Source of the DNA: Ancylothrix sp. D3o
GTDB lineage: Bacteria; Cyanobacteriota; Cyanobacteriia; Cyanobacteriales; Oscillatoriaceae
Reading direction: 5' to 3'
NCBI RefSeq assembly: GCF_025370775.1
Contig: NZ_JAMXEX010000002.1
Span: 186,001-250,000 of the forward strand
DNA: 64,000 nt
The notes beneath the pieces are model-generated. The model did no database searches, had not been told where the DNA came from, and was given only the letters and a program-made list of their open reading frames with translations. Each line of letters starts with the position of its first letter. Position 1 is the stretch's first letter. This document shows positions 1 through 64,000 of the stretch, in pieces. Made by a program: the position numbers and the translations under genes.

Positions 1-130
1 ACACCAACCAACAAGTACATAGCTGCACCCAACCGGAAGCAGCCTTGTTGACAAAAGGGTACATTTCAACAGACACTCACACAGATAGCGCATAAGCTAC
101 CACGTCTGTTTTATAGTTGAATAAGACTCA

Positions 131-163
131 AGCCTGAACCTTTACGGGGTGAAAATTCAGGCT
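131..163. other. Inverted repeat 3' of the DUF3155 gene
   Basis: AGCCTGAA (131-138) and TTCAGGCT (156-163) form a perfect 8-bp stem with a 17-base loop, downstream of the minus-strand gene that ends at 216. There is no T-run on either side, so it is at best a weak terminator or mRNA-end hairpin. The rest of 1-215 shows nothing I can name. Confidence 0.4.
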
Positions 164-215
164 AGAAACTTACTTCCCTAGAAAGATTGGCAGAGGGCTG
201 GTTCCTGTTTTTTTG

Positions 216-536
216 TTAACGAGGCGTCAATACGGTGTTAGAATTACTAACCGTGTTACCCTCAAGCATTTTCAGGCTGGGGAACAGAAAGTGGTTTTCT
301 TCCACATATTGCGCCCCAAACAACCCTTTTTCTGCCCAGAAATAGCGGTCGGTGGTATGCTCGTTTCGTTTGACTAACAATAAGGCCGGTGGGAGAATGC
401 CTTCGGCGTGTATAAATTTTCTAGCGGCGGTGACTGGTTTATCTTCGCCACTTTCGATACTATATTGAGGCACATGCTCCAGAATGCGACGCCCTTCTTG
501 GCGACGGCGGCTTTTACGTTTACGTCTCCTGGCCAA
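216..536 (-). CDS. DUF3155 family protein (conserved cyanobacterial)
   Basis: Small basic protein of 106 residues and unknown function. The N-terminus is strongly cationic (ARRRKRKSRRRQEGRR), followed by a conserved body with HVPQYSIESGE, KRNEHTTDRYFWAEKG and FGAQYVEENHFLFPSL. I recognise this as the DUF3155 family of cyanobacteria. The open frame continues upstream to 779, but I place the start at TTG 534-536: a strong AGGAGG lies about 9 bases upstream and the family begins exactly at this basic stretch. The 81 extra upstream codons encode a hydrophobic, non-conserved-looking sequence and are probably not translated. The basic N-terminus suggests nucleic-acid binding, but that is inference only. 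Confidence 0.8.
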   Translation of the reverse strand: MARRRKRKSRRRQEGRRILEHVPQYSIESGEDKPVTAARKFIHAEGILPPALLLVKRNEHTTDRYFWAEKGLFGAQYVEENHFLFPSLKMLEGNTVSNSNTVLTPR

Positions 537-866
537 CCTCTTTACCTCCTCTTTCAGCCGACGGGGTGTAGTGATAGTTACAAAAACCGTCGCCAGTATA
601 TCCGTTTCTGTCCAAAAAATCAATCGTTTTTTTGTGAAAAATTTAAAGGCTGAAAACCCAGTGCCGGCAAAGCTTAGAGGTATTTGAAACACCCAGGATG
701 CCCTCAAACAAAACAAAAGCCGTAATAAAAATATAAAAGTCTTAATAAAACTACAAAAAAATCGCCGCGAAATCGACACATTCTTGGTTGAAAGTATTTA
801 AAACAGAGCCTTTGGCCGCTTCCCTTCCCTCCCCTGCTTATCCTTTACAACACCCCAAAAGACTTG
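537..866. other. Intergenic region between DUF3155 and the histidine kinase
   Basis: About 330 bases between divergently transcribed genes. It holds the ribosome binding site of the minus-strand DUF3155 gene (AGGAGG, near 545-550) and presumably both promoters. No clear -35/-10 pair, repeat or RNA gene was seen. Open frames crossing it look like non-coding extensions. Confidence 0.4.
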
Positions 867-2342
867 ATGTTAATGCCCGTTAGTCCCGAATTTGTAGAGC
901 TTTGCCAGTCACAGGTTGCCCTGCTGGCTCAAGGGCTGAGAGCGTCTTGGATCGTGGTTTACTTGACCACAGAGAAGGTACACAAGGATAGTGAGGTAGA
1001 ACTCGAAGAAGACAGCGAGGCCAAATTAATCCCTATCGTTGCTTACCCAGAAACAGCAGGGTCGTGGGAAGACAATAATACCTTCACCCTTAACCCCAGC
1101 GATACCGCTTCCCAACTGCGCCGCTTGCCCTCTGGAAACCTCGCCCCAGGAAAGCCGGTCGAACTCGGAGACTGGCAAAGTGCTGCTTTTGACTTTAATA
1201 GCACCGGCTATTACAGCGAAGAAAAAACACAAACCGGCCTCTCAAAACGTCAAATCGTTTTACCCCTCATCCACGAAGGCACCGTCATGGGGTTACTCGT
1301 GACTAACCGGGAAGACCGGCCCTGGAACAAACGAGAACGCCTGCAAATCGAACGTATCGCCCACACCATCGCCCTCGCCTGCTTCCTCGACCGCCGACAA
1401 GCCTACTGGAAAATCGCCTACCGCCAGCAGCAGTATTCAATTAGCCAGCAATACGATATCCTCGACAACTTGCTTCACCAAATACGCAGTCCCCTTACTG
1501 CTCTCAAAACCTTTGGCAAACTGCTCCTCAAACGCCTTAAACCCACCGACAGCAACCGTGATATCGCTCAACACATTTTACGAGAAAGTGACCGCTTGCA
1601 AGAACTGCTCACCCAAATGGATGCCGTCACCGACCAGCCACACGATGCCGCATCTCAGCTACTCCCCCCAGAAGAAGATGGGCCGGTTGCTTCTCCTCTT
1701 CCCCTGCTACCCCCATCGGGCGTTGTATCTTGCTTTGTTGCCGAAGTGCTAGAACCTTTGGTTGTCTCGGCCACCGCTATTGCCGGTGAACGCCAGTTAC
1801 AAGTTCACAGTCACATCCCCACTAACTTACCGCCGGTAAAAGCCAACCCCCAAGCTCTGCGGGAAGTTTTAAGTAATTTGACAGACAATGCCCTTAAATA
1901 TACATCTATCCCAGGACATATTTTTATAGAAGTCAGCGAAATTTTTGAGCCACCGGCCAGAAACGATACCACGAAGCCACAAGTTTCGACAGGCGTTCGA
2001 CTAAGCGAGGCCGAAGTCTCAACTACCACACAACCCGATAATTCTCAAGCTTCCTCACTTCACGCCCCCTCCCAAAGCCTCTCACATTGGGTAACAATCT
2101 CGATCACAGACACCGGCAAAGGTATTCCTCCTCAAGACTTAGAACACATCTTTGAGAGGCATTATCGAGGCATTCAAGCCGAAACAGATATTCCGGGCAC
2201 AGGTTTAGGTTTAGCCATTGCCAAACAACTCATCGAACAAATGCAAGGCAAAATAGAAGTTTTCAGCCCTGCTTTACGAGAACTGCCTACCTCTGAACCT
2301 GGTACAAGCTTTGTCGTTTGGTTGCCGGTGGTTAACAGCTAA
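867..2342 (+). CDS. GAF-domain sensor histidine kinase
   Basis: Two-component sensor kinase of about 491 residues, probably soluble because no membrane segment is visible. A divergent GAF-like sensor region covers residues 1-175. The dimerisation box LLHQIRSPLTALKTF carries the phosphoacceptor His at about 204. The ATPase domain follows: N box NLTDNALKY (about 337-345), G1 DTGKG (about 415-419) and G2 GTGLGL (about 444-449). A Ser/Thr/Pro-rich insertion of about 45 residues sits between N and G1 boxes. Starts TTG 864, ATG 867 and ATG 873 are all possible; none has a clear Shine-Dalgarno. No response regulator is adjacent, so it is an orphan kinase here. Signal unknown. Confidence 0.88.
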   Translation: MLMPVSPEFVELCQSQVALLAQGLRASWIVVYLTTEKVHKDSEVELEEDSEAKLIPIVAYPETAGSWEDNNTFTLNPSDTASQLRRLPSGNLAPGKPVELGDWQSAAFDFNSTGYYSEEKTQTGLSKRQIVLPLIHEGTVMGLLVTNREDRPWNKRERLQIERIAHTIALACFLDRRQAYWKIAYRQQQYSISQQYDILDNLLHQIRSPLTALKTFGKLLLKRLKPTDSNRDIAQHILRESDRLQELLTQMDAVTDQPHDAASQLLPPEEDGPVASPLPLLPPSGVVSCFVAEVLEPLVVSATAIAGERQLQVHSHIPTNLPPVKANPQALREVLSNLTDNALKYTSIPGHIFIEVSEIFEPPARNDTTKPQVSTGVRLSEAEVSTTTQPDNSQASSLHAPSQSLSHWVTISITDTGKGIPPQDLEHIFERHYRGIQAETDIPGTGLGLAIAKQLIEQMQGKIEVFSPALRELPTSEPGTSFVVWLPVVNS

Positions 2343-2369
2343 TCCTAAATTCCCAATTACCAACTACTA

Positions 2370-3890
2370 ATGACAGATAATTTTTCAACCGCCCTCCTGA
2401 CAACCGCACTCAAAATAGCCAACAGCATCCCAGATAGCAAAGATAACATTGATGCTTTGAATGAAATTGCTCATCAATATAAAAACATAAACCAAAAGCA
2501 ACGAACTTTAGAAGTGTTAGCAGAAGCAGTAGAAAAAGCAAAAACAATACAAGAACCCGCTCTAAAGTGTCTGGCATTAAATGCTATTTCATGGCGCTAT
2601 ACAGAAGCCGATTTTAACAATCAAGCCTTAGAAATTTTATCGCAATCCCTAGAAATTGCTAAAACAATTCAAGATGTTGATGATACTGACTTCTTGTTTG
2701 CGGATATCGCCGATAATTATGGAGAACTTGGCTATTATGACGAAGCTTTAGAAATAGCATCCCTCATCAAAGATGAATATAGACGAGTTCTTCATCTATT
2801 TATTCCCCTAATTTGGTTTTATGCAAAAAACGGCCAGCATGAGCAATTAATTCGCGTTATTCAAAGTTATGAAAATTACCAAAGCTGGCTATGGCAAGAA
2901 GCGATCACAAGTTATACAAGAAATGAAGAAATAAATCGCGCTTTTGAGATCATTTCAACCGTTCAAAACCCTTACACAAAAACCCTAGGCTTATCGGAAC
3001 TAGCCAGCGCCTATACCAAAACCGGCAACCACAACAAAGCCTTAGAATTATTAGCGCAAGCTCAGCAAATATCAGAAACCATTGAAGATAAAACCGCAGC
3101 AGCGTGGGCTGGGGAAATAATTGCTCGAAAATATGCAGAAGCCGGTGAAAAAAATACAGCTAGTGTGGTGTTATCCCAAGCCTTACAAGCAGGAAATAGC
3201 ATTGAGAATAATATTCAGAAATCTATGGCTTTTAATCAACTTGCCTATAGTTATATACAAGCCGGACAATATGACCAAGCTTTGAGCTTATTTGAGCAAA
3301 TACAAGCGCCAGTACCGATGATTGAAAAAGTAAGATTGCTGGCGGAAATTGGGGCGCAGTGTACCACAGCCGGCCTGACTGAAAAAGCCGAAGAAGCCGT
3401 AAACAAAGCCCTAGAAATGATACCAAATATGACTGACGTACCAGCAGGATTAGACCCTCAGTTGTATAAGGATTTTGCCTCAGCTGATTTAGTAAGAAGT
3501 TTCGTAAAACTTGGTCAGTATGATCTAGCCCTTCAACTATTAAAGCTGCTTGGAGATGACGAACATAAAATGTATATTTTAGTTAATATTGCCAGAAAAT
3601 ATGTAGATTCTGGAGAAAGGGAAAAAGCATCGGAAATCTTAAATCAAGCCTTTGCCATTTCGGAAAAAATTGGGGATAGTTCGTATCTCCTTTCTCCGTT
3701 GATATCTGCTGCGGAGTTGTATGCAAAAATAGGACTTTATCCTCGCGCTTTTGAAACAGCTAAAGCAATTAAATTTCCTTTATATCAAGCTAAGGTGTTG
3801 GCTTCTATGGCCCGTGAATATTACGAATTGGGGCACATTGCAGACGAACAAGCGTGGAATTGTTTGCGCGATTTTTTTGGAAATACCTAG
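2370..3890 (+). CDS. Tetratricopeptide-repeat protein
   Basis: 506-residue, entirely helical repeat protein. Repeats of roughly 34-40 residues run throughout, with TPR-like cores such as GNHNKALELLAQA, GQYDQALSLFEQI and GLTEKAEEAVNKALEMI. It has no signal peptide, no membrane segment and no catalytic domain that I can recognise, so it is probably a cytoplasmic protein-interaction scaffold. It starts 28 bases after the histidine kinase and in the same direction, so the two may be co-transcribed. A transcription terminator follows within 50 bases. Function unknown beyond the fold; TPR assignment is secure, boundaries of individual repeats are not. Confidence 0.8.
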   Translation: MTDNFSTALLTTALKIANSIPDSKDNIDALNEIAHQYKNINQKQRTLEVLAEAVEKAKTIQEPALKCLALNAISWRYTEADFNNQALEILSQSLEIAKTIQDVDDTDFLFADIADNYGELGYYDEALEIASLIKDEYRRVLHLFIPLIWFYAKNGQHEQLIRVIQSYENYQSWLWQEAITSYTRNEEINRAFEIISTVQNPYTKTLGLSELASAYTKTGNHNKALELLAQAQQISETIEDKTAAAWAGEIIARKYAEAGEKNTASVVLSQALQAGNSIENNIQKSMAFNQLAYSYIQAGQYDQALSLFEQIQAPVPMIEKVRLLAEIGAQCTTAGLTEKAEEAVNKALEMIPNMTDVPAGLDPQLYKDFASADLVRSFVKLGQYDLALQLLKLLGDDEHKMYILVNIARKYVDSGEREKASEILNQAFAISEKIGDSSYLLSPLISAAELYAKIGLYPRAFETAKAIKFPLYQAKVLASMAREYYELGHIADEQAWNCLRDFFGNT

Positions 3891-3932
3891 TAGGCTGGGG
3901 AATGTGGAGCGAATTTTAAAAACTAAACAATG

Positions 3933-3967
3933 AAAAAGCCGGTTCATTTCAAGAAACCGGCCTTTTT
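3933..3967. terminator. Bidirectional rho-independent terminator
   Basis: GCCGGTT (3938-3944) pairs with AACCGGC (3955-3961), flanked by A-run on the left and TTTTT on the right. It lies between the convergent TPR gene (ends 3890) and SLH gene (ends 3990), so it can serve both. Confidence 0.75.
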
Positions 3968-3989
3968 ATCAATCATTAACAAAGAACAA

Positions 3990-5237
3990 TTAATTGCGGC
4001 GGAACACCAACTCTGAACCCAAAGTTAAATTCAAATCCGTATTCGGGTCAACAGAAATCAAATCAACCCTATCCCGACCTTGGAACACACCAATCAACGT
4101 TAAAACCGTACTCAAACCGGCACCCAGTAACACCTCTTCCGTCGCAATTGCTCGGTCGCCAGTCACACCGGCAATCGCAGCCGCCGCCGCTGCACCCAAA
4201 GCCGCATTTTTGAGAACTTTAGCGATATTTATACCCTTAGTAATTTCTTCTGTGCGCGTCACAACTCCAGAAGTCGCAGTCACCGGCACCCGCGAACCAT
4301 TCGGCAAAATAACCTCTTTTGCAAAAAATTGAGCGCCATTTTGACTTGTTCTCAACTCACCCACAACCTGACTACCCGCAGGAATTACCACTGTATTTTG
4401 TGCCACCACATTTTGAGTAACTTTCAAAGTCAACGGCACCGGTTTCGGTTCATTTTGCGCTAACAAAATCTTCTCCGATTTATCGTACCCAACCAAAATC
4501 CGGCTACCAGAACTCAAAACAATCCGATTATCAACCGGCGGAGGAGTCGTTCTTCCAGCCACAATATACGGAGAAGAAATAGCAGAAGCTTGTCCAGAAC
4601 TCACCAAACCTTGATAGATAAAAGCCGCAACATCCGCTCTTGTCGCAACTTGATTAGGATTCAAAAACCGCACATCAGGATAATTAACAACAATGCTTTT
4701 TTCTGTAGCTGCTGCAATACTATTGGTCGCATAATCGGGAATAGCAGCGCTATCATTATAAGCTTGCAAAGCAGATGTCGTAGCAGGAGTATAGCCTAAA
4801 CCATTTGAAAGAGCTACAAGCACTTGTACACGGGGGATATTTTGCTCAGGGCTAAAAACATTACCAGGATAGCCGGTGAGAAAACCCATTTCATAAGCTT
4901 CGCCAATTGCACCCCTTGCCCAATAATTAGAACCCACATCAACAAAATTCACAGCATTGCGAATTTTGGTTTTTTGAAAAGCATTACGAACCATCGCTGC
5001 AAATTGGGCCCGCGTCACCGGCTCATTAGGGCGAAAAGTCCCATCAGGAAAGCCTTTAATAATATCTCTCGCTGCCAAAGATTCGATAAAACTTCTGGCC
5101 CAATAAGTAGAAGAAACATCAGAAAAAGCAACTTGTGCAAAAGCCGGTGCCGGGGCAATAAGTGGTGCCGTTGCACTACCCACCATTGTCATAGCAATTA
5201 AAGCAGCAGTACCAGATTGCCAGCGATTCATCGTCAT
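3990..5237 (-). CDS. Exported S-layer-homology (SLH) domain protein
   Basis: 415 residues. A signal peptide with hydrophobic core and AFA-Q cleavage site (after about residue 34) is followed by three SLH domains: about 38-82 (FSDVSSTYWA, DIIKGFPDGTFRPNEPVTR), 97-145 (FVDVGSNYWARGAI, GFLTGYPGNVFSPE) and 160-212. SLH domains bind peptidoglycan-linked polymers, so the protein should be in the cell envelope. Unlike the common cyanobacterial SLH porins there is no long beta-barrel. The C-terminal 170 residues hold a stretch like the TrbI/VirB10-type beta domain (NTVVIPAGSQVVGEL, ILPNGSRVPV) and an Ala-rich hydrophobic segment. GGAGA about 10 bases before ATG supports the start. Role probably structural. 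Confidence 0.82.
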   Translation of the reverse strand: MTMNRWQSGTAALIAMTMVGSATAPLIAPAPAFAQVAFSDVSSTYWARSFIESLAARDIIKGFPDGTFRPNEPVTRAQFAAMVRNAFQKTKIRNAVNFVDVGSNYWARGAIGEAYEMGFLTGYPGNVFSPEQNIPRVQVLVALSNGLGYTPATTSALQAYNDSAAIPDYATNSIAAATEKSIVVNYPDVRFLNPNQVATRADVAAFIYQGLVSSGQASAISSPYIVAGRTTPPPVDNRIVLSSGSRILVGYDKSEKILLAQNEPKPVPLTLKVTQNVVAQNTVVIPAGSQVVGELRTSQNGAQFFAKEVILPNGSRVPVTATSGVVTRTEEITKGINIAKVLKNAALGAAAAAAIAGVTGDRAIATEEVLLGAGLSTVLTLIGVFQGRDRVDLISVDPNTDLNLTLGSELVFRRN

Positions 5238-5555
5238 AAAATACAGTCTCCAAAAATTCTTTTTCTTGTAGAGGCACAGCCTGTTTTTCTCTTATCGCTG
5301 TGCTGATTAAATTGACCCTAGAACTGTCTGCGAGTTCCTTATTTCTGATAATTTTAATTTCTAAATATTTTTCCTGACAGCCTTTTTAATTAGCTGAATA
5401 TTAGGAGGATTTTTTTTGCAATTAACAGAGTTCGCCTGGGTAATTAGGGGCAACCACAGCCACCGATTGCCCGCACCACAGGGAACAACCACAGCCACCA
5501 ATTGCCCCTATAAAATAGGAGTTATTTAAAAAACCGGCCAAATTAAAACCGCCCC
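5238..5555. repeat. Intergenic region with a duplicated GGCAACCACAGCCACC element
   Basis: Gap upstream of the SLH gene. Two near-identical copies of CAACCACAGCCACC(G/A)ATTGCCC lie at about 5449-5472 and 5485-5508. In the first, GGGCAA and TTGCCC form a 6-bp inverted repeat around CCACAGCCACCGA. This looks like a small dispersed cyanobacterial repeat. The remainder is AT-rich and should contain the SLH promoter, which I could not pinpoint. Confidence 0.5.
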
Positions 5556-6575
<1,020 letters not shown>

Positions 6576-6647
6576 CTAATCGCTAATAGGTCTTCCGTAA
6601 CGTGCTCGTAAGGCAGCGACATTTGCTGATCAAACCAAGAGGCTGAG

Positions 6648-6679
6648 AAACCCGGTTCTGTTAGAAAAACCGGGTTTTT
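6648..6679. terminator. AAACCCGGTT hairpin, probable terminator
   Basis: AAACCCGGTT (6648-6657) pairs with AACCGGGTTT (6668-6677), with a T-run on the + side and TTTCTC on the minus side. It lies downstream of the minus-strand TerB/Mo-nitro_C gene and upstream of obg. It belongs to the same sequence family as the hairpins near 10714 and 63049. Confidence 0.6.
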
Positions 6680-6802
6680 GGCTGGTATGTTTATTTCTGC
6701 TCACTTACTTACACGAACGCCACTTGTAGAAAGTCTATTGTACTGCGTTAAGCGACGCTTATAGCAGCCTAATGGCCACTAGCCTAAGACCAGCACCCAC
6801 TT

Positions 6803-7486
6803 TTAACAGTAACGAGAAATATCTTCCCCGCGTTCATCGGCAAGATAAGATAAAGCCCGGAAACGTAACCCCACCAGTTGATCATAAAGCGGGTTGAGTT
6901 TACACATCGGCGGAATGTGGACGATTTTATGGCCAAAGAGTTTAACATCCCGCTCAAACGGACATTGCGGCGGAATCATCTTGCACAAAAACCGCGCTAC
7001 TCTCGGATCGTGAATTTCTAATTGCTCCATCCAATCGCGTACTGGATGCAGCAGATCCAAATGGTGTTTTTTCTGGGCCGGTGAAAGAGCAGTTTCATGC
7101 GGGGGAGTCGATTCTCCATCCCACAACGTATGCCGTAAAGCCTCAATTGCGTCAATTTTTTGCCCCAAAGCTTCACAAAATTGCTGCAACGTTTCCGCTT
7201 CGCTGCTCGAGTACACCCCATCGGCGATAGCTACCATTACTGCTGTTCTTAAAAAGTTTTCCGCCAAAACTGGATCTTTGCCCAAAACAGCGGCTAATTC
7301 TTGCGCGGACACCGGCTCAAGGGAACCCAACTCTATGCAGGGTGCTAATTCGCTTTGAGTCAAATCAGCAATTAGGTCTTGTTCTTCCTGATCAAAGTGT
7401 CCGTCTGCCCAAGCTATCGTCAGCAGTCCTCGCAACCATACAGAAATTTGTTCAATTGTCAAGGGTGATTTTACAACACTTGTCAT
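6803..7486 (-). CDS. TerB-like protein with Mo-dependent nitrogenase C-terminal domain
   Basis: 227 residues, two parts. Residues about 10-115 resemble the helical TerB/DjlA-type domain (TIAWADGHFDQEEQDLI, VAIADGVYSSSEAETL), with acidic loops that in the family can bind metal. Residues about 135-227 match the domain named Mo-dependent nitrogenase C-terminal (Mo-nitro_C) in cyanobacteria (HPVRDWMEQLEIHDPRVARF, IPPQCPFERDVKLFGHKIVH, MCKLNPLYDQLVGLRFRAL). Despite the name this domain occurs widely in cyanobacteria that do not fix nitrogen, so no nitrogenase link is claimed. Function unknown. ATG at 7486 is the only sensible start, just before the TerB part. Confidence 0.78.
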   Translation of the reverse strand: MTSVVKSPLTIEQISVWLRGLLTIAWADGHFDQEEQDLIADLTQSELAPCIELGSLEPVSAQELAAVLGKDPVLAENFLRTAVMVAIADGVYSSSEAETLQQFCEALGQKIDAIEALRHTLWDGESTPPHETALSPAQKKHHLDLLHPVRDWMEQLEIHDPRVARFLCKMIPPQCPFERDVKLFGHKIVHIPPMCKLNPLYDQLVGLRFRALSYLADERGEDISRYC

Positions 7487-7839
7487 GGTTCTTATATCAG
7501 AAGGGCTATTTAAGTCGATTTTAGCTTTCCCTTCCTGCTGAGGTCATCTGGATTTAAGCTTTTCTCTAAAATTAGTTCAGCCCTTATGGCTCTTATTTGC
7601 ATCAAAAAAAGCAAAAAACTACATCAAAGCTTATAGATAATTGTTGACTTTTAAATTACCCAATTTTTACATCAATTTCGCTTGCCCAGCCATCAGGTTA
7701 TAAAAATTAGCTCTCTGGCGTTTCTGTAGTAAACTACACAAAAAACGTGGTAAAATTTGAAACTAGAAAAGAGGTTTGTAGCATTAAATCGCTAACTTCA
7801 AAACTTTAAAATAGATAACCAAAAAAATTACTAAATCCC
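7487..7839. other. AT-rich divergent intergenic region
   Basis: Region of 353 bases between divergent genes. It contains a perfect inverted repeat at 7725-7738 (listed separately) followed by a TAAAAT-like -10 at about 7751. Nothing else recognisable was seen in it. Confidence 0.4.
7725..7738. promoter_or_regulatory. Palindrome TGTAGT-AA-ACTACA, candidate operator
   Basis: Perfect 6-bp half-sites with a 2-base centre, about 12 bases upstream of a TAAAAT sequence and 102 bases upstream of the small transporter gene. Spacing is GTA-N6-TAC, not the GTA-N8-TAC of NtcA. The regulator is unknown. Confidence 0.35.
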
Positions 7840-8211
7840 ATGTCCCTGCAAGAATTTGTCTTATTTTTTATTTCAGTAATTGTTAGCGCAGCAGGGCAAT
7901 TTTTGCTCAAAGCCGGTGCATTGAAACTAGCAGGACTTAATGCAGAGAACCCTTTGGGACTCATTTGGTTAATTTTAACCACAAAAGAAATTCTGGCCGG
8001 TTTAACTTGTTACGCTTTGGGCGTTGTGTTTTATATTTTGCTATTGTCTCGCGTCAATCTCAGTATTGCCGGCCCTGCTTTAGCAATAGTCTATGTTTTT
8101 TCGGTTTTATTAGGATATTTTGTATTTAAAGAACCCATCCCCCTTAGACGAGTCATTGGTTTAGGTTTCATTGTGGCCGGTGTGATTTTAGTTGTCTGGA
8201 AAGACAAATAA
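7840..8211 (+). CDS. Small DMT-superfamily (SMR/EamA-like) membrane protein
   Basis: 123 residues, four predicted membrane helices: about 3-25, 40-65, 68-92 and 98-119. The pattern (SAAGQFLLKAGA in helix 1, ILLLSRVNLSIAGPALAIVYVFSVLLGYFVFKE across helices 3-4) is that of the small drug/metabolite transporter fold, one half of an EamA protein. Such proteins dimerise to export small molecules, lipid-linked sugars or polyamines. No conserved SMR active-site Glu is evident in helix 1 at the expected place, so a classic quaternary-ammonium exporter is unlikely. It stands alone, convergent with the methyltransferase that follows; substrate unknown. Confidence 0.75.
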   Translation: MSLQEFVLFFISVIVSAAGQFLLKAGALKLAGLNAENPLGLIWLILTTKEILAGLTCYALGVVFYILLLSRVNLSIAGPALAIVYVFSVLLGYFVFKEPIPLRRVIGLGFIVAGVILVVWKDK

Positions 8212-8227
8212 ACCAAAATTCGCCACC

Positions 8228-9313
8228 TTATAACCGGCGATAAAGCAACCAACGTAACTGTACCGGCGGAGAACCTTCCTTGATTGGAAAAAGATCACGC
8301 CCCGTTGCCCATTGTTCAAACCAGCCGGTCGGTGGCCAAGCCTCAGCCGGCAAATGCTGACGTTCAAACTCATAAGCCGACTCATCCGAAACCAACTCAA
8401 AAGGCAAATCTTTCAACGCCGCCGCCAACTCAGCACGAGTAAAAACAGAAGACCACATCACCTGCGACATTTCCCGCACAAGCTGAGTAGGTTCGTATCC
8501 TTCCACCGTCACAAAAGAATTAAACAACAACAAACCACCCGGACGAACCACCTGAGACATTTTTCTCAAAAACTGTTGCAACTGCTCAAAAGAGCGGAAG
8601 TGAGAAACCACCTCCACAACAATTGCCAACTTAAAATGAGCCGGGGGGAGAGGAAGATTTTCATTTAAAATATTGCCTTGCGTCACCATCACCGGCAAAC
8701 CTTCCCCCTGAGTTATCGCCGCCATTTGCTGAACAAAAGCCGGAACCGGCTCTAGCGCCTGCACCGCATAACCCAACCGCGCCAGAGGAAACGTATTACG
8801 CCCGGTTCCAGCCCCCACATCCAAAACAGCAACCGTACCCGGATCTTCCCCCAATTCAGCAGCCGTCTTCATCACCTTTGCATCAGGATGAGAACCAAAA
8901 AGAGGCGGTTGACGTAATTGCGTCCATTTTTTATACTCATCTTCGAGAGTAGAAACCAACGTTGAAATCCCCAGCCCTAAGCGAGTCGTTGGGAGCGAAG
9001 GAAACTTATCAGTTTCAAACTTAATTAGCAACCGGGTGTGAGGCGAAGCTTCAAAACCGACTTTTAGCTTATTTTCTAAAAGTACCCGTAGACGTTGCAG
9101 TTCATCTTTTGACCAAGCTTTACCCAAAATCACAAATAACACTTCTAGGCGGCGCATATACTCATCCAGCAGAGAAGGCGCACAGGGCCAGGAAATTTCT
9201 CCTTTTCCCACCGTCCAAGTATCGAGCCGATTAGAAATTATACTTTGCAGCGCCTCCGGTTCGGTAACGACAGGTAAAGGCTCATGTTGCAGGGTCTTAG
9301 GATCAAAATTCAT
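8228..9313 (-). CDS. Class I SAM-dependent methyltransferase
   Basis: 361 residues. The SAM-binding motif I is clear (VAVLDVGAGTGRNTFPLA, about 161-178), followed by the acidic strand-2 motif QALEPVPAF and post-motif region RPGGLLLFNSF. The N-terminal 150 residues are helical and unassigned, and could bind the substrate. The substrate is unknown; the domain resembles small-molecule methyltransferases of the Methyltransf_11/25 kind. It is followed by only 16 bases before the convergent transporter gene, with no terminator in between. The gene may share a transcript with the PSRP-3 gene upstream, but a hairpin at 9379-9419 separates them. Confidence 0.82.
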   Translation of the reverse strand: MNFDPKTLQHEPLPVVTEPEALQSIISNRLDTWTVGKGEISWPCAPSLLDEYMRRLEVLFVILGKAWSKDELQRLRVLLENKLKVGFEASPHTRLLIKFETDKFPSLPTTRLGLGISTLVSTLEDEYKKWTQLRQPPLFGSHPDAKVMKTAAELGEDPGTVAVLDVGAGTGRNTFPLARLGYAVQALEPVPAFVQQMAAITQGEGLPVMVTQGNILNENLPLPPAHFKLAIVVEVVSHFRSFEQLQQFLRKMSQVVRPGGLLLFNSFVTVEGYEPTQLVREMSQVMWSSVFTRAELAAALKDLPFELVSDESAYEFERQHLPAEAWPPTGWFEQWATGRDLFPIKEGSPPVQLRWLLYRRL

Positions 9314-9378
9314 AAAAAACTTAAATTGCCGGCCACTTAGAAAACAACTATAACCAGAAAATCAACCTCTAACAAGAA

Positions 9379-9419
9379 GCGGATCTCCAGCACTTTAAGA
9401 AAAAGCAACAGAGATCCGC
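9379..9419 (-). terminator. Hairpin 3' of the PSRP-3 gene
   Basis: GCGGATCTC (9379-9387) and GAGATCCGC (9411-9419) form a perfect 9-bp stem with a 23-base loop. On the minus strand it is followed by TTCTTGTT. It sits 27 bases past the PSRP-3 stop codon and may terminate or protect that transcript. Confidence 0.45.
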
Positions 9420-9446
9420 AGCTTAAGAAATAACTGTGAAATAATA

Positions 9447-9746
9447 TCAACTGCTACCCGTAAAGGTAACTTCAGGAAATTTAGCCTGAGCTTCTGACAA
9501 AGGACGACGCCGGCCCTCTTCTTGCCAATAGTTAATAACTTCTGTGGCTTTGTTTAACAGCGCCACCCGATCTAGTTCAGAAATCCAGTGTTTGGCTTCT
9601 AATTCCGTTTTTAGCTGTTCCCAAGCATCATTACGAGGCCAGAAAAAATAAGATGTCAACGGGCTAGTACCTTTGCCTACCACTTGGTCAACAGCAAGGG
9701 CCACATTTTCTTCTAGCCAGAGAACCTTTAGAATAAACTTCGACAA
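9447..9746 (-). CDS. ycf65: 30S ribosomal protein PSRP-3 (Ycf65)
   Basis: 99-residue plastid-specific/cyanobacterial small-subunit ribosomal protein. The family core is intact ([54 protein letters not shown]). It binds the small ribosomal subunit and has no homologue outside cyanobacteria and plastids. The start is TTG 9744-9746: GGAGG lies five bases upstream (9752-9756) and the first residues ([10 protein letters not shown]) match the family start, so the unusual initiation codon is well supported. Single-gene unit, with a hairpin downstream and the divergent HAD gene upstream. Confidence 0.93.
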
Positions 9747-9923
9747 ACAAACCTCCAGGGCAAACCCAGGATTCAGGTTACAAATTTTACAGTCTTACAT
9801 TCTACCCCACCCCAGTACAATTGCCACATTAAAATTTTAAATTTTCTATTGTTCAGCCGGCACAAACTGCTAAAATCCTCAAGCTGAATCGACTTTTCGC
9901 CCACCCAGCCCCCCAGAAAAACC

Positions 9924-10694
9924 GTGAGCAACCTTACCCCACAACACCACGCCCTAGCGATTTTTGACATTGACGGTGTAATACGAGATGTCAGTGGATC
10001 TTACCGGCGAGCCATCGCTGATACGGTTGAACACTTCACCACCGGCCAGTATCGGCCCACCGGCCCCGATATTGATAATTTAAAATCTGAAGGCATCTGG
10101 AATAATGACTGGAAAGCTTCTTTTGAACTTATTCGCCGCTATTTTGCCAACCGCCAACAACCTTTTACCCATCAATACGAAGACATCGTTTCCTACTTTC
10201 AATCTTGCTATCTTGGTTCAGATTCTATAGCATGGAATGGCTATATTTGTCAAGAGAAATTATTAGTTAATTCTAAGTATTTTCAAACATTAACCGAAAG
10301 TGGAATAGGCTGGGGATTTTTCAGCGGGGCACCGAGAGCAGAAGCGAAATTTGTATTAAACCGGCTCTTGATAGAAACCCCTGTTTTAGTAGCAATGGAA
10401 GACGTACCAGATAAACCAGATCCCACCGGCTTGTTTAATGCAGTTTCTCAACTCAGCGAAGAGTTAATACCGGTAGTGTATGCAGGCGATACGGTAGCGG
10501 ATATGATGACGGTGAAAAATGCCAGAGAAAAATATCCAGATCGCCGGTGGGTTGCTGTGGGAATTTTACCGCCGCACGTTCAACAAAACGCTCAGCAAAT
10601 AGAATCCTACAGCGAGATTTTAAAAAAGGCCGGTGCTGAGGTTGTCTTGAAAAACATTCAAGAATTAACACCCGATTTAATTAAGCACTTCTAG
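9924..10694 (+). CDS. HAD-superfamily hydrolase (TIGR01548-like)
   Basis: 256 residues, cytoplasmic phosphatase-like protein. HAD motif I is FDIDGVIRD with nucleophile Asp at about 15 and acid Asp at 17. Motif II is the small-residue FFSGAPRAEAKF region. Motif III/IV contains KPDPTGLF and VVYAGDTVADMM with the metal-binding Asp. The length and the HHALAIFDIDGVIRDVSGSY opening fit the cyanobacterial TIGR01548 group, whose substrate is not known. The start is GTG 9924, directly before this conserved opening. Convergent with the TPR gene at 10812; a bidirectional terminator lies between. Confidence 0.85.
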   Translation: MSNLTPQHHALAIFDIDGVIRDVSGSYRRAIADTVEHFTTGQYRPTGPDIDNLKSEGIWNNDWKASFELIRRYFANRQQPFTHQYEDIVSYFQSCYLGSDSIAWNGYICQEKLLVNSKYFQTLTESGIGWGFFSGAPRAEAKFVLNRLLIETPVLVAMEDVPDKPDPTGLFNAVSQLSEELIPVVYAGDTVADMMTVKNAREKYPDRRWVAVGILPPHVQQNAQQIESYSEILKKAGAEVVLKNIQELTPDLIKHF

Positions 10695-10713
10695 CCTTTT
10701 TATTAATTTCCTG

Positions 10714-10746
10714 AAAACCCCTGTTTATTAAAGAAACCGGGGTTTT
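10714..10746. terminator. Bidirectional terminator
   Basis: AAAACCCC (10714-10721) pairs with GGGGTTTT (10739-10746), extended inside the loop by GTTT/AAAC. It lies between convergent genes ending at 10694 and 10812. Confidence 0.7.
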
Positions 10747-10811
10747 AAAACACTCGCTCTGTACTTCTTCACCTAACTGAAAATCGTTAGAATTCTGGAA
10801 TGATAGAGCCT

Positions 10812-11594
10812 TTATTGTAAATGCAGGAATTTATCGAGAGCATCGACCATTGCTGGCGGCCACCGGCGCACGGTTGTTACCCAATCAATATCTTTATACC
10901 GGCTATCTAAACCAATAACAGAAACCCAATTGCTCTCAGCTTCACCGCGTTGTCCTTGTTCCCAAAGAACGGCAGCGAGGGCGGCTCTCGCATCGGCAAA
11001 TTTGGGATATTTTCTGACAAGATTTCGCAGATTACGGAGGGCTTCTTGGGTTTGGCCGGTTTGATATAAAGTTAGGGCATAATTAATGCGAGCAAAGGCA
11101 AAGTTTGGCACCATATCTGCGGCGTGGTGATAGTCTTCCAGGGCAGCTTCCCATAAGCCTAAACCGGCTTCTGCATTGCCACGATTATTGTAAGCACCGG
11201 CATCTTTGGGGTTTAATTCTAAGAGGTGATTGTAATCAGCAATAGCCTCATCAAACCGGCCCATAACTTCCAAAGTTGCGCCACGATTAAGATAAGAATC
11301 GGGTTGCTCTGGGGCTAGTTCAATCGATTTAGAATAATCGGCAATGGCTTCTTCAAATTTATTTTGACCGACTTTCGTATTGCCGCGATTACTCCAAACT
11401 GCCGGGTTTTCTGGGTATTGTTCTAATAATTCATTCCAGTATTTTTCGGCGGTGGAATAGTCACCTTTATCGCTGGCTTGATAGGCTTTGGTGATGATTT
11501 CTTCGGGCGATAAATTGGGGTTAGTTTCAGCCATTGCTGGGGAAACAAAGCCGATAAAAAAAGTTAGAAAAAGCAGGATAATTTTGCGAAACAT
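10812..11594 (-). CDS. Exported tetratricopeptide-repeat protein
   Basis: 260 residues with a signal peptide (MFRKIILLFLTFFIG, AMA-E cleavage after about 22). At least four TPR units follow (about 38-70, 71-104, 105-138, 139-172), with canonical NPAVWSNRGNTKVGQNKFEE and DSYLNRGATLEVMGRFDE patterns, and then a less regular helical part. The C-terminus ends with a conserved-looking DIDWVTTVRRWPPAMVDALDKF segment. It is expected in the periplasm or thylakoid lumen; similar lumenal TPR proteins exist in chloroplasts. Start ATG at 11594 opens directly on the signal peptide. It begins 36 bases after the ruvB stop, same strand, so it may be in the ruvB transcript. Partner unknown. Confidence 0.82.
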   Translation of the reverse strand: MFRKIILLFLTFFIGFVSPAMAETNPNLSPEEIITKAYQASDKGDYSTAEKYWNELLEQYPENPAVWSNRGNTKVGQNKFEEAIADYSKSIELAPEQPDSYLNRGATLEVMGRFDEAIADYNHLLELNPKDAGAYNNRGNAEAGLGLWEAALEDYHHAADMVPNFAFARINYALTLYQTGQTQEALRNLRNLVRKYPKFADARAALAAVLWEQGQRGEAESNWVSVIGLDSRYKDIDWVTTVRRWPPAMVDALDKFLHLQ

Positions 11595-11630
11595 GGGGCG
11601 ATTAGGTTGGGAAGCAAGTTTTTTTGGGGT

Positions 11631-12737
11631 CTAACGAAAAAATGATAACTGATGAGCCGGTGGATCGTAACCTAGATGTTTCCAAGCGGCGGGGGTGGCG
11701 ACTCGTCCTCGGTGGGTGCGGTTGAGGTAGCCGATTTGTAAGAGGTAAGGTTCGTACACTTCCTCAATGGTTTGGGTGTCTTCGCCGGTGGAAGCAGCGA
11801 GGGTTTCTAAACCCACCGGCCCGCCAGAAAAGTTTTCGATGATGGCGCTGAGGATACGCCGGTCTGTCCAATCGAGTCCAGAAGGGTCTACGTTATAGAT
11901 TTGTAAGGCTTCGGAGGCGATTTCGTGGGTGATAGTGCCGCTATTTTTGACTTCGCAATAGTCGCGGACTCGTTTAAGGAGGCGGTTGGCGATCCGGGGG
12001 GTACCGCGTGATCGGCGGGCAATTTCGAGGGCACCTTCTGGGGTGATGGGGGTTTTAAGGATGTCGGCGGTGCGTTGGATGATTTGGCTAAGTTCTTCGG
12101 GTTGGTAGTATTGCAGGCGTTGGATAATGCCGAAACGGTCGCGTAGGGGGGAGGTGAGGGCCCCGACGCGGGTGGTGGCACCAACGAGGGTAAAGCGTTG
12201 GAGGGGGATACTGCGGGTGCGGGCACTTTGGCCTTTGCCGGTGGTGATGTCGAGGCGAAAGTCTTCCATTGCGGGGTAGAGGATTTCTTCGCTCATTTTG
12301 CTGAGGCGGTGGATTTCGTCAATGAAGAGGATGTCTCCTGGTTGGAGATTGACGAGGAGGCCGGCAATGTCGCGGGGTCTTTCGAGGGCCGGTGCGGTGG
12401 TGATTTTGCAGCCGACTTTCATTTCTGTGGCTAGGATTAGGGCCATTGTGGTTTTGCCGAGGCCGGGGGGGCCGTATAAAAGCAGGTGGTCGAGGCTTTC
12501 GCGGCGAGATTTGGCGGCACCGATGGCGATGCTGAGGACTTGTTTGAGGTCTTTTTGGCCGATGTAGGTGTCGAGGGTTTGGGGTCTGAGTTTTTCTTCT
12601 TGTTTGTTGGTTTCGTCGGGGCCGGTGGGTTCAGGTTTTAGTAGGGAAGGTTCGGCGCTGTAGGAGGCCGGTTTTTCTTTGGCTTTTTTAGGGGGTTGGG
12701 GTTCTTTTGGTTGTTTGTTAGACGAGACGATAGCCAT
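11631..12737 (-). CDS. ruvB: Holliday junction branch-migration ATPase RuvB
   Basis: ATP-driven motor that, with RuvA, moves Holliday junctions in recombinational repair. Walker [11 protein letters not shown], Walker [10 protein letters not shown], sensor 1 GATTR, arginine-finger region SPLRDRFG and the winged-helix C-terminus ([17 protein letters not shown]) are all present. A polar, Lys/Pro-rich extension of about 50 residues precedes the conserved core, as often seen in cyanobacteria. I start at ATG 12735-12737; an in-frame TTG 24 bases upstream lies inside a TTGACAAAGGACAA repeat, and that repeat would also supply AAAGGA as a distant ribosome-binding sequence. 368 residues. Confidence 0.96.
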
Positions 12738-12818
12738 AATTTGTTTTTTGTCCTTTGTCAATTGTCATAAAAAATCCGATATCCAAAAACCACATCTAAA
12801 CAGTTAACACATCTGTGG

Positions 12819-12967
12819 GGCAGGCATCTTGCCTGCCATACATTTGCGGTTAAAAATACTGCTGTGCTTTGTAAGCGAGGATTGCAAGAGAGCAATTATC
12901 ATGTTTCTGTAGTTCAGCGTAACTTTTTTCTGAAATCGTGGACGTGGGACAGGCCGGAAAGCCTGCC
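12819..12967. repeat. Two copies of a CAGGC...GCCTGCCATA hairpin repeat
   Basis: Copy 1: GGCAGGC (12819-12825) / GCCTGCC (12831-12837). Copy 2, imperfect: GACAGGC (12948-12954) / GCCTGCC (12961-12967). Both are preceded by GTGGG and followed by ATA. This is a dispersed intergenic hairpin repeat flanking the promoter region of the gene at 12996. GGGAG at about 12978-12982 is the likely ribosome binding site of that gene. Confidence 0.6.
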
Positions 12968-12995
12968 ATAGATTAAAGGGAGATTTTGTAAGATT

Positions 12996-13532
12996 ATGAC
13001 TGTTTCTTTATCAGTGCCGGAAAATATTTCGTTTGAGGAGGCAATTGAGGTGACGCAATCTTTGCTTGCTGAGATGGCGTCTGGGGAGTTAGCACCGGCC
13101 TCTGTTAAATCGCTGATTTCTGATTTAGTGAAAACGGAGAATGGCGCGAGGGGGTTTTTTGTTACTTATTTAACAGATGACCGGCCTGTTGCTGATTCTG
13201 CTTCCGTTGAGGTGGTGGAGGCTTTGGCATCTTCTGAGGAGATTGTTTCGCCGTTGTTGGTAAAAAATGTGGCGATGTCTGCGGGAATGGCGGTGGCGCA
13301 CCGGCGTAATGGGGATGAGATGATGGAGGCTTCTTCGCAACGGGTGACGCGCCGATCTGTTGATTTGCTTTCGCGGCTACAGTTTCCTGGGGCAAGTCAA
13401 ATGGCGCGAGAGTTACAAGAAAGTGCTCGCTCTGGCGGTGGGGAATGGGAGAGTTTTTTGCAGAGGTGGCGCTATGATGGTGAGCAACGGCAGGCTATCG
13501 AGCAGGCTTTGCAAGCGCTGGTTGGGAAATAA
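12996..13532 (+). CDS. Uncharacterised protein
   Basis: 178 residues. I do not recognise a named domain. The sequence is helical, acidic in the N-terminal half (NISFEEAIEVTQSLLAEMASGE) and basic in the middle (HRRNGDEMMEASSQRVTRRS), without signal peptide or membrane segment. Codon use and the GGGAG ribosome-binding sequence support a real gene. It stands alone between ruvB (divergent) and the glycan cluster 175 bases downstream. It could be a conserved cyanobacterial hypothetical protein; no function is proposed. Confidence 0.72.
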   Translation: MTVSLSVPENISFEEAIEVTQSLLAEMASGELAPASVKSLISDLVKTENGARGFFVTYLTDDRPVADSASVEVVEALASSEEIVSPLLVKNVAMSAGMAVAHRRNGDEMMEASSQRVTRRSVDLLSRLQFPGASQMARELQESARSGGGEWESFLQRWRYDGEQRQAIEQALQALVGK

Positions 13533-13584
13533 GAAAATGTAGCGTTACAAGTTGAAAAATTCTGCATAAAATCTTAATGTATTG

Positions 13585-13612
13585 GGACGGTGAGCCGGTG
13601 CGGTTGCCGTCC
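13585..13612 (+). other. Hairpin upstream of wzm
   Basis: GGACGG (13585-13590) and CCGTCC (13607-13612) bracket a GC-rich loop, about 120 bases before the first gene of the glycan cluster. It could be a weak terminator of the preceding gene or part of the cluster leader. No T-run follows. Confidence 0.3.
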
Positions 13613-13733
13613 GTTAGGTATTTCGGGAGGTGGGATAAAAATTTTTAGTGTTCGGTTATGCGGATGAATTGTTGTTAAATCTAATAGGTGATGCACGGCT
13701 TCGGCTGTGGGCTTAAATGGTGAGGAGTCTATT

Positions 13734-14591
13734 TTGTTAAAGCCGATGAAAGGAGTGGTTCATTTTGCCGGTCGCGGTAAGCGAAGTGTTGTTGCTAATT
13801 CGCGCTGGTGGATGCAGGTTCAATTGCTGAAAAGTCTTGTGCACCGGGATCTGGAGGCGCGATATAAGGGTTCGGTTTTGGGGAATTTGTGGCCGGTGAT
13901 TAGTCAGTTGTCACAATTGGTGGTTTATACTTATGTTTTTGCGATAGTTTTGCAAGTTAAGTTGAATTTGCAAGGGTTGCCTGAAAATAATTTTACGTTT
14001 GGTATGTGGTTGTTTGCTGGGTTGCTTCCTTGGATGACTTTTAATAATGGTTTCCAGCAGGCAACAAATGCGGTGGTTTGTCAGCCAAATTTGGTGAAAA
14101 AGGTGGTGTTTCCTCTGCCGCTTTTGCCGTTGGTGCCGGTTTTGTCGGGGTTTATTGAAAGTACGTTTGGGTTGATGGCGCTGATTTTGCTGGTGGGGGT
14201 GGTGGCGCATACGCTACACGCGACTCTCTGGTTGTTGCCTTTGGTTTGGTTGCCGCAGTTGTTGTTTACGGCGGGTTTGGCTTATTTTGGGGCTGCGTTG
14301 ACAGTGTTTTTGCGGGATATTCCCCAAACTGTTTCGGTTATTTTGAATTTTTGGCTTTATTTGACTCCTATTTGTTATCCGGCGGCTGTGATTCCTCAGC
14401 CTTGGCAAGGTTGGGTTTTTTGGTTAAATCCGATGGCGGCTATTGTGGAGGTTTATCGGGATTTGGTTTTGGTGGGTGAGGTGAAACATTTGGGGGAATG
14501 GATGAGCGCAACGGTGGTATCTTTGATTGTGTTTTATGGGGGGTTGTGGCTTTATCGGAAGTTGCGACCGGCTTTTGCTGATGTTTTGTAG
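13734..14591 (+). CDS. wzm: Polysaccharide ABC transporter permease (Wzm type)
   Basis: Membrane component of an ABC-2 exporter that carries undecaprenyl-linked glycan across the inner membrane. About six hydrophobic segments are visible, and the family N-terminus is intact (LLKSLVHRDLEARYKGSVLGNLWPV split over residues about 27-51). The motif FLRDIPQTVSVILNFWLYLTPICYP is typical. The start is probably TTG 13734: GAGGAG lies seven bases upstream; GTG 13707 and ATG 13746 are alternatives. First gene of a 13-gene same-strand cluster. Its partner ATPase starts 75 bases downstream after an inverted repeat. Coding strand is very G/T-rich. Confidence 0.92.
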   Translation: MLKPMKGVVHFAGRGKRSVVANSRWWMQVQLLKSLVHRDLEARYKGSVLGNLWPVISQLSQLVVYTYVFAIVLQVKLNLQGLPENNFTFGMWLFAGLLPWMTFNNGFQQATNAVVCQPNLVKKVVFPLPLLPLVPVLSGFIESTFGLMALILLVGVVAHTLHATLWLLPLVWLPQLLFTAGLAYFGAALTVFLRDIPQTVSVILNFWLYLTPICYPAAVIPQPWQGWVFWLNPMAAIVEVYRDLVLVGEVKHLGEWMSATVVSLIVFYGGLWLYRKLRPAFADVL

Positions 14592-14596
14592 AAATC

Positions 14597-14624
14597 TGCC
14601 CACCGGCTTATAATTTGGTGGGCA
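14597..14624 (+). promoter_or_regulatory. Inverted repeat with TATAAT in its loop, between wzm and wzt
   Basis: TGCCCACC (14597-14604) and GGTGGGCA (14617-14624) are perfect 8-bp arms. The loop contains TATAAT (14609-14614), with TTGTAG (14586-14591) 17 bases upstream. This could be an internal promoter under an operator, or an mRNA hairpin that sets the wzm/wzt ratio. No T-run follows. Confidence 0.4.
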
Positions 14625-14666
14625 TAGCAAGGGCCTACGATTGATGTTTAAAATGATAGAAATTAT

Positions 14667-16040
14667 ATGTCTGATATTGCTATTTCTCTGAAGAATGTAT
14701 CGAAGTGTTTTAAACTTTACCGGCATCCTGTTGACCGGCTGAAGGAGGTTTTTTTTCCGCGAAAAGGTCGCGCGGATGAGTTTTGGGCTCTGCGGGATAT
14801 TAGTTTGGAAATTCCCAAGGGGCAAACGCTTGGAATTGTGGGGCGGAATGGTTCGGGCAAAAGTACGCTTTTACAAATTATTGTGGGGACTTTGACGGCG
14901 ACTTCTGGGGAAGTTAAGGTTAATGGTCGAATTTCGGCTTTGTTGGAGTTGGGGAGTGGTTTTAATCCTGAGTTTACGGGCCGGCAAAATGTGTTTTTTA
15001 ATGGTCAACTTTTGGGTTTGAAGCGGGAGGAAATTGAGCGTAAGTTTGATGAAATTGCGGCTTTTGCGGATATTGGGGAGTTTTTGGATCAGCCGGTAAA
15101 GACTTATTCAAGTGGGATGTTTGTTCGGCTGGCTTTTGCTGTTTCTACGAGTGTGGAACCGGATATTTTGGTGGTTGATGAGGCTCTTTCTGTTGGGGAT
15201 GAGGCTTTTCAAAGAAAGTGTTTTGCTCGCTTACACGCAATTCAAGATCGCGGGGGGACGGTGTTGTTTGTTTCTCATGCGGCGGCGTCGGTGATTGAGT
15301 TGTGTAATTCGGCAATTTTGATGGATAAGAGTGAGCTTTTGTTGTCTGGTAAGCCTAAGTTGGTGATTGATAAGTATCATAAGTTGATTTATGCTCCGCC
15401 TGATAAGGAGGCTGCTTTAAAGGAGGAGTTCCGGGCTTTGAATGGGAAGGAAGATGAGCCGGTTTTTGAGAAAAAGTTGTCTGTGAAAATGTCGGTTGAG
15501 GAGAAGCTTTTGCGGGAGTTTTATGATCCGGGGATGGTGCCGCAAAATACGATTTCTTATGTGCCAAGAGGTGCGAAAATTAGTAATCCAGTTATTACGA
15601 CTTTGGATGGCCGCCGGGTTAATCATTTGGTGGGAAGAAATAGTTATATTTACAGTTATACGGTGAGTTTTTATAAGCCGGCTTCTAAGGTTCGTTTTGG
15701 GATGTTGATTAAGACGGTGACGGGTTTGGAGTTGGGGGGGGTTTCTTTTTCTAGTTCGGGTCATTCTATTGAGGAGGTTGCTGCTAATACGACGTTGGTT
15801 GTTAGCTTTAAGTTTAAGTGTTTGTTGAATCCGGGGGTGTATTTTTTGAATGCTGGGGTTTCGGGGGTTGTTGATGGGGGTTTTACTTATTTGGATCGTT
15901 GTGTGGATGCGGCGATGTTTCGGGTTCAACCACAGGTTAATTCTCATGCGAGTGCTTTGGTTGATTTGTTGATTGAGCCTAGTGTTGTTGAGGTTGATGA
16001 GGGAAAAAAGGAGGGGGTTTTTAGCGTTTTGGGTGGGTGA
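14667..16040 (+). CDS. wzt: Polysaccharide ABC transporter ATPase with C-terminal glycan-binding domain (Wzt type)
   Basis: Energises Wzm-dependent glycan export. Walker A GRNGSGKST (59-67), signature YSSGM (147-151), Walker B ILVVDEA (167-173) and switch His 204 are intact. After the ATPase (about 1-245) comes a linker of about 60 residues and a beta-rich C-terminal domain (about 310-450: GAKISNPVITTLDGRRV, GLELGGVSFSS, CLLNPGVYFLNAGVSG). In Wzt proteins with this domain it binds the modified non-reducing end of the glycan before export, so a terminating modification such as methylation is expected. Methyltransferase and sulfotransferase genes follow directly, which fits. Confidence 0.93.
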   Translation: MSDIAISLKNVSKCFKLYRHPVDRLKEVFFPRKGRADEFWALRDISLEIPKGQTLGIVGRNGSGKSTLLQIIVGTLTATSGEVKVNGRISALLELGSGFNPEFTGRQNVFFNGQLLGLKREEIERKFDEIAAFADIGEFLDQPVKTYSSGMFVRLAFAVSTSVEPDILVVDEALSVGDEAFQRKCFARLHAIQDRGGTVLFVSHAAASVIELCNSAILMDKSELLLSGKPKLVIDKYHKLIYAPPDKEAALKEEFRALNGKEDEPVFEKKLSVKMSVEEKLLREFYDPGMVPQNTISYVPRGAKISNPVITTLDGRRVNHLVGRNSYIYSYTVSFYKPASKVRFGMLIKTVTGLELGGVSFSSSGHSIEEVAANTTLVVSFKFKCLLNPGVYFLNAGVSGVVDGGFTYLDRCVDAAMFRVQPQVNSHASALVDLLIEPSVVEVDEGKKEGVFSVLGG

Positions 16041-16046
16041 TTTTTT

Positions 16047-16080
16047 AACCGCAGATTAACGCGGATTAACGCTGATTAAG
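16047..16080 (+). repeat. Tandem 10-mer GCNGATTAAC
   Basis: AACC followed by three 10-base units, GCAGATTAAC, GCGGATTAAC and GCTGATTAAG. It is the same family as the arrays at 43355-43390 (inverted) and 45836-45884. It separates wzt from the first methyltransferase. Confidence 0.75.
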
Positions 16081-16100
16081 AGGAATTTTGGAGGGTTTTT

Positions 16101-16982
16101 ATGGCGGATTTTGAGTTGATTCGGGCTGGTTTTTTGGATGTTGTTGAGAGGTTTGGGGAGTGGACAAATCATAATGTTTGTTTGGGTGAGGATTTGTACA
16201 CTATTGGTAAGGAAAAAATTACGGGTGCTGAGGTGAAGTTACGCCGCATTGTGCAAATGGTGGCCGATATTTCGGGGAAGTCTTTTGAGGAGTTAAGAAT
16301 TCTTGATTTGGCTTGTTTGGAGGGGCTTTATGGGTTGGAGTTGGCTCTGCAAGGGGCTGAGGTGGTGGGGATTGAAGGGCGCGAGGCGAATGTGGAAAAG
16401 GCTCGTTTTGTTAAGGAGGTTTTGGGGGTTGAAAATATTACGTTTTTTCAGGATGATGTTAGAAATTTGAGCCGCGAAAAGTATGGCTCGTTTGATGTGG
16501 TTTTGTGTATTGGGATTTTTTACCATTTGGATGCGCCTGATGTTTTCAGGTTTATGGAAAGTATTGGTGAGGTTTGTCGGGGTTTTGCAATTGTTGATAC
16601 GCACGTTAGTTTGACGGCGGAAAGTTGTTGCACTTATGGGGATAAGGAGTATTGGGGAAGGTTTTATAAGGAGCATGATCCTGAGTCGAGTTTGGAGGAT
16701 CGAATGAAGGTTTTGTGGTCTTCTTTGGATAATGTTAATAGTTTTTGGTTGAGCCGGCCTTCTTTTTATAATTTGTTGGGGGATGCGGGGTTTACTTCTG
16801 TTTATGAGTGTCATTTTCCAGCGGTTGAGAAGTATGAAAAAATGCGGTTTAAGAAGGAAAATGATCGCAGTACGTTTGTGGCGATTAAGGGTGAGCCGGT
16901 GCGGTTTTTGTCTTCGCCAAAGATGGGAGATTTAGGGAGTAAAAGTTGTCAGGAGTTTAACCAATTAATTCAGGATAGTTAA
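16101..16982 (+). CDS. SAM-dependent methyltransferase of the glycan cluster
   Basis: 293 residues. Motif I ILDLACLEGLYGLELA (about 67-82), strand-2 acidic motif VVGIEGREANVEKA and motif FDVVLCIGIFYHLDAP show a class I methyltransferase. The DLACLEGLYGLELA form, with Glu-Gly in place of the usual Gly-x-Gly, is seen in DUF1698-like and cluster-associated sugar methyltransferases. Its position right after wzt makes it the best candidate for the enzyme that methylates the growing glycan end read by the Wzt C-terminal domain; that is inference. Only 4 bases separate it from the next gene. ATG 16101 is preceded by GGAGGG. Confidence 0.83.
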   Translation: MADFELIRAGFLDVVERFGEWTNHNVCLGEDLYTIGKEKITGAEVKLRRIVQMVADISGKSFEELRILDLACLEGLYGLELALQGAEVVGIEGREANVEKARFVKEVLGVENITFFQDDVRNLSREKYGSFDVVLCIGIFYHLDAPDVFRFMESIGEVCRGFAIVDTHVSLTAESCCTYGDKEYWGRFYKEHDPESSLEDRMKVLWSSLDNVNSFWLSRPSFYNLLGDAGFTSVYECHFPAVEKYEKMRFKKENDRSTFVAIKGEPVRFLSSPKMGDLGSKSCQEFNQLIQDS

Positions 16983-16986
16983 GATA

Positions 16987-18015
16987 ATGTCGCAGCCTTT
17001 AATTATTACGGGAATGCACCGTTCTGGAACTTCTCTTTTAGCTTCTTTTCTGCAAGTTTTGGGGGTGAATATTGGCGAAAATTTATATGAGGCGGATGCT
17101 TTTAATGTGAGGGGGTATTTTGAGGATGTGGATTTTTTGGAGTTTCAAAGGGGGGTTTTACAAAAGTGTTGCCGGTGTGATGATGGGGGCTGGATTGATT
17201 GGGGTTGGACGGAAAGTGAGAGTTTAAATCGGGAAAAGTTTTATGAATATGTGGAAGATGCAAAAAGGTTAATTGCGTCGCGGGATGAAAGTTTAAGTTT
17301 TTGGGGTTGGAAAGATCCTCGTACTTCTTTGATGTTGGATTTTTGGCAGGGTTTGTTACCGGATGCTCGCTATTTGTTGGTTTATCGTTTTCCTTGGGAT
17401 GTGGCGGATTCAATTTTACGGTTGAATGCGGATATTTTTAATGAGCATCCTGATTATCCTTTGCGGGCTTGGGCTTTTTATAATCGTAATATTTTGGATT
17501 TTTATAGCCGTTTTTCTGAACGGTGTATTTTGGTAAATATTAATAGTTTGTTGGAAGCGCCAGAGGTGTTAGTTAAGCTTTTGGAAACGAAGTTAAAGTT
17601 AAAAATAACGACTTCTACAGATTCTCAAAAGTTGGGTCAACTTTATGATGGGAATTTGTTTAAGAGTTTGGGTGATAGTCATCCAGTTGTGGGAATTTTA
17701 AGGCAAGTTGCGCCGCAATATTTTGCTTTGTTGGCGGAGTTGGATATGGTGGCGGATATTCCAAGTGCTTTTTCTGTGGGAAATTTTGGGGGGGAAAGTT
17801 TGCCGGCGGAAGGGTTAGTAATGTTACTCCACCGGCAATTTTTAGACTCTCAACGACAAATTAAAAATTTTTCTCAACAACAGGAAGAAAAAAACCAAGA
17901 ATTGCAGGACTTACAAAAGGAAATTTCGGCTATAAAAATGTCGAAAAGCTGGAAAGTTTCTCAAGGTTTATCGAAGTTGAAAAAAATGTTACCGCTTCAA
18001 GGGTATAATAATTAG
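16987..18015 (+). CDS. Sulfotransferase-like protein with C-terminal coiled coil
   Basis: 342 residues. The PAPS 5'-phosphosulfate loop is visible at the N-terminus (TGMHRSGTSLLASFL, about 8-22) and a 3'-phosphate-binding region at about 130-150 (YLLVYRFPWDVADSILR). Together they indicate a PAPS-dependent carbohydrate sulfotransferase of the Sulfotransfer family. Residues about 275-315 are a Gln/Glu-rich coiled coil. The tail KMSKSWKVSQGLSKLKKM is a diverged form of the SKFWKLR module found in the next genes. Likely role: sulfation of the exported glycan. It starts 4 bases after the methyltransferase and ends 24 bases before the next gene. Confidence 0.8.
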   Translation: MSQPLIITGMHRSGTSLLASFLQVLGVNIGENLYEADAFNVRGYFEDVDFLEFQRGVLQKCCRCDDGGWIDWGWTESESLNREKFYEYVEDAKRLIASRDESLSFWGWKDPRTSLMLDFWQGLLPDARYLLVYRFPWDVADSILRLNADIFNEHPDYPLRAWAFYNRNILDFYSRFSERCILVNINSLLEAPEVLVKLLETKLKLKITTSTDSQKLGQLYDGNLFKSLGDSHPVVGILRQVAPQYFALLAELDMVADIPSAFSVGNFGGESLPAEGLVMLLHRQFLDSQRQIKNFSQQQEEKNQELQDLQKEISAIKMSKSWKVSQGLSKLKKMLPLQGYNN

Positions 18016-18039
18016 GTTAGGAGGAGGAACTGATATCAA

Positions 18040-19320
18040 ATGCCTGCAACTGAAGATAGTAACTATAGTGATATCGCTGTTTCGGTGGTGATTCCTTGTT
18101 ATAACCAAGGCGAGTATATTCTTGATGCGCTTTCGAGTGTGCAAAGTTGCAATGAGCCGGTTTATGAGGTGATTATTGTTAATGATGGCTCGACGGAAGC
18201 GCTGACTTTAAAGGTTTTAAGTTATTTAAAAGATAAGGGTTATCTGGTAATTGATCAGAAGAATCAAGGATTAGCAGCGGCGCGAAATAATGGGATTAAA
18301 ATGGCGAAAGGTAGGTATATTTTACCTTTGGATGCTGATAATAAAATTCGGGCAAATTATATCCCCAAAGGAATAGAAGTTTTAGATAAATACCCTGAAG
18401 TAGGGGTGGTTTATGGGAATGCTGAGTTGTTTGGTGATAAAACCGGCATTTGGGAGTTTCCTGATTTTGATGTAAATCGCATGATCATGGGTAATTTTAT
18501 TGATGCTTGTGCGGTGATTCGCAAAAGTATGTGGGAAGATTGCGGTGGCTATGATAGCAAAATTCCTGATAAATTGGGTTATGAAGATTGGGATTTGTGG
18601 TTGGGTGCAATTGAGAAAGGTTGGAAGTTTTATCACGTTTCCCAAGTGCTTTTTGATTATCGGTTTCGGGAAGGTTCGATGGTGAGCCGGTGTAATGTTC
18701 CTGAGAATCGGCGGCAATTAATTAGATATATTTATTCTAAGCATATTGGGTTGTTTGCGGCTAATTTTATTAATGTGGCGGCGGATAAAGAGTATGCTTT
18801 TTTGAGCCAAGAAGCGTATAGTGCCGGCTGGAAATTAAAATGTGAGAATTTAGAAAAAGAGCACTTACAATTGTTGGAAAATAATGCAGAAGTCCACCGA
18901 GACTATTCACAACAGTTGCAGAATGCTAACGAAAAATTAATGCAAACTCAGGCGGAATTGCAAAATTATCAAGTTGTTTTGCAACAAACGCAAGCAGAAG
19001 TGGAACAAATGAAAAGTTTGTTTGAGCAAAGTAAAATTGCTGTGCAAGAAACGCAAATACAACTCAGTCAAATGGCGTGGGAATTATCGGAATATAAGCA
19101 ACTGCAAGCAGAAAGCCATAATATTAATTTGCAACTTAATGGCGAACTTGAGCAAAGCAAAGCCAATTATGAGACAATACAAAGTTACTTAGAACAGGCA
19201 AAAGCTGAGTTAGCGCAGGCAAAAAACCTTATAATTGCTATGCAAACCAGCAAATTTTGGAAATTGCGAAGCGCCTGGTTTAAAGTCAAGAAAATGATGG
19301 GAGTTGGTAAGGATGAGTAA
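18040..19320 (+). CDS. GT2 glycosyltransferase with coiled coil and SKFWKLR tail
   Basis: 426 residues. The GT-A domain (about 12-260) begins with VSVVIPCYNQGEYILDALSS, has nucleotide-binding VIIVNDGST and a DxD-like metal site LPLDADNK. An acceptor-side GYEDWDLWLG motif (ED...W of the GT2 family) follows. From about 275 to 395 it is a continuous Gln/Glu coiled coil. The final 27 residues are the basic aromatic module AMQTSKFWKLRSAWFKVKK. GAGGAGG about 11 bases before ATG gives a strong ribosome binding site. The next gene overlaps by 8 bases, so translation is probably coupled. Donor and acceptor unknown. Confidence 0.88.
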   Translation: MPATEDSNYSDIAVSVVIPCYNQGEYILDALSSVQSCNEPVYEVIIVNDGSTEALTLKVLSYLKDKGYLVIDQKNQGLAAARNNGIKMAKGRYILPLDADNKIRANYIPKGIEVLDKYPEVGVVYGNAELFGDKTGIWEFPDFDVNRMIMGNFIDACAVIRKSMWEDCGGYDSKIPDKLGYEDWDLWLGAIEKGWKFYHVSQVLFDYRFREGSMVSRCNVPENRRQLIRYIYSKHIGLFAANFINVAADKEYAFLSQEAYSAGWKLKCENLEKEHLQLLENNAEVHRDYSQQLQNANEKLMQTQAELQNYQVVLQQTQAEVEQMKSLFEQSKIAVQETQIQLSQMAWELSEYKQLQAESHNINLQLNGELEQSKANYETIQSYLEQAKAELAQAKNLIIAMQTSKFWKLRSAWFKVKKMMGVGKDE

Positions 19321-21715
19321 CTTGTTTGAAGATGAACAGTTTTTATCGTTAGATATTCGCACACAAAAACGTTTGGCGCGTTCACAGTTTCAATTGCAGC
19401 AAGCTGAGGCGGAAATTAATTCTTTGCGGTATCATTTGCGACAAACGCAGTTAGAATTAGACCATATTCAGCGCGTGGCTGAGCAATCTCAAACGCTGGT
19501 TTCTGCAATGGAGACGAGCAAGTTTTGGAAGTTGCGAAGTTTATGGTTTAAAGTTAAAGGAAAATTGAAGCAAGTTGTGCTTTTAAAAGGTGGGGAAAAA
19601 TCCGATAAGCTAATAGTAAATAGTGGTTTTGGGGAAGAAACACCAGCAATTAGCGAGGCGCTGACAAGATCGGAAATTTGGAAGATTGAACCGGCATCCT
19701 ATCAAGATTCTGTACCGGAAACTAGAATAAATCAGTCGTTAACTGCTCATACAAAAACTGCTGATATTATTGTTTGTGTTCACAATGCTTTAGATGATGT
19801 CAAAGATTGTCTGGAGGCGGTGGTTCGTTATACGCGGATGCCGTATAGTTTGATTTTGGTGGATGATGGCAGTGGGGAAGAAACGAGGGAATATTTAGCT
19901 AATTTTGCTGATTATCAGGGAGCAACTTTAATCCGCAACGAATCCGCCAAAGGTTATACGTTTGCTGCCAACCAAGGGTTAAATAAATCTTTTTCTAATT
20001 ATGCAATTTTATTGAATAGCGATACGGTTGTAACCCCAGAATGGCTGGATAGACTTCTGGCTTGCGCGGAATCTGATCCGCAAATAGGAATTGTTGGGCC
20101 CCTTTCTAATTCAGCAACTTGGCAATCGATTCCTGAATTGTTTAATGCGGCGGGGGATGATTGGGCAGAAAATCCGCTTCCCGAAGGTATGAGGGTGGCA
20201 GAAATGGCTCAAATTGTGGCGGAATATTCGGGGCGTTTATATCCGCGAATTCCGTTTTTAAATGGTTTTTGTTTGGCGATAAAACGGGAAGTAATAGAGC
20301 AAGTTGGTTACTTTGATGAGGTGAATTTTGGGGCGGGCTATGGTGAGGAAAATGATTATTGTTTGCGAACAAGAAAGGCCGGTTGGCAATTAGCCATCGC
20401 TGATGATGTGTATGTTTATCATCACGGTTCACGGAGTTATAATCACGAACGCCGCAAACAATTATGTGATAAGGCGAATTTGGCGCTGGCTGAAAAGCAT
20501 GGGGTTGAAATTGTTAGTGATGGGGTGGAAATTTGCCGGTTTGATCCGGTTTTGCAGGGGATAAGATCGCGTTGTCAAGTAATGTTAAAACGCCGGCAAT
20601 ATATTGAGGAAGGTAAAAAACTTTGGGAAGGAAAACGAGTTTTCTTTATTCTTCCTATTGCGGGAGTTGGGGGTGGTGGAAATATTGTTCTCCACGAAGC
20701 GGAGGCGATGATAAAAATGGGGGTGGATGTCAGAATTGTTAATTTGGCTCCTTTTAAAGAGGGATTTGAACAAGGTTATCCTGAAAATAAGGTGCCGGTG
20801 ATTTATGTGGAAAAAGAGAAGAATATTCCCTGGTTATTTCCACAATGTGATGCAATTTTCGCTACTTATTATGCCTCGGTTTTTTGGATGAATCCGCTTA
20901 CACCCGACCTCAATATTCCGATTCGGGGGTACTATATTCAAGACTTTGAACCATATTTTTTCCCCAATCAAGTCACCGATTTTATAGAGGCTTGGCTTTC
21001 CTATACTTTATATCCTGATTTGGTGCGAATTTGCAAAACAGAATGGGATCGGGAAATGGTCAAAGACCAGGTGGGAGTAGAGAGTTTTGTCGGGGGTGCT
21101 ACGGTTAATATTGATACTTACCGGCCTCGCTGTCAAAAATTACCAAATACCCCTAAAAAGCCGATACGAATTCTGGCTATGATTCGGCCAACTTCTCCGC
21201 GCCGCGCCCCAAAATTAACGATGGAAGTTTTGCGAGAAATTGACCGCCGGTATGGCGATGCGGTGGATATTGTTATTTTTGGCTGTGAGTCAAAAGAACT
21301 GGATATATTTGATTTACCGCAAGATTTTCGCTTCCAAAATTTGGAAATTTTAAACCGTTCCCAAGTTGCTTGGATAATGAATCAAATTGATATTTTTATT
21401 GATTATTCTGTGTTTCAAGCGCAGGGTTTAACGGCGATGGAGGCGATGTGTAGTGGATGTGCGATAATTGTACCCCAGCGCGGCGGGACGGGGGAATTTG
21501 TCAAACATGAAGAAAATGGGTTGATTGTGGATAGCAGTTCTCCAGAAGCTTGTCTGGCGGCTTTGGAAAGGCTGATTGTTGATGAAAATCTCCGCACGAA
21601 AATTCAGCGCCAAGCCATCAAAGATGTGTGCGAATTTTATCCAGAAAAAGGGGCTTTTTATACCTTAAAATCCTTATTTCATGGCGGGGAAATAAGAGGT
21701 GATAAAAATGCTTAA
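19313..21715 (+). CDS. Two-domain glycosyltransferase (GT2 plus GT4) with N-terminal SKFWKLR module
   Basis: 800 residues. The N-terminus is a coiled coil (about 15-60) ending in AMETSKFWKLRSLWFKVKGK (about 65-84), the same module that ends the preceding protein. A GT2 domain follows (about 145-395: IIVCVHNALDDVKDCLEA, LILVDDGSGEETRE, LLNSDTVVTPEW, GYGEENDYCLRTRKAGW). The C-terminal half (about 440-790) is GT-B like: GVGGGGNIVLHEAEAM, then the donor-side GLTAMEAMCSGCAIIVPQRGG motif with conserved Glu. The GT4 half resembles WsaF-type rhamnosyltransferases, tentative. ATG 19313 overlaps the upstream stop. It probably adds two successive sugars. Confidence 0.87.
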   Translation: MSNLFEDEQFLSLDIRTQKRLARSQFQLQQAEAEINSLRYHLRQTQLELDHIQRVAEQSQTLVSAMETSKFWKLRSLWFKVKGKLKQVVLLKGGEKSDKLIVNSGFGEETPAISEALTRSEIWKIEPASYQDSVPETRINQSLTAHTKTADIIVCVHNALDDVKDCLEAVVRYTRMPYSLILVDDGSGEETREYLANFADYQGATLIRNESAKGYTFAANQGLNKSFSNYAILLNSDTVVTPEWLDRLLACAESDPQIGIVGPLSNSATWQSIPELFNAAGDDWAENPLPEGMRVAEMAQIVAEYSGRLYPRIPFLNGFCLAIKREVIEQVGYFDEVNFGAGYGEENDYCLRTRKAGWQLAIADDVYVYHHGSRSYNHERRKQLCDKANLALAEKHGVEIVSDGVEICRFDPVLQGIRSRCQVMLKRRQYIEEGKKLWEGKRVFFILPIAGVGGGGNIVLHEAEAMIKMGVDVRIVNLAPFKEGFEQGYPENKVPVIYVEKEKNIPWLFPQCDAIFATYYASVFWMNPLTPDLNIPIRGYYIQDFEPYFFPNQVTDFIEAWLSYTLYPDLVRICKTEWDREMVKDQVGVESFVGGATVNIDTYRPRCQKLPNTPKKPIRILAMIRPTSPRRAPKLTMEVLREIDRRYGDAVDIVIFGCESKELDIFDLPQDFRFQNLEILNRSQVAWIMNQIDIFIDYSVFQAQGLTAMEAMCSGCAIIVPQRGGTGEFVKHEENGLIVDSSSPEACLAALERLIVDENLRTKIQRQAIKDVCEFYPEKGAFYTLKSLFHGGEIRGDKNA

Positions 21716-22787
21716 AGTCCATATCCTTTACGAATATGGTGGAGATTTAAACCCTTTTTCTTGTTCACAAATTCGTTTGCTGCGTCCTCTCACTCACCCC
21801 CTTAATGACAAAATAAATGTGAGTTGGGGACGCAGTTATGAGCCGGCGGATGTGGTGATTGTTGATCGCTGCTGGAAACCGGGTATTTCGGTGGAAGTGG
21901 CGCAGGAATTGGTGGATAAAATTAAAGCTAATCAAGGTTGTTTAATTTATTCCATTGATGACAATCTTTTAGATTTAAAAGTTGAGGGGATAATTCGCAG
22001 CGGACTGTCACAAGAGCAGTTAATGGTGGTGCGTTATTTTCTTAGGGAAGCTGATGCGGTGATTGTTTCTACCGAACAGTTAAAACAGCGTTTTTTGCGG
22101 TTAAATCCTAATATTTTCGTGATTTCAAATACATTAGATGAGCGGTTATTAGAGGGGGTAAATATACCTCCCCAAGCGCTATCTAATCCGCGTAAAGTGA
22201 TTGGGTACATGGGAACTTATACCCATGATGCTGACATTATGATGGTGTTACAAGCGTTGCGAGAAACACTGCGTAAATATCAAGATAAGCTGGAGTTGCA
22301 GTTACTTGGTGGCATTTCTGACATTGCAGTTTTGCAGGGCTTTGAAGGGTTGCCGGTGCGCGTTATCTGTATAGAAGACAAAACTGTTCAATATCCAGAA
22401 TTTATGCCTTGGATTGTCAAAAACTTAGAGTGGGATTTAGCAATTGCGCCGTTAGAAGATACTGTTTTTACACGCTGTAAATCGGATATTAAATTTCTTG
22501 ATTACAGTGCGTTGGGAATTGCGGGGGTTTATAGTCGGGTGCCAGCTTATGAAAACACTGTCAGGCATTTAGAAACCGGCTATTTAAGCGAAAATAATAC
22601 TCAATCTTGGCGGGAAGCATTGGAGTTATTATTATTTGATGATGCGCTGAGGCACAAATTAGCAACTCAGGCCCAAGAATATGTATTTTCTAGTAGAATT
22701 TTGCAGCAGTGCGCGGTACAATGGCAAAATGCAATTTTGTCAGTGGTGGAAAGACCTAAAACAAAAATGTTAACTACTATTCGATAG
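21708..22787 (+). CDS. GT4-like glycosyltransferase
   Basis: 359 residues, GT-B fold. It opens with LKVHILYEYGGDLNPFSCSQ and ADVVIVDRCWKPG. The mid region has the DAVIVSTEQLKQRF and FVISNTLDE elements typical of the inter-domain part of GT4 enzymes, and the C-terminal donor side has GYMGTYTHDADIMMVLQAL and WDLAIAPLEDTVFTRCKSDIK split by conserved residues. ATG 21708, with GAGGTG upstream, overlaps the previous stop by 8 bases; an in-frame GTG three codons earlier is less likely. No coiled coil or SKFW module is present. Sugar specificity unknown. Confidence 0.83.
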   Translation: MLKVHILYEYGGDLNPFSCSQIRLLRPLTHPLNDKINVSWGRSYEPADVVIVDRCWKPGISVEVAQELVDKIKANQGCLIYSIDDNLLDLKVEGIIRSGLSQEQLMVVRYFLREADAVIVSTEQLKQRFLRLNPNIFVISNTLDERLLEGVNIPPQALSNPRKVIGYMGTYTHDADIMMVLQALRETLRKYQDKLELQLLGGISDIAVLQGFEGLPVRVICIEDKTVQYPEFMPWIVKNLEWDLAIAPLEDTVFTRCKSDIKFLDYSALGIAGVYSRVPAYENTVRHLETGYLSENNTQSWREALELLLFDDALRHKLATQAQEYVFSSRILQQCAVQWQNAILSVVERPKTKMLTTIR

Positions 22788-22799
22788 TTAAGGTACTTT

Positions 22800-23615
22800 A
22801 TGAAGTTTGAAACAGTTTTAGCTTCTCTAAAAAGTTATCCAGTACCAGAGGGGTTTTTAAGTTCTCCGTTTCTTCTCCCAGAAGATGTGATTTCTGACGT
22901 TTACAAATTTATTGTAGATAATAAACTTCGTTCTTGCATTGAATTGGGAAGTGGTTTCGGTGCCACCAGTTGCGTCATGGGCGCAGCGACGGAAGAAATC
23001 GGCGGAAAAGTATTAACGGTTGATATGTATTTACATCAGCCGGTGAATGGAGAGGTTTTAAAAAAACATACCGGCATCGGCGATAGTTTAGAAATTGCAG
23101 TTGATAAACTCGGCTATAACTGGTATTTGGCTGATTTAATTGCCCAGCAAACAAAAAACGGAATTTGTGAGCCTTTATTTGATTTTTGTCTATTAGATGG
23201 CGCTCACGAGTGGTCGCCTGATGCCTTAGCATTTTTTTTAGTAGCTAAACTCATTAAACCGGGTGGATGGATTGTTTTAGATGATATTAATTTTACGCTC
23301 AGAAGTGTGCCCAACTGGCAGCAAGAATTTGGTCATTATACTGATAAAGAATTAGATAGCTTTCAAGTGGGAATGGTGTACGATTTAGCAGTGCGTCAAC
23401 ATCCCGATTTTCAAGATTTTCGGATCACCCATAACGGCAGAATTGGCTGGGCGAAAAAAGTGGATAAATCTTGTCAAAGTCAATTACAAGAAACTCAAAC
23501 GCAATTGCACCAGGCACAAACTTTAATTAAGGCAATGGAAAGCAGTAAGTTTTGGCAACTCAGAAGCGCTTGGTTTAAAATCAAACAAGCTGCCGGTTTG
23601 AAGGAAAAAAATTAA
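22800..23615 (+). CDS. Methyltransferase (Methyltransf_24-like) with SKFW tail
   Basis: 271 residues. Motif I CIELGSGFGATSCVMGAA, strand-2 VLTVDMY, and FDFCLLDGAHEWSPDALAFF with KPGGWIVLDDI resemble the Methyltransf_24/cephalosporin hydroxylase-like SAM enzymes that O-methylate sugars or small molecules. A short coiled coil (about 222-240) leads to the tail AMESSKFWQLRSAWFKIKQ. This puts the module on a methyltransferase as well as on glycosyltransferases. It starts 12 bases after the previous gene and ends 15 bases before the next, so it belongs to the same transcript. Confidence 0.84.
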   Translation: MKFETVLASLKSYPVPEGFLSSPFLLPEDVISDVYKFIVDNKLRSCIELGSGFGATSCVMGAATEEIGGKVLTVDMYLHQPVNGEVLKKHTGIGDSLEIAVDKLGYNWYLADLIAQQTKNGICEPLFDFCLLDGAHEWSPDALAFFLVAKLIKPGGWIVLDDINFTLRSVPNWQQEFGHYTDKELDSFQVGMVYDLAVRQHPDFQDFRITHNGRIGWAKKVDKSCQSQLQETQTQLHQAQTLIKAMESSKFWQLRSAWFKIKQAAGLKEKN

Positions 23616-23630
23616 GAAGGAGAAACGATA

Positions 23631-25184
23631 ATGGAAATAATAGATGAGCATTTTGTGCCTCTGGCCGGTTTAGATTTAGAAACCTATCTTAACAATCAAG
23701 ATGTGGGCGGAGTTCACCATCTTATCCGCTATATTTGGGCCTTAGAAGTTTTGGCAGATTTATCACCTTTAAATTGCGTTTTAGACATTGCTTGTGGCTC
23801 CGGATATGGTAGTTATTTGATTGCCAAAAAATTCCCAAATCTCAGCGTAATGGGAGTTGATTATGACACCAGCGCTATAGAATATGCTCAACAAAATTAT
23901 CAGTTACCAAACTTGCAATATAAACTCGGAGACGGTACGCGGTGGCAAGAAACAATAGGCAATACAAAATTTGATTGTATCCTTAGTTTTGATACCCTAG
24001 AGCACGTCGTCCACCGCGAAATTATGATGCAAAATTTGGTGGAGCATTTAGAAAGCACCGGCTCTTTGCTTTTTTCAACGCCTTGTAGCGGAGATTTAGA
24101 ATTAGAACCCAACTGGGAATATCACAAAATTGAATATTCCGCCGCCAGTTTATATAACTTTTTAAGCCGTTATTTCCGCACAATTTATCATAGTGAAGAT
24201 GATTCCTTGCCCCACATAAACGTTTTTAACATCTTAAAAGAAAGAAACTTACGCTATTGCTTAAAAATGAATCCCGTTGTCTGCCAAGATCCAATTTTAA
24301 TAACTAATCCTTATCTAAAAATCTCAAAAACCAACTTGATTTTAACAGAAACAAACTTAAAAATTGATCTCGGCTGCGGCTCGTGTAAAAAACCTGGAAC
24401 ATTGGGCTTGGATATCCATGCTCAGCCGGGGGTAGACTATGTGGTAAATTTTGAAAAAGACCCCCTACCTTTCGCTGATCAAGCTGTACAATCTGTTTAT
24501 TCTTCTCACTGCTTAGAACATCTTTCTAATCCCATTAAACTGTTTCAAGAAATTAGTCGAGTTTGCCAAGATCGAGCAACTTTAGAATTTTGGACACCCT
24601 ACGCCTGGGAGAATTCCGCTTTCATTATTGACCACAAAATGTTTTTTAATGAAGATCACTATTACCATATTTGTCTGTGGTTTGTTGATTTTTGGAAAAA
24701 CATTTTAAACACTCGTTGGGTGCTAAAAGAATTCACTTATATAATAGAACCGGCAACCCTTACCGAACTTTATGAAAACAAAATTGACTTAGATTTTGCC
24801 ATCAAATACTATAAAGGAATCGTCAAAGAATTTGGCACAACCATAGAAGTATGCCACACAGAACCCACCACTATTTCTGAATATAAAAGAACCTTTGCAG
24901 TAAATCGATTTGAAACAAGATATCCCATCCATTCCCCATCAATTCCCCCTACCGATGAGAAATTGAAACAAGCATTAGAATGGTTTTCTCAACAAACAGA
25001 TCAGCTTGAAAAAATACCGAATTCGCTTCAACCATGCTTAAATTTATATCAAAAACAATACCAACAAACTTTGATACAATTAGAGCAATCCCAAGAACTC
25101 ATAAAAGCAATGGAAAATACAAAATTTTGGAAACTCCGCAAGGCTTGGTTAAATATCAAGCAGGCGTTGCAATTAAGTAAATAA
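23631..25184 (+). CDS. Tandem-domain methyltransferase with SKFW tail
   Basis: 517 residues with two class I methyltransferase-like domains. Domain 1 (about 35-210) has CVLDIACGSGYGSYLIA and VMGVDYDTSAIEYA, plus ILSFDTLEHV. Domain 2 (about 240-390) has KIDLGCGSCKKPGTLGLDI, VYSSHCLEHLSNP and a later WTPYAWEN region, the pattern of cluster-associated enzymes of the Methyltransf_11 kind. A coiled coil leads to the tail AMENTKFWKLRKAWLNIKQ. Two active sites suggest two methylation positions, or that one domain is regulatory. GAAGGAGA about 8 bases before ATG supports the start. Confidence 0.83.
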   Translation: MEIIDEHFVPLAGLDLETYLNNQDVGGVHHLIRYIWALEVLADLSPLNCVLDIACGSGYGSYLIAKKFPNLSVMGVDYDTSAIEYAQQNYQLPNLQYKLGDGTRWQETIGNTKFDCILSFDTLEHVVHREIMMQNLVEHLESTGSLLFSTPCSGDLELEPNWEYHKIEYSAASLYNFLSRYFRTIYHSEDDSLPHINVFNILKERNLRYCLKMNPVVCQDPILITNPYLKISKTNLILTETNLKIDLGCGSCKKPGTLGLDIHAQPGVDYVVNFEKDPLPFADQAVQSVYSSHCLEHLSNPIKLFQEISRVCQDRATLEFWTPYAWENSAFIIDHKMFFNEDHYYHICLWFVDFWKNILNTRWVLKEFTYIIEPATLTELYENKIDLDFAIKYYKGIVKEFGTTIEVCHTEPTTISEYKRTFAVNRFETRYPIHSPSIPPTDEKLKQALEWFSQQTDQLEKIPNSLQPCLNLYQKQYQQTLIQLEQSQELIKAMENTKFWKLRKAWLNIKQALQLSK

Positions 25185-25220
25185 GTAAAACCCAAATAAT
25201 TCAAGGGAGAAAAAATAAAA

Positions 25221-27176
25221 ATGACGCGGGTGATGGGCGGAATAAAAAGCTTGGCCAAAATAGCCATAAAAGGAGTTTTACATCCAGAAAAACTATTCAA
25301 AGTAGGGGGCAAAATTTACCGTGCATGGCAAGCCGGCGGACTTAAAGAAATTGCCAAAAAAACCCGCCAATATATCCAAATTAAAACTCAACCCAACAAT
25401 AATCCTATCCCCACCGGCCCCACTTATAATGATATCTGGCTGCAAGCAAAACGCAAATTTGACCAAGAATCAACCCCCCAAATTATTGAACGCATCCAAA
25501 AACTCCACCGCCAGCCCCTAATTTCAATTTTAATCCCCGTTTATAACACATCCGAAAAATGGCTAAAAGAGGCCATAGAATCTGTTTTAGCGCAACTTTA
25601 CCCCCATTGGGAACTGTGTATTGCAGACGACGGTTCAAGCCTACCTCACGTTAAAAAAATTCTTCAAGAATACACCCGCCAAGACTCCCGCATCAAAGTA
25701 GTTTTTCTCGCAAAAAATAGCGGCATTTCTGTAGCCTCAAACCACGCCCTCAAAATAGCCACCGGCGAGTTTATTCTCTTAATGGATCACGACGACTTGT
25801 TAGAAAAACAAGCCTTATATCGCGTGGCCGAATCAATATTAGAAGACTCCCCCGATCTGCTTTACTCGGATGAAGTTTTAATAACAGAAAACGGAGAAGT
25901 CAGAGACTTTGTTTTTCGGCCTCAATTTTCCTTAGAATTTTTGAGATCCCACCCTTACATCGTTCACCTTGTTGGTTTCAAAGCCGAATTATTAAGAAAC
26001 ATCGGCGGTTTTCGCAATGAATTAACCATTTCCCAAGATTACGACCTGATTTTGCGAGCCTGCGAACAAGCCAAATGTATCGTCCATATTCCCGAAATTC
26101 TTTACTGCTGGAGACAACATCAAACAAGTGCCGGTCACCAAAAACAACATCAAGTTATGGAAATATCTAAAAGCGTCATTTCTCAACACTTAAAACGCTG
26201 TAATGAGCAAGGAATAGTTGGCGAAATGTGCTTTAACTTTTTTCAAGTTCGTTACAAGTTACAACCCAATCAAAAAATAGCTATCATTATTCCTACAAAA
26301 AATTGTGGTGAGCTTGTCCGCCAGTGCATAGAAAGCATTGAAACCACCGTCAAAGATATCGATTTTGATATTATTTTAATCGATCACGCTTCAGATGACC
26401 TCGATTCTTTAGAATACTTTTACTCGCTAAAAGACCGGCACAAAGTTCTCCGTTATGAAGCGGCATTTAACTTTTCTGCTATCAACAACTGGGCAATTTC
26501 TCAGCTAAACACCCAAGATTATACCCACTATCTTTTCTGTAATAACGACATCGAAGCCATTGAAGAAGGCTGGTTAAACCGGCTCCTCGAACTCGTCCAA
26601 AAACCCGATATTGCCATTGCTGCACCCAAATTAGTTTACCCCGACCGTAACACAATTCAACACGCCGGTGTCGGAATTGGCATTAACATATATGCCGAAC
26701 ACTACGGTAAATTTCTCCCCAACAAATCCCCAAACGGCAACTTTGAACATGGCTATTATGGCACATTTGTTATTAACAAAGAAGTCTCCGCAGTTACCGC
26801 CGCTTGTATGTTAATGCGAAAAGATGCCTTTGAAAAAATAGACGGTTTTGATGAAAACTTTGCTGTTGGTTTTGGGGATGTTGATTTATGTTTGCGAACC
26901 CGACAAGCCGGTTATCGTATTATCTTTTGTTCTCAATCTCTTCTCATTCATCACGAATCTTACACCAGAGGAAAAACCCTTGATGGAATAGATAAACATC
27001 CCCACGATACAGCCTTATTCATGCAAAAATGGCAGCCTTTCATAGAAGCCGGTGATCCCTATTTTCACCCCAACTTTTCCCACTTCAGCACATCTTGGGA
27101 AATTAAACAACCTTTAGAAATTAAACTTGATATTAACCGGCGCGTTTACAAAACCCAGGGGAATCTTTATGACTAA
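25221..27176 (+). CDS. GT2 glycosyltransferase with two GT-A domains (paralogue 1)
   Basis: 651 residues. The N-terminal 50 residues are basic and amphipathic (KIYRAWQAGGLKEIAKKTRQ). GT-A domain 1 (about 98-330): ISILIPVYNTSEKWLKEAIE, CIADDGSS, LMDHDDLLEKQ, with QDYDLILRACEQ. GT-A domain 2 (about 352-620): IAIIIPTKNCGELVRQCIESI, ILIDHASDD, FCNNDIEAIEEGWLNRLLEL, and GFGDVDLCLRTRQAGYRI. Each has its own metal-binding acidic motif, so two transfers are likely. It resembles O-antigen and S-layer glycan rhamnosyl/mannosyltransferases. It overlaps the next, paralogous gene by 8 bases. Confidence 0.87.
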   Translation: MTRVMGGIKSLAKIAIKGVLHPEKLFKVGGKIYRAWQAGGLKEIAKKTRQYIQIKTQPNNNPIPTGPTYNDIWLQAKRKFDQESTPQIIERIQKLHRQPLISILIPVYNTSEKWLKEAIESVLAQLYPHWELCIADDGSSLPHVKKILQEYTRQDSRIKVVFLAKNSGISVASNHALKIATGEFILLMDHDDLLEKQALYRVAESILEDSPDLLYSDEVLITENGEVRDFVFRPQFSLEFLRSHPYIVHLVGFKAELLRNIGGFRNELTISQDYDLILRACEQAKCIVHIPEILYCWRQHQTSAGHQKQHQVMEISKSVISQHLKRCNEQGIVGEMCFNFFQVRYKLQPNQKIAIIIPTKNCGELVRQCIESIETTVKDIDFDIILIDHASDDLDSLEYFYSLKDRHKVLRYEAAFNFSAINNWAISQLNTQDYTHYLFCNNDIEAIEEGWLNRLLELVQKPDIAIAAPKLVYPDRNTIQHAGVGIGINIYAEHYGKFLPNKSPNGNFEHGYYGTFVINKEVSAVTAACMLMRKDAFEKIDGFDENFAVGFGDVDLCLRTRQAGYRIIFCSQSLLIHHESYTRGKTLDGIDKHPHDTALFMQKWQPFIEAGDPYFHPNFSHFSTSWEIKQPLEIKLDINRRVYKTQGNLYD

Positions 27177-29022
27177 TTTATTCTCAAAAATCCAACATTT
27201 CTCCAAGCGCAGCTACGAAGTATGGCAACAAAAAGGCCCGCGAATTGTTGTAGCAAAATTTTTCAGAAAACTTTCTTTTAAACTAGAACCCGAAGCACTA
27301 ATCAGCCAAAACCAAAAAATATTTAATAACAGTTTATATTACGAATGGTCTAGCCGCAACGTCCCCAGACCCGCCGACTTAAACCAAATGTCAGAAATCG
27401 TGCAAATTTTCCAATACCGGCCCCTCATCAGCATCATCATGCCGGTGTATAACACCCCCGAAACTTACCTTCGAGAAGCCATAGAATCGGTTTTAAATCA
27501 AATTTATCCTAATTGGGAATTGTGCATCGCTGATGATAGCTCAACCGAACCTCATATTCAAACAATTTTAAAAGAATATGCCCAAAAAGACACCCGAATA
27601 AAAATAAAATTTCGACTAGAAAACGGACATATTGCCCGCGCATCAAACTCAGCCTTAGAACTAGCAACCGGCCAATTTATTGCCCTACTCGATCACGACG
27701 ACTTACTCACCCCAGATGCCTTATATCAAGTTGCCTTACTTTTAAATCAGCACCCCGAAGCTGATATGATTTACTCTGATGAAGACAAAATTGATGAAAA
27801 TAACACCCTCAAAGATCCCTTCTTCAAACCCGATTGGTGTCCCGATTCTTTCCTTTCCAGAATGTACACTTGCCACCTGGGAATTTACCGGCATTCTCTT
27901 ATCAAAGAAATCGGCGGATTTCGGGCCGGTTATGAAGGCAGCCAAGACTACGACCTTGTATTAAGACTAACCGAAAAAACAAACAAAATCTATCACATAC
28001 CCAAAATTTTATATCACTGGCGAATTCATCCCCAATCCACCGCCACCGGCACCGGCACCGTCAAATTATACGCCTATCAAGCCGCCGAAAAAGCCATCAC
28101 GGAAGCCTTACAAAGACGCGGAGAAAAAGGCAAAGTCAGCGGCGTACCAGACTACTTAGGACACTATATTATCCGCTACACAATTGATGAATATAAACCC
28201 GTTAGCATCATCATTCCCACCAAAGATCAACACCAACTCTTAAACCAATGTTTGACCTCAATTTTTACCAAAACCCTTTACCCAAACTATGAAGTAATTC
28301 TCATCGACAACAACAGCGAACAACCCGAAACCGCCGAACTTATTAACAAATGGAAAACTAAAGAACCAGACAGATTTAAATCTCATCGCTTAGATATTCC
28401 CTTCAACTTTTCCAAAATCAATAACTACGCTGTCACCAAAGCAAAAGGAGATTATTTACTATTTTTAAACAACGATACAGAAGTCCTCACCCCCGACTGG
28501 ATAGACGCATTAGTAGAACAAGTTCAGCGGCCAAAAATAGGAGCAGCCGGTGCACTTTTGCTATACGAAAATGATACAATTCAACACGCCGGCATCATCC
28601 TGGGAATAGGAGGAGTAGCCGGTCACAGCCACCGGCATTTTCCAGCCGACACTCCCGGCTATGTTTGTCAAGTAAAAACCATCAACAATTACCTCGCAGT
28701 CACAGGCGCTTGCTTAATGTGCCGGCGCGAAGTATTTGAAAGCATAGGAGGATTCAACGAAGACTTAGCAGTAGCATATAACGACGTAGATTTATGCTTA
28801 AAAATGATAGCAAAAGGCTATAGAAACATCTATCTACCCCACGTCATTTTGTACCATTACGAATCAAAAACCAGAGGCTACGAAGACACCCCAGAAAAAG
28901 AAGCCAGAAGGCAAAAAGAAGCCAACATCCTCAAAAGCCGATGGCCGCAATTTTTCCAAAACGATCCCTGCTACAACCCCCATTTAACCAAAGACAGAGA
29001 AGACTACAGCATAAACCTATGA
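27169..29022 (+). CDS. GT2 glycosyltransferase with two GT-A domains (paralogue 2)
   Basis: 617 residues from ATG 27169, which overlaps the previous stop as ATGACTAA. Organisation copies the upstream gene: amphipathic start (RSYEVWQQKGPRIVVAKFFR), GT-A domain 1 (ISIIMPVYNTPETYLREAIE, CIADDSST, LLDHDDLLTPD, DEDKIDE), GT-A domain 2 (VSIIIPTKDQHQLLNQCL, ILIDNNSEQPE, LFLNNDTEVLTPDWIDAL, AYNDVDLCLKMIAKGYR). The clear resemblance across the whole length indicates tandem duplication followed by divergence. Likely adds further sugars of the repeat unit or adaptor. The next gene overlaps its stop by 4 bases. Confidence 0.88.
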   Translation: MTNLFSKIQHFSKRSYEVWQQKGPRIVVAKFFRKLSFKLEPEALISQNQKIFNNSLYYEWSSRNVPRPADLNQMSEIVQIFQYRPLISIIMPVYNTPETYLREAIESVLNQIYPNWELCIADDSSTEPHIQTILKEYAQKDTRIKIKFRLENGHIARASNSALELATGQFIALLDHDDLLTPDALYQVALLLNQHPEADMIYSDEDKIDENNTLKDPFFKPDWCPDSFLSRMYTCHLGIYRHSLIKEIGGFRAGYEGSQDYDLVLRLTEKTNKIYHIPKILYHWRIHPQSTATGTGTVKLYAYQAAEKAITEALQRRGEKGKVSGVPDYLGHYIIRYTIDEYKPVSIIIPTKDQHQLLNQCLTSIFTKTLYPNYEVILIDNNSEQPETAELINKWKTKEPDRFKSHRLDIPFNFSKINNYAVTKAKGDYLLFLNNDTEVLTPDWIDALVEQVQRPKIGAAGALLLYENDTIQHAGIILGIGGVAGHSHRHFPADTPGYVCQVKTINNYLAVTGACLMCRREVFESIGGFNEDLAVAYNDVDLCLKMIAKGYRNIYLPHVILYHYESKTRGYEDTPEKEARRQKEANILKSRWPQFFQNDPCYNPHLTKDREDYSINL

Positions 29023-29759
29023 ACCCCCATTTCCTAATAATTGGAGCCCAAAAAAGCGGCACCACATCCCTCTACAATTACCTCATCCAACACCCCCAAA
29101 TATCCCCAGCTAAAACAAAAGAAATACACTTTTTTGACCTAAACTATCATCAAGAAATCGACTGGTATAAAGCCCAATTTCCCCAACAAGCCGGCCAAAA
29201 CACCATAACCGGAGAATCCAGCCCCTACTACCTATTTCACCCCCGCGTACCCCAGCGAGTACACCAACACTTTCCCCAAATAAAACTCATCATCCTTCTC
29301 AGAGAACCCGTAGCAAGAACCTGGTCACATTACCATCACGAAATACGCTTAAAATACGAAACCCTTAGCTTTGAACAAGCCATCGCCAGCGAACCCCAAA
29401 GACTCCAAGGAGAAACCGAAAAACTCCTAGCAGAAGACAATTATTACAGCTTCAACCACCAACATTATAGCTACCTGGCACGAGGAATCTACCACCAACA
29501 AATCAAAAACTGGCAGCAATATTTCCCGAAAGAGCAAATTTTAATCCTCAAAAGCGAAGATTTTTATGCCAACCCTGCCCAAACTCTCAACCAAACCTTA
29601 GAATTCCTAGAAATCCCGCCCCATACCATAGAAAGCTATCCAAAATACAACAGCGGCAGCTACCCAGAAATCTACCCCGCCACCAAACAATACCTAATAA
29701 ACTACTTCCAACCCCACAATCAAAAACTCGCCAAAGATTTAGGAATAACTTTTTGGTAA
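29019..29759 (+). CDS. Carbohydrate sulfotransferase
   Basis: 246 residues. The PAPS-binding loop IIGAQKSGTTSLYNYL (about 7-22) with catalytic-type Lys 12, and the 3'-phosphate loop LIILLREPVARTWSHYHHE (about 92-110) are textbook for the Sulfotransfer_1/3 family, which includes heparan-type N-sulfotransferases. It should transfer sulfate from PAPS to a sugar of the exported polysaccharide. ATG 29019 is embedded in the ATGA stop overlap of the upstream glycosyltransferase. No coiled coil or SKFW tail, unlike the other sulfotransferase of the cluster. Sulfated exopolysaccharides are known in cyanobacteria. Confidence 0.9.
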   Translation: MNPHFLIIGAQKSGTTSLYNYLIQHPQISPAKTKEIHFFDLNYHQEIDWYKAQFPQQAGQNTITGESSPYYLFHPRVPQRVHQHFPQIKLIILLREPVARTWSHYHHEIRLKYETLSFEQAIASEPQRLQGETEKLLAEDNYYSFNHQHYSYLARGIYHQQIKNWQQYFPKEQILILKSEDFYANPAQTLNQTLEFLEIPPHTIESYPKYNSGSYPEIYPATKQYLINYFQPHNQKLAKDLGITFW

Positions 29760-29801
29760 AATTCTAAAAAGCCTCAAAAAAACCTAATTAACCCCACAAA
29801 C

Positions 29802-31097
29802 ATGAAAGCATTATTTCTCCATCCCAACTTCCCAGCACAATACCGGCACATCATCACCGCCCTCGGTAGCGATCCCAATAATCAAATAATCTTCGGCACA
29901 AAAAATGAACGCCCCGAATGGGAGATTCCCGGTGTCAAAAAAGCCCTATTTTCACAAAGTAGAGAACCCCGCGCCGAAACCCATCACTATGTACGCCCCC
30001 TCGAAGGAGCCGTGCTTCAAGGACAAGCCGTATTTCGCCTCGCAGAACAACTAAAAAGCCAAGGATTTATCCCCGATATAATTTGCGGACACTCCGGTTG
30101 GGGGCCAACACTTTTTATGAAAGACGTATTTCCAAACACCCCCCTTTTCTGTTACTTTGAATGGTTTTATAACGCACGCGGTTCCGACGCCGACTTTGAC
30201 CCTGCCGACCCCTTAAATGCCGACGACTACCCCCGAATTCGCATTAAAAACTCCCCCATCTTACAAGACCTCTACGCCTGCGATTGGGGAATTTCTCCCA
30301 CCCAATGGCAACACTCACAATTTCCCAAAGAATTCCAATCAAAAATATCCGTACTCCACGATGGAGTCGATACCGACTACTTCAAACCAAACCCCGGAGC
30401 AAAACTCGTATTACCCAACCTCGATCTATCAGGAGTAGACGAAATTGTTACCTATGTAGGCAGAGGAATGGAACCCTATAGAGGCTTTCCAGAATTCATA
30501 GAATCAATCGCCTACATCCAAGAACGCCGGCCAAATTGTCACGTTGTAATTGTCGGTTCAGAGCGCGTTTGTTACGGAAAATCTTTACCCAACGGGGAAA
30601 GTTATAAAGACTATATGCTCAAAAAAGTTCCCCTCGACTTATCGAGAGTGCACTTCGTTGGGCCCCTCCCCTACGGACTATATTTAAAAGTAATTCAAGC
30701 CTCCACAGCCCACATCTATTTAACCCGTCCTTTCGTATTATCTTGGTCAATGATAGAAGCCATGTCAACCGGCTGTTTAATCATCGGTTCAAGCACCCCC
30801 CCCGTAACAGAAGTCATCCGCGATGGAGAAAATGGATTACTCGTTGATTTCTTTTCTCCTAAACAAATAGCAGATCGCGTTAATGAAGTCATGGAACATC
30901 CAACCCGCATGGCAGAAATACGCAAAAAAGCCCGCCAAACCGCCCTAGAACGCTACGCCCTCGCCGACCTTCTCCCCCGCCATCTTCAACTTATAAAAGA
31001 CATCGCCAGCCGCAAAATACCCCCCCAACAAATCGAAAAAACACCCCAACAAAAACCCCCCAAAACCAGCAAAGGATTCGCCCCTCAAAAACGGTAA
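29802..31097 (+). CDS. GT4 glycosyltransferase
   Basis: 431 residues, GT-B fold. The N-terminal domain opens with MKALFLHPNFPAQYRHI and contains ICGHSGWGPTLFMKDVFP, characteristic of the cyanobacterial/proteobacterial GT4 group with an N-terminal Glyco_trans_4-like_3 domain. The C-terminal donor-binding domain has YVGRGMEPYRGFPEFIES, HVVIVGSERVCYGKSLP and the terminal acceptor/donor loop SWSMIEAMSTGCLIIGSS with the conserved Glu, then VTEVIRDGENGLLVDFF. The tail is Lys/Pro/Gln-rich. Last gene of the 13-gene run; the next gene is convergent. Sugar unknown. Confidence 0.9.
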   Translation: MKALFLHPNFPAQYRHIITALGSDPNNQIIFGTKNERPEWEIPGVKKALFSQSREPRAETHHYVRPLEGAVLQGQAVFRLAEQLKSQGFIPDIICGHSGWGPTLFMKDVFPNTPLFCYFEWFYNARGSDADFDPADPLNADDYPRIRIKNSPILQDLYACDWGISPTQWQHSQFPKEFQSKISVLHDGVDTDYFKPNPGAKLVLPNLDLSGVDEIVTYVGRGMEPYRGFPEFIESIAYIQERRPNCHVVIVGSERVCYGKSLPNGESYKDYMLKKVPLDLSRVHFVGPLPYGLYLKVIQASTAHIYLTRPFVLSWSMIEAMSTGCLIIGSSTPPVTEVIRDGENGLLVDFFSPKQIADRVNEVMEHPTRMAEIRKKARQTALERYALADLLPRHLQLIKDIASRKIPPQQIEKTPQQKPPKTSKGFAPQKR

Positions 31098-31135
31098 AAT
31101 TATAGGCCGATGCTCAGCCACCGGCCCATCCTATT

Positions 31136-33487
31136 TTACTGGTTAACTTTTTTAAGCAAATCCTCAAAAATTGCCAACAAATCAACAGCAAACTTTTGAG
31201 GATTCCACACCGGCGCCAAACAATCCGCCTGCTTAGACTTCCTCAACTGTTCCCGAACAGAATTCCGCAAATTCGCATCTTTGCCAAACTTAACCCCCCA
31301 TTCTACATACTCATCCCAAGAACAAGCAATACCACTTTCCACCCCCAAATTTTTCAACAAAGAATACCCCATCCGAGACATTCCCCCCTCACCCTTGCGC
31401 GTCACCACCGGCACATTAAACCACAACGCCTCAAGAGTATGAGAACCGCCATTATAAGGGAAAGAATCTAACACAACATCCGCACACTTATAAATATCCC
31501 GGTGTTCTTCTTCCGTCTTCGCCATATCCGCAAACTTAAGCCGGTGAAAACCCACACCCTCCGCCTCACAAACCTCCTTATATAACCCGCGAATCACCTC
31601 AGAATCTCCCACACCTTTTTGTACTAAAATGCTTTCAGGAACCTCCTTAAGAATTTTGATTTGAGCCTCAATCATTTCTCGATTTAACTTGCGAGCCGGT
31701 GTCACAGATAAATACACCATTTGATCCACACCAACCCGCAAAGATTTACGAATTGCCTCACCATTCAACCGCGTACTTTTAAACCCAGAAACCGCCACCC
31801 AAACAGCCGGCATCCTCACCAACTGCTCAGTATAATGTTCCTCAACCCCCACAGGATGCGTATAACCATCACATAAAAAATAATTTTCATTTGACATAAA
31901 AGGCGGCTCAAAACCCAACCAAGAAACACAAACAGGGGCCGGTTTCCGATACATAATTTCCGCATGACCTCGAACCGTCAAAGAATCCAAATCTACTAAA
32001 ACATCCAACTCATCCCTCAAAATTTTTTGCAAAATATCCGCATCAACTTCTCCCGCCGCCACAAAAATATTTTTGTCACTTTCATAATATTGATAAGCAA
32101 GTTGTTTAAATTTATCCGTTTGGTCATCAGCTTTTAAGCCCCCAGACACATACAAATAAACCTCCGCCAACTTAGAAAACTCTTGCAAAACATCCAAACA
32201 GCACCAGCCTACAGAATGCCGGCAAAAATGTTTCGACAAAAACCCAACCTTTAACTTTTGTTTTGGCCGGTCTAATTCCTCAGTCGCCTCACCAGACATC
32301 AACCAAACTTCATCACTACCCAGCAAAGAAACCCCATCCGCTGTTTTTTTAGCAGTGATTTTCTCCTCCATCAACCGGCCATAAAAACTACCGACCGACT
32401 TAAAAAGCCTAGTATTTTCTAGCAAATCATCCCGCAAACTAAGCGCCCCAAAAAGCAATCCTCCATAAAGAATAGCCATTTCCTCGCCCGTCAAATTTTG
32501 ACCGCTTTCTACAAAATTTGCTTCAAGCCGAACCATCGTTTCTTTCGCCACTTCCGTTGAACCAGAATTCAAATTTCGTAGCATCAAAGCCGTCTGGGCA
32601 ATCACTTTACCCACATCGCCACAGCGATCCACATATTGCTGAGCCAAATTTCTTAAAAAATCAAACTCAGCACTCTCTTGAACATCCACTGTTAACAAAC
32701 AATACAAAGTTTGATGAGGAAACATTAAACTTGGATTCAGTTCAATTGCCTTGAGCAAACTATTAAACGCCTCCAAAAAATTACTTCGAGTAAATTCATC
32801 TTGGCGTTGCCCTTGACAGAGAATAGCAAAACCCAAATTAGCTAAAGCCTCTGGCCAATTCGGATTAAGTTTCACAGCACTTTTAAAGTAGCGAATTGCC
32901 TCCTGAAATTCACCCGCAGCCGCCAGAGCATTTCCCCGCTTAAAAACAAAATCTGGGCCGGCCAACTCCGGCTGCATTTGCACCGCTTTTTGTAAATAAA
33001 CATTCGCCTCAGAAACATTACCTTGATTATGCAAAATCTGGCCTAAATTCCAATAAACCCCAGCCAAACTAGGTTTAAGAGCAATCGCCTTGCGGTAACA
33101 ACCAATCGCCTCATCCAACCGGCCCAACTTATAAAAAACCGTCCCCAAATTCGCGTGAGCTTCAGCAAAATCAGCTTTAAACTCAACAGCTTTTTGATAA
33201 GATCGTAAAGCAGCCTCTAGTTTCCCTTGAAGTTGCAGCACATTTCCCAAAGTTTTATAAGCCTCAGCAAAATCAGGCTGCAATTTAAGAGCTTGCTGGC
33301 AAACAGCAATCGCCTCTGGCAACATACCTTGAACCTGATAAACTTGGCCAATGCCGTTAAGCGCCTCAACACAAGCCGGTTCAATAGAAAGCGCCTCCTG
33401 ATAGCGAGAAAGCGCCTCACTTAGCTGACCGGCCTGCTGAAGTTGATAGCCGGTTTGGCAGAGAACACCAACAGAAGATGAATTCAT
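31136..33487 (-). CDS. TPR protein with O-GlcNAc-transferase-like (GT41) domain
   Basis: 783 residues. Residues about 1-250 hold TPR units (EALSRYQEALSIEPACVEAL, DEAIGCYRKAIALKPSLAGV). The C-terminal half, from about 410, matches the GT41/SPINDLY catalytic region: KVGFLSKHFCRHSVGW, DVLVDLDSLTVRGHAEIM, APVCVSWLGFE, then VVLDSFPYNGGSHTLEALWF and VPVVTRKGEGGMSRMGYSLL. GT41 enzymes transfer GlcNAc or other sugars to Ser/Thr of proteins, usually in the cytoplasm. Start is ATG 33487, with GGGAGG seven bases upstream; the longer frame to 33544 lacks this. Convergent with the glycan cluster and divergent from the RTX gene, so a protein-glycosylation role is plausible. Confidence 0.88.
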   Translation of the reverse strand: MNSSSVGVLCQTGYQLQQAGQLSEALSRYQEALSIEPACVEALNGIGQVYQVQGMLPEAIAVCQQALKLQPDFAEAYKTLGNVLQLQGKLEAALRSYQKAVEFKADFAEAHANLGTVFYKLGRLDEAIGCYRKAIALKPSLAGVYWNLGQILHNQGNVSEANVYLQKAVQMQPELAGPDFVFKRGNALAAAGEFQEAIRYFKSAVKLNPNWPEALANLGFAILCQGQRQDEFTRSNFLEAFNSLLKAIELNPSLMFPHQTLYCLLTVDVQESAEFDFLRNLAQQYVDRCGDVGKVIAQTALMLRNLNSGSTEVAKETMVRLEANFVESGQNLTGEEMAILYGGLLFGALSLRDDLLENTRLFKSVGSFYGRLMEEKITAKKTADGVSLLGSDEVWLMSGEATEELDRPKQKLKVGFLSKHFCRHSVGWCCLDVLQEFSKLAEVYLYVSGGLKADDQTDKFKQLAYQYYESDKNIFVAAGEVDADILQKILRDELDVLVDLDSLTVRGHAEIMYRKPAPVCVSWLGFEPPFMSNENYFLCDGYTHPVGVEEHYTEQLVRMPAVWVAVSGFKSTRLNGEAIRKSLRVGVDQMVYLSVTPARKLNREMIEAQIKILKEVPESILVQKGVGDSEVIRGLYKEVCEAEGVGFHRLKFADMAKTEEEHRDIYKCADVVLDSFPYNGGSHTLEALWFNVPVVTRKGEGGMSRMGYSLLKNLGVESGIACSWDEYVEWGVKFGKDANLRNSVREQLRKSKQADCLAPVWNPQKFAVDLLAIFEDLLKKVNQ

Positions 33488-33987
33488 CAAAAAACCTCCC
33501 TCAACACTGACAATAGACCAATCTGACAAGAGCAGCTTGCCCAAAAATCCTGTTGCAAGAAATGCCCGCAGGTAAATTGTTTGGAACTACCCGCAAAACT
33601 AGACTACCGCCAAAAGCCAGCCCCACAACAGTCTCCTGTCCTCGACCGGCAGAAATAACTGCTTTGTGCGGGCCACCGGCCAGTAGGTTCCACTGTGGAA
33701 TGGTATAATCAAAAGCTTATGCTCGCTCTCAAATAAAATTAAAAAAGTCTTTGAGGCAAGCATCGTCTGTGCAAAAATTGATTGCCAAACCAGCCATTAA
33801 GGTTTAAATTGAAAAAATTTGGGGAACAGCAAAATCGCTAGGAGGGTCAACAAAATATACTTACTCAAAGCCAAAGAGTAATATAAATGATTAAAGCCGC
33901 ACACAATCAAACGTTTTCAATAGTGACAGGCTAGACACCAACCTGTAAACTAAGATAGACTTGCTGCGGACTGATAGATATAGACCA
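33488..33987. promoter_or_regulatory. Long leader region between GT41 and RTX genes
   Basis: 500 bases between divergent genes. An extended -10 (TGGTATAAT, 33701-33709) on the + strand is the best promoter candidate for the RTX unit, which would give a leader of about 280 bases before the small ORF at 33988. No -35 match to TTGACA was seen. ACAGG...CCTGT arms occur around 33925-33945. No RNA gene recognised. Confidence 0.35.
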
Positions 33988-34086
33988 ATGCCAACAAAAC
34001 GTCAAGCGTTGAAGGCGTTAGCTAAATTGGCAAGCATAGCAAGCAACTACGACGAGCAACAGAGGAGCAAAAACAAAAAATGGTAA
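33988..34086 (+). CDS. Possible 32-residue leader peptide upstream of the RTX gene
   Basis: ATG-initiated frame encoding a basic, amphipathic peptide (starts MPTKRQALKALAKLASIASN, ends SKNKKW) that terminates 7 bases inside the RTX gene, in another frame. The overlap would allow translational coupling. No clear ribosome binding site precedes it. It could be a real leader or small protein, or chance; I see no homologue from memory. Confidence 0.35.
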   Translation: MPTKRQALKALAKLASIASNYDEQQRSKNKKW

Positions 34087-35582
34087 GACCACTAAGCGAC
34101 GATCCCAACGTCCTGCAAATAATAGATGCCCCAGATGTGATAGTTGCCCTGGGAGGAGAAGACCGCATTGAAACTTTTATCGGTGGGGGAAGCCTGATTT
34201 TTGGCAACCTTGACAACGACTCGCTCAGCGCCAGAGGCATTAACGACACCCTAAACGGTGGAAAAGATAACGACTTCCTACAAAGCACCAAAGGCACCAG
34301 CGTGCTGGTAGGTGGGCAAGACGAGGATAACCTAGTAGGTTCACTCGGCAGGGATACGCTGTTTGGGAACGCAGGCGAAGACACTATAATAGCCGGCGCA
34401 ACCGCACCCACCACATCGATTTTTGGTGACACGACACAACAACAAGCAGTCGGACAAGGAAACAACCTGGTCGGAGGCGGCCAAGGCGCTGATAGTATCA
34501 TTGGCGGTGGCAACAAAGACTCCTTGTACGGCGACCTTGGAAACGACACGATAACAGCAAAGGCAGCCTCGACCAGCAACTACCTAGTTGGCGGTGGCGG
34601 TGCTGACATCATCGAGGGAGGTGGAGCGCAAGACACCATCATCGGTGATGCGGATACAGACCCAAGCAGTGCCGGCAACGACATACTCAAGGGTGGTACC
34701 GGCACCAGAGTGATGATGTTTGGTAACGGCGGCAATGACTCGCTGGCAGCTGGGAGCGACCAATCCAGCCTCTACGGCGGTCAAGGCAATGACACCCTCA
34801 CGGCTGGTACGGGCACTAAAGGTGAAAGCTACCTGGCGGGTCAGTTGGGGAATGACAGCCTAGTGGCCAGCAATGAAACCGACACCCTTGATGGCGGTGC
34901 CGGCAACGACTTCCTGGATCTCAAGAGCACCAAAGCTACTGCCATTGCCGGGGATGGTAATGACACGATCACAGGCAGTGCCGGTGGTGGAGCCGCGTTG
35001 CGTGGTGGGGCCGGCGATGACAGCCTTGTGGGGGTACTTGGTGATTTCTTGTTCGGTGAAGCCGGCGACGACCGATTACTCAATGCCTCCGCTGGAGATG
35101 GAGGAGATGGCAATGACGCAATCGGGGGCTCGGACAGCAACGGCGACAACCTCAGCGGTGGTGCTGGAAATGATCTCTTGTTCGGGTACGGCTCGACTGA
35201 CGTACTTAATGGGGGAGCCGGCACAGATGGACTGTACGGTGGAAATGAAGCAGACACTCTCACCGGCGGTGATGGCGCAGACTCGTTCTACTACGAAAAC
35301 ACCCTCCAAGGTGGGGACAGCATCACAGACTTTGTAACCGGCTCCGACAAAATCCTCTTGGCCTCAGCAGCCTTCACCGGCCTGACCAACCCTCTATTCC
35401 CTGGTGCAGTCGCCTTCACCACTACCATTACTAACGCGAAGGGAGCAACAATCTTCTACGATACAAACACCAAACTGGTGTCCTATGACGCAACCGGAGG
35501 CACCAACGGTGCGACCGACGCTGTAGGCTTATTCACGCTCCAGTCCGGCTCCGTCACTGGTACAGACTTCCAACTCTTTTAA
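34080..35582 (+). CDS. Secreted RTX (hemolysin-type Ca-binding repeat) protein, oscillin-like
   Basis: 500 residues dominated by Gly/Asp nonapeptide repeats GGxGxDxUx (GGAGNDFLD, GGQGNDTLT, GGDGADSFY), which bind Ca2+ in a parallel beta-roll. They run from about 25 to 400; the C-terminal 100 residues (DSITDFVTGSDKILL, VSYDATGG) look like a type I secretion signal region. No N-terminal signal peptide, as expected for type I secretion. The family includes oscillin, the fibril glycoprotein of gliding Oscillatoriaceae. AGAGGAG lies about 12 bases before ATG. The gene is more GC-rich, less strand-biased than its neighbours. Terminator follows. Exporter genes begin 2.2 kb downstream. Confidence 0.87.
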   Translation: MVRPLSDDPNVLQIIDAPDVIVALGGEDRIETFIGGGSLIFGNLDNDSLSARGINDTLNGGKDNDFLQSTKGTSVLVGGQDEDNLVGSLGRDTLFGNAGEDTIIAGATAPTTSIFGDTTQQQAVGQGNNLVGGGQGADSIIGGGNKDSLYGDLGNDTITAKAASTSNYLVGGGGADIIEGGGAQDTIIGDADTDPSSAGNDILKGGTGTRVMMFGNGGNDSLAAGSDQSSLYGGQGNDTLTAGTGTKGESYLAGQLGNDSLVASNETDTLDGGAGNDFLDLKSTKATAIAGDGNDTITGSAGGGAALRGGAGDDSLVGVLGDFLFGEAGDDRLLNASAGDGGDGNDAIGGSDSNGDNLSGGAGNDLLFGYGSTDVLNGGAGTDGLYGGNEADTLTGGDGADSFYYENTLQGGDSITDFVTGSDKILLASAAFTGLTNPLFPGAVAFTTTITNAKGATIFYDTNTKLVSYDATGGTNGATDAVGLFTLQSGSVTGTDFQLF

Positions 35583-35640
35583 TTAATTCTTTTCTCTCAT
35601 TACACGGCTCTGAGTTCAATCAGGGCCTTCTTAACTTAAC

Positions 35641-35692
35641 GGGTAAGGGACAACGGCTAAATGCCAGTAGCCCTTACCCATTTTCATTTTTT
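35641..35692 (+). terminator. Rho-independent terminator of the RTX gene
   Basis: GGGTAAGGG (35641-35649) pairs perfectly with CCCTTACCC (35671-35679), with an inner GGC/GCC pair, followed by ATTTTCATTTTTTT. It lies 59 bases past the RTX stop, fitting a highly expressed single-gene transcript. Confidence 0.85.
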
Positions 35693-35749
35693 TGTCTTTA
35701 TTTTCAAGCATTAAATTCCAACATCCCAAACCACTAAAAACCCCCCACC

Positions 35750-36640
35750 TTAAGACTTTTGCTTTTGAACAACCACATCCGGCGACAAACTCACCACACC
35801 CCCCAATAAACCCAAAAACGCCGTCCCAAAATGCTGAATTTCCAGAAAACTCGCTTGCTCAGGAGCCGGCTTGTATATCCGAAAAGTCCGCATAACTCCC
35901 AACGTCGCCGCACTTTCCAACGGGCCAATAAAACTCGTATCCCGGTCTAAAAAATACGGCTGATCCACCCAATACTGCATCTGCTCAGCATTCAAAAAAT
36001 AACAACCCGAATGAGGATTCAACGCACGACGAAACACCACCGGCATATCCATCACCTTCCCCATCAACTGCGGTTGATCCTGCACATTGTGAAAACGCTC
36101 CGTCACACGCGGCAGCAAATCCCCATCAACATAAACCTTATTCATAACCCCCACCGGCGACACCTCATAACGATTTGGCTGCAACAAATTCAAATTACCC
36201 ACCTGCTTGCTAAACCACCCCAACTTCACAAAAAACCAAGGATCGTGAAGAATTAAATCATCCTCCAAAAAACAGAAATAATCATACCGGCCCAAATTAT
36301 CCCGCAACACCGCCTGACACTCAAACCCCAACAGCATCGGTTCCACAGTTGTGCGATGATGAGTATATAAGTGAGAAGGCAGAGCAAGCTGATCCAGCAA
36401 GTGGTAATTTTGCGTGGTACAGACGATAATATCAATATCGTGAGATTGAGACTGATTTGCCGGCACAGCCAAACGCAAACCAATATCAATCAAACCTTGA
36501 GACCGGCCATAAAGTTGATGCAAAGCCACCATACAACCACTAAAAGCCAACAAACGAGGCCGGGGGTCTTTAGCCAGAGAAGCGTGCCGGCCCCCACCGC
36601 TAGGATTAAAAAAATGAGCAATCGTAAAGAGAATACGCAT
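35750..36640 (-). CDS. GT-A-like glycosyltransferase of unknown specificity
   Basis: 296 residues. The N-terminus MRILFTIAHFFNPSGGGRHAS resembles a nucleotide-sugar-binding start. A metal-binding type acidic motif FCFLEDDLILHDP (about 135-147) followed by FFVKLGWF and a later HSGCYFLNAEQMQYW region is typical of GT-A enzymes that act on protein- or lipid-linked glycans. I do not recognise the exact family. No membrane segment is obvious. It lies alone on the minus strand between the RTX gene and the type I secretion genes, so it may modify the RTX protein or the nearby polysaccharide; this is guilt by association only. Confidence 0.62.
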   Translation of the reverse strand: MRILFTIAHFFNPSGGGRHASLAKDPRPRLLAFSGCMVALHQLYGRSQGLIDIGLRLAVPANQSQSHDIDIIVCTTQNYHLLDQLALPSHLYTHHRTTVEPMLLGFECQAVLRDNLGRYDYFCFLEDDLILHDPWFFVKLGWFSKQVGNLNLLQPNRYEVSPVGVMNKVYVDGDLLPRVTERFHNVQDQPQLMGKVMDMPVVFRRALNPHSGCYFLNAEQMQYWVDQPYFLDRDTSFIGPLESAATLGVMRTFRIYKPAPEQASFLEIQHFGTAFLGLLGGVVSLSPDVVVQKQKS

Positions 36641-36801
36641 GAGAACTTAAGATACCGTAAATAAATAACCATCAATAAACAGACTTAAAACCCAACCACA
36701 AAAAACAATACCACCCACCCCTACGTCATAAAACCCAACAAACATTAGCTATAACTTTATTGGCTACAAAAAACCACCCAATTCTAGGTAAATTAACAGA
36801 C

Positions 36802-37545
36802 ATGGCAGAGCTTTTTCAAATCGGCAACAAAATCATCCAAGACCATGAAATTCCCGCCCTTCTCATCCGCTACCAACTCATGCCCCAACTATTGAGGGGC
36901 ATCATCATCGACCAAGCCATCGCTAACATCACTTGTAGCGAAGAAGAAACCCAAGCAGCCCTTGAAAAATTCTTCGCCTCACAGCAAATTAGCACCCCCC
37001 AAGCAAGAGACGCATGGCTGCAAAGCCAAAACATGACCTTAGAGCAAATCAAAGAACTCGCCGTCCAACCCCTACGGCTCGAAAAATTCAAAACAGCCGC
37101 CTTTAACTCCAAAGTCGAAACCTACTTTTTCAGCCGCAAAACTCACTTAGATCAAGTAGTGTACTCACTCATCCGCACCCAAGACCCAGGACTCGCCCAA
37201 GAAATATACTTTCGCATCCAAGAAGGCGAACAAACCTTTCCCGAACTAGCCCGTGAATACTCCCAAGGCCCAGAAGCTAGAACCGGCGGACTACTTGGCC
37301 CCGTTCCCCTCTCCCAACCCCACCCAGCCATCGCCAAACTCCTCTCCGTCAGCCAACCTGGACAACTGTGGACACCCCGACCCCTAGCCGAATGGCTTGT
37401 TATTATCCGGCTTGAAAAATTCATCCCCGCACGCCTTGATGACTCAATGCGCCGGCAACTCATTGACGAACTCTTTGAAAACTGGATCAAAGAACAAACT
37501 CAACAAGTCAAACTGCGAACAGCCGCAGTCACCGCTGCCACCTAA
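36802..37545 (+). CDS. Parvulin-type peptidylprolyl isomerase (SurA/PpiC-like)
   Basis: About 247 residues. A helical SurA-like N-terminal part (IPALLIRYQLMPQLLRGII, IDQAIANITCSEEET) is followed by a divergent parvulin domain at about 125-225 (VVYSLIRTQDPGLAQEIYF, FPELAREYSQGPEARTGGLL, EWLVIIRLEKF). No signal peptide is visible, so cytoplasmic action is likely, possibly holding type I substrates before export. Genes of this kind are often next to HlyB/HlyD genes in cyanobacteria. Start uncertain: ATG 36802, or TTG 36760, which adds 14 residues; neither has a good ribosome binding site. Confidence 0.8.
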   Translation: MAELFQIGNKIIQDHEIPALLIRYQLMPQLLRGIIIDQAIANITCSEEETQAALEKFFASQQISTPQARDAWLQSQNMTLEQIKELAVQPLRLEKFKTAAFNSKVETYFFSRKTHLDQVVYSLIRTQDPGLAQEIYFRIQEGEQTFPELAREYSQGPEARTGGLLGPVPLSQPHPAIAKLLSVSQPGQLWTPRPLAEWLVIIRLEKFIPARLDDSMRRQLIDELFENWIKEQTQQVKLRTAAVTAAT

Positions 37546-37800
37546 AGCAAAAAACCGAGAGGGCCACACCAGCACCTCTCCCCTATAGCTTGGGTACAAT
37601 ACAAAAGGCGCATCAACAGGGGCATCAAGCCAAAACCCATAAATTTTTCTAAATCCAGCAAAAGCAGTGCTGGCTTAAAGCTAACATCACAGAATCAATG
37701 CTTTGGAAACATAACAGGAAACCTGTATCACCACAGATAACCGTTCAGTTCACCCTAAATTAAATAAACGTGACCAGCCCCAAAGTTTAAAACCCACCCT

Positions 37801-40800
37801 ATGACGCAACCGATCACCCCCACTCAAATCCCCGCATTTTTAACGCAAACCGCGCCCTTTGACCAACTGGGAGTAGACAGCCTCCAAGCAATTGCCAGCA
37901 AATGTCAACTCTTGCGTTACCGCACAGGCCAGCCAATCTTTGAGCGAGAAAAACTCCCCACCCAAATCGCCATTATTTATCAAGGACAAGCCCGACTCTT
38001 AGGCTATGACCAACGGATGCAAACCCCCGTCAGCATCAAACTCCTCGGCCCTGGGGAACTGATCGGAGCCGCCGGCCTTGTGCGGGGCGAACCCTGTGAA
38101 ACCGCCATTGCCTCCACCGAAGTCATTTGTATTTGCCTCGCAGCCGCCGACTTCTTAAACTATCTCGAAACCGAACCAGCCCTAGAAAGCGCCTTCAAAA
38201 ACAAACCCTACCAAAGCGAAGTTTTTGAACTGATCAGCGTCGAACTGCAACGACGAGCCGACGCAAGCATCAACCTCAAAGAAGTCGCCACCAAACTATC
38301 CCACGAAGCAATCGCCCTCAACATAAAGTCTCCTCAACTCGACCTCGCCAAACTCGACCCAAACCGCCTCTGGCTGATCAGTAGCGGCACCATCGGCGAA
38401 TATGAAACCGCAAGCCGCCTCCCCCTCCAAGGCACCCCACGCACCTTACCCGTCCCAACGAAAGGGGGAGCCAGACTGATCGGATTGCCCCTCAACTTCC
38501 AAGCCACCCCAACCCCTGCTTTAACCGTCCTCCAACCCAGCGAACCCGACAGCCTCCCCCTAGCCCCCATCCAAGACACGCCCCGGATCGTCGAGTACCA
38601 AATCCCAGAAGCGCCTCCCCGACCGCCGGAACCCCCGCGTGATGCCTTCACGACTCCGATCAAATACCCCTTTATACGCGGACGCGGGCCCCTTGACGCA
38701 CCCCTGGCCTGCTTTCAAATGCTCAGCAAACACACCGGCGCCACTTTCCGCAAAGACATCATCCGCCGCGTCCTCGAAGGCCAAATCAAAACCAAAGGCC
38801 AAATCACCCTGCAAACCTGCGGCGCCATCACCGAAATGATGGGACTGCGATCCCAACTCGTTCAAATACCCTCTAGCTATATCGGCAGACTCAAAGCCCC
38901 GGCAATGGTGCCCTGGTACGACAGCTTTGCCATCATCTACAACATCACCGAAAAAGAACTGGTGATGGCTATCCCCGAAAGCGGAATTTCTCGCAAAAAA
39001 CCCGCCGAGTTTGCCGATGTTGCCGGCGAAGCCACCCAAGTTTTGCTTTTAACAGCCCCAGAAAATGAACTCACCAAAGAAAAATTTGGCCTCAAGTGGT
39101 TCATCCCCTACGTCGTCAAATATCGCAGCATCCTCATCCAAGTCTTAGTTGCTTCGTTTTTTGTTCAGCTATTTGGCCTCGCCAACCCGATCATCACTCA
39201 GGTGATTATCGATAAAGTTTTGGTGCAACGCAGCATCGAAACTCTCGACGTTTTGGGCATCTTCTTATTGGGTGTGGGCCTTCTCGAAGCTCTCCTGACT
39301 GCTCTGCGTACCTACCTCTTTGTAGACACTACTAACCGTATTGACCTGAGTTTAGGCAGCGAAGTCATTAACCACCTCGTCCGCTTGCCTCTGAACTTTT
39401 TTGATAACCGCCGCGTTGGCGAACTGGCCGGTCGGATGAACGAACTTGAACGCATCCGTCAATTCCTCACCGGCACCGCCCTCACCGTTGTGCTTGATGC
39501 CGTCTTTTCTGTGGTTTACATCGTTGTGATGTTCGTGTACAGTTGGCTGCTGTCTATAGTTGCTCTCTCCACTGTGCCTCTGTTTGCTGCCCTCACCCTC
39601 ATGGTTTCTCCCATTATCCGAGGTCAACTCAGACAACGGGCCGAACGTTACGCCGATGCTGAATCTTATCTGGTGGAAGTTCTCAACGGTATTCAAACTG
39701 TCAAAGCCCAAAATATTGAAATGCTCTCGCGCTGGAAATGGCTGGAACGCTACGCGAGATATGTGAGTGCCGGTTTTCAATCGGTTCTGACTTCCAGCAA
39801 TGCCGGTAGTATTAGCGGTTTCTTACAAAAACTCTCTGGTTTACTTATTCTCTGGGTTGGCGCTCACTTGGTTATCCAAAATCAACTTAGTCTTGGTCAA
39901 CTTATTGCTTTCCGCATTATTGCCGGTTATGTCACCAGCCCGCTTTTGCGCTTGGTTCAACTTTGGCAAAACTTCCAAGAAACTGCTCTTTCTATTGAAC
40001 GACTCAGCGATATTCTCGATGCTCCTCTGGAAGTCACAGAAGAAAATCGCACCAATATTCCTATCCCGGAAATTGAAGGGGGCGTTAAATTTGAAAACAT
40101 TTCTTTCCGTTTTAAAGAAGCCGGGGCTTTGCAATTGGTGAATATTAACCTCGAGTTCACTCCGGGTGAATTTGTGGGTATTGTTGGGCAAAGCGGTTCG
40201 GGAAAAAGTACGTTGATGAAACTGCTTCAGCGCCTTTATGAACCTCTTTCGGGGCGTATTCAAGTTGATAGCTATGATATTGCTAAAGTAGAGTTATATT
40301 CTCTGCGCCGGCAAATTGGGATGGTCTTACAAGACACTTTGCTTTTTAATGGTACGGTTCAAGAAAATATCGCTCTCAACAACCCAGAAGCCTCGACGGA
40401 AGAAATTATTGAGGCGGCAAAAATTGCGGTGGCTCACGATTTTATTATGTCTTTGCCCAATGGTTATAACTCTATTGTGGGAGAGCGGGGTTCTTCTTTA
40501 TCGGGTGGTCAGCGTCAGCGTATTGCCCTGGCGAGGACGATTTTACAAAATCCCAAATTGTTGATTCTGGATGAAGCGACGAGTGCGCTAGATTACAACA
40601 CAGAGCGTCAGGTGTGCGATAACTTGCAGAAAGCTTTTAGAGATCGGACGGTGTTTTTTATTACTCACCGGCTGAATACGGTCAGAGATGCTGATGTGAT
40701 TTTAATGATGGATCAGGGTTCGGTGGTTGAACAAGGTAAGCATGATGAATTGATGGCACTTAAAGGCCGTTATTACGCTCTTTATCAACAACAGGAATCA

Positions 40801-40809
40801 CAATTGTAA
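37801..40809 (+). CDS. Type I secretion ABC exporter with N-terminal cNMP-binding-like and C39-like domains
   Basis: 1002 residues. Residues about 15-150 form a cyclic-nucleotide-binding fold (LGPGELIGAAGLVRGEPCET), but the phosphate-binding Glu and Arg are missing. After a Pro-rich linker, about 290-420 is a C39-peptidase-like domain in which the usual Asp-Cys-Gly is Asp299-Ala-Pro and the His position reads Ser375, so it should be inactive and act as a substrate-docking domain like that of HlyB. Transmembrane helices cover about 445-700. The ATPase has GQSGSGKST, LSGGQRQR and LILDEATSALD. Expected to export the RTX protein with the HlyD homologue that follows. Confidence 0.93.
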   Translation: MTQPITPTQIPAFLTQTAPFDQLGVDSLQAIASKCQLLRYRTGQPIFEREKLPTQIAIIYQGQARLLGYDQRMQTPVSIKLLGPGELIGAAGLVRGEPCETAIASTEVICICLAAADFLNYLETEPALESAFKNKPYQSEVFELISVELQRRADASINLKEVATKLSHEAIALNIKSPQLDLAKLDPNRLWLISSGTIGEYETASRLPLQGTPRTLPVPTKGGARLIGLPLNFQATPTPALTVLQPSEPDSLPLAPIQDTPRIVEYQIPEAPPRPPEPPRDAFTTPIKYPFIRGRGPLDAPLACFQMLSKHTGATFRKDIIRRVLEGQIKTKGQITLQTCGAITEMMGLRSQLVQIPSSYIGRLKAPAMVPWYDSFAIIYNITEKELVMAIPESGISRKKPAEFADVAGEATQVLLLTAPENELTKEKFGLKWFIPYVVKYRSILIQVLVASFFVQLFGLANPIITQVIIDKVLVQRSIETLDVLGIFLLGVGLLEALLTALRTYLFVDTTNRIDLSLGSEVINHLVRLPLNFFDNRRVGELAGRMNELERIRQFLTGTALTVVLDAVFSVVYIVVMFVYSWLLSIVALSTVPLFAALTLMVSPIIRGQLRQRAERYADAESYLVEVLNGIQTVKAQNIEMLSRWKWLERYARYVSAGFQSVLTSSNAGSISGFLQKLSGLLILWVGAHLVIQNQLSLGQLIAFRIIAGYVTSPLLRLVQLWQNFQETALSIERLSDILDAPLEVTEENRTNIPIPEIEGGVKFENISFRFKEAGALQLVNINLEFTPGEFVGIVGQSGSGKSTLMKLLQRLYEPLSGRIQVDSYDIAKVELYSLRRQIGMVLQDTLLFNGTVQENIALNNPEASTEEIIEAAKIAVAHDFIMSLPNGYNSIVGERGSSLSGGQRQRIALARTILQNPKLLILDEATSALDYNTERQVCDNLQKAFRDRTVFFITHRLNTVRDADVILMMDQGSVVEQGKHDELMALKGRYYALYQQQESQL

Positions 40810-40858
40810 AAAGTCATTGGTCAAGAGTCCTTTGTCTTTTGTTAAAGAAAAAAACTAA

Positions 40859-40905
40859 TGACAAATGACAAATGACAAATGACCAATTACAAATGACAAA
40901 TGACA
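40859..40905 (+). repeat. Heptamer array TGACAAA (STRR type)
   Basis: Six consecutive heptamers of the TGACAAA pattern (with TGACCAA and TTACAAA variants) plus a partial unit, lying between the ABC exporter and HlyD genes. AGGAG just after it (about 40909-40913) is the HlyD ribosome binding site. Confidence 0.85.
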
Positions 40906-40921
40906 TTTAGGAGTTATTTCA

Positions 40922-42610
40922 ATGAAAAGCGATTCTTTTAATTCAAATTCCTTTTCTGATTCAGTTTACGACCAGCCGGTAATTTTAGAGAAACCGGCTT
41001 ATTGGACACAAATTTTTGTCTGGGCAATTGTCAGTGTCACGGGATTTGGTTTACTTTGGGCTACATTTGCCCAAATTGAGCAAGCTGTGCCGGCTGCCGG
41101 CAAACTGGAACCGCAACAAGCTCCGCAAGATGTGCGTCCCGCCGCCGGCGGTGTGGTGCGAGAAGTTTTGGTCAAGGAAGGGGAACTGGTCAAACGAGGT
41201 GAGGTTTTGCTGACTCTTGACCCCACTTCTTCTCAAGCTGATGTGGAGTCTTTACGAAATGTAAAAGAATCTCTCTTGAAAGAAAACCAATTTTATGATA
41301 AGGCGGTCAATGGGGAAACTCTGGCCGCTGCGAATACAGATTTGGAAACGCTGACGCGGGAAAGATTGTCGTTAGTGGGGGATAATGACGTTTATCAAGC
41401 GCTTTTAAATGAGTTTGATTTGGGGACTGGCGGCGGCGGTGGTGGTTTTAGTGCCACGCAACAGGCGCTTTTTTTGGCAAACCGGCGCGAATATTTGGCT
41501 ATTCAAGAGCAAGAGCAAGCGCAAATTCGCAATCTTAATGAAAAGCTGAATGAAATTGATGGCCAGTTGGCTGCCGGTGTGGAACGTTTGATTCGTTCGC
41601 GCGAACAAATGCCAAGGGCTCAAAATCGGCTTTCTTCGGCACAGGCGCAGTTAGCGAAAGCCCAAGATAAGCTGGTAACTGATCAACAAGTGCTTACTAT
41701 TAACGAGGAAATTTTAGGGCAAATTAATCCTTTGGTGGATGAAGGGGCTCTGTCAAAATTGCAACAACAGCGTCAACAACAAGAAGTTTTGACTAAGCAA
41801 GGAAGTGTGATTTCTGCAACAGCAGAATTAGATACCTTGCGGGGAGAAATTGAAGCCAGACAGCGGGAAATTTTACAAACTCAAGATGAGGTTACGGCGC
41901 GTCAAGCTGAAGTAGATCGCTTGCGTTCCCAACAAGATCAAGTGAGAGCAGAAATTGATGTGGCTCGCAAAGATGCAGACAGTAAACGAGCATCTTGGAT
42001 GAGAAATATGCGAGATAAACTGCAAACTAATAAGCAAAGAATTGCTCAAGTTGATTCGCAAATTGGTCAAAAGAAACAAGAGAATTCTAAGCAAATTTCT
42101 CAAATTGAAGGACAGTTAACTAAAGCCCAACAAGCGCTGCAATATCAAGAAGTGAAAGCGCCGGTGGATGGGTTTGTGTTTGATTTAAAAGCTTCACCAG
42201 GTTTTGTGGCGCGGGAAGTTGACCAAAACCCGATGATGAAATTGATTCCCCAAGATAGCCTAATTGCTAAGGTTTATATCAATAACAAAGATATTACTTT
42301 GGTGCAGCCAGGGATGGATGTTGAAATTAATGTGGAGGCGTATCCGTCGATGCAGTTTGGGACAATTAAGGGGAAATTAAAATCAATTGGTTCGGATGCT
42401 TTGTCACCTGTTCCTAACGAACGTCCTTTTTATGCGTTTCCTGCGGAGGTAGAGTTGCCGGTGCAGGCGTTTGAATTAAATGGAAAGGAATATCCTATTC
42501 AGTCGGGGATGGCGATTCAAGGTACTATTAAAATTGGCAAACGCACGGTTATGGAGATGTTTTTGGATAGCATGAGCCGCAAAGTTAAAACTTTGGAAAC
42601 GGTTAAATAG
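40922..42610 (+). CDS. HlyD-family membrane fusion protein of type I secretion
   Basis: 562 residues. A short cytoplasmic N-terminus is followed by one membrane segment (about 30-51, ending GLLWATFAQIEQAVPAAGKL), then lipoyl/barrel strands (GGVVREVLVKEGELVKRGEVLLTLDPT, read in parts), a very long periplasmic coiled coil (about 105-400) and the returning lipoyl half plus beta-barrel (YQEVKAPVDGFVFDLKA, LIAKVYINNKDITLV). It bridges the ABC exporter to an outer-membrane TolC-like channel, which is not in this window. The C-terminus ends in a family-typical RTVMEMFLDSMSRKVKTLE. Same transcript as the exporter, 112 bases apart over a heptamer repeat. Confidence 0.95.
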   Translation: MKSDSFNSNSFSDSVYDQPVILEKPAYWTQIFVWAIVSVTGFGLLWATFAQIEQAVPAAGKLEPQQAPQDVRPAAGGVVREVLVKEGELVKRGEVLLTLDPTSSQADVESLRNVKESLLKENQFYDKAVNGETLAAANTDLETLTRERLSLVGDNDVYQALLNEFDLGTGGGGGGFSATQQALFLANRREYLAIQEQEQAQIRNLNEKLNEIDGQLAAGVERLIRSREQMPRAQNRLSSAQAQLAKAQDKLVTDQQVLTINEEILGQINPLVDEGALSKLQQQRQQQEVLTKQGSVISATAELDTLRGEIEARQREILQTQDEVTARQAEVDRLRSQQDQVRAEIDVARKDADSKRASWMRNMRDKLQTNKQRIAQVDSQIGQKKQENSKQISQIEGQLTKAQQALQYQEVKAPVDGFVFDLKASPGFVAREVDQNPMMKLIPQDSLIAKVYINNKDITLVQPGMDVEINVEAYPSMQFGTIKGKLKSIGSDALSPVPNERPFYAFPAEVELPVQAFELNGKEYPIQSGMAIQGTIKIGKRTVMEMFLDSMSRKVKTLETVK

Positions 42611-42651
42611 TCAATTGTCCTTGGTCATTTGTCCTTGGTCATTTGTCAATA
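42609..42651 (+). repeat. Inverted-orientation 14-mer STRR array
   Basis: Units of TCATTTGTCCTTGG, the reverse complement of the pattern used in the array at 42716-42785. Together the two arrays form a long imperfect inverted repeat around a 64-base spacer that contains TATAAT (42680-42685). Confidence 0.75.
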
Positions 42652-42679
42652 GTTTAGGCTGATTTGTCCAGTCTTGGGT

Positions 42680-42685
42680 TATAAT
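42680..42685 (+). promoter_or_regulatory. rfbC: Possible -10 element of the rfb genes
   Basis: TATAAT, about 100 bases before the rfbC start, between the two inverted repeat arrays. No convincing -35 is present, so this is tentative. Confidence 0.3.
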
Positions 42686-42715
42686 CAATCACCCAGAAGT
42701 ATTGCTATAGGAGGG

Positions 42716-42785
42716 TGGACAAAGAACCATTGACAAAGGAGAATTAACAAAGGAAAATTGACAAAGGACAATTGACAAAGGACAA
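42716..42785 (+). repeat. Five tandem 14-mers TTGACAAAGGACAA abutting the rfbC start
   Basis: Five units of 14 bases (each two heptamers); the last two are identical (42758-42771 and 42772-42785). One base separates the array from the rfbC ATG at 42787, so AAAGGA in the last unit is placed where a ribosome binding site is expected. Confidence 0.88.
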
Positions 42786-42786
42786 A

Positions 42787-43335
42787 ATGAATATAATTCA
42801 AACAGAGATTCCCGAAGTTTTAATTATTGAGCCGAAGGTTTTTGCAGATCCGCGAGGCTTTTTTTTGGAAAGCTTTAACCGGCGAATTTTTGCAGAAAAA
42901 ACCGGCCTTGATTGTGATTTTGTTCAAGATAACCACTCGCGTTCCTCTAAAAACATTTTGCGGGGACTGCATTATCAAATTCAACAACCCCAAGGTAAAT
43001 TAGTCCGGGTAGTAGTGGGAGAAATTTTTGATATCGCTGTCGATATCCGCAAAAATTCTCCCACTTTTGGTAAATGGGTAGGGTATTATTTGAGTGCAGA
43101 AAACCATCGTCAATTGTGGATACCGGCAGGATTTGCACATGGATTTTTAGCCGTCTCCGAAATTGCCGAAGTCCTATATAAAACAACCGAATATTATGCC
43201 CCACAATATGACCGTTGTATTCTTTGGAATGACCCCGATATTGGCATTAATTGGCCCTTAAATGGCGAAACGCCAATATTATCAGCAAAAGATCAAGCCG
43301 GCATCCCCTTAAAAAACGCCGAAACCTTCCCCTAA
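42787..43335 (+). CDS. rfbC: dTDP-4-dehydrorhamnose 3,5-epimerase
   Basis: 182 residues. Third step of dTDP-L-rhamnose synthesis. Family signatures are intact: DPRGFFLESFNRRIF, active-site region DNHSRSSKNILRGLHYQ with catalytic His, QGKLVRVVVGEIFDIAVDIR, and WIPAGFAHGFLAVSE. Start ATG 42787; the in-frame TTG at 42772 lies inside the repeat array and would add only repeat-encoded residues. The ribosome-binding AAAGGA is supplied by the repeat. First of three rhamnose genes in one direction. Rhamnose fits the rhamnosyltransferase-like enzymes nearby. Confidence 0.95.
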   Translation: MNIIQTEIPEVLIIEPKVFADPRGFFLESFNRRIFAEKTGLDCDFVQDNHSRSSKNILRGLHYQIQQPQGKLVRVVVGEIFDIAVDIRKNSPTFGKWVGYYLSAENHRQLWIPAGFAHGFLAVSEIAEVLYKTTEYYAPQYDRCILWNDPDIGINWPLNGETPILSAKDQAGIPLKNAETFP

Positions 43336-43354
43336 ACTCCCAAAAAAATCGTCA

Positions 43355-43390
43355 ATTCATCCGCGTTAATTCGCGTTTATCTGCGGTTTA
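43355..43390 (-). repeat. GCAGATAAAC-type repeat, minus orientation
   Basis: Read on the minus strand: AAACC, GCAGATAAAC, GCGAATTAAC, GCGGATGAATT. Same family as 16047-16080 and 45836-45884. It separates rfbC and rfbD. Confidence 0.7.
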
Positions 43391-43420
43391 AAAATCTTTT
43401 CCTCTTAAAAAATCAAAAAA

Positions 43421-44287
43421 GTGAAAATCCTCATCACAGGGACAAACGGCCAACTAGGCCAAGAATTGCATCACCATCTCAGCGAAAAAACCTATAACAT
43501 CACCGGCCTAAGTCGTGACAAACTAGACTTAGCAAACCCTGATAACATTCGCCAAGTTTTGCAAGAAATTAAACCTGATGTTATTATCAATGCCGGTGCT
43601 TATACAGCAGTGGACAAAGCAGAAAGCGAACCCGAACTTGCTGATGCTATTAACGGAAAAGCAGCCGGTATTTTAGCAGAAGAAGCCAAAAAAATCAATT
43701 CGCGTTTGATTCATGTTTCGACAGATTATGTATTTGATGGTACGGCAAGTCAGCCATATTTAGAAACCGATGAAACCAACCCTTTGGGAGTTTATGGCAA
43801 GTCTAAATTAGCAGGCGAAAAAGCTATTGAGGAGGTTGGCGGAGAGTATCTAATTTTGCGAACTGCATGGGTTTATGGGGTAGGTGGAAAAGGCAATTTT
43901 GTCAAAACTATGTTGCGTTTAGGAGGCGACAGAGAAGAAATTCGGGTGGTTTGCGATCAAATTGGTAGTCCAACTTGGACAGGTGATTTAGCGGAGGCGA
44001 TTGGCAGGTTAATTGAGTTAAAATGGGACTCAGGAATTTATCATTACACGAATAGCGGTGTCGCCAGTTGGTATGATTTTGCGGTGGCGATTTTTGAAGA
44101 GGCAAAACAACGGAATTTTCCTTTAAAAGTTGCAAGAGTCGTTCCTATTACGACATCAGAATATCCCACACCGGCCCGCCGGCCTGCTTTTTCTGTTTTA
44201 TCTTCTAAAAAAATCTCGGCTGTTTTGGGATCTCACCCTCCACACTGGCGACAATCTCTCAGAAAAATGTTAGAAAAAAACCAGTAG
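43421..44287 (+). CDS. rfbD: dTDP-4-dehydrorhamnose reductase
   Basis: 288 residues, short-chain dehydrogenase of the extended type, last step to dTDP-L-rhamnose. NADPH-binding ILITGTNGQLGQEL at the N-terminus, IINAGAYTAVDKAESEP, catalytic HVSTDYVFDG (Thr/Tyr-x3-Lys with YGKSKLAGE), and RTAWVYG are all present. The start is GTG 43421, four residues before the Rossmann glycine motif. It follows rfbC by 85 bases, including an inverted copy of an intergenic repeat, and precedes rfbA by 34 bases. Confidence 0.95.
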   Translation: MKILITGTNGQLGQELHHHLSEKTYNITGLSRDKLDLANPDNIRQVLQEIKPDVIINAGAYTAVDKAESEPELADAINGKAAGILAEEAKKINSRLIHVSTDYVFDGTASQPYLETDETNPLGVYGKSKLAGEKAIEEVGGEYLILRTAWVYGVGGKGNFVKTMLRLGGDREEIRVVCDQIGSPTWTGDLAEAIGRLIELKWDSGIYHYTNSGVASWYDFAVAIFEEAKQRNFPLKVARVVPITTSEYPTPARRPAFSVLSSKKISAVLGSHPPHWRQSLRKMLEKNQ

Positions 44288-44321
44288 TCATACCCAATTA
44301 CCTTACAATACGCAATCATCA

Positions 44322-45395
44322 ATGAAAGCTTTAATTCTTTCTGGCGGAAAAGGAACAAGGTTACGTCCTCTAACGTACACCGGCGCAAAACAACTGGTGC
44401 CGGTTGCAAATAAACCGATTTTGTGGTATGGACTCGAAGATATTATCGGGGCCGGTATTACGGAAATTGGCATCATTATTAGTCCAGAAACTGGCGAAGA
44501 AGTGAAGGCCAAAACCGGCAATGGCGAAAAATTTGGCGTCAACATCACTTATATTTTGCAAGAAAAACCTGCCGGTTTGGCCCACGCGGTGAAAGTTGCC
44601 CAACCATTTTTAGGCGATGATTCGTTTATTATGTATTTGGGTGATAACATCATTCAAAGTGAATTGCAAACTTTTTTGGAAACCTTTAAAAAGCAAGATT
44701 TAGATGCCTTGATTATGTTGCGGAAGGTTTCTAACCCCAGTGCTTTTGGGGTTGCGAAAGTAGATGAAAATGGGCAAGTTTTACAACTAATAGAAAAACC
44801 CAAAAATCCGCCTTCTAACTTAGCTTTGGTGGGTATTTATTTCTTTTCTAAAACGATACACGAAGCCATCGATAACATTCAACCCTCGGCGCGGGGAGAA
44901 TTGGAAATTACGGATGCGATTCAAAAACTGCTAGATTGGGAAAAACCTGTTAAAGCTTGCACTCTGGAAGGATGGTGGTTGGATACCGGCAAAAAAGACG
45001 ACCTCCTCGAAGCCAACCGGATTATTTTAGACACACAACTTTCGCCATCTGTCAAGGGAGAAGTGGACGAAAAAAGCCAAATTATCGGACGAGTTCAAAT
45101 TGGCACCGGCACAAAAGTTGTTAATAGTTCCATTCGCGGGCCGGTGATTATTGGGGAGAATTGTTACTTAGAAAATTGCTTTATTGGCCCCTATACTAGC
45201 ATCGCTGATGAAGTAACTTTAATTGAAGGAGATTTAGAACACAGCGTTGTTTTAAAAGGCGCTAAAATTTCCGGTATCCATCAGCGGATCGTTGATAGCG
45301 TCATCGGACAACGTGCACAGTTAGGGGTTGCGAATATGCGCCCGAAAGCTTTAAGATTTATGATTGGCGATGACTGTCAAGTAGAACTTTCATAA
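44322..45395 (+). CDS. rfbA: Glucose-1-phosphate thymidylyltransferase, long form
   Basis: 357 residues. First step of dTDP-rhamnose synthesis: dTTP plus glucose-1-phosphate. Signature LSGGKGTRLRPLTYTGAKQL at the start, LGDNII metal site, EKPKNPPSNLALVGIYFF, and GWWLDTGKKDDLLEAN. The C-terminal 100 residues carry hexapeptide repeats of a left-handed beta helix (IGTGTKVVNSSIRGPVIIGE), marking the long RmlA type rather than the classic 290-residue enzyme. rfbB, the 4,6-dehydratase, is not in the window. Followed after 17 bases by a small coiled-coil gene. Confidence 0.95.
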   Translation: MKALILSGGKGTRLRPLTYTGAKQLVPVANKPILWYGLEDIIGAGITEIGIIISPETGEEVKAKTGNGEKFGVNITYILQEKPAGLAHAVKVAQPFLGDDSFIMYLGDNIIQSELQTFLETFKKQDLDALIMLRKVSNPSAFGVAKVDENGQVLQLIEKPKNPPSNLALVGIYFFSKTIHEAIDNIQPSARGELEITDAIQKLLDWEKPVKACTLEGWWLDTGKKDDLLEANRIILDTQLSPSVKGEVDEKSQIIGRVQIGTGTKVVNSSIRGPVIIGENCYLENCFIGPYTSIADEVTLIEGDLEHSVVLKGAKISGIHQRIVDSVIGQRAQLGVANMRPKALRFMIGDDCQVELS

Positions 45396-45412
45396 ATAGG
45401 TAAGGGTGAAAA

Positions 45413-45796
45413 TTGGAACCGCAAGAAATCCCCACTGAAAAAATTAAAGAGAAACTGCGCCAGACTTTAGCAGCGGATATTTTTGGGGTTTCCAATCAAC
45501 ACCCGCCGGCAGCAGATGAAGATGAGGATATTGTAATTTTAAAAACTGGCTTTGATATTTACAATATCCCCATCACTTCTTATCAAAAATTCATGCAACC
45601 GGTTATCATTGGTCTGCGAAAGTTTGTTAGAAAGTTGTTGAAGCCGGTTTTGGAAAGACAAGTTATTTACAACTTTACTAATACACAAATTCTTCAATCT
45701 TTAAGGAAAGAAGTTAAGGTTTTAAAGGAAAATCAAATAAAATTAGAGACTCAAATACAACAACTGCAAACTGAATTGGAAAAATTGAAAAGGTAG
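45413..45796 (+). CDS. Small basic/coiled-coil protein of the glycan region
   Basis: 127 residues, not recognised. Residues about 1-50 are polar (PQEIPTEKIKEKLRQTLAAD). About 60-85 is a basic amphipathic stretch (VIIGLRKFVRKLLKPVLERQ), and the last 45 residues are a clear coiled coil (LQSLRKEVKVLKENQIKLE). This arrangement resembles the N-terminal anchor plus coiled coil that precede catalytic domains in cyanobacterial glycan enzymes, but here it stands alone, perhaps as an adaptor or membrane-docking partner. Start TTG 45413, with AGGGTGAAAA-type weak Shine-Dalgarno upstream. Close to rfbA, so probably co-transcribed. Confidence 0.6.
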   Translation: MEPQEIPTEKIKEKLRQTLAADIFGVSNQHPPAADEDEDIVILKTGFDIYNIPITSYQKFMQPVIIGLRKFVRKLLKPVLERQVIYNFTNTQILQSLRKEVKVLKENQIKLETQIQQLQTELEKLKR

Positions 45797-45835
45797 GTTT
45801 GGGTGTTTATTTTTAGGTTGATAGGAAGAGTTTTT

Positions 45836-45884
45836 AACCGCAGATAAACGCAGATAAACGCAGATGGATTAACGCAGATTTAAA
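45836..45884 (+). repeat. AACCGCAGATAAACGC repeat
   Basis: Tandem units GCAGATAAAC, GCAGATAAAC, GCAGATGGATTAAC, GCAGATT. Third copy in the window of this widespread intergenic repeat; it lies upstream of the GT2/GT4 gene. Confidence 0.8.
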
Positions 45885-45941
45885 GTTTGCTTTGGCATAG
45901 ATGGTTTGATAATTTTGTTTTTAAGTTATTTGGGAGGAGTT

Positions 45942-48062
45942 ATGGGTTTGAAGGTTTTACCTCTATGTTCATTGATTATTGTTCATTATAACGGCATAAA
46001 TCGTCTTAAAACTTGCCTTACTTCCTTGGAAAAACTCAACTATTCAAACCTAGAAATCATCTTAATTGATAACGTTTCAACAGATAATTCTGTGGAGTTT
46101 ATGCGGGAATTTTTCCCCGAAGTTCATACTGTCGTTAATACAGAAAATAATTTTGCTAAGGCTTTAAATTTAGGCATAAGTTTGGCTAAAGGCGATTATA
46201 TTGGCTTTTTAAATAACGATGTGGTGGTAGATACAGAGTGGTTAGATTTGCTTGTAAAACGTTTAGACGCAAGCCCAGAATTTGGGGCTGCTGGTGGTAA
46301 GATTTTATTAAAAGATGGCAAAATTAACAGCGTAGGTGTTCAAGAATTACCTGATTTTTATTGGCAAGATTTAGGCTTTGGCGAAAAAGACACCGGCCAA
46401 TATGAAGAAGAAAGGGAAGCGAAAGGTTTATGTTGGGCCGCAGTTTTATTCCGCCGTGAATGTTTGCAAGATGTTGGGCCGGTGGATGAAGAATTTGTGA
46501 TGTATTTTGAAGATGTAGAATATTGTAAACGCTGCCTAAAAAAAGGGTGGAAGTTGCTTTATTTCCCGCAAGCAATTGTTGATCACGAATTTGGCGCATC
46601 AAGTCGGGGCAATAAATTAACCGAGTATTTTTGTAACCGCAATCGCTTTTTATATCTAGCCAAACATGAACCTTATTTTTTAGGCCAAGCGATTAATACC
46701 TCTGTGTTTTTTATCTCCAAGCAGTATCATTTGTTGCTGGAAGCTTTGTTTTTTGCGATCAAGAAATTGCGGGAACATCACTCCCAGCAAGTTGTTGATC
46801 AAGTCTTACCAAATTTGTATGAAAAAATGACCGTTCTCTACGAAAAGCAGACAGTTGACCGGCTTTTCTCTCGCCTAGATGTAATCTCAAAAAAACGTAA
46901 ACTCTCGATTGGAATTTATGATCATGGTTTACATTTTATTGGCGGCGGACAAAAATATATAGCGACTCTTGCAGAAATTTTGCAAGATCAATTTGATATT
47001 ACTTTTATTGCCAATAAGCAGGTTAGTTTAGCCGATCTACAAAATTGGTATGGCTTAGACCTTTCGGCTTGTAAAATCAAAATAATCCCCCTTCCTTACT
47101 ACGAAAAACGAGGGATGCAGTCTATAGATAGCAGTCTTGTTAACGAAGAAAGCGAAAACCCTTTTGATAGAGTTTCCAAAGAAAGCCAAAATTATGATGT
47201 TTTTATCAACGCTAACCAATTAGAAAAAGTTAAACCTTTTTCTCCCATTTCCATCTTTATATGTCACTTCCCGAATGCCTTTCGCGGTCGTTATTTTGCG
47301 GTGGATGACTACACTTTTATTCTCAGTAATAGCCGCTTTTCTGCTAAATGGCTGCAAAAACGCTGGGAACTTGAACCGGCTTTTTTGCTTTATCCTCCCG
47401 TCGAAATGGAAAGCGAAAAAACCGAAAAAGAAAACATTATTCTATCCGTTGCCCAATTTGAGGCCGGTGGGACAAAAAAACAACTGGAAATGATCCAAGC
47501 TTTCCGCCATCTCAAAAAACAATATCCCGAAATTATGCAAAACTGGAAATTAGTTTTAGCCGGTGGAAGTCTCCCCAATAACTCTTATTTAAAAAATGTC
47601 CAAAATCAAATCAAACAAGATAACAACTCCATCGAAATTAAATTAAACTGTTCCAGAGAAAAACTGAAAATTATTTACAGCAAAGCCAGCATTTTTTGGC
47701 ATCTTTGCGGTTTAGAAGAAATCAACCCCCAGCGATGCGAACATTTTGGCATGGCGACAGTGGAAGCTATGCAAAATTATTGTGTTCCTGTTGTTGCTAA
47801 TGCCGGTGGACATCAAGAAACAATCGAAAACAAAACATCAGGATTTTTAATTAATAACCTCGATGAACTCTGCCAATACACCCATCAACTCATCACCAAC
47901 CCCCAACTTTTTCAAATTCTCCAAACTGCTGCTTTCCAAAGCAGCCAAAATTTTACAAAAACTCAATTTCAGCGAAAAGTTAAACAGTTTTTTGATATAA
48001 TCCAGCAAGAATACAAAAACCCACCCCTTCCCAACCCCAGCCAAATATCCTACAATCCCTAA
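45942..48062 (+). CDS. Two-domain glycosyltransferase (GT2 plus GT4)
   Basis: 706 residues. GT2 domain (about 10-260): CSLIIVHYNGINRLKTCL, IILIDNVSTDNSVEF, FLNNDVVVDTEWLDLLV, and FEDVEYCKRCLKKGWKL. GT4-like domain (about 320-690): GIYDHGLHFIGGGQKYIATL, SVAQFEAGGTKKQLEMIQAF, and the donor loop HFGMATVEAMQNYCVPVVANAGG (split). Start ATG 45942, with GGAGGAG six bases upstream; the frame extends 12 codons further to a weak TTG. Only 2 bases separate its stop from the following GTG-started GT4 gene, so the pair is translated together. Confidence 0.88.
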   Translation: MGLKVLPLCSLIIVHYNGINRLKTCLTSLEKLNYSNLEIILIDNVSTDNSVEFMREFFPEVHTVVNTENNFAKALNLGISLAKGDYIGFLNNDVVVDTEWLDLLVKRLDASPEFGAAGGKILLKDGKINSVGVQELPDFYWQDLGFGEKDTGQYEEEREAKGLCWAAVLFRRECLQDVGPVDEEFVMYFEDVEYCKRCLKKGWKLLYFPQAIVDHEFGASSRGNKLTEYFCNRNRFLYLAKHEPYFLGQAINTSVFFISKQYHLLLEALFFAIKKLREHHSQQVVDQVLPNLYEKMTVLYEKQTVDRLFSRLDVISKKRKLSIGIYDHGLHFIGGGQKYIATLAEILQDQFDITFIANKQVSLADLQNWYGLDLSACKIKIIPLPYYEKRGMQSIDSSLVNEESENPFDRVSKESQNYDVFINANQLEKVKPFSPISIFICHFPNAFRGRYFAVDDYTFILSNSRFSAKWLQKRWELEPAFLLYPPVEMESEKTEKENIILSVAQFEAGGTKKQLEMIQAFRHLKKQYPEIMQNWKLVLAGGSLPNNSYLKNVQNQIKQDNNSIEIKLNCSREKLKIIYSKASIFWHLCGLEEINPQRCEHFGMATVEAMQNYCVPVVANAGGHQETIENKTSGFLINNLDELCQYTHQLITNPQLFQILQTAAFQSSQNFTKTQFQRKVKQFFDIIQQEYKNPPLPNPSQISYNP

Positions 48063-48064
48063 AC

Positions 48065-49138
48065 GTGAACAGCAACCTCTTAATTAACCTCTCTTTTCTT
48101 ATTCCTCAAGCCACCGGCATCTCCACCTACGCTAAAAACATTATCCCCCATCTCCAAAAACTTAATCCCACTCTCCTCACTCCTGAAAATTTCCCTCCCT
48201 ACAAAAATTATCCCGTTCCCGCAAATATGACACCTGATCAGGGAAGCAAAGGTCATCTGAGGCGTATTTTATGGACACAATTGCAACTACCCAAACTCTA
48301 TAAAAATCTTCAATCTAATCTGATATTTTCACCGCTTCCAGAAGCCCCAATTTATACAAAAAGCCGCTATATTGTCACAGTCCATGATTTGATACCACTA
48401 CGATTTTCTAAACCTTTTTCTCGCCTTAATGCCTATTTTCGTTATTATATTCCTCAAATTTTAAGCCAAGCCGAACATATTATCTGTGACTCAAAATCCA
48501 CTGCTGAAGATATTAATAAATTTTATAAAATCAACCTTGACAAAACAACCGTTATACCCTTAGCTTACGACAAAAATAACTTCCGCGATTTGAACTTACC
48601 GACAAGTAACTATTTTTTGTACATAGGCCGACATGATCCTTACAAAAACCTACACCGGCTTATAGAAGCCTTTGCCAACCTTCCAAACCGGCCCGATTAT
48701 CAACTGTGGATATCTGGCCCCACCGACAGCAGTTATACACCAGAATTGCAAGCAAAAATTGCCGAATTAAACTTAACAGAATCAATTAAATTCATCGGCT
48801 ATGCAAGTTACGAAAAGCTGCCAATTTTAATTAATCAAGCCATTGCCTTAGTCTTTCCCTCGCTGTGGGAAGGTTTTGGTTTACCTGTGCTTGAAGCAAT
48901 GGCCTGTGGAACGCCAGTTATTACTTCTAATGTTTCCTCACTGCCAGAAGTTGCCGGCAATAGCGCTTTGATGGTTAATCCTTACAATACGGCAGAAATA
49001 ACAGCAGCCATGCACACTGTGGCAACCGATACTCAACAGCGGTCATCCTTGCGGGAACAGGGCTTAATTCAAGCAAGTCAATTTAGCTGGGAAAAAACCG
49101 GTTTAGAAACCGCCAAAATTTTACACAAATATCTATAA
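48065..49138 (+). CDS. GT4 glycosyltransferase
   Basis: 357 residues, GT-B fold. N-terminal [20 protein letters not shown], then [16 protein letters not shown] and [16 protein letters not shown]. The C-terminal donor domain has [35 protein letters not shown], and [20 protein letters not shown] with the conserved E-x7-E type site. This pattern is typical of mannosyl/rhamnosyltransferases of the WbaZ-like GT4 group. Start GTG 48065, immediately after the stop of the previous gene. Sugar not known. Confidence 0.92.
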
Positions 49139-49338
49139 AATCACTTGTACCCCAACCGGCATCAAAAAACAGATCGATCCGGTTTTCCCATTTCCTCAAA
49201 GAAGGATACTGATCAAAACCCCCAACAGCCCTAGGTATCAAGCTTTAGGCAATCTCAATCCCAAAGTTTAATCGCAAATCTCAATCCAAAATCCGAAATC
49301 TAAAATACTATTATTGTGTGTGTGTGGAGTGAATCAAA
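49139..49338. repeat. Intergenic region with AATC-heptamer and TG repeats
   Basis: 49251-49306 contains AATCTCAATCC, AATCCAA, AATCCGA and AATCTAA units, another heptamer-type repeat. A (TG) run at about 49315-49326 follows. GGAG at about 49326 is the likely glmM ribosome binding site. Confidence 0.55.
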
Positions 49339-50790
49339 ATGGTAGCAATTCCTTCTCGAACAAATGGCAGCGGCCCCCTGAACGCATTAGATAAAGCGGT
49401 TTTTCATCATTCCCCTTGGAATGCCACCGGCTTACCGGATAACCCCCTCTTTGGTACCGATGGCATACGCGGCAAAGTTGGCGACCTCCTCAATGCCACC
49501 TTGGCCATGCAAATTGGTTTTTGGGCCGGCCAAGTTCTCAAAGAAAACGCCAGCGATAACGGCCCCATCATTTTAGGCCAAGACTCGCGCAACTCAAGCG
49601 ATATGCTGGCAATGGCCCTTTCTGCCGGCCTCACGGCTGCCGGTGTCGAAGTCTGGAACCTGGGTTTATGTCCCACCCCCTGCGTCGCCAACCTGACAGT
49701 CTTATCAAAAGCCCTTGGCGGCGTGATGATCTCCGCCTCTCATAACCCTCCCGAAGATAACGGCATTAAATTTTTTGGCCCCACCGGCACCAAACTTTCC
49801 CAAAACTTGCAAAAAGAAATCGAAGCCGGTTTGAGAGGTGATATTCTCTCGTTCCCCCAAACAAATTGGGGCCAACATTACCACCGGCCTGAACTGGTGA
49901 GCAACTATACGACCGCCCTCCAAGAACCCTTACTAACCCGCGTTAACCTCCAAGGAATGCGGATTGTGCTAGACCTCGCCTGGGGGGCCGCAGTTAAAGT
50001 TGCACCGGCCAGCTTTCAAGCAATGGGTGCTGAGGTTATTTGCCTGCATGACCAGCCAGACGGCAACCGCATTAACGTAAATTGCGGTTCAACTCATCTC
50101 GACGCCCTCGCTGAGGCCGTCAAAGCACATCAAGCGGATATGGGATTTGGCTTTGATGGCGATGCCGACCGCGTTTTAGCGGTGGATAACCAAGGCAGGC
50201 CGGTGGATGGCGATTACATTTTGTATTTATGGGGCCAAAATCTCCGCCAAAAACAACAACTCCCCCAAGATTTAATTGTCGCAACTGTGATGGCCAATTT
50301 AGGGTTCGAGCGAGCTTGGCAAAAACTCGGTGGTCAAATGGTGCGAACTGCCGTAGGTGATCAATATGTGCAAGCAGAAATGCAGCGCAGCGGCGCAATG
50401 TTAGGAGGCGAGCAGTCTGGACATATTTTATGCTGGCATTATGGCATCACCGGCGACGGGTTGCTGACTGCTTTGCATATTGCAGCCTTGGTAAAACAGG
50501 CCGGTCAAAGTCTTGGCGAAATGGTTGATGCCAGTTTCCAAACTTATCCGCAACTGTTGCGAAATGTCCGCGTTGAAGACCGGCAGCGTCGGCTTGGCTG
50601 GCAAAATTGCCAAGAACTCCAAACCGCCATTGAAAACGCCGAAAAAGCAATGGGCGATGGTGGCCGAGTTCTCGTCCGTGCTTCAGGTACCGAACCGCTG
50701 ATCCGCGTCATGGTAGAGGCCGCCAGCAACGATCTGGCCCACTACTGGACAGACCATCTCGTGCGTGTGGTTCAGCAAAATTTCGCCTAA
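49339..50790 (+). CDS. glmM: Phosphoglucosamine mutase
   Basis: 483 residues. Interconverts glucosamine-6-phosphate and glucosamine-1-phosphate on the way to UDP-GlcNAc, needed for peptidoglycan and for amino-sugar glycans. Phosphoserine loop [17 protein letters not shown] with Ser 134, Mg site DGDADR (273-278), sugar-binding GEQSGH region and phosphate-binding [15 protein letters not shown] are intact. The N-terminal motif LFGTDGIRG identifies GlmM rather than phosphomannomutase. A 35-residue N-terminal extension precedes it. A strong terminator follows within 25 bases. UDP-GlcNAc would also serve the GT41 protein. Confidence 0.95.
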
Positions 50791-50812
50791 CAAAAACGGA
50801 AATCGTCGCCAA

Positions 50813-50856
50813 TAGCCCTCTGCTATCAGTAAGCTGGTAGCAGAGGGTTATTTTTT
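50813..50856 (+). terminator. Strong terminator after glmM, abutting the next gene
   Basis: CCCTCTGCTA (50816-50825) pairs with TAGCAGAGGG (50838-50847), extended by G-T, A-T and T-A pairs, then TTTTTT. The start codon of the downstream membrane-protein gene is only about 7 bases beyond the T-run. Confidence 0.88.
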
Positions 50857-50863
50857 GAAAATT

Positions 50864-52540
50864 ATGCCCAAGATAAAACGCAAAAGTAAGCCGGTATCTA
50901 AAAGTAAGTCAAAAAAATCTAAACAAAAAACTAAAAGCCAAGCAACAACCCTAACAAAAAAAGAAAAACAAACCCTCAAACGACAGCAAACCAAAGAACG
51001 TAAAGAACTGATTTCTGTTCTTATTCCTACCCTAATTGCTGCCTTTGCTATTGGGGCCGGTCTTTCTTTGAAAAATCCTAAAATTGGCATTGCTGCCGGT
51101 GGGGGTTTATTGTTGTTGGTGCTTTCTTTTAAATATCCCCGACAAGCTTTATGGATGTTTTTAATGTATTTGCCCATAAGTGGCACCGTTACTTATGCCA
51201 TTGGCGGCGGCAATGCGGCATTTCAATTTGCCAAAGATGCTTTTTATTTTCCTGCGCTTTTTTCTTTGGTGCCACAGTGGCGCAGCAAAAAATTACCCTT
51301 GATTATTTCTAAAAGATTAATCAATCCCCTCGCCATTCTCCTCGGCGTTTGTCTATTAACTATGATTTTTGTTAATGGATATCAGCAAATTTTTCCCGAA
51401 TCAATTCCTATTTTTGATCCCTACGCTACTTCCAGACCAATCGAAAGACCTATTTTAATGGCAATTTTAGGGCTAAAAATTTTTCTTGGTTATATTCCTC
51501 TGATTACTTGTGGTTACTATCTAATTCGCAGTAAAAAAGAGTTTTTGTTTCTGACTCGGTTGCACGTTGTTTTAGCCATTGTTGCCTGTGGTTTAGGGTT
51601 GCTTCAGTATTTACTTTTGGCCAAAGGAACTTGTGCCGGTACTCGGATGATGGAAGGCGAAGATTTATATAAACCCAGTCTTTCGGCGCGTTGTTTGGTG
51701 GGTGGTTCTGTGGCTTATAGTTCTTATATGATTCGTTTACCAGGGACGTTTGTTTCGCCTTGGCATTGGGGCTGGTTTTTAATTTCTAATACCTTTTTTA
51801 CCTTTGCTTCCGCTTTTAGTGATCCGTCATTTCTTTGGCAAGTTGCTAGTTTTGCTTCCTTGGCATTGGTGATGGTTAACGCGGTGGTTTCTGGGCAACG
51901 TATTGCTTTAATTGCTGTCCCAACTATTATCGTGGTTTTGCTGATTCTCACCGGCCAGATTGCAAATTTGAAGCGTTTTTTACCCATTGTTGGCGGTATT
52001 GGTACTTTGGGAACCGCCGGTTTAGCGATGTTTCCTGAATTTGTGGAAGGAAGAGTTAAAAGTTTGGTTGATCGTTGGAATGCTTCACCGCCGGATCAAT
52101 TTATTGCTAGTCAAGTTCAGTTTACGGTGGAAGGACAGGCCGGTTTATTGGGGAAAGGTTTAGGAAGGGCTACAAATTCGGCCCGACAGTTGGGACAAAC
52201 GAAGTTAATAGAAACTTGGTTTCCTAAGTTGCTTTTTGAAATTGGGCCGGTGGGGTTGATTGGGTTTTTGATTTTTGTTACCGCTTTAACTTGGGCTTGT
52301 TTTAAGGCTTATCGGTCTTTGAAAGAACGACACTTAAGGAGTTTTGGGGCGTGTTTTTGGGTATTTGTTTTGTTTATAAGTTATAACCCTTATTGGTACC
52401 CTTTGGATACTGACCCGGTGGCGGTTTATTATTGGTTTTTTGCTGGGGTGATTTTGAAGTTACCAGAACTTGAACGCCAAGAAGAAGAATTACAGCCGGT
52501 ATCAGACACCAAATTTTTATCAGGTAAAAGGAAACGATGA
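50864..52540 (+). CDS. O-antigen polymerase/ligase-like membrane protein (possibly HpsL-type)
   Basis: 558 residues. The first 50 are extremely Lys-rich (KIKRKSKPVSKSKSKKSKQK). About ten to twelve membrane helices follow, with a large loop (about 250-310) and C-terminal hydrophilic tail. The layout (long periplasmic loop, FVEGRVKSLVDRWNASPPDQF with Arg residues, GLLGKGLGRATNSARQLG near the end) is that of Wzy/WaaL family proteins. I tentatively relate it to HpsL of hormogonium polysaccharide synthesis; this is from memory and unconfirmed. ATG 50864 or TTG 50855; ribosome binding site would lie in the terminator stem. The next gene overlaps by 4 bases. Confidence 0.72.
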   Translation: MPKIKRKSKPVSKSKSKKSKQKTKSQATTLTKKEKQTLKRQQTKERKELISVLIPTLIAAFAIGAGLSLKNPKIGIAAGGGLLLLVLSFKYPRQALWMFLMYLPISGTVTYAIGGGNAAFQFAKDAFYFPALFSLVPQWRSKKLPLIISKRLINPLAILLGVCLLTMIFVNGYQQIFPESIPIFDPYATSRPIERPILMAILGLKIFLGYIPLITCGYYLIRSKKEFLFLTRLHVVLAIVACGLGLLQYLLLAKGTCAGTRMMEGEDLYKPSLSARCLVGGSVAYSSYMIRLPGTFVSPWHWGWFLISNTFFTFASAFSDPSFLWQVASFASLALVMVNAVVSGQRIALIAVPTIIVVLLILTGQIANLKRFLPIVGGIGTLGTAGLAMFPEFVEGRVKSLVDRWNASPPDQFIASQVQFTVEGQAGLLGKGLGRATNSARQLGQTKLIETWFPKLLFEIGPVGLIGFLIFVTALTWACFKAYRSLKERHLRSFGACFWVFVLFISYNPYWYPLDTDPVAVYYWFFAGVILKLPELERQEEELQPVSDTKFLSGKRKR

Positions 52541-53505
52541 ATAAGCCTTTAATTTCTGTCATTGTTCCCACTTATCGGCGGGAGGAAGTTTTACGGGATA
52601 CGCTAACTGATGTATTGGCGCAAAATTATCCTAATTTTGAGGTTTTGGTAGTTGATCAAACGCCAGAACATGAACCAGAAACCGATATTTTTCTACAGCA
52701 ACTTGCCGATAGCAAAAAAATCCAATGGTTTCGCCTTAAATGGGCTTCTTTACCAGGGGCAAGAAATTATGCTGTGCGGCGATCTTTGGGGGAAATAATT
52801 GTGTTTATTGATGATGATGTGCGATTGACTGCCGATTTTTTAGCAGCCCACGAATGTCATTATCAAAATCCCAAGGTTGGCGCCGTTGCGGGGCGAGTTT
52901 TTGACCGCATGAAATTATCTGATTCTGGGGGAGATTTAACAATAGATTATTTACCGCCGGAAGCAATGGATGCTGGGATTGCTTGGTATTATATTGATTT
53001 GGTTCATACAATAAAACCGCAACAAGTTATCTCGGCAAGAGGTTGTAATATGTCTTTTAGAGGTGAAGTTTTTCGCCAATATAAATTAACATTTGATGAG
53101 CGATTTAAAGGCAGTGCAGTTCGGGAAGAATCAGATTTTTGTTTACGGTTTCGGCAAACCGGCTATCAAATTTGGTATGACCCCGATGCTTATTTAATTC
53201 ATTTAGGTGAAGAAGCCGGCGGCTGTCACGATATCAGCACTCGTTCGGCTGAATATCAGATTTTTCTCTATCACAACCACTTTTTAATGGGCTTTAAAAA
53301 TTTAACTTTTTTCCAAGCTTTGCGATTCTTTTATCGTTTATTTGACTGTCAAGTTTTGGGACATCCTCCTTGTAATAAAAGCGGCTCGATTTTTAAAACC
53401 ATTGTTCGCTTAAGTTTCTATTTTCTGGGATTTATCAGCGCTGTGGGAACCCTATTTCGTTCGCTTTGGGATGATGGGCAAATTTATAGTCGCCAAGATT
53501 TTTAA
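52537..53505 (+). CDS. GT2 glycosyltransferase
   Basis: 322 residues, start in ATGA overlap with the polymerase-like gene. ISVIVPTYRREEVLRDTLTD opens the GT-A domain; VLVVDQTPEHEPET, IVFIDDDVRLTADF (metal site) and VREESDFCLRFRQTGYQIWY follow. The last 60 residues contain a hydrophobic segment (LSFYFLGFISAVGTLF) that may anchor it in the membrane. Translational coupling to the polymerase-like protein suggests the two act on the same glycan. Possibly a hormogonium-polysaccharide glycosyltransferase; specificity unknown. Confidence 0.87.
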   Translation: MNKPLISVIVPTYRREEVLRDTLTDVLAQNYPNFEVLVVDQTPEHEPETDIFLQQLADSKKIQWFRLKWASLPGARNYAVRRSLGEIIVFIDDDVRLTADFLAAHECHYQNPKVGAVAGRVFDRMKLSDSGGDLTIDYLPPEAMDAGIAWYYIDLVHTIKPQQVISARGCNMSFRGEVFRQYKLTFDERFKGSAVREESDFCLRFRQTGYQIWYDPDAYLIHLGEEAGGCHDISTRSAEYQIFLYHNHFLMGFKNLTFFQALRFFYRLFDCQVLGHPPCNKSGSIFKTIVRLSFYFLGFISAVGTLFRSLWDDGQIYSRQDF

Positions 53506-53507
53506 AG

Positions 53508-53530
53508 GTCATTGGTCATTGGTCATTTTT
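53508..53530 (-). repeat. Short heptamer array (TGACCAA)
   Basis: Three consecutive GGTCATT units, the reverse complement of the AATGACC variant of the STRR family, just past the GT2 stop codon and before the convergent CheW gene. Confidence 0.7.
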
Positions 53531-53594
53531 GAATTGACAAAATCTGCAAAACCTGATTATTAAAAATACTTCTTGCCCCATGATACATGAAAAA

Positions 53595-54653
53595 TTAAAC
53601 TTCTTCATTAACCACTAATTCTCCTTTACTGAGAATTTTACCTAAGTCTAAAAACATCATTATTTTATCTCGGTAGGGTGCAGTTCCGCGCAGATATTCA
53701 TCATTATTAGAATGAATAGCAACAGGAATCTGCATTAATTGCGAGGGATGCAAATAAATTACATCAAAAACATTTTCAACTGGAATGGCAGCAACTACAT
53801 CATCTTGATGTACAATCATCGCTTTCGATGTTTTGTTTATTCGCCCACGCGGCAAGTTTAGTAAACCGCGAATATCGACAATTGTAACAATTTCTCCTCG
53901 CAAATTCATATTGCCGATAATATGCGGAGGAGTGCAAGGAACCGGAGTAATTTTTCGCAGATCAGTAAACTCGCGGACTAATTCTAAATCAACGGCAAAA
54001 AATTCTTCATTTAAACTAATCACCGCCACAGCTATCAAACCTGTGAAATCTTGCCGATCTGTCTGCTGCATTAAGCTTGCAGCGCGTTCTTTAAAAATTG
54101 TTCGTTCTTCTGGAGTAGCGTTTGGGCAAAATTTCCGAAAATGTGGAACAAATTTTTCTATTTCCTCATAATTGGGTGAGGTTGCTATTTGGTCAGCAGT
54201 TGGTAAATCAACTTTCTCATAAAAATCAATGATGTTTTTGTGGTTTATCAACATCACAATTCTATCGTCAATTTTAGCAATTCTGTCAATAAAATTGTGA
54301 GTATTAATCGAGAGTTTCCGTCCCTTAAATACTTCATTTGTTACTTGTTCTGCTTCAAGTTCTACCACTTCATAAACTTGGTTAACAATAATGCCGGCTT
54401 TATATCCCCCCCACTCCATAACAACCACGCTATCTGTTATTTTATATTCTCCCGCCCGTTGTCCAAAGCGCATTTCTAAATCGATCATCGGCAAAATTTC
54501 GCCCCGTACATTCACCACCCCCACCACGTCGCGGATTGCTTCTGGAATCGGTATCAACTCCGGTAAAAAGAAAACTTCTCGCACATACACCGCCTCGACT
54601 CCATAGCTGGAATCGTTTAAACTAAAAATCAAATACGGTTCGTGTTTTAACAT
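53595..54653 (-). CDS. Protein with two CheW domains
   Basis: 352 residues. CheW domain 1 (about 5-145: LIFSLNDSSYGVEAVYVREV, VVGVVNVRGEILPMIDLEMRF) and CheW domain 2 (about 205-345: VAVISLNEEFFAVDLELVRE, PPHIIGNMNLRGEIVTIVDI) are joined by a helical insert of about 60 residues. CheW domains couple chemoreceptors to CheA. Last gene of a minus-strand set with CheR-TPR (27 bases upstream) and a GAF kinase. No CheA or methyl-accepting receptor is in the window, so it may feed a distant array or work with the kinase. Start ATG 54653. Confidence 0.92.
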   Translation of the reverse strand: MLKHEPYLIFSLNDSSYGVEAVYVREVFFLPELIPIPEAIRDVVGVVNVRGEILPMIDLEMRFGQRAGEYKITDSVVVMEWGGYKAGIIVNQVYEVVELEAEQVTNEVFKGRKLSINTHNFIDRIAKIDDRIVMLINHKNIIDFYEKVDLPTADQIATSPNYEEIEKFVPHFRKFCPNATPEERTIFKERAASLMQQTDRQDFTGLIAVAVISLNEEFFAVDLELVREFTDLRKITPVPCTPPHIIGNMNLRGEIVTIVDIRGLLNLPRGRINKTSKAMIVHQDDVVAAIPVENVFDVIYLHPSQLMQIPVAIHSNNDEYLRGTAPYRDKIMMFLDLGKILSKGELVVNEEV

Positions 54654-54680
54654 AGGATTTTGCTTATTTTATTTTGGTTG

Positions 54681-56303
54681 TCAATTACCCTTTTTCTGCT
54701 TTTCTAACAGTTGCTCTACATATTGCCGCAATTCACTCACTTTGATTTGCTTGGATTCTTCTAATATGGTTTCGGCGGGTAAGTTTTTCAGCAAATCCAG
54801 AGCCGTTTTACGCATTTTTTTTGCTCTTAACCAATCTTTTTCTTTTTCGTATAAAGCCGCTAATTCTAAATAAGCTAAAATTGAATAGGGCGATAAATAA
54901 ATAATCCGTTTCCAAAAAATTTTAGCTTGCTGAATATCGCCTTGCTCTTCTGCTAATTGGGCCAATAAATAATAAGGTTCGCTGGAAAGATCGTCTATCA
55001 AAAGGGCTTGCTCAGTTGCTTCTTTCGCTTGCCGATATTGTCCCAAATTTGCATGGGATTGTGCCATCAAATAATAAGCCTTAAAATTTTGGGGTTCTAA
55101 AGAAAGCACTTCTTTAACTTTGTCAATTGTTTGAAAATAAGCTTTCCCTTGGAAAAAATCTATTGCTTCTTTTAACAGGTTTTCCGCATTGTTTGCTTGA
55201 TTTGCTTGATTCTCTGGGGTTAATAAAGGAGAGAAAAAATCGCTTTTAGGCGCCGGAGTAGTAATAATTTCCAGAGGTGTGCCTAGCCCCTCAATTGTTT
55301 TCAATCTTGGCAAAGGAGCCGAAACCTGCGGTTGACTGATATTCAACAGCCCCTCTCTTAATTGATCCAGCATTGGCTGACTTGATAAACTCTCGTTTCC
55401 TGTTTTAATTTCTGTTGATTTTTTTTGCTCTAAAGCCTGTGGCAAATTAGTTTTTACCCGCTGGTAAATCACCGATTCAGGAAACACTCTTGTTTGCAAA
55501 TTTCCTAAAACTTGTCCGTGCAATTCAGCATGAGCAGTTAACAAATAACCTCCTATCTGGAGGCTGTTATCAAACTTGTCTAACACGGCTTTTACTGCTG
55601 GTTTAGAAAAATATACAAACACATTTCGGCAGATAATCAAATCAAAATCATGGAAATCAGAAGCGGGATTTGGAAACTCATCTTTAACCAAATTGCCATA
55701 GCTAAATGTCACCATCTGGCGGATATTTTCATTGAGTTTCCAGCCGTTACGATGCGATACAAAATAGAAATTTTTAACTTCAGGATCTACCAGTCGAAAA
55801 GACCAATCACTATAAATTCCTCGTTTAGCTTTTTCTAAGTTAGATTTGTTAATATCTGTTCCTAAAATAAAAATTTTCCAGTCTGCCCAATTCGGAATCA
55901 GCTTTTGGAGCAAAATTGCCAGCGAGTAAGGTTCCTCGCCGGTGGAGCAACCGGCACTCCAAATCCGCAGCGACCGGCTATTTTTTTGCTTTTCAATCAA
56001 TTCTGGCAAAATCTGCGTTTCCAGCAAATTCATTTGCCCCCTGTCTCGAAAAAAATAACTCTCCCCCGTCGTCAACAACAACGTTAACTCTTTCCACTCA
56101 TTTTCAGTTTCCAAAATATTCCAGGTCTGCCAATCGGGAACCCTGCTGAGCAATTCGTAATAGCTTTGAGCGTCACTCAAATTTAACGCCCTCATTCGCA
56201 TATAAATTTTTGAGCGCAACCCTTCCGTATCTTGCGCTCTAATTTGCAGGCCGGTGTTTATACCAATCAGATCGATAAATTTTTGAACTAAAGTCTGCTG
56301 CAT
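54681..56303 (-). CDS. CheR-type methyltransferase with C-terminal TPR repeats
   Basis: 540 residues. CheR N-domain (about 1-75) and SAM-dependent catalytic domain (about 80-285): GESYFFRDRGQMNLLE, IWSAGCSTGEEPYSLAILL, ILGTDINKSNLEKAKRGIY, FDLIICRNVFVYFSKPAV. A linker leads to three or four TPR units at about 375-520 (AYYLMAQSHANLGQYRQAKE, PYYLLAQLAEEQGDIQQAKI). Domain order matches WspC/FrzF-type methyltransferases, which methylate glutamates of receptor proteins. Starts 13 bases after the GAF kinase stop, so co-transcribed. A receptor substrate must be encoded elsewhere. Confidence 0.92.
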   Translation of the reverse strand: MQQTLVQKFIDLIGINTGLQIRAQDTEGLRSKIYMRMRALNLSDAQSYYELLSRVPDWQTWNILETENEWKELTLLLTTGESYFFRDRGQMNLLETQILPELIEKQKNSRSLRIWSAGCSTGEEPYSLAILLQKLIPNWADWKIFILGTDINKSNLEKAKRGIYSDWSFRLVDPEVKNFYFVSHRNGWKLNENIRQMVTFSYGNLVKDEFPNPASDFHDFDLIICRNVFVYFSKPAVKAVLDKFDNSLQIGGYLLTAHAELHGQVLGNLQTRVFPESVIYQRVKTNLPQALEQKKSTEIKTGNESLSSQPMLDQLREGLLNISQPQVSAPLPRLKTIEGLGTPLEIITTPAPKSDFFSPLLTPENQANQANNAENLLKEAIDFFQGKAYFQTIDKVKEVLSLEPQNFKAYYLMAQSHANLGQYRQAKEATEQALLIDDLSSEPYYLLAQLAEEQGDIQQAKIFWKRIIYLSPYSILAYLELAALYEKEKDWLRAKKMRKTALDLLKNLPAETILEESKQIKVSELRQYVEQLLEKQKKGN

Positions 56304-56316
56304 TCCGCCTAACCCG

Positions 56317-58311
56317 TTAAACAGGAATAGAAATTAAAAACTCAGAACCTTTACCAATTTCCGAAAAACATTCCAACTTACCCCCATGTTTTTCCACCAC
56401 AATTTGATAGCTAATCGATAAACCCAACCCGGTGCCTTTCCCCACCGGCTTCGTCGTAAAAAACGGGTCAAACAAACGCCGCTTTACCTCCTCCGTCATC
56501 CCAGGGCCATTATCCTTAATTCGCACCCACAAATTCGCCGGACGTGGGAAAGACTTCGACAAAGCCAGCAGCGGTTGACCCTGCCCATCCACCAATTCAG
56601 TGCAAATCATAATAATCCGAGGTTCAGGCCGATTTTCCAGCGTATCAATGGCATTAGAAAGAATATTCATAAACACCTGATTCATCTGGCCAGCATAACA
56701 CTCTATTTTGGGAACCTCACCATATTTTTTTATTATCTCAATTCCCGAATTAGTCCCCTTAGACTTCAAGCGCGAATGCAAAATTAACAGCGTATTCTCC
56801 AGTCCTTCGTGAATATCCACAAACTTTTTATCAGCTTCATCTAAGCGGGAAAAATTACGAAGAGATAAAACAATTTGGTGAATTCTTTCAGCCCCCATTT
56901 CCATCGAAGATAAAATTCTCGGCAAATCTTCGTGAATAAACTCAATATCTACCTCTTCAAGTTGCTCTTTAAGTTCGTTCAACGGCTCTGGATAAAATTT
57001 TTGATATAAATTCAAAACACTTAAAATATCGCCGATATAGCTCTTAGCATAAGTAATATTTCCATAAATAAAATTGATTGGATTATTAATTTCATGCGCC
57101 ACCCCCGCCACCATCTGCCCCAAAGACGACATTTTTTCACTTTGCACTAATTGTGCTTGCGTTTGCTTGAGATTATGCAACGCCTCACTTAATTGTTGTG
57201 CCTGCGTTTGTGCCGCCAGCGCAGCCGCATGAGTTTGGGCATAAAGCTCAGCTTGGTCAATAGCAATTGCCAACTGATTCACCACCGCTTCTAGCAGTTC
57301 CACCTCACTATCACGCCAAGGCCGGGGCCCACTGCAATGACTACAAACCACCGCACCCAACTGACCTGAGCGAGTTTCCAGAGGCAACAACAACTGAGAA
57401 GTCATCCCCATACTTGTTAGCAGTGAGTGAGTGTTTTCATCCAAAGTAGTCTCCCGTTCCACATCATCCACCCGCACCACCTCCAAATTTTGGATTTTCA
57501 TCGCCAAAAAATCAATGTGCTGCGGCGGGCAGTCGCTCAACAAACTCGGCAGATCCGCATTTCGGGCTTCGTGAGTCACCATTAAACTCGGTGTTTCCGG
57601 GTGGGGCAAGTACCACAAAAAATGACATCTGTCAATCACTAATAAATTGCGAATTTCGTGAACAGCCGTTTCCAAAATCGTATTGAGATCCAAAGAATTG
57701 CGGATTTGATTCGCCAACCGAAACAACAAACCCTCCCGGCGTTTCAGTAAAGCTTCGTGCGCCCAAGCCCGATCTATGGCAATCGTAATACTATTGGCCA
57801 CCCACTCCAGCATATTGCGGGCATCATTTGTTAAAGGAATCGGGTGATAAAGCCCCAGCACCCCCACCAAGCGATCCTCCACCACCAAGGGGTAGCCACT
57901 AAAATATCCCATCGTCCGATTCCCCCGCCCTTTCTTCTCAGCCTCAGCCTTTGCAAATCCCTCTGCTTGCTTGCCGCTCACACTTTTGAGGCGGCCACTC
58001 ACCAAGCGCAACTGCCCACTGAGCGGTTGTCGGGTTTCGGCAATAAAATTCACTATTGAATTTTCTCCGGCTTCGTCTTCGGGAGCAGTTGGCCGCCCAG
58101 AAATAGCAGATAGCGTTAGTACCTGGGTTGGGCTGTGAGATGTCCAAATGCAGGTGGCGCTGGCTCCCAAATGCTCAATCACTGCGTTTGTGCAGCGTTT
58201 AAGAACTTCTGGCAAAGGCCCACCTTGCGCCAGAGCGATGCCCACAGCCCCGCCTAAAGCCCACAGATGCTTTTTTTCCTCACTCATGGCCGGTTGTTGG
58301 TTATCCGTCAC
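56317..58311 (-). CDS. Sensor histidine kinase with two GAF domains
   Basis: 664 residues from GTG 58311 (656 from ATG 58287). Two GAF domains (about 25-180 and 205-355; the second has VIDRCHFLWYLP), a coiled coil (360-395), then the phosphoacceptor region GQMVAGVAHEINNPINF with His about 406, and the ATPase domain (NAIDTLENRPEP, DNGPGMTEE, GKGTGLGLSISYQIV). The HEINNPI form of the H box is typical of cyanobacterial stand-alone kinases. No bilin-binding Cys motif of cyanobacteriochromes is evident. First gene of the minus-strand CheR/CheW set; a CheY-like protein is encoded divergently. Confidence 0.92.
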   Translation of the reverse strand: MTDNQQPAMSEEKKHLWALGGAVGIALAQGGPLPEVLKRCTNAVIEHLGASATCIWTSHSPTQVLTLSAISGRPTAPEDEAGENSIVNFIAETRQPLSGQLRLVSGRLKSVSGKQAEGFAKAEAEKKGRGNRTMGYFSGYPLVVEDRLVGVLGLYHPIPLTNDARNMLEWVANSITIAIDRAWAHEALLKRREGLLFRLANQIRNSLDLNTILETAVHEIRNLLVIDRCHFLWYLPHPETPSLMVTHEARNADLPSLLSDCPPQHIDFLAMKIQNLEVVRVDDVERETTLDENTHSLLTSMGMTSQLLLPLETRSGQLGAVVCSHCSGPRPWRDSEVELLEAVVNQLAIAIDQAELYAQTHAAALAAQTQAQQLSEALHNLKQTQAQLVQSEKMSSLGQMVAGVAHEINNPINFIYGNITYAKSYIGDILSVLNLYQKFYPEPLNELKEQLEEVDIEFIHEDLPRILSSMEMGAERIHQIVLSLRNFSRLDEADKKFVDIHEGLENTLLILHSRLKSKGTNSGIEIIKKYGEVPKIECYAGQMNQVFMNILSNAIDTLENRPEPRIIMICTELVDGQGQPLLALSKSFPRPANLWVRIKDNGPGMTEEVKRRLFDPFFTTKPVGKGTGLGLSISYQIVVEKHGGKLECFSEIGKGSEFLISIPV

Positions 58312-58825
58312 TTCGCAAAAATAAACATAAAACCTTTCCTAATTGCGATAGGCTTTTCGCTACAACCGGCCTTTCAACACCAACCTTAACGGTTAAGTCT
58401 CAAGACAGGTTATTTCCCCTATCTATTCCCCCCTAGAGCTTCGCAGCTTTTTAGTAGGGATGGGTTGATTGCTTTGTTCCTTCCTCGGATTGTTTGTTAA
58501 AGCAGCCAGATATTGATAAACCCGCCCCTCCAGATTCTATCGGCGATACTTGCCTAAACGCATTTTTCAGAATTTTGGTTTTTTGTTCAAACGGGGAGGG
58601 ATCACCCCCATCAAAAGCAACCAAGTCAGGAAGGATTAACATATTTTATTCCCCCATTTTATCTTCCCACAACTTCCATCATTTTTCATGTCAGGATAAT
58701 ATAACTCCTATTTGCAAGCACCTCATAGGCTTAGCTCCCGACCGCTGCGGCGTTCCTTCGCCACTCAAAAACTTTTTCCTTCTTGTTTAATAGATTTGGA
58801 AAAATAGTCACCCCCCTCATAAACT
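58312..58825. other. Divergent intergenic region, no gene seen
   Basis: 514 bases between the kinase and response-regulator genes. It contains a CTTAAC-G-GTTAAG inverted repeat (58385-58397) close to the kinase start, which could be an operator, and a weak hairpin near 58436-58450. Two open frames (58451-58642 minus, 58494-58790 plus) overlap each other and look non-coding. Confidence 0.4.
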
Positions 58826-59230
58826 ATGTCTGCAACTTTCACTTCTCTCCCGACAATTTTAGCAGTAGATGACAGCCCTGTAATGCTAGAACTCATTAAA
58901 CGAACCCTAGAATCGGATTACCGGGTTTTGGTTGCCGATAATGCCATTGATGCGCTGTCCATAATTTACCACGAACCCATTAAAATCTTATTACTTGATG
59001 TTACCATGCCCGGAATTGACGGTTTAGAACTGTGCCGCACCGTCCGAACTTTACCACAGTTTCAAGAATTACCCATCCTCATGTTAACTGCCAAAGATAG
59101 AGTGTTTGACAAAGTTCAAGGAAGGCTGGCCGGTGCCACCGAATACCTAACTAAACCCTTTGATGAGTCACAATTACGGGCTGTACTTTTCAAATTTTTG
59201 AATTACTCAACCCCAGAAATAAAAGAGTGA
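58826..59230 (+). CDS. CheY-like single-domain response regulator
   Basis: 134 residues, receiver domain only. Acidic pair DD (15-16) in ILAVDDSPVM, phosphoacceptor Asp 58 in ILLLDVTMPGIDG, switch Thr 88 in LMLTAKD, and Lys 110 in YLTKPF. With no output domain it should act by protein contact, for example on a motor or on another kinase. It is divergent from the GAF kinase/CheR/CheW set and a natural phosphorylation partner of that kinase, though this is positional inference. Confidence 0.93.
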   Translation: MSATFTSLPTILAVDDSPVMLELIKRTLESDYRVLVADNAIDALSIIYHEPIKILLLDVTMPGIDGLELCRTVRTLPQFQELPILMLTAKDRVFDKVQGRLAGATEYLTKPFDESQLRAVLFKFLNYSTPEIKE

Positions 59231-59334
59231 TTGGGAATCAGGAATTAGCATTAAGGAAGTAGATTTTGCTCTCCTAATCGCCGCTCATTTTTTATTTGTC
59301 ATTTCTCATTTCTAAGAGGGTCATTTCGCCGATC

Positions 59335-59430
59335 ATTAGTCATTTTTCATTGGTCATTGGTACGAGTGTGCTAGATCCAAATCGCCAATTCCAAAGACTA
59401 ATGACAAATGACTAATGACCAATTTCCAAT
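59335..59430. repeat. Inverted STRR heptamer arrays
   Basis: GTCATT-type units (59335-59360) and AATGAC-type units (59396-59430) face each other across about 35 bases and could form an imperfect hairpin. They lie between the convergent response-regulator and R3H genes and might end transcription from both. Confidence 0.65.
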
Positions 59431-59437
59431 TTCTACC

Positions 59438-61291
59438 CTAAGCCGGATAAATCCTCAAACGTCGGTTAGGTTCTTCGCCAAAACTAGAAGATTTGAGCCG
59501 ATAATGCTCCACCAATTCATGCTGCATCTTGCGGACTTTTGCCGAACGCGGCAACAACTCCACCGGCTGCCCCTTGGGAATCACAATTTGCTCAACCGCC
59601 AATCTTGCCTCCTCCAGCGCCTCAATCTCATCCTCACTACCACTGCCGGTAAACAAACCGAGTTCAGCTTCTTCGGGCATTTGCGGATCATCCATCTCCA
59701 AAAGCCGACGTAGAGCCCGCGTAATTTGAGGAATACTGCTCGATTTAATCGTATAAATCGGCAACTGACGCGCCTTAGAAATATGCCGTAATTTCGAGTG
59801 ATTTTTAACATGAGAGCGCAGTGCCAAAACCGCATCTGCACTATCCATATCCTTCGTCAAAACCACCGGCAAATTCATCACCTGGATCACCTGCTCCAAC
59901 TGGTGCCGGCTCACCGCGTATGGATAAATATGAATCGGCAACTCTTCGCCATTCGGGCCAAAATAACGCTCCACCCGACCATCACTCACCGGCACAGGGG
60001 CCGACTCAGCGTTTGCCTCCATCTCCGCATCAAGCAACTGCTCAAAATACTGAGATTGAGGAGTTTCGCGGCGCGTTTGTAGCCCGTTTTTCAACGGCAT
60101 CATTTGACCAGAAGCTCGCCATCCTTGAGGAGCCTCTGCCAAACGCGGAGTATTTGCACTCAAAGCCGGGGCCGGTGGCAATTCCCGCGTCACCGTCACC
60201 TTACCGGAACTCGACACTGTGCGAATTTGCGGAGAAGGCAAGCGATTTCGCAGCAAAATATCCACTGTTTCGGCCACTTGTTCATGTACCACCCAGCGTT
60301 GACGTTCTTGCATTTCCACCGCAATTTCAAACGTCGGTGGTGCCTTACGTTCCAGCACAGTTTTTTGTGAACCCCGGCGGCGGGCCTCATCATCTCCCAG
60401 CGTCACCGCTTGGATACCGCCGATTAAATCAGCCAGTGTCGGGTTTTTAATTAAGTTTTCAATTTGATTGCCGTGCGCCGTTCCCACAAGCTGAACTCCT
60501 CGCTCTGCAATCGTCCGAGCCGCCAATGCTTCCAACTCGGTGCCAATTTCATCAATGACAATGACTTCTGGCATATGGTTTTCCACCGCCTCAATCATTA
60601 CCTGGTGTTGCAATTCCGGGCGAGCCACTTGCATCCGTCGAGCGCGTCCGATGGCTGGGTGGGGGATATCGCCATCACCGGCAATTTCATTAGAGGTGTC
60701 AATAATCACCACCCGTTTTTGCAAATCATCTGCCAAAATTCGGGCAATTTCGCGCAAAGCGGTGGTTTTGCCTACCCCTGGCCGGCCCAGCATTAAAATT
60801 GATTTGCCGGTTTCCACCAAGTCGCGGATCATATTGATCGTGCCAAATACAGCCCGTCCGACGCGGCAAGTTAAGCCAATCACTTCATTTTTGCGATTGC
60901 GAATGGCGCTGATGCGGTGTAGGGTTTGCTCAATACCTGCACGATTATCGCCCCCAAATTCTCCCAGGTGCTTAATCGTGTAGTTGAGATTTTCCAAACA
61001 CACCGGCTTGTCTGAAAGATATTCTGCCCCCCCAGGAAAGCGAGCCTCTGGCAGACGTCCGAGATCCATTACCACTTCAATGAGGCTGCTGATTTGCGGG
61101 TGTTGTTGCAGTGCCGCGCGGATCGTTTCTGGCAAAATATCTAACAGTTTGTTGAGATCGTCTGTTATTTGCATTCTTCCATGATCGGCGTCTTCCATCA
61201 CACCCAAGGCGACGGTAGGTGGCGACATTTCGCTCATGTTATCGGATTCAATCTGCTGAGAGGGGGCTGCTAACCGATTGGGATTTACCAT
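59438..61291 (-). CDS. R3H-domain AAA/SpoIIIAA-like ATPase (Ycf45-related)
   Basis: 617 residues. A SpoIIIAA-type P-loop ATPase core (about 50-300): CRVGRAVFGTINMIRDLVE, Walker A GRPGVGKTT (169-177), VIVIDEIGTELEALAARTI, QLVGTAHGNQIENLIKNPT. A long middle region follows (about 380-540), and the C-terminus is an R3H-like nucleic-acid-binding domain (MQHELVEHYRLKSSSFGEE, RRLRIYP). Homologous to plastid Ycf45. It should be cytosolic and bind single-stranded nucleic acid; exact function unknown. Start may be ATG 61291 or, with GGAAGA upstream, ATG 61174 (MQITDDLNKLLDILP). Confidence 0.9.
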   Translation of the reverse strand: MVNPNRLAAPSQQIESDNMSEMSPPTVALGVMEDADHGRMQITDDLNKLLDILPETIRAALQQHPQISSLIEVVMDLGRLPEARFPGGAEYLSDKPVCLENLNYTIKHLGEFGGDNRAGIEQTLHRISAIRNRKNEVIGLTCRVGRAVFGTINMIRDLVETGKSILMLGRPGVGKTTALREIARILADDLQKRVVIIDTSNEIAGDGDIPHPAIGRARRMQVARPELQHQVMIEAVENHMPEVIVIDEIGTELEALAARTIAERGVQLVGTAHGNQIENLIKNPTLADLIGGIQAVTLGDDEARRRGSQKTVLERKAPPTFEIAVEMQERQRWVVHEQVAETVDILLRNRLPSPQIRTVSSSGKVTVTRELPPAPALSANTPRLAEAPQGWRASGQMMPLKNGLQTRRETPQSQYFEQLLDAEMEANAESAPVPVSDGRVERYFGPNGEELPIHIYPYAVSRHQLEQVIQVMNLPVVLTKDMDSADAVLALRSHVKNHSKLRHISKARQLPIYTIKSSSIPQITRALRRLLEMDDPQMPEEAELGLFTGSGSEDEIEALEEARLAVEQIVIPKGQPVELLPRSAKVRKMQHELVEHYRLKSSSFGEEPNRRLRIYPA

Positions 61292-61490
61292 AGATGGAGG
61301 TATTTCTAAAATAGAGCAGTACAGAATTTCAAAGTTTAGTCTCGAACCATTCAGTGCGGGTTATAAGAAATTTGGCGGAATCATGGCGGTTTTTTCCTCT
61401 GGGGTTTGCTGCAATTTTAGGGGTATTTTAAGCTCAAGCTTCGGTTTTTGTTTGGCTACAGGTTTTAAGCTGTGGCTTTGTCTCGTTTGG

Positions 61491-62690
61491 TCAGCCGGTG
61501 CCTAATTGTGCGAGATGCGGGCTTTTAAGCTGCGAAACTAATGAATCTGCATCCCGTACTGCTTGCCAGAGCAAGTCTGGCCGGTTTTCCAGGCGGGGTG
61601 TTGCATTTTGCGGGTTAGTTTGGTCGAGTTGTTCGAGTACCGGCGCGAGTAAGACTCTGGCATAACTACCATAGGCGACACCGGCAATATAACGCTTTCC
61701 GTCGCTGGTTGGTTTGAGTAGGCCGGTGCTTTTGAGTTTTTCGACTGTATGAGCGTTGGTACCGCCTGCCAGTTGGACATATCCCGGTAAGCCGGCATTG
61801 AGGACTTTTTGACCGAGTTTGACGGCGGCGCGGGTGGCGCCGGTGCCGATATCGCCACTCATCGGGCGTCCGTCGGTTTGCCAAATCAGCGGACAAGGCA
61901 AAGGCTCAATAATGTCTAGTAATAACCGCAGATATTCCAGCATTCCTTCGCCATCGGGACAGCTTATGGCGATTAGTTTTAATTGCCCCACCCAAGGCGC
62001 AATAGAATTCCAGAGTCGCTGGAAGTCTTCTGTTCGTCCGATCTGAGTGTGTATTTCAATGGCATCTGGAAGCGCTGAAAACACCACCGGCACAAGGGCG
62101 CTGGGGGTGAAAACATAGGAACGGGTGGAAATGTGTCCAATGGGGCACAAAGGCACACAGCGTCCGCAGCCGTAACAGCGTTCGTCTAAAACGCCTGAGT
62201 ATGCCGGCAGCTTATCTGTAGGGGCTGGTTTATCGAGTTGGAAAGTTGGTGGCTTAAATGTCGATGAACCGCCCGGACTTCGGCGTGAGCCTACTTTGCT
62301 CTGCTGTTGGTTAAATACTATGGCGTTTGCTGGACAAATACTTTCACAAGGGCGCGGACAGTCAGCCGGGCAAAGGTTAGGGTTAAATTCTGCTTTGCGG
62401 AAATGGGGATCTTCCCCATCGTTTAAACTCACCATCAACAGCGGTGAGGGGTTTGGTTTAAACCCCCTACTTTGGGCTTTTGGGGCTAACTGATTAGCCG
62501 TTTGTAGTGCTTCTTTTGCAGAGGCTATCACCGCTGGATCTGCTGCCACGTCGATGCAGTCTGCTCCTGCGAGTGCGTAAGCTAAAGTCAGATTTCTTAC
62601 AGCGGGAAGGTGCTGGAAGCTAGCCCCACAAATGAGCTTGAACCAGTGGCCTTGTTGAAGTGAATTTAACGGCGAGTAAAAATCGTTCAC
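61491..62690 (-). CDS. ldpA: Circadian input protein LdpA
   Basis: 399 residues. In Synechococcus, LdpA is an iron-sulfur protein that adjusts clock period to light through cellular redox state. Here one ferredoxin-like site is Cys 107, 111, 115, 119 (NLCPADCPRPCESICPANAI), the second Cys 172, 175, 178, 182 (RCYGCGRCVPLCPIGHI). N-terminal LKSLQ-like start (SLQQGHWFKLICGASFQHLP) and C-terminal TNAHTVEKLKSTGLL agree with the family. It is about 50 residues longer than the Synechococcus protein. Stand-alone gene, upstream of the R3H ATPase by about 200 bases on the same strand. Confidence 0.92.
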   Translation of the reverse strand: MNDFYSPLNSLQQGHWFKLICGASFQHLPAVRNLTLAYALAGADCIDVAADPAVIASAKEALQTANQLAPKAQSRGFKPNPSPLLMVSLNDGEDPHFRKAEFNPNLCPADCPRPCESICPANAIVFNQQQSKVGSRRSPGGSSTFKPPTFQLDKPAPTDKLPAYSGVLDERCYGCGRCVPLCPIGHISTRSYVFTPSALVPVVFSALPDAIEIHTQIGRTEDFQRLWNSIAPWVGQLKLIAISCPDGEGMLEYLRLLLDIIEPLPCPLIWQTDGRPMSGDIGTGATRAAVKLGQKVLNAGLPGYVQLAGGTNAHTVEKLKSTGLLKPTSDGKRYIAGVAYGSYARVLLAPVLEQLDQTNPQNATPRLENRPDLLWQAVRDADSLVSQLKSPHLAQLGTG

Positions 62691-63086
62691 CCTTATATGC
62701 TAATCTGCGGTTTCATAAATTGGTACAAGCTAACGAGATTTTTTCTCCGCTAAGCTTGGACTAGGCTGGGATTGTTGGCTAGTTAAGAATGTCGGTTATT
62801 TTTTAGTTGGGTGCTTTTTGTTGTCCATCTCAGGAATATTCACCCAATCACTCTCTACATTTAGGGCTGCTGTGTAGCGGTGGCAAATTTCTGCTTTGTT
62901 TTTCCCTTCGAGAGAATTTGTCTTCAAGCAAAGCTCTTATTTTTTGGTCATCCTTACTTTAGCAATAAATTTAAGTTTAAAAAAACATTTTATACAGGCG
63001 GCGTTGATTTTTTTAAAAGAATGCAGGTTGAAATAACAACGAATTTCTAAAACCCGGTTTTTCTGTCAAACCGGGTTTTGTAATGG
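62691..63086. other. Intergenic region between ldpA and VWA genes
   Basis: About 400 AT-rich bases. Apart from the hairpin at 63049-63079 (listed separately) I see no gene, repeat or RNA. It should hold the ldpA promoter, which I could not define. Confidence 0.4.
63049..63079 (-). terminator. AAAACCCGGTTT hairpin after the VWA gene
   Basis: AAAACCCGGTTT (63049-63060) pairs perfectly with AAACCGGGTTTT (63068-63079) around a 7-base loop. It lies 8 bases past the stop of the minus-strand VWA gene and is nearly identical to the hairpin at 6648-6679. Confidence 0.75.
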
Positions 63087-63689
63087 TTAATCAGCAATCG
63101 CACTCATCAAAACTTCTGTAAGCGTCATGCCTTCCATATCATCAAGCGTGACGGTATCGACAATATCAAATTTAGCACCGGCACCCTGTAATTCATCATC
63201 AAGTGCTTTTAAAAAGCGGGTGGCGGTTGCATCGTTTCCTACTTGAATCATCGAAATAGCCAATTCTTCATCCCGATCCATTTTTCGAGAGGCTTCAATA
63301 ATTACTTTCATAACGGCGCGGCGATCATCTGGTTCGCCATCGGTAATGACTAAAATTGTTTCACCGTTGGGTTTTGTTTGACCGGCAGCTTTGCGTTTAA
63401 AATAATCATTGGTGGCATCTTCCAAAACAGCGGCTAAATTTGTTGTTCCTGACGGATCATTTTCTTGAAAAATTTGGGCAACTTTGCTAGATGTTACGTT
63501 TTCAAACCGGCGAAACCGGCCACTAAAAACATATAGCGTAATGCCATCCGGGTCAAATTGTTCGCATTTTCTCGCCACCGCCAGGGTAGACTCTTCTGCT
63601 GTTTGCCAACGATTTCTCCCCCCTGGTTGATCGGGGGTAGACATACTGCCACTTTTGTCAATAATTAAGGTATAATCGCGGTCTTGCAC
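63087..63689 (-). CDS. von Willebrand factor A domain protein (TerY-like)
   Basis: 200 residues, a single VWA domain. The metal-ion-dependent adhesion site is complete: DKSGS (about 11-15), the Thr of GTTN, and the Asp of ITDGEPDD. VWA proteins bind partners through this Mg site. The length and soluble nature resemble TerY-type or cyanobacterial stand-alone VWA proteins. Start GTG 63689: GGAGGA lies 7 bases upstream, inside the longer frame that begins ATG 63707, and the protein then opens as QDRDYTLIIDKSGSM. The next gene upstream, partial at the window edge, is on the same strand. Confidence 0.88.
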   Translation of the reverse strand: MQDRDYTLIIDKSGSMSTPDQPGGRNRWQTAEESTLAVARKCEQFDPDGITLYVFSGRFRRFENVTSSKVAQIFQENDPSGTTNLAAVLEDATNDYFKRKAAGQTKPNGETILVITDGEPDDRRAVMKVIIEASRKMDRDEELAISMIQVGNDATATRFLKALDDELQGAGAKFDIVDTVTLDDMEGMTLTEVLMSAIAD

Positions 63690-63797
63690 GAGAGATCCTC
63701 CTTCCATGATAGGAAATCCTTTTTTATTTATACGGGTTCTGTTTCTAGGGTAGCTAAAATTGTTATTTTTGGCAAAATTTTTCCCAAAAAGATTATG

Positions 63798-64000
63798 TTA
63801 GCTGCCTTGTAATGCTTGTAAATAGTCGATAGCTGCTTCAAGTTTAGATGGATATTTATAAGCAAATTCCTCAAACCATAGTCCCTCCTCAGAAAGCGGA
63901 TCTAATTTTTTGAGCCATTCTTCGGCTGGTTTTTTCAAGCCTTTTTTTTGCTGAGCAATTAATTGCTGTTGTTTGATTTGTTCTTGTTTAATTTCTTCTT
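63798..64000 (-). CDS. Partial gene, C-terminus of a helical protein
   Basis: An open frame runs off the window edge and ends with TAA at 63798-63800. The visible 67 codons encode a Gln/Lys-rich coil (EIKQEQIKQQQLIAQQKK) and then a compact, conserved-looking end (PAEEWLKKLDPLSEEGLWFE, FAYKYPSKLEAAIDYLQ). I recall a similar ending in a cyanobacterial protein family annotated as salt-stress related, but cannot confirm it. The sequence has no stop and good codon character, so the gene is probably real. Same strand as the VWA gene, 108 bases upstream of it. Confidence 0.65.
   Translation of the reverse strand, partial: EEIKQEQIKQQQLIAQQKKGLKKPAEEWLKKLDPLSEEGLWFEEFAYKYPSKLEAAIDYLQALQGS

Follow-up and report, generated by a model that had tools for sequence, protein, structure and literature searches.

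The coiled-coil ruler of WbdD is a textbook case that belongs to one pathway in a few enterobacteria. In this protein, a coil is followed by a C-terminal, membrane-associated amphipathic helix and a polymerase recruitment site, and the length of the coil sets the length of the glycan chain (PMC11231755, PMC3482155, PMC6286764). The helical bundle is trimeric (PMC3482155), the C-terminal region is membrane-proximal, and the gene adjoins wzm/wzt (PMC11231755, PMC3482155). In Klebsiella O7 ORF6 and O12 WbbB, terminator, coiled coil and glycosyltransferases are joined in one chain, and cyanobacterial relatives of ORF6 have been reported (PMC11231755). The ruler, the membrane association and the polymerase recruitment of WbdD are taken from this literature; the module, its breadth, its Wzt linkage, its presence at the end of the WbdD coil and its domain order come from the present analysis.

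The window analyzed here, a stretch of 64,000 nucleotides from the cyanobacterium Ancylothrix sp. D3o, encodes both a Wzm-like ABC-2 permease (PF01061; 13707..14591, + strand, as for all features below), the linked exporter, and a Wzt ATPase with a C-terminal carbohydrate-binding domain, Wzt_C (PF14524; 14667..16040), as WbdD-type systems require. Five enzymes of this surface-glycan gene cluster, assigned with Pfam as were the exporter genes, carry the short tail studied here. The Sulfotransfer_3 sulfotransferase (PF13469; 16987..18015) has a diverged C-terminal tail, KMSKSWKVSQGLSKLKKM (17935..17988), with the motif SKSWKVSQGLSKLKKM in frame at 17941 and a coil-like stretch ahead of it, with approximate boundaries, at 17809..17934. 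The GT2 glycosyltransferase (18040..19320) has at its C-terminus a long coiled coil that leads into the tail AMQTSKFWKLRSAWFKVKKM (19237..19296; SKFW at 19249); the crude coil criterion used here misses this coil, but Pfam coiled-coil models match the protein there, at about 271-402. In the GT2-GT4 protein (19304..21715), coil and tail are located at the N-terminus, the tail AMETSKFWKLRSLWFKVKGK (19505..19564; motif at 19517) standing before the glycosyltransferase domains. A methyltransferase (PF13578; 22800..23615) and a double methyltransferase (PF08241 twice; 23631..25184) each carry a C-terminal coil and tail, AMESSKFWQLRSAWFKIKQA (23532..23591; motif at 23544) and AMENTKFWKLRKAWLNIKQA (25107..25166; motif at 25119), respectively. 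The coil-joined enzymes of capping type in the window are the two methyltransferase proteins and the sulfotransferase, with coil-like stretches, and they presumably cap the glycan chains.

A test profile built solely from the tails of other genomes was run on the 1127 stop-to-stop frames of the window and recovered all five copies, with i-E values of 5.9e-14, 1.4e-13, 1.8e-12, 2.1e-11 and 0.0078, the next frame being at 0.59. The earlier note had described a basic aromatic segment in four proteins and a diverged copy in the sulfotransferase, all of which are present, in frame and supported by the profile. The sulfotransferase copy is the weakest of the five (0.0078 with the window left out, E 0.0018 with the iterated profile); its tail is weak alone, and nearer intermediates exist in other loci, for example EIATLKMSKVWKLRSKLAKLKKIL. 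A profile search of the whole 6.57-Mb genome gave no significant tail beyond these five (next E 0.83), and a weak fifth BLAST match on contig 7, with stops close upstream in its frame, was taken as chance. No Pfam or NCBIfam model covers the tail in the window proteins, and no NCBIfam model does so in WbdD.

Besides the five copies in the window, 127 further copies were found in 80 cyanobacterial loci, making 132 copies in 131 proteins, with the tail in 0/20 control loci from the same genomes. The hosts belong to the methyltransferase, GT2, GT4 and Sulfotransfer_3 families, and an alignment of 89 of them, in which mean column identity was 7%, showed conservation essentially in the tail alone, with an invariant motif Trp. 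At least two tailed proteins occur in 32 of the 81 loci, 26 of which combine at least two unrelated enzyme kinds, GT2 and GT4 being counted apart. The tail changes state at least 12 times on a methyltransferase tree and at least 18 times on a GT2 tree. Because the host families are unrelated and the changes of state are repeated on both trees, the tail is a transferable module rather than a trace of common enzyme ancestry, as had been proposed earlier. A literature search on the literal motifs returned unrelated papers alone, short-peptide searches of plasmids gave one Nostoc match for the tail and none for the SWR form described below, and no solved structure of the tail was found.

Under the crude criterion, 85% of the 131 proteins have a coil-like stretch ahead of the motif, compared with 6.8% of random positions; some tails follow a short coil or none that is detectable. 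Coils of capping enzymes are longer than those of glycosyltransferases (44.5 and 31.5 residues, p 0.012), and since this difference is small and the measure crude, no claim of a ruler is made. For the last 68 residues of the methyltransferase at 22800, AlphaFold2 predicts two helices, 2-45 and 47-61, interrupted at Ser 46, which is conserved. In predictions limited to tail fragments, both the KFW form of the window and the SWR form are helical, the Ser break appearing in the cyanobacterial form only.

Wzt_C, called at E below about 1e-15, is present in 48/78 tail genomes versus 19/308 others, and Wzm in 50/81 tail loci versus 1/20 control loci, in tests that ignore phylogenetic relatedness and in which control loci are few. 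The profile search suggested in the earlier note, recording fused domains and the distance to Wzm/Wzt, returned several enzyme families, and within genomes that have Wzt_C, 60/84 tail copies lie less than 20 kb from it; the tail is neither confined to one enzyme family nor detached from glycan loci. A strong Wzt_C is absent from 30/78 tail genomes, and about 30 of the 81 tail loci have no Wzm inside the stretch fetched; among the membrane proteins of these Wzm-less loci, no flippase, polymerase or other exporter family stood out. The tail is strongly linked to ABC-transporter-dependent glycan export, where "at the exporter" denotes genetic linkage and not localisation.

Outside the cyanobacteria, a second form, SxSWRPhiTAPLR, was observed in Pseudomonadota, Actinomycetota, Acidobacteriota and Bacillota, with 77/80 pattern matches in frame, mostly after a coil-like stretch and typically C-terminal. 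Like the window tails, these tails follow a coil and are C-terminal or stand ahead of further domains, but TAPLR takes the place of the xxWFxxK part. Linkage was tested in Burkholderiales, in which Wzt_C is found in 17/21 genomes with an SWR tail versus 26/99 without, and 16/23 SWR-tail copies lie less than 10 kb from Wzt_C. The KFW and SWR forms match in register when profile is compared with profile (E 1.5e-5), and weakly when the profile of one meets single sequences of the other.

WbdD itself carries the element. In E. coli HS, SRSWRMT is located at residue 592, where the coil stops and the published membrane- and polymerase-binding region starts; the SWR profile matches WbdD at 1.5e-5 (next best 1.7), and the KFW profile alone gives 0.46, WbdD being its best match. 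The strongly amphipathic stretch of WbdD (about 612-633) comes after SRSWRMT and does not coincide with it. WbdD of E. coli O9/O9a resembles the window enzymes in its order of catalytic head, coiled coil and element (S-x-S-W-R-Phi-T). It is, however, the only such protein of its locus and continues for a long stretch past the element, whereas the window tail is of KFW form, occurs on five different enzymes and usually lies no more than about 20 residues from the protein end. Domain order agrees with this likeness. In fused proteins, capping-type domains make up 15/20 before the tail and 5/25 after it (p 3e-4), Sulfotransfer_3 precedes the tail in 26/26, and most methyltransferases precede and most glycosyltransferases follow, as in WbdD-like systems. 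Compared by domain order, ORF6 and WbbB show the same arrangement of capping enzyme, coil and polymerising glycosyltransferases, although the cyanobacterial modules, unlike theirs, are mostly split over separate genes. The docking idea of the earlier note is in this way supported in large part, in the form of a previously unnamed variant of the WbdD-type architecture, while direct binding of a membrane or scaffold by the segment is putative.

The reading preferred here, at a probability of roughly 0.7, is that the segment represents, in cyanobacteria, a widespread module that terminates coiled coils in ABC-transporter-dependent glycan assembly. This module would also be what the WbdD ruler ends in, and it would place the base of the coil at the membrane in the Wzm/Wzt complex. 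The parallel coiled coil would oligomerise the enzyme and space its catalytic head from the base, and the S-K-F-W-K-L-R-x-x-W-F-x-x-K helix would put that base at the inner membrane face, in the Wzm/Wzt assembly complex, as S-x-S-W-R-Phi-T would in WbdD and S-x-S-W-R-Phi-T-A-P-L-R in many other bacteria. Because any enzyme can carry the module, one locus could bring its methyltransferases and sulfotransferase, as capping enzymes, to a common place with some of its glycosyltransferases. The tailed enzymes are probably held together at the glycan export site; the segment may itself make the contact with membrane or complex, and the tailed proteins of a locus may meet in one complex.

Conservation of individual residues bears on how such a contact could be made. 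Whatever the enzyme, K is kept at 97%, K and R not being freely exchanged, F is near-invariant, and W, R and W reach 100%, 95% and 93%. A tentative alternative is an address tag attachable to almost any enzyme, by which the segment would bind one conserved receptor, an assembly-complex protein or a lipid carrier, in the lineage dialects SKFWKLRxxWFKxK (cyanobacteria), SxSWRxTAPLR (many phyla) and SRSWRMT (WbdD). Weak amphipathicity is consistent with it, as is the lineage split, the SWR form occurring in 4/386 genomes of the window's phylum and the KFW form in 1/120 Burkholderiales genomes, where its one match lies in a frame of 38 aa, but descent could also give such dialects and the receptor is putative; since some tail loci have no Wzm nearby, it need not be encoded next door. 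A plain membrane anchor, that is, a basic aromatic interfacial helix free of partner specificity, is rather doubtful. The net charge of about +5.4 over 18 residues, the richness in Trp and Phe, the predicted helix and the published membrane association of the WbdD region speak for it, together with a HeliQuest-type score above 1.34 in 130/132 tails, a lipid-binding score that derives from charge. The hydrophobic moment, however, does not exceed that of shuffles (median shuffle p 0.28), and exact residues are conserved beyond physicochemical need; invariant K, W and R combined with weak amphipathicity hint, at the level of sequence, at specific recognition over a generic membrane helix. As for the docking tag at the exporter put forward in the earlier note, its exporter part gains from the Wzm/Wzt linkage, genetic as that is, and from the WbdD element at the coil end, but an amphipathic character better than shuffles did not emerge.

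It is unlikely that the segment is an oligomer cap, sealing a dimeric or trimeric coil at its end and keeping the strands in register, with no external partner: its position at the coil end in most proteins and the trimeric bundle of WbdD (PMC3482155) would fit, but the Wzt linkage and the invariant basic residues would be left unexplained, and the tail also occurs with a short coil or none detectable. Several tailed proteins per locus (32/81) might instead reflect locus-specific docking, with each tail pairing with others from its own cluster, an explanation disfavoured to the point of being very improbable, given that sharing a locus does not make tails more similar (0.497 within loci, 0.482 between them; permutation 106 of 1000). 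Recurrence of the segment in neighbouring genes could also stem from a DNA repeat or a recombination hot spot that left a coding trace devoid of protein function. Yet the four clear copies have 57-75% DNA identity over 60 bases and share the codon at 2-6 of 8-13 identical non-Met/Trp residues, and are therefore not a recent DNA repeat; codons differ where residues are kept, and conservation across genomes is that of a protein, not of DNA, which leaves this origin barely credible.

Because a sequence signature of the coil end is present on many methyltransferases, sulfotransferases and glycosyltransferases in several phyla, the proteins that take part in glycan assembly complexes become recognisable by sequence. 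The signature can serve to predict sets of jointly working enzymes and their order of action (cap, coil, polymerase), and opens direct tests of how glycan complexes are kept at the membrane. Furthermore, the tail provides a compact tag for gathering enzymes in engineered glycan synthesis.

The tail, a basic aromatic segment of about 20 residues (SKFWKLRxxWFKxK, the KFW form), was reported for five proteins in the earlier note, and all five segments were confirmed in frame at their positions, in the sulfotransferase at 16987, the GT2 at 18040, the GT2/GT4 at 19313, the methyltransferase at 22800 and the double methyltransferase at 23631. A leave-out profile, built from the tails of other genomes alone, picked exactly five of the 1127 stop-to-stop frames of the window. 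E values were 2e-11 to 6e-14 for the four clear copies, 0.008 for the one in the sulfotransferase and 0.59 for the next-best frame. Since a profile search returned no further significant copy elsewhere in the whole 6.57-Mb genome, all copies are confined to approximately 7.3 kb, downstream of the Wzm/Wzt exporter pair. DNA identity among the four clear copies is just 57-75%, and codons differ at about half or more of the identical residues, which rules out a fresh DNA repeat and indicates a conserved protein segment.

No Pfam or NCBIfam model covers the tail in the window proteins, no solved structure matching it was found, and the motif is printed in no paper found by literature search. Its core is conserved as S (92%), K (97%), F (94%), W (100%), K (71%), L (73%) and R (95%), followed by x, x, W (93%), F (69%), x, Phi and K (83%, otherwise mostly R). 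These 18 residues carry about +5.4 charges, and their hydrophobic moment is no better than that of shuffles. The coiled coil said to precede each copy was recovered as a coil-like stretch in 85% of proteins vs 7% of random positions in a crude test. Run on the C-terminal 68 residues of the methyltransferase at 22800, AlphaFold2 predicted a helix at 2-45 and a second at 47-61, with the single conserved residue Ser 46 as the break between them (pLDDT 87, five-row alignment).

A profile of the four window tails, applied at E 0.001 or better to 386 genomes of the phylum, matched in 78 of them, frequently several times per contig. The iterated profile yielded 132 copies in 131 proteins from 80 stretches around these matches plus the window; the 20 control stretches taken from these genomes contained no copy. 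Placement was C-terminal in 104, N-terminal in 6 and internal in 21. One 1042-residue protein (L048:8543-11671, from one of these stretches) ends in two tandem coil-plus-tail units. Across 89 aligned hosts the tail is essentially the sole conserved part. The fused Pfam domains, which the earlier note proposed to record, are not limited to one enzyme family and comprise several methyltransferase families, GT2, GT4 and Sulfotransfer_3, with single cases including PhyH. Within the loci the tail is carried by 26/33 Sulfotransfer_3-like, 40/91 Methyltransf_11-like, 44/125 GT2-like and 36/108 GT4-like proteins, and by 0/12 members of the other sulfotransferase family (PF00685 type). At least 12 changes of tail state on the methyltransferase-domain tree and at least 18 on the GT2-domain tree, in loci selected for tail presence and with gain indistinguishable from loss, argue that the tail is mobile onto and off its hosts, in keeping with the transferable module claimed before.

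Strong Wzt_C matches (the carbohydrate-binding domain of Wzt; E below about 1e-15) occurred in 48/78 genomes with the tail vs 19/308 without it, and Wzm in 50/81 tail loci vs 1/20 control loci, both as raw counts that ignore relatedness. The association with wzm/wzt held at the level of distance, 60 of the 84 tail copies in Wzt_C genomes lying within 20 kb of Wzt_C, as seen in 39 of the 48 genomes. Wzm was absent from the fetched stretch in approximately 30 tail loci, among whose membrane proteins no common alternative exporter was detected.

The wider search started from SWRxTAPLR, a motif of other bacteria. Its exact DNA pattern was found in at least 120 stretches of the genome collection, 80 of which were listed. 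Among the matches listed, it is in frame in 77/80, mostly preceded by a coil-like stretch, and typically located about 20 residues or less from the C-terminus or before other domains; the hits come from Pseudomonadota, Actinomycetota, Acidobacteriota, Bacillota and further groups. The fixed letters of this pattern (the SWR form) are conserved by construction, the flanking positions being free of that constraint. The KFW and SWR forms align in register (profile-profile E 1.5e-5). They seldom share a lineage: SWR occurs in 4/386 genomes of the window's phylum, and KFW in 1/120 Burkholderiales genomes, there in a 38-aa frame. In Burkholderiales, where the SWR form was located by profile search, Wzt_C is likewise associated with it, occurring in 17/21 genomes with the SWR form vs 26/99 without, and 16/23 SWR copies lie within 10 kb of Wzt_C.

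The E. coli HS O9 cluster contains wzm, wzt, wbdA and the gene of WbdD, the coiled-coil ruler, whose 708-residue product is recorded only as a class I SAM-dependent methyltransferase and was identified by gene position, protein length and published description. Its translation contains QQLRQEIEKIHRSRSWRMTKGYRYLG, with SRSWRMT at residue 592, at the end of a coil-like run; this was the sole significant match of the SWR profile in the 49-kb region (E 1.5e-5; next 1.7). Because the strongly amphipathic stretch at approximately 612-633 follows the element, the latter may be a junction instead of an anchor. Where cyanobacterial proteins are fused, domains of capping type, either sulfotransferase or methyltransferase, amounted to 15/20 before the tail and 5/25 after it (p 3e-4; summed family tallies, assuming that no protein carries both). 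Sulfotransfer_3 was N-terminal to the tail in 26/26, and the domains after the tail are mostly GTs. This is the same terminator - coil - polymerase order as in Klebsiella O7 and O12 (PMC11231755).

Several further genes of the window were observed. The GT2 proteins at 25221-27176 and 27127-29022 have helical, basic segments at their N-termini (e.g. FKVGGKIYRAWQAGGLKEIAKKTRQYI), which resemble, by eye, the post-tail region of the fused proteins and WbdD 612-660. A second sulfotransferase of PF00685 type (28941-29759), without a tail, overlaps at its start the GT2 gene upstream. At 45413-45796, amid sugar-nucleotide and glycosyltransferase genes, a 127-residue protein without a Pfam match has a coiled-coil-like C-terminal stretch. 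The window also holds the circadian gene ldpA, consistent with a cyanobacterial origin, and, at 6803-7486, a TerB-like protein that includes a Mo-dependent nitrogenase C-terminus domain.

Regarding what the segment touches, tails from the same locus are no more alike than those from different genomes, which speaks for a common target and disfavours private docking pairs. We infer that the module itself contacts the membrane or a partner. The more specific reading, that the module is an address tag read by one receptor, is a tentative one; the rival readings of what the segment contacts are refinements inside the overall account, and the probabilities are not expected to sum to 1. The simplest account, to which we assign a probability of roughly 0.7, is that the window encodes a WbdD-like assembly complex divided among separate genes, in which each enzyme would bear the same module at the end of its coil.
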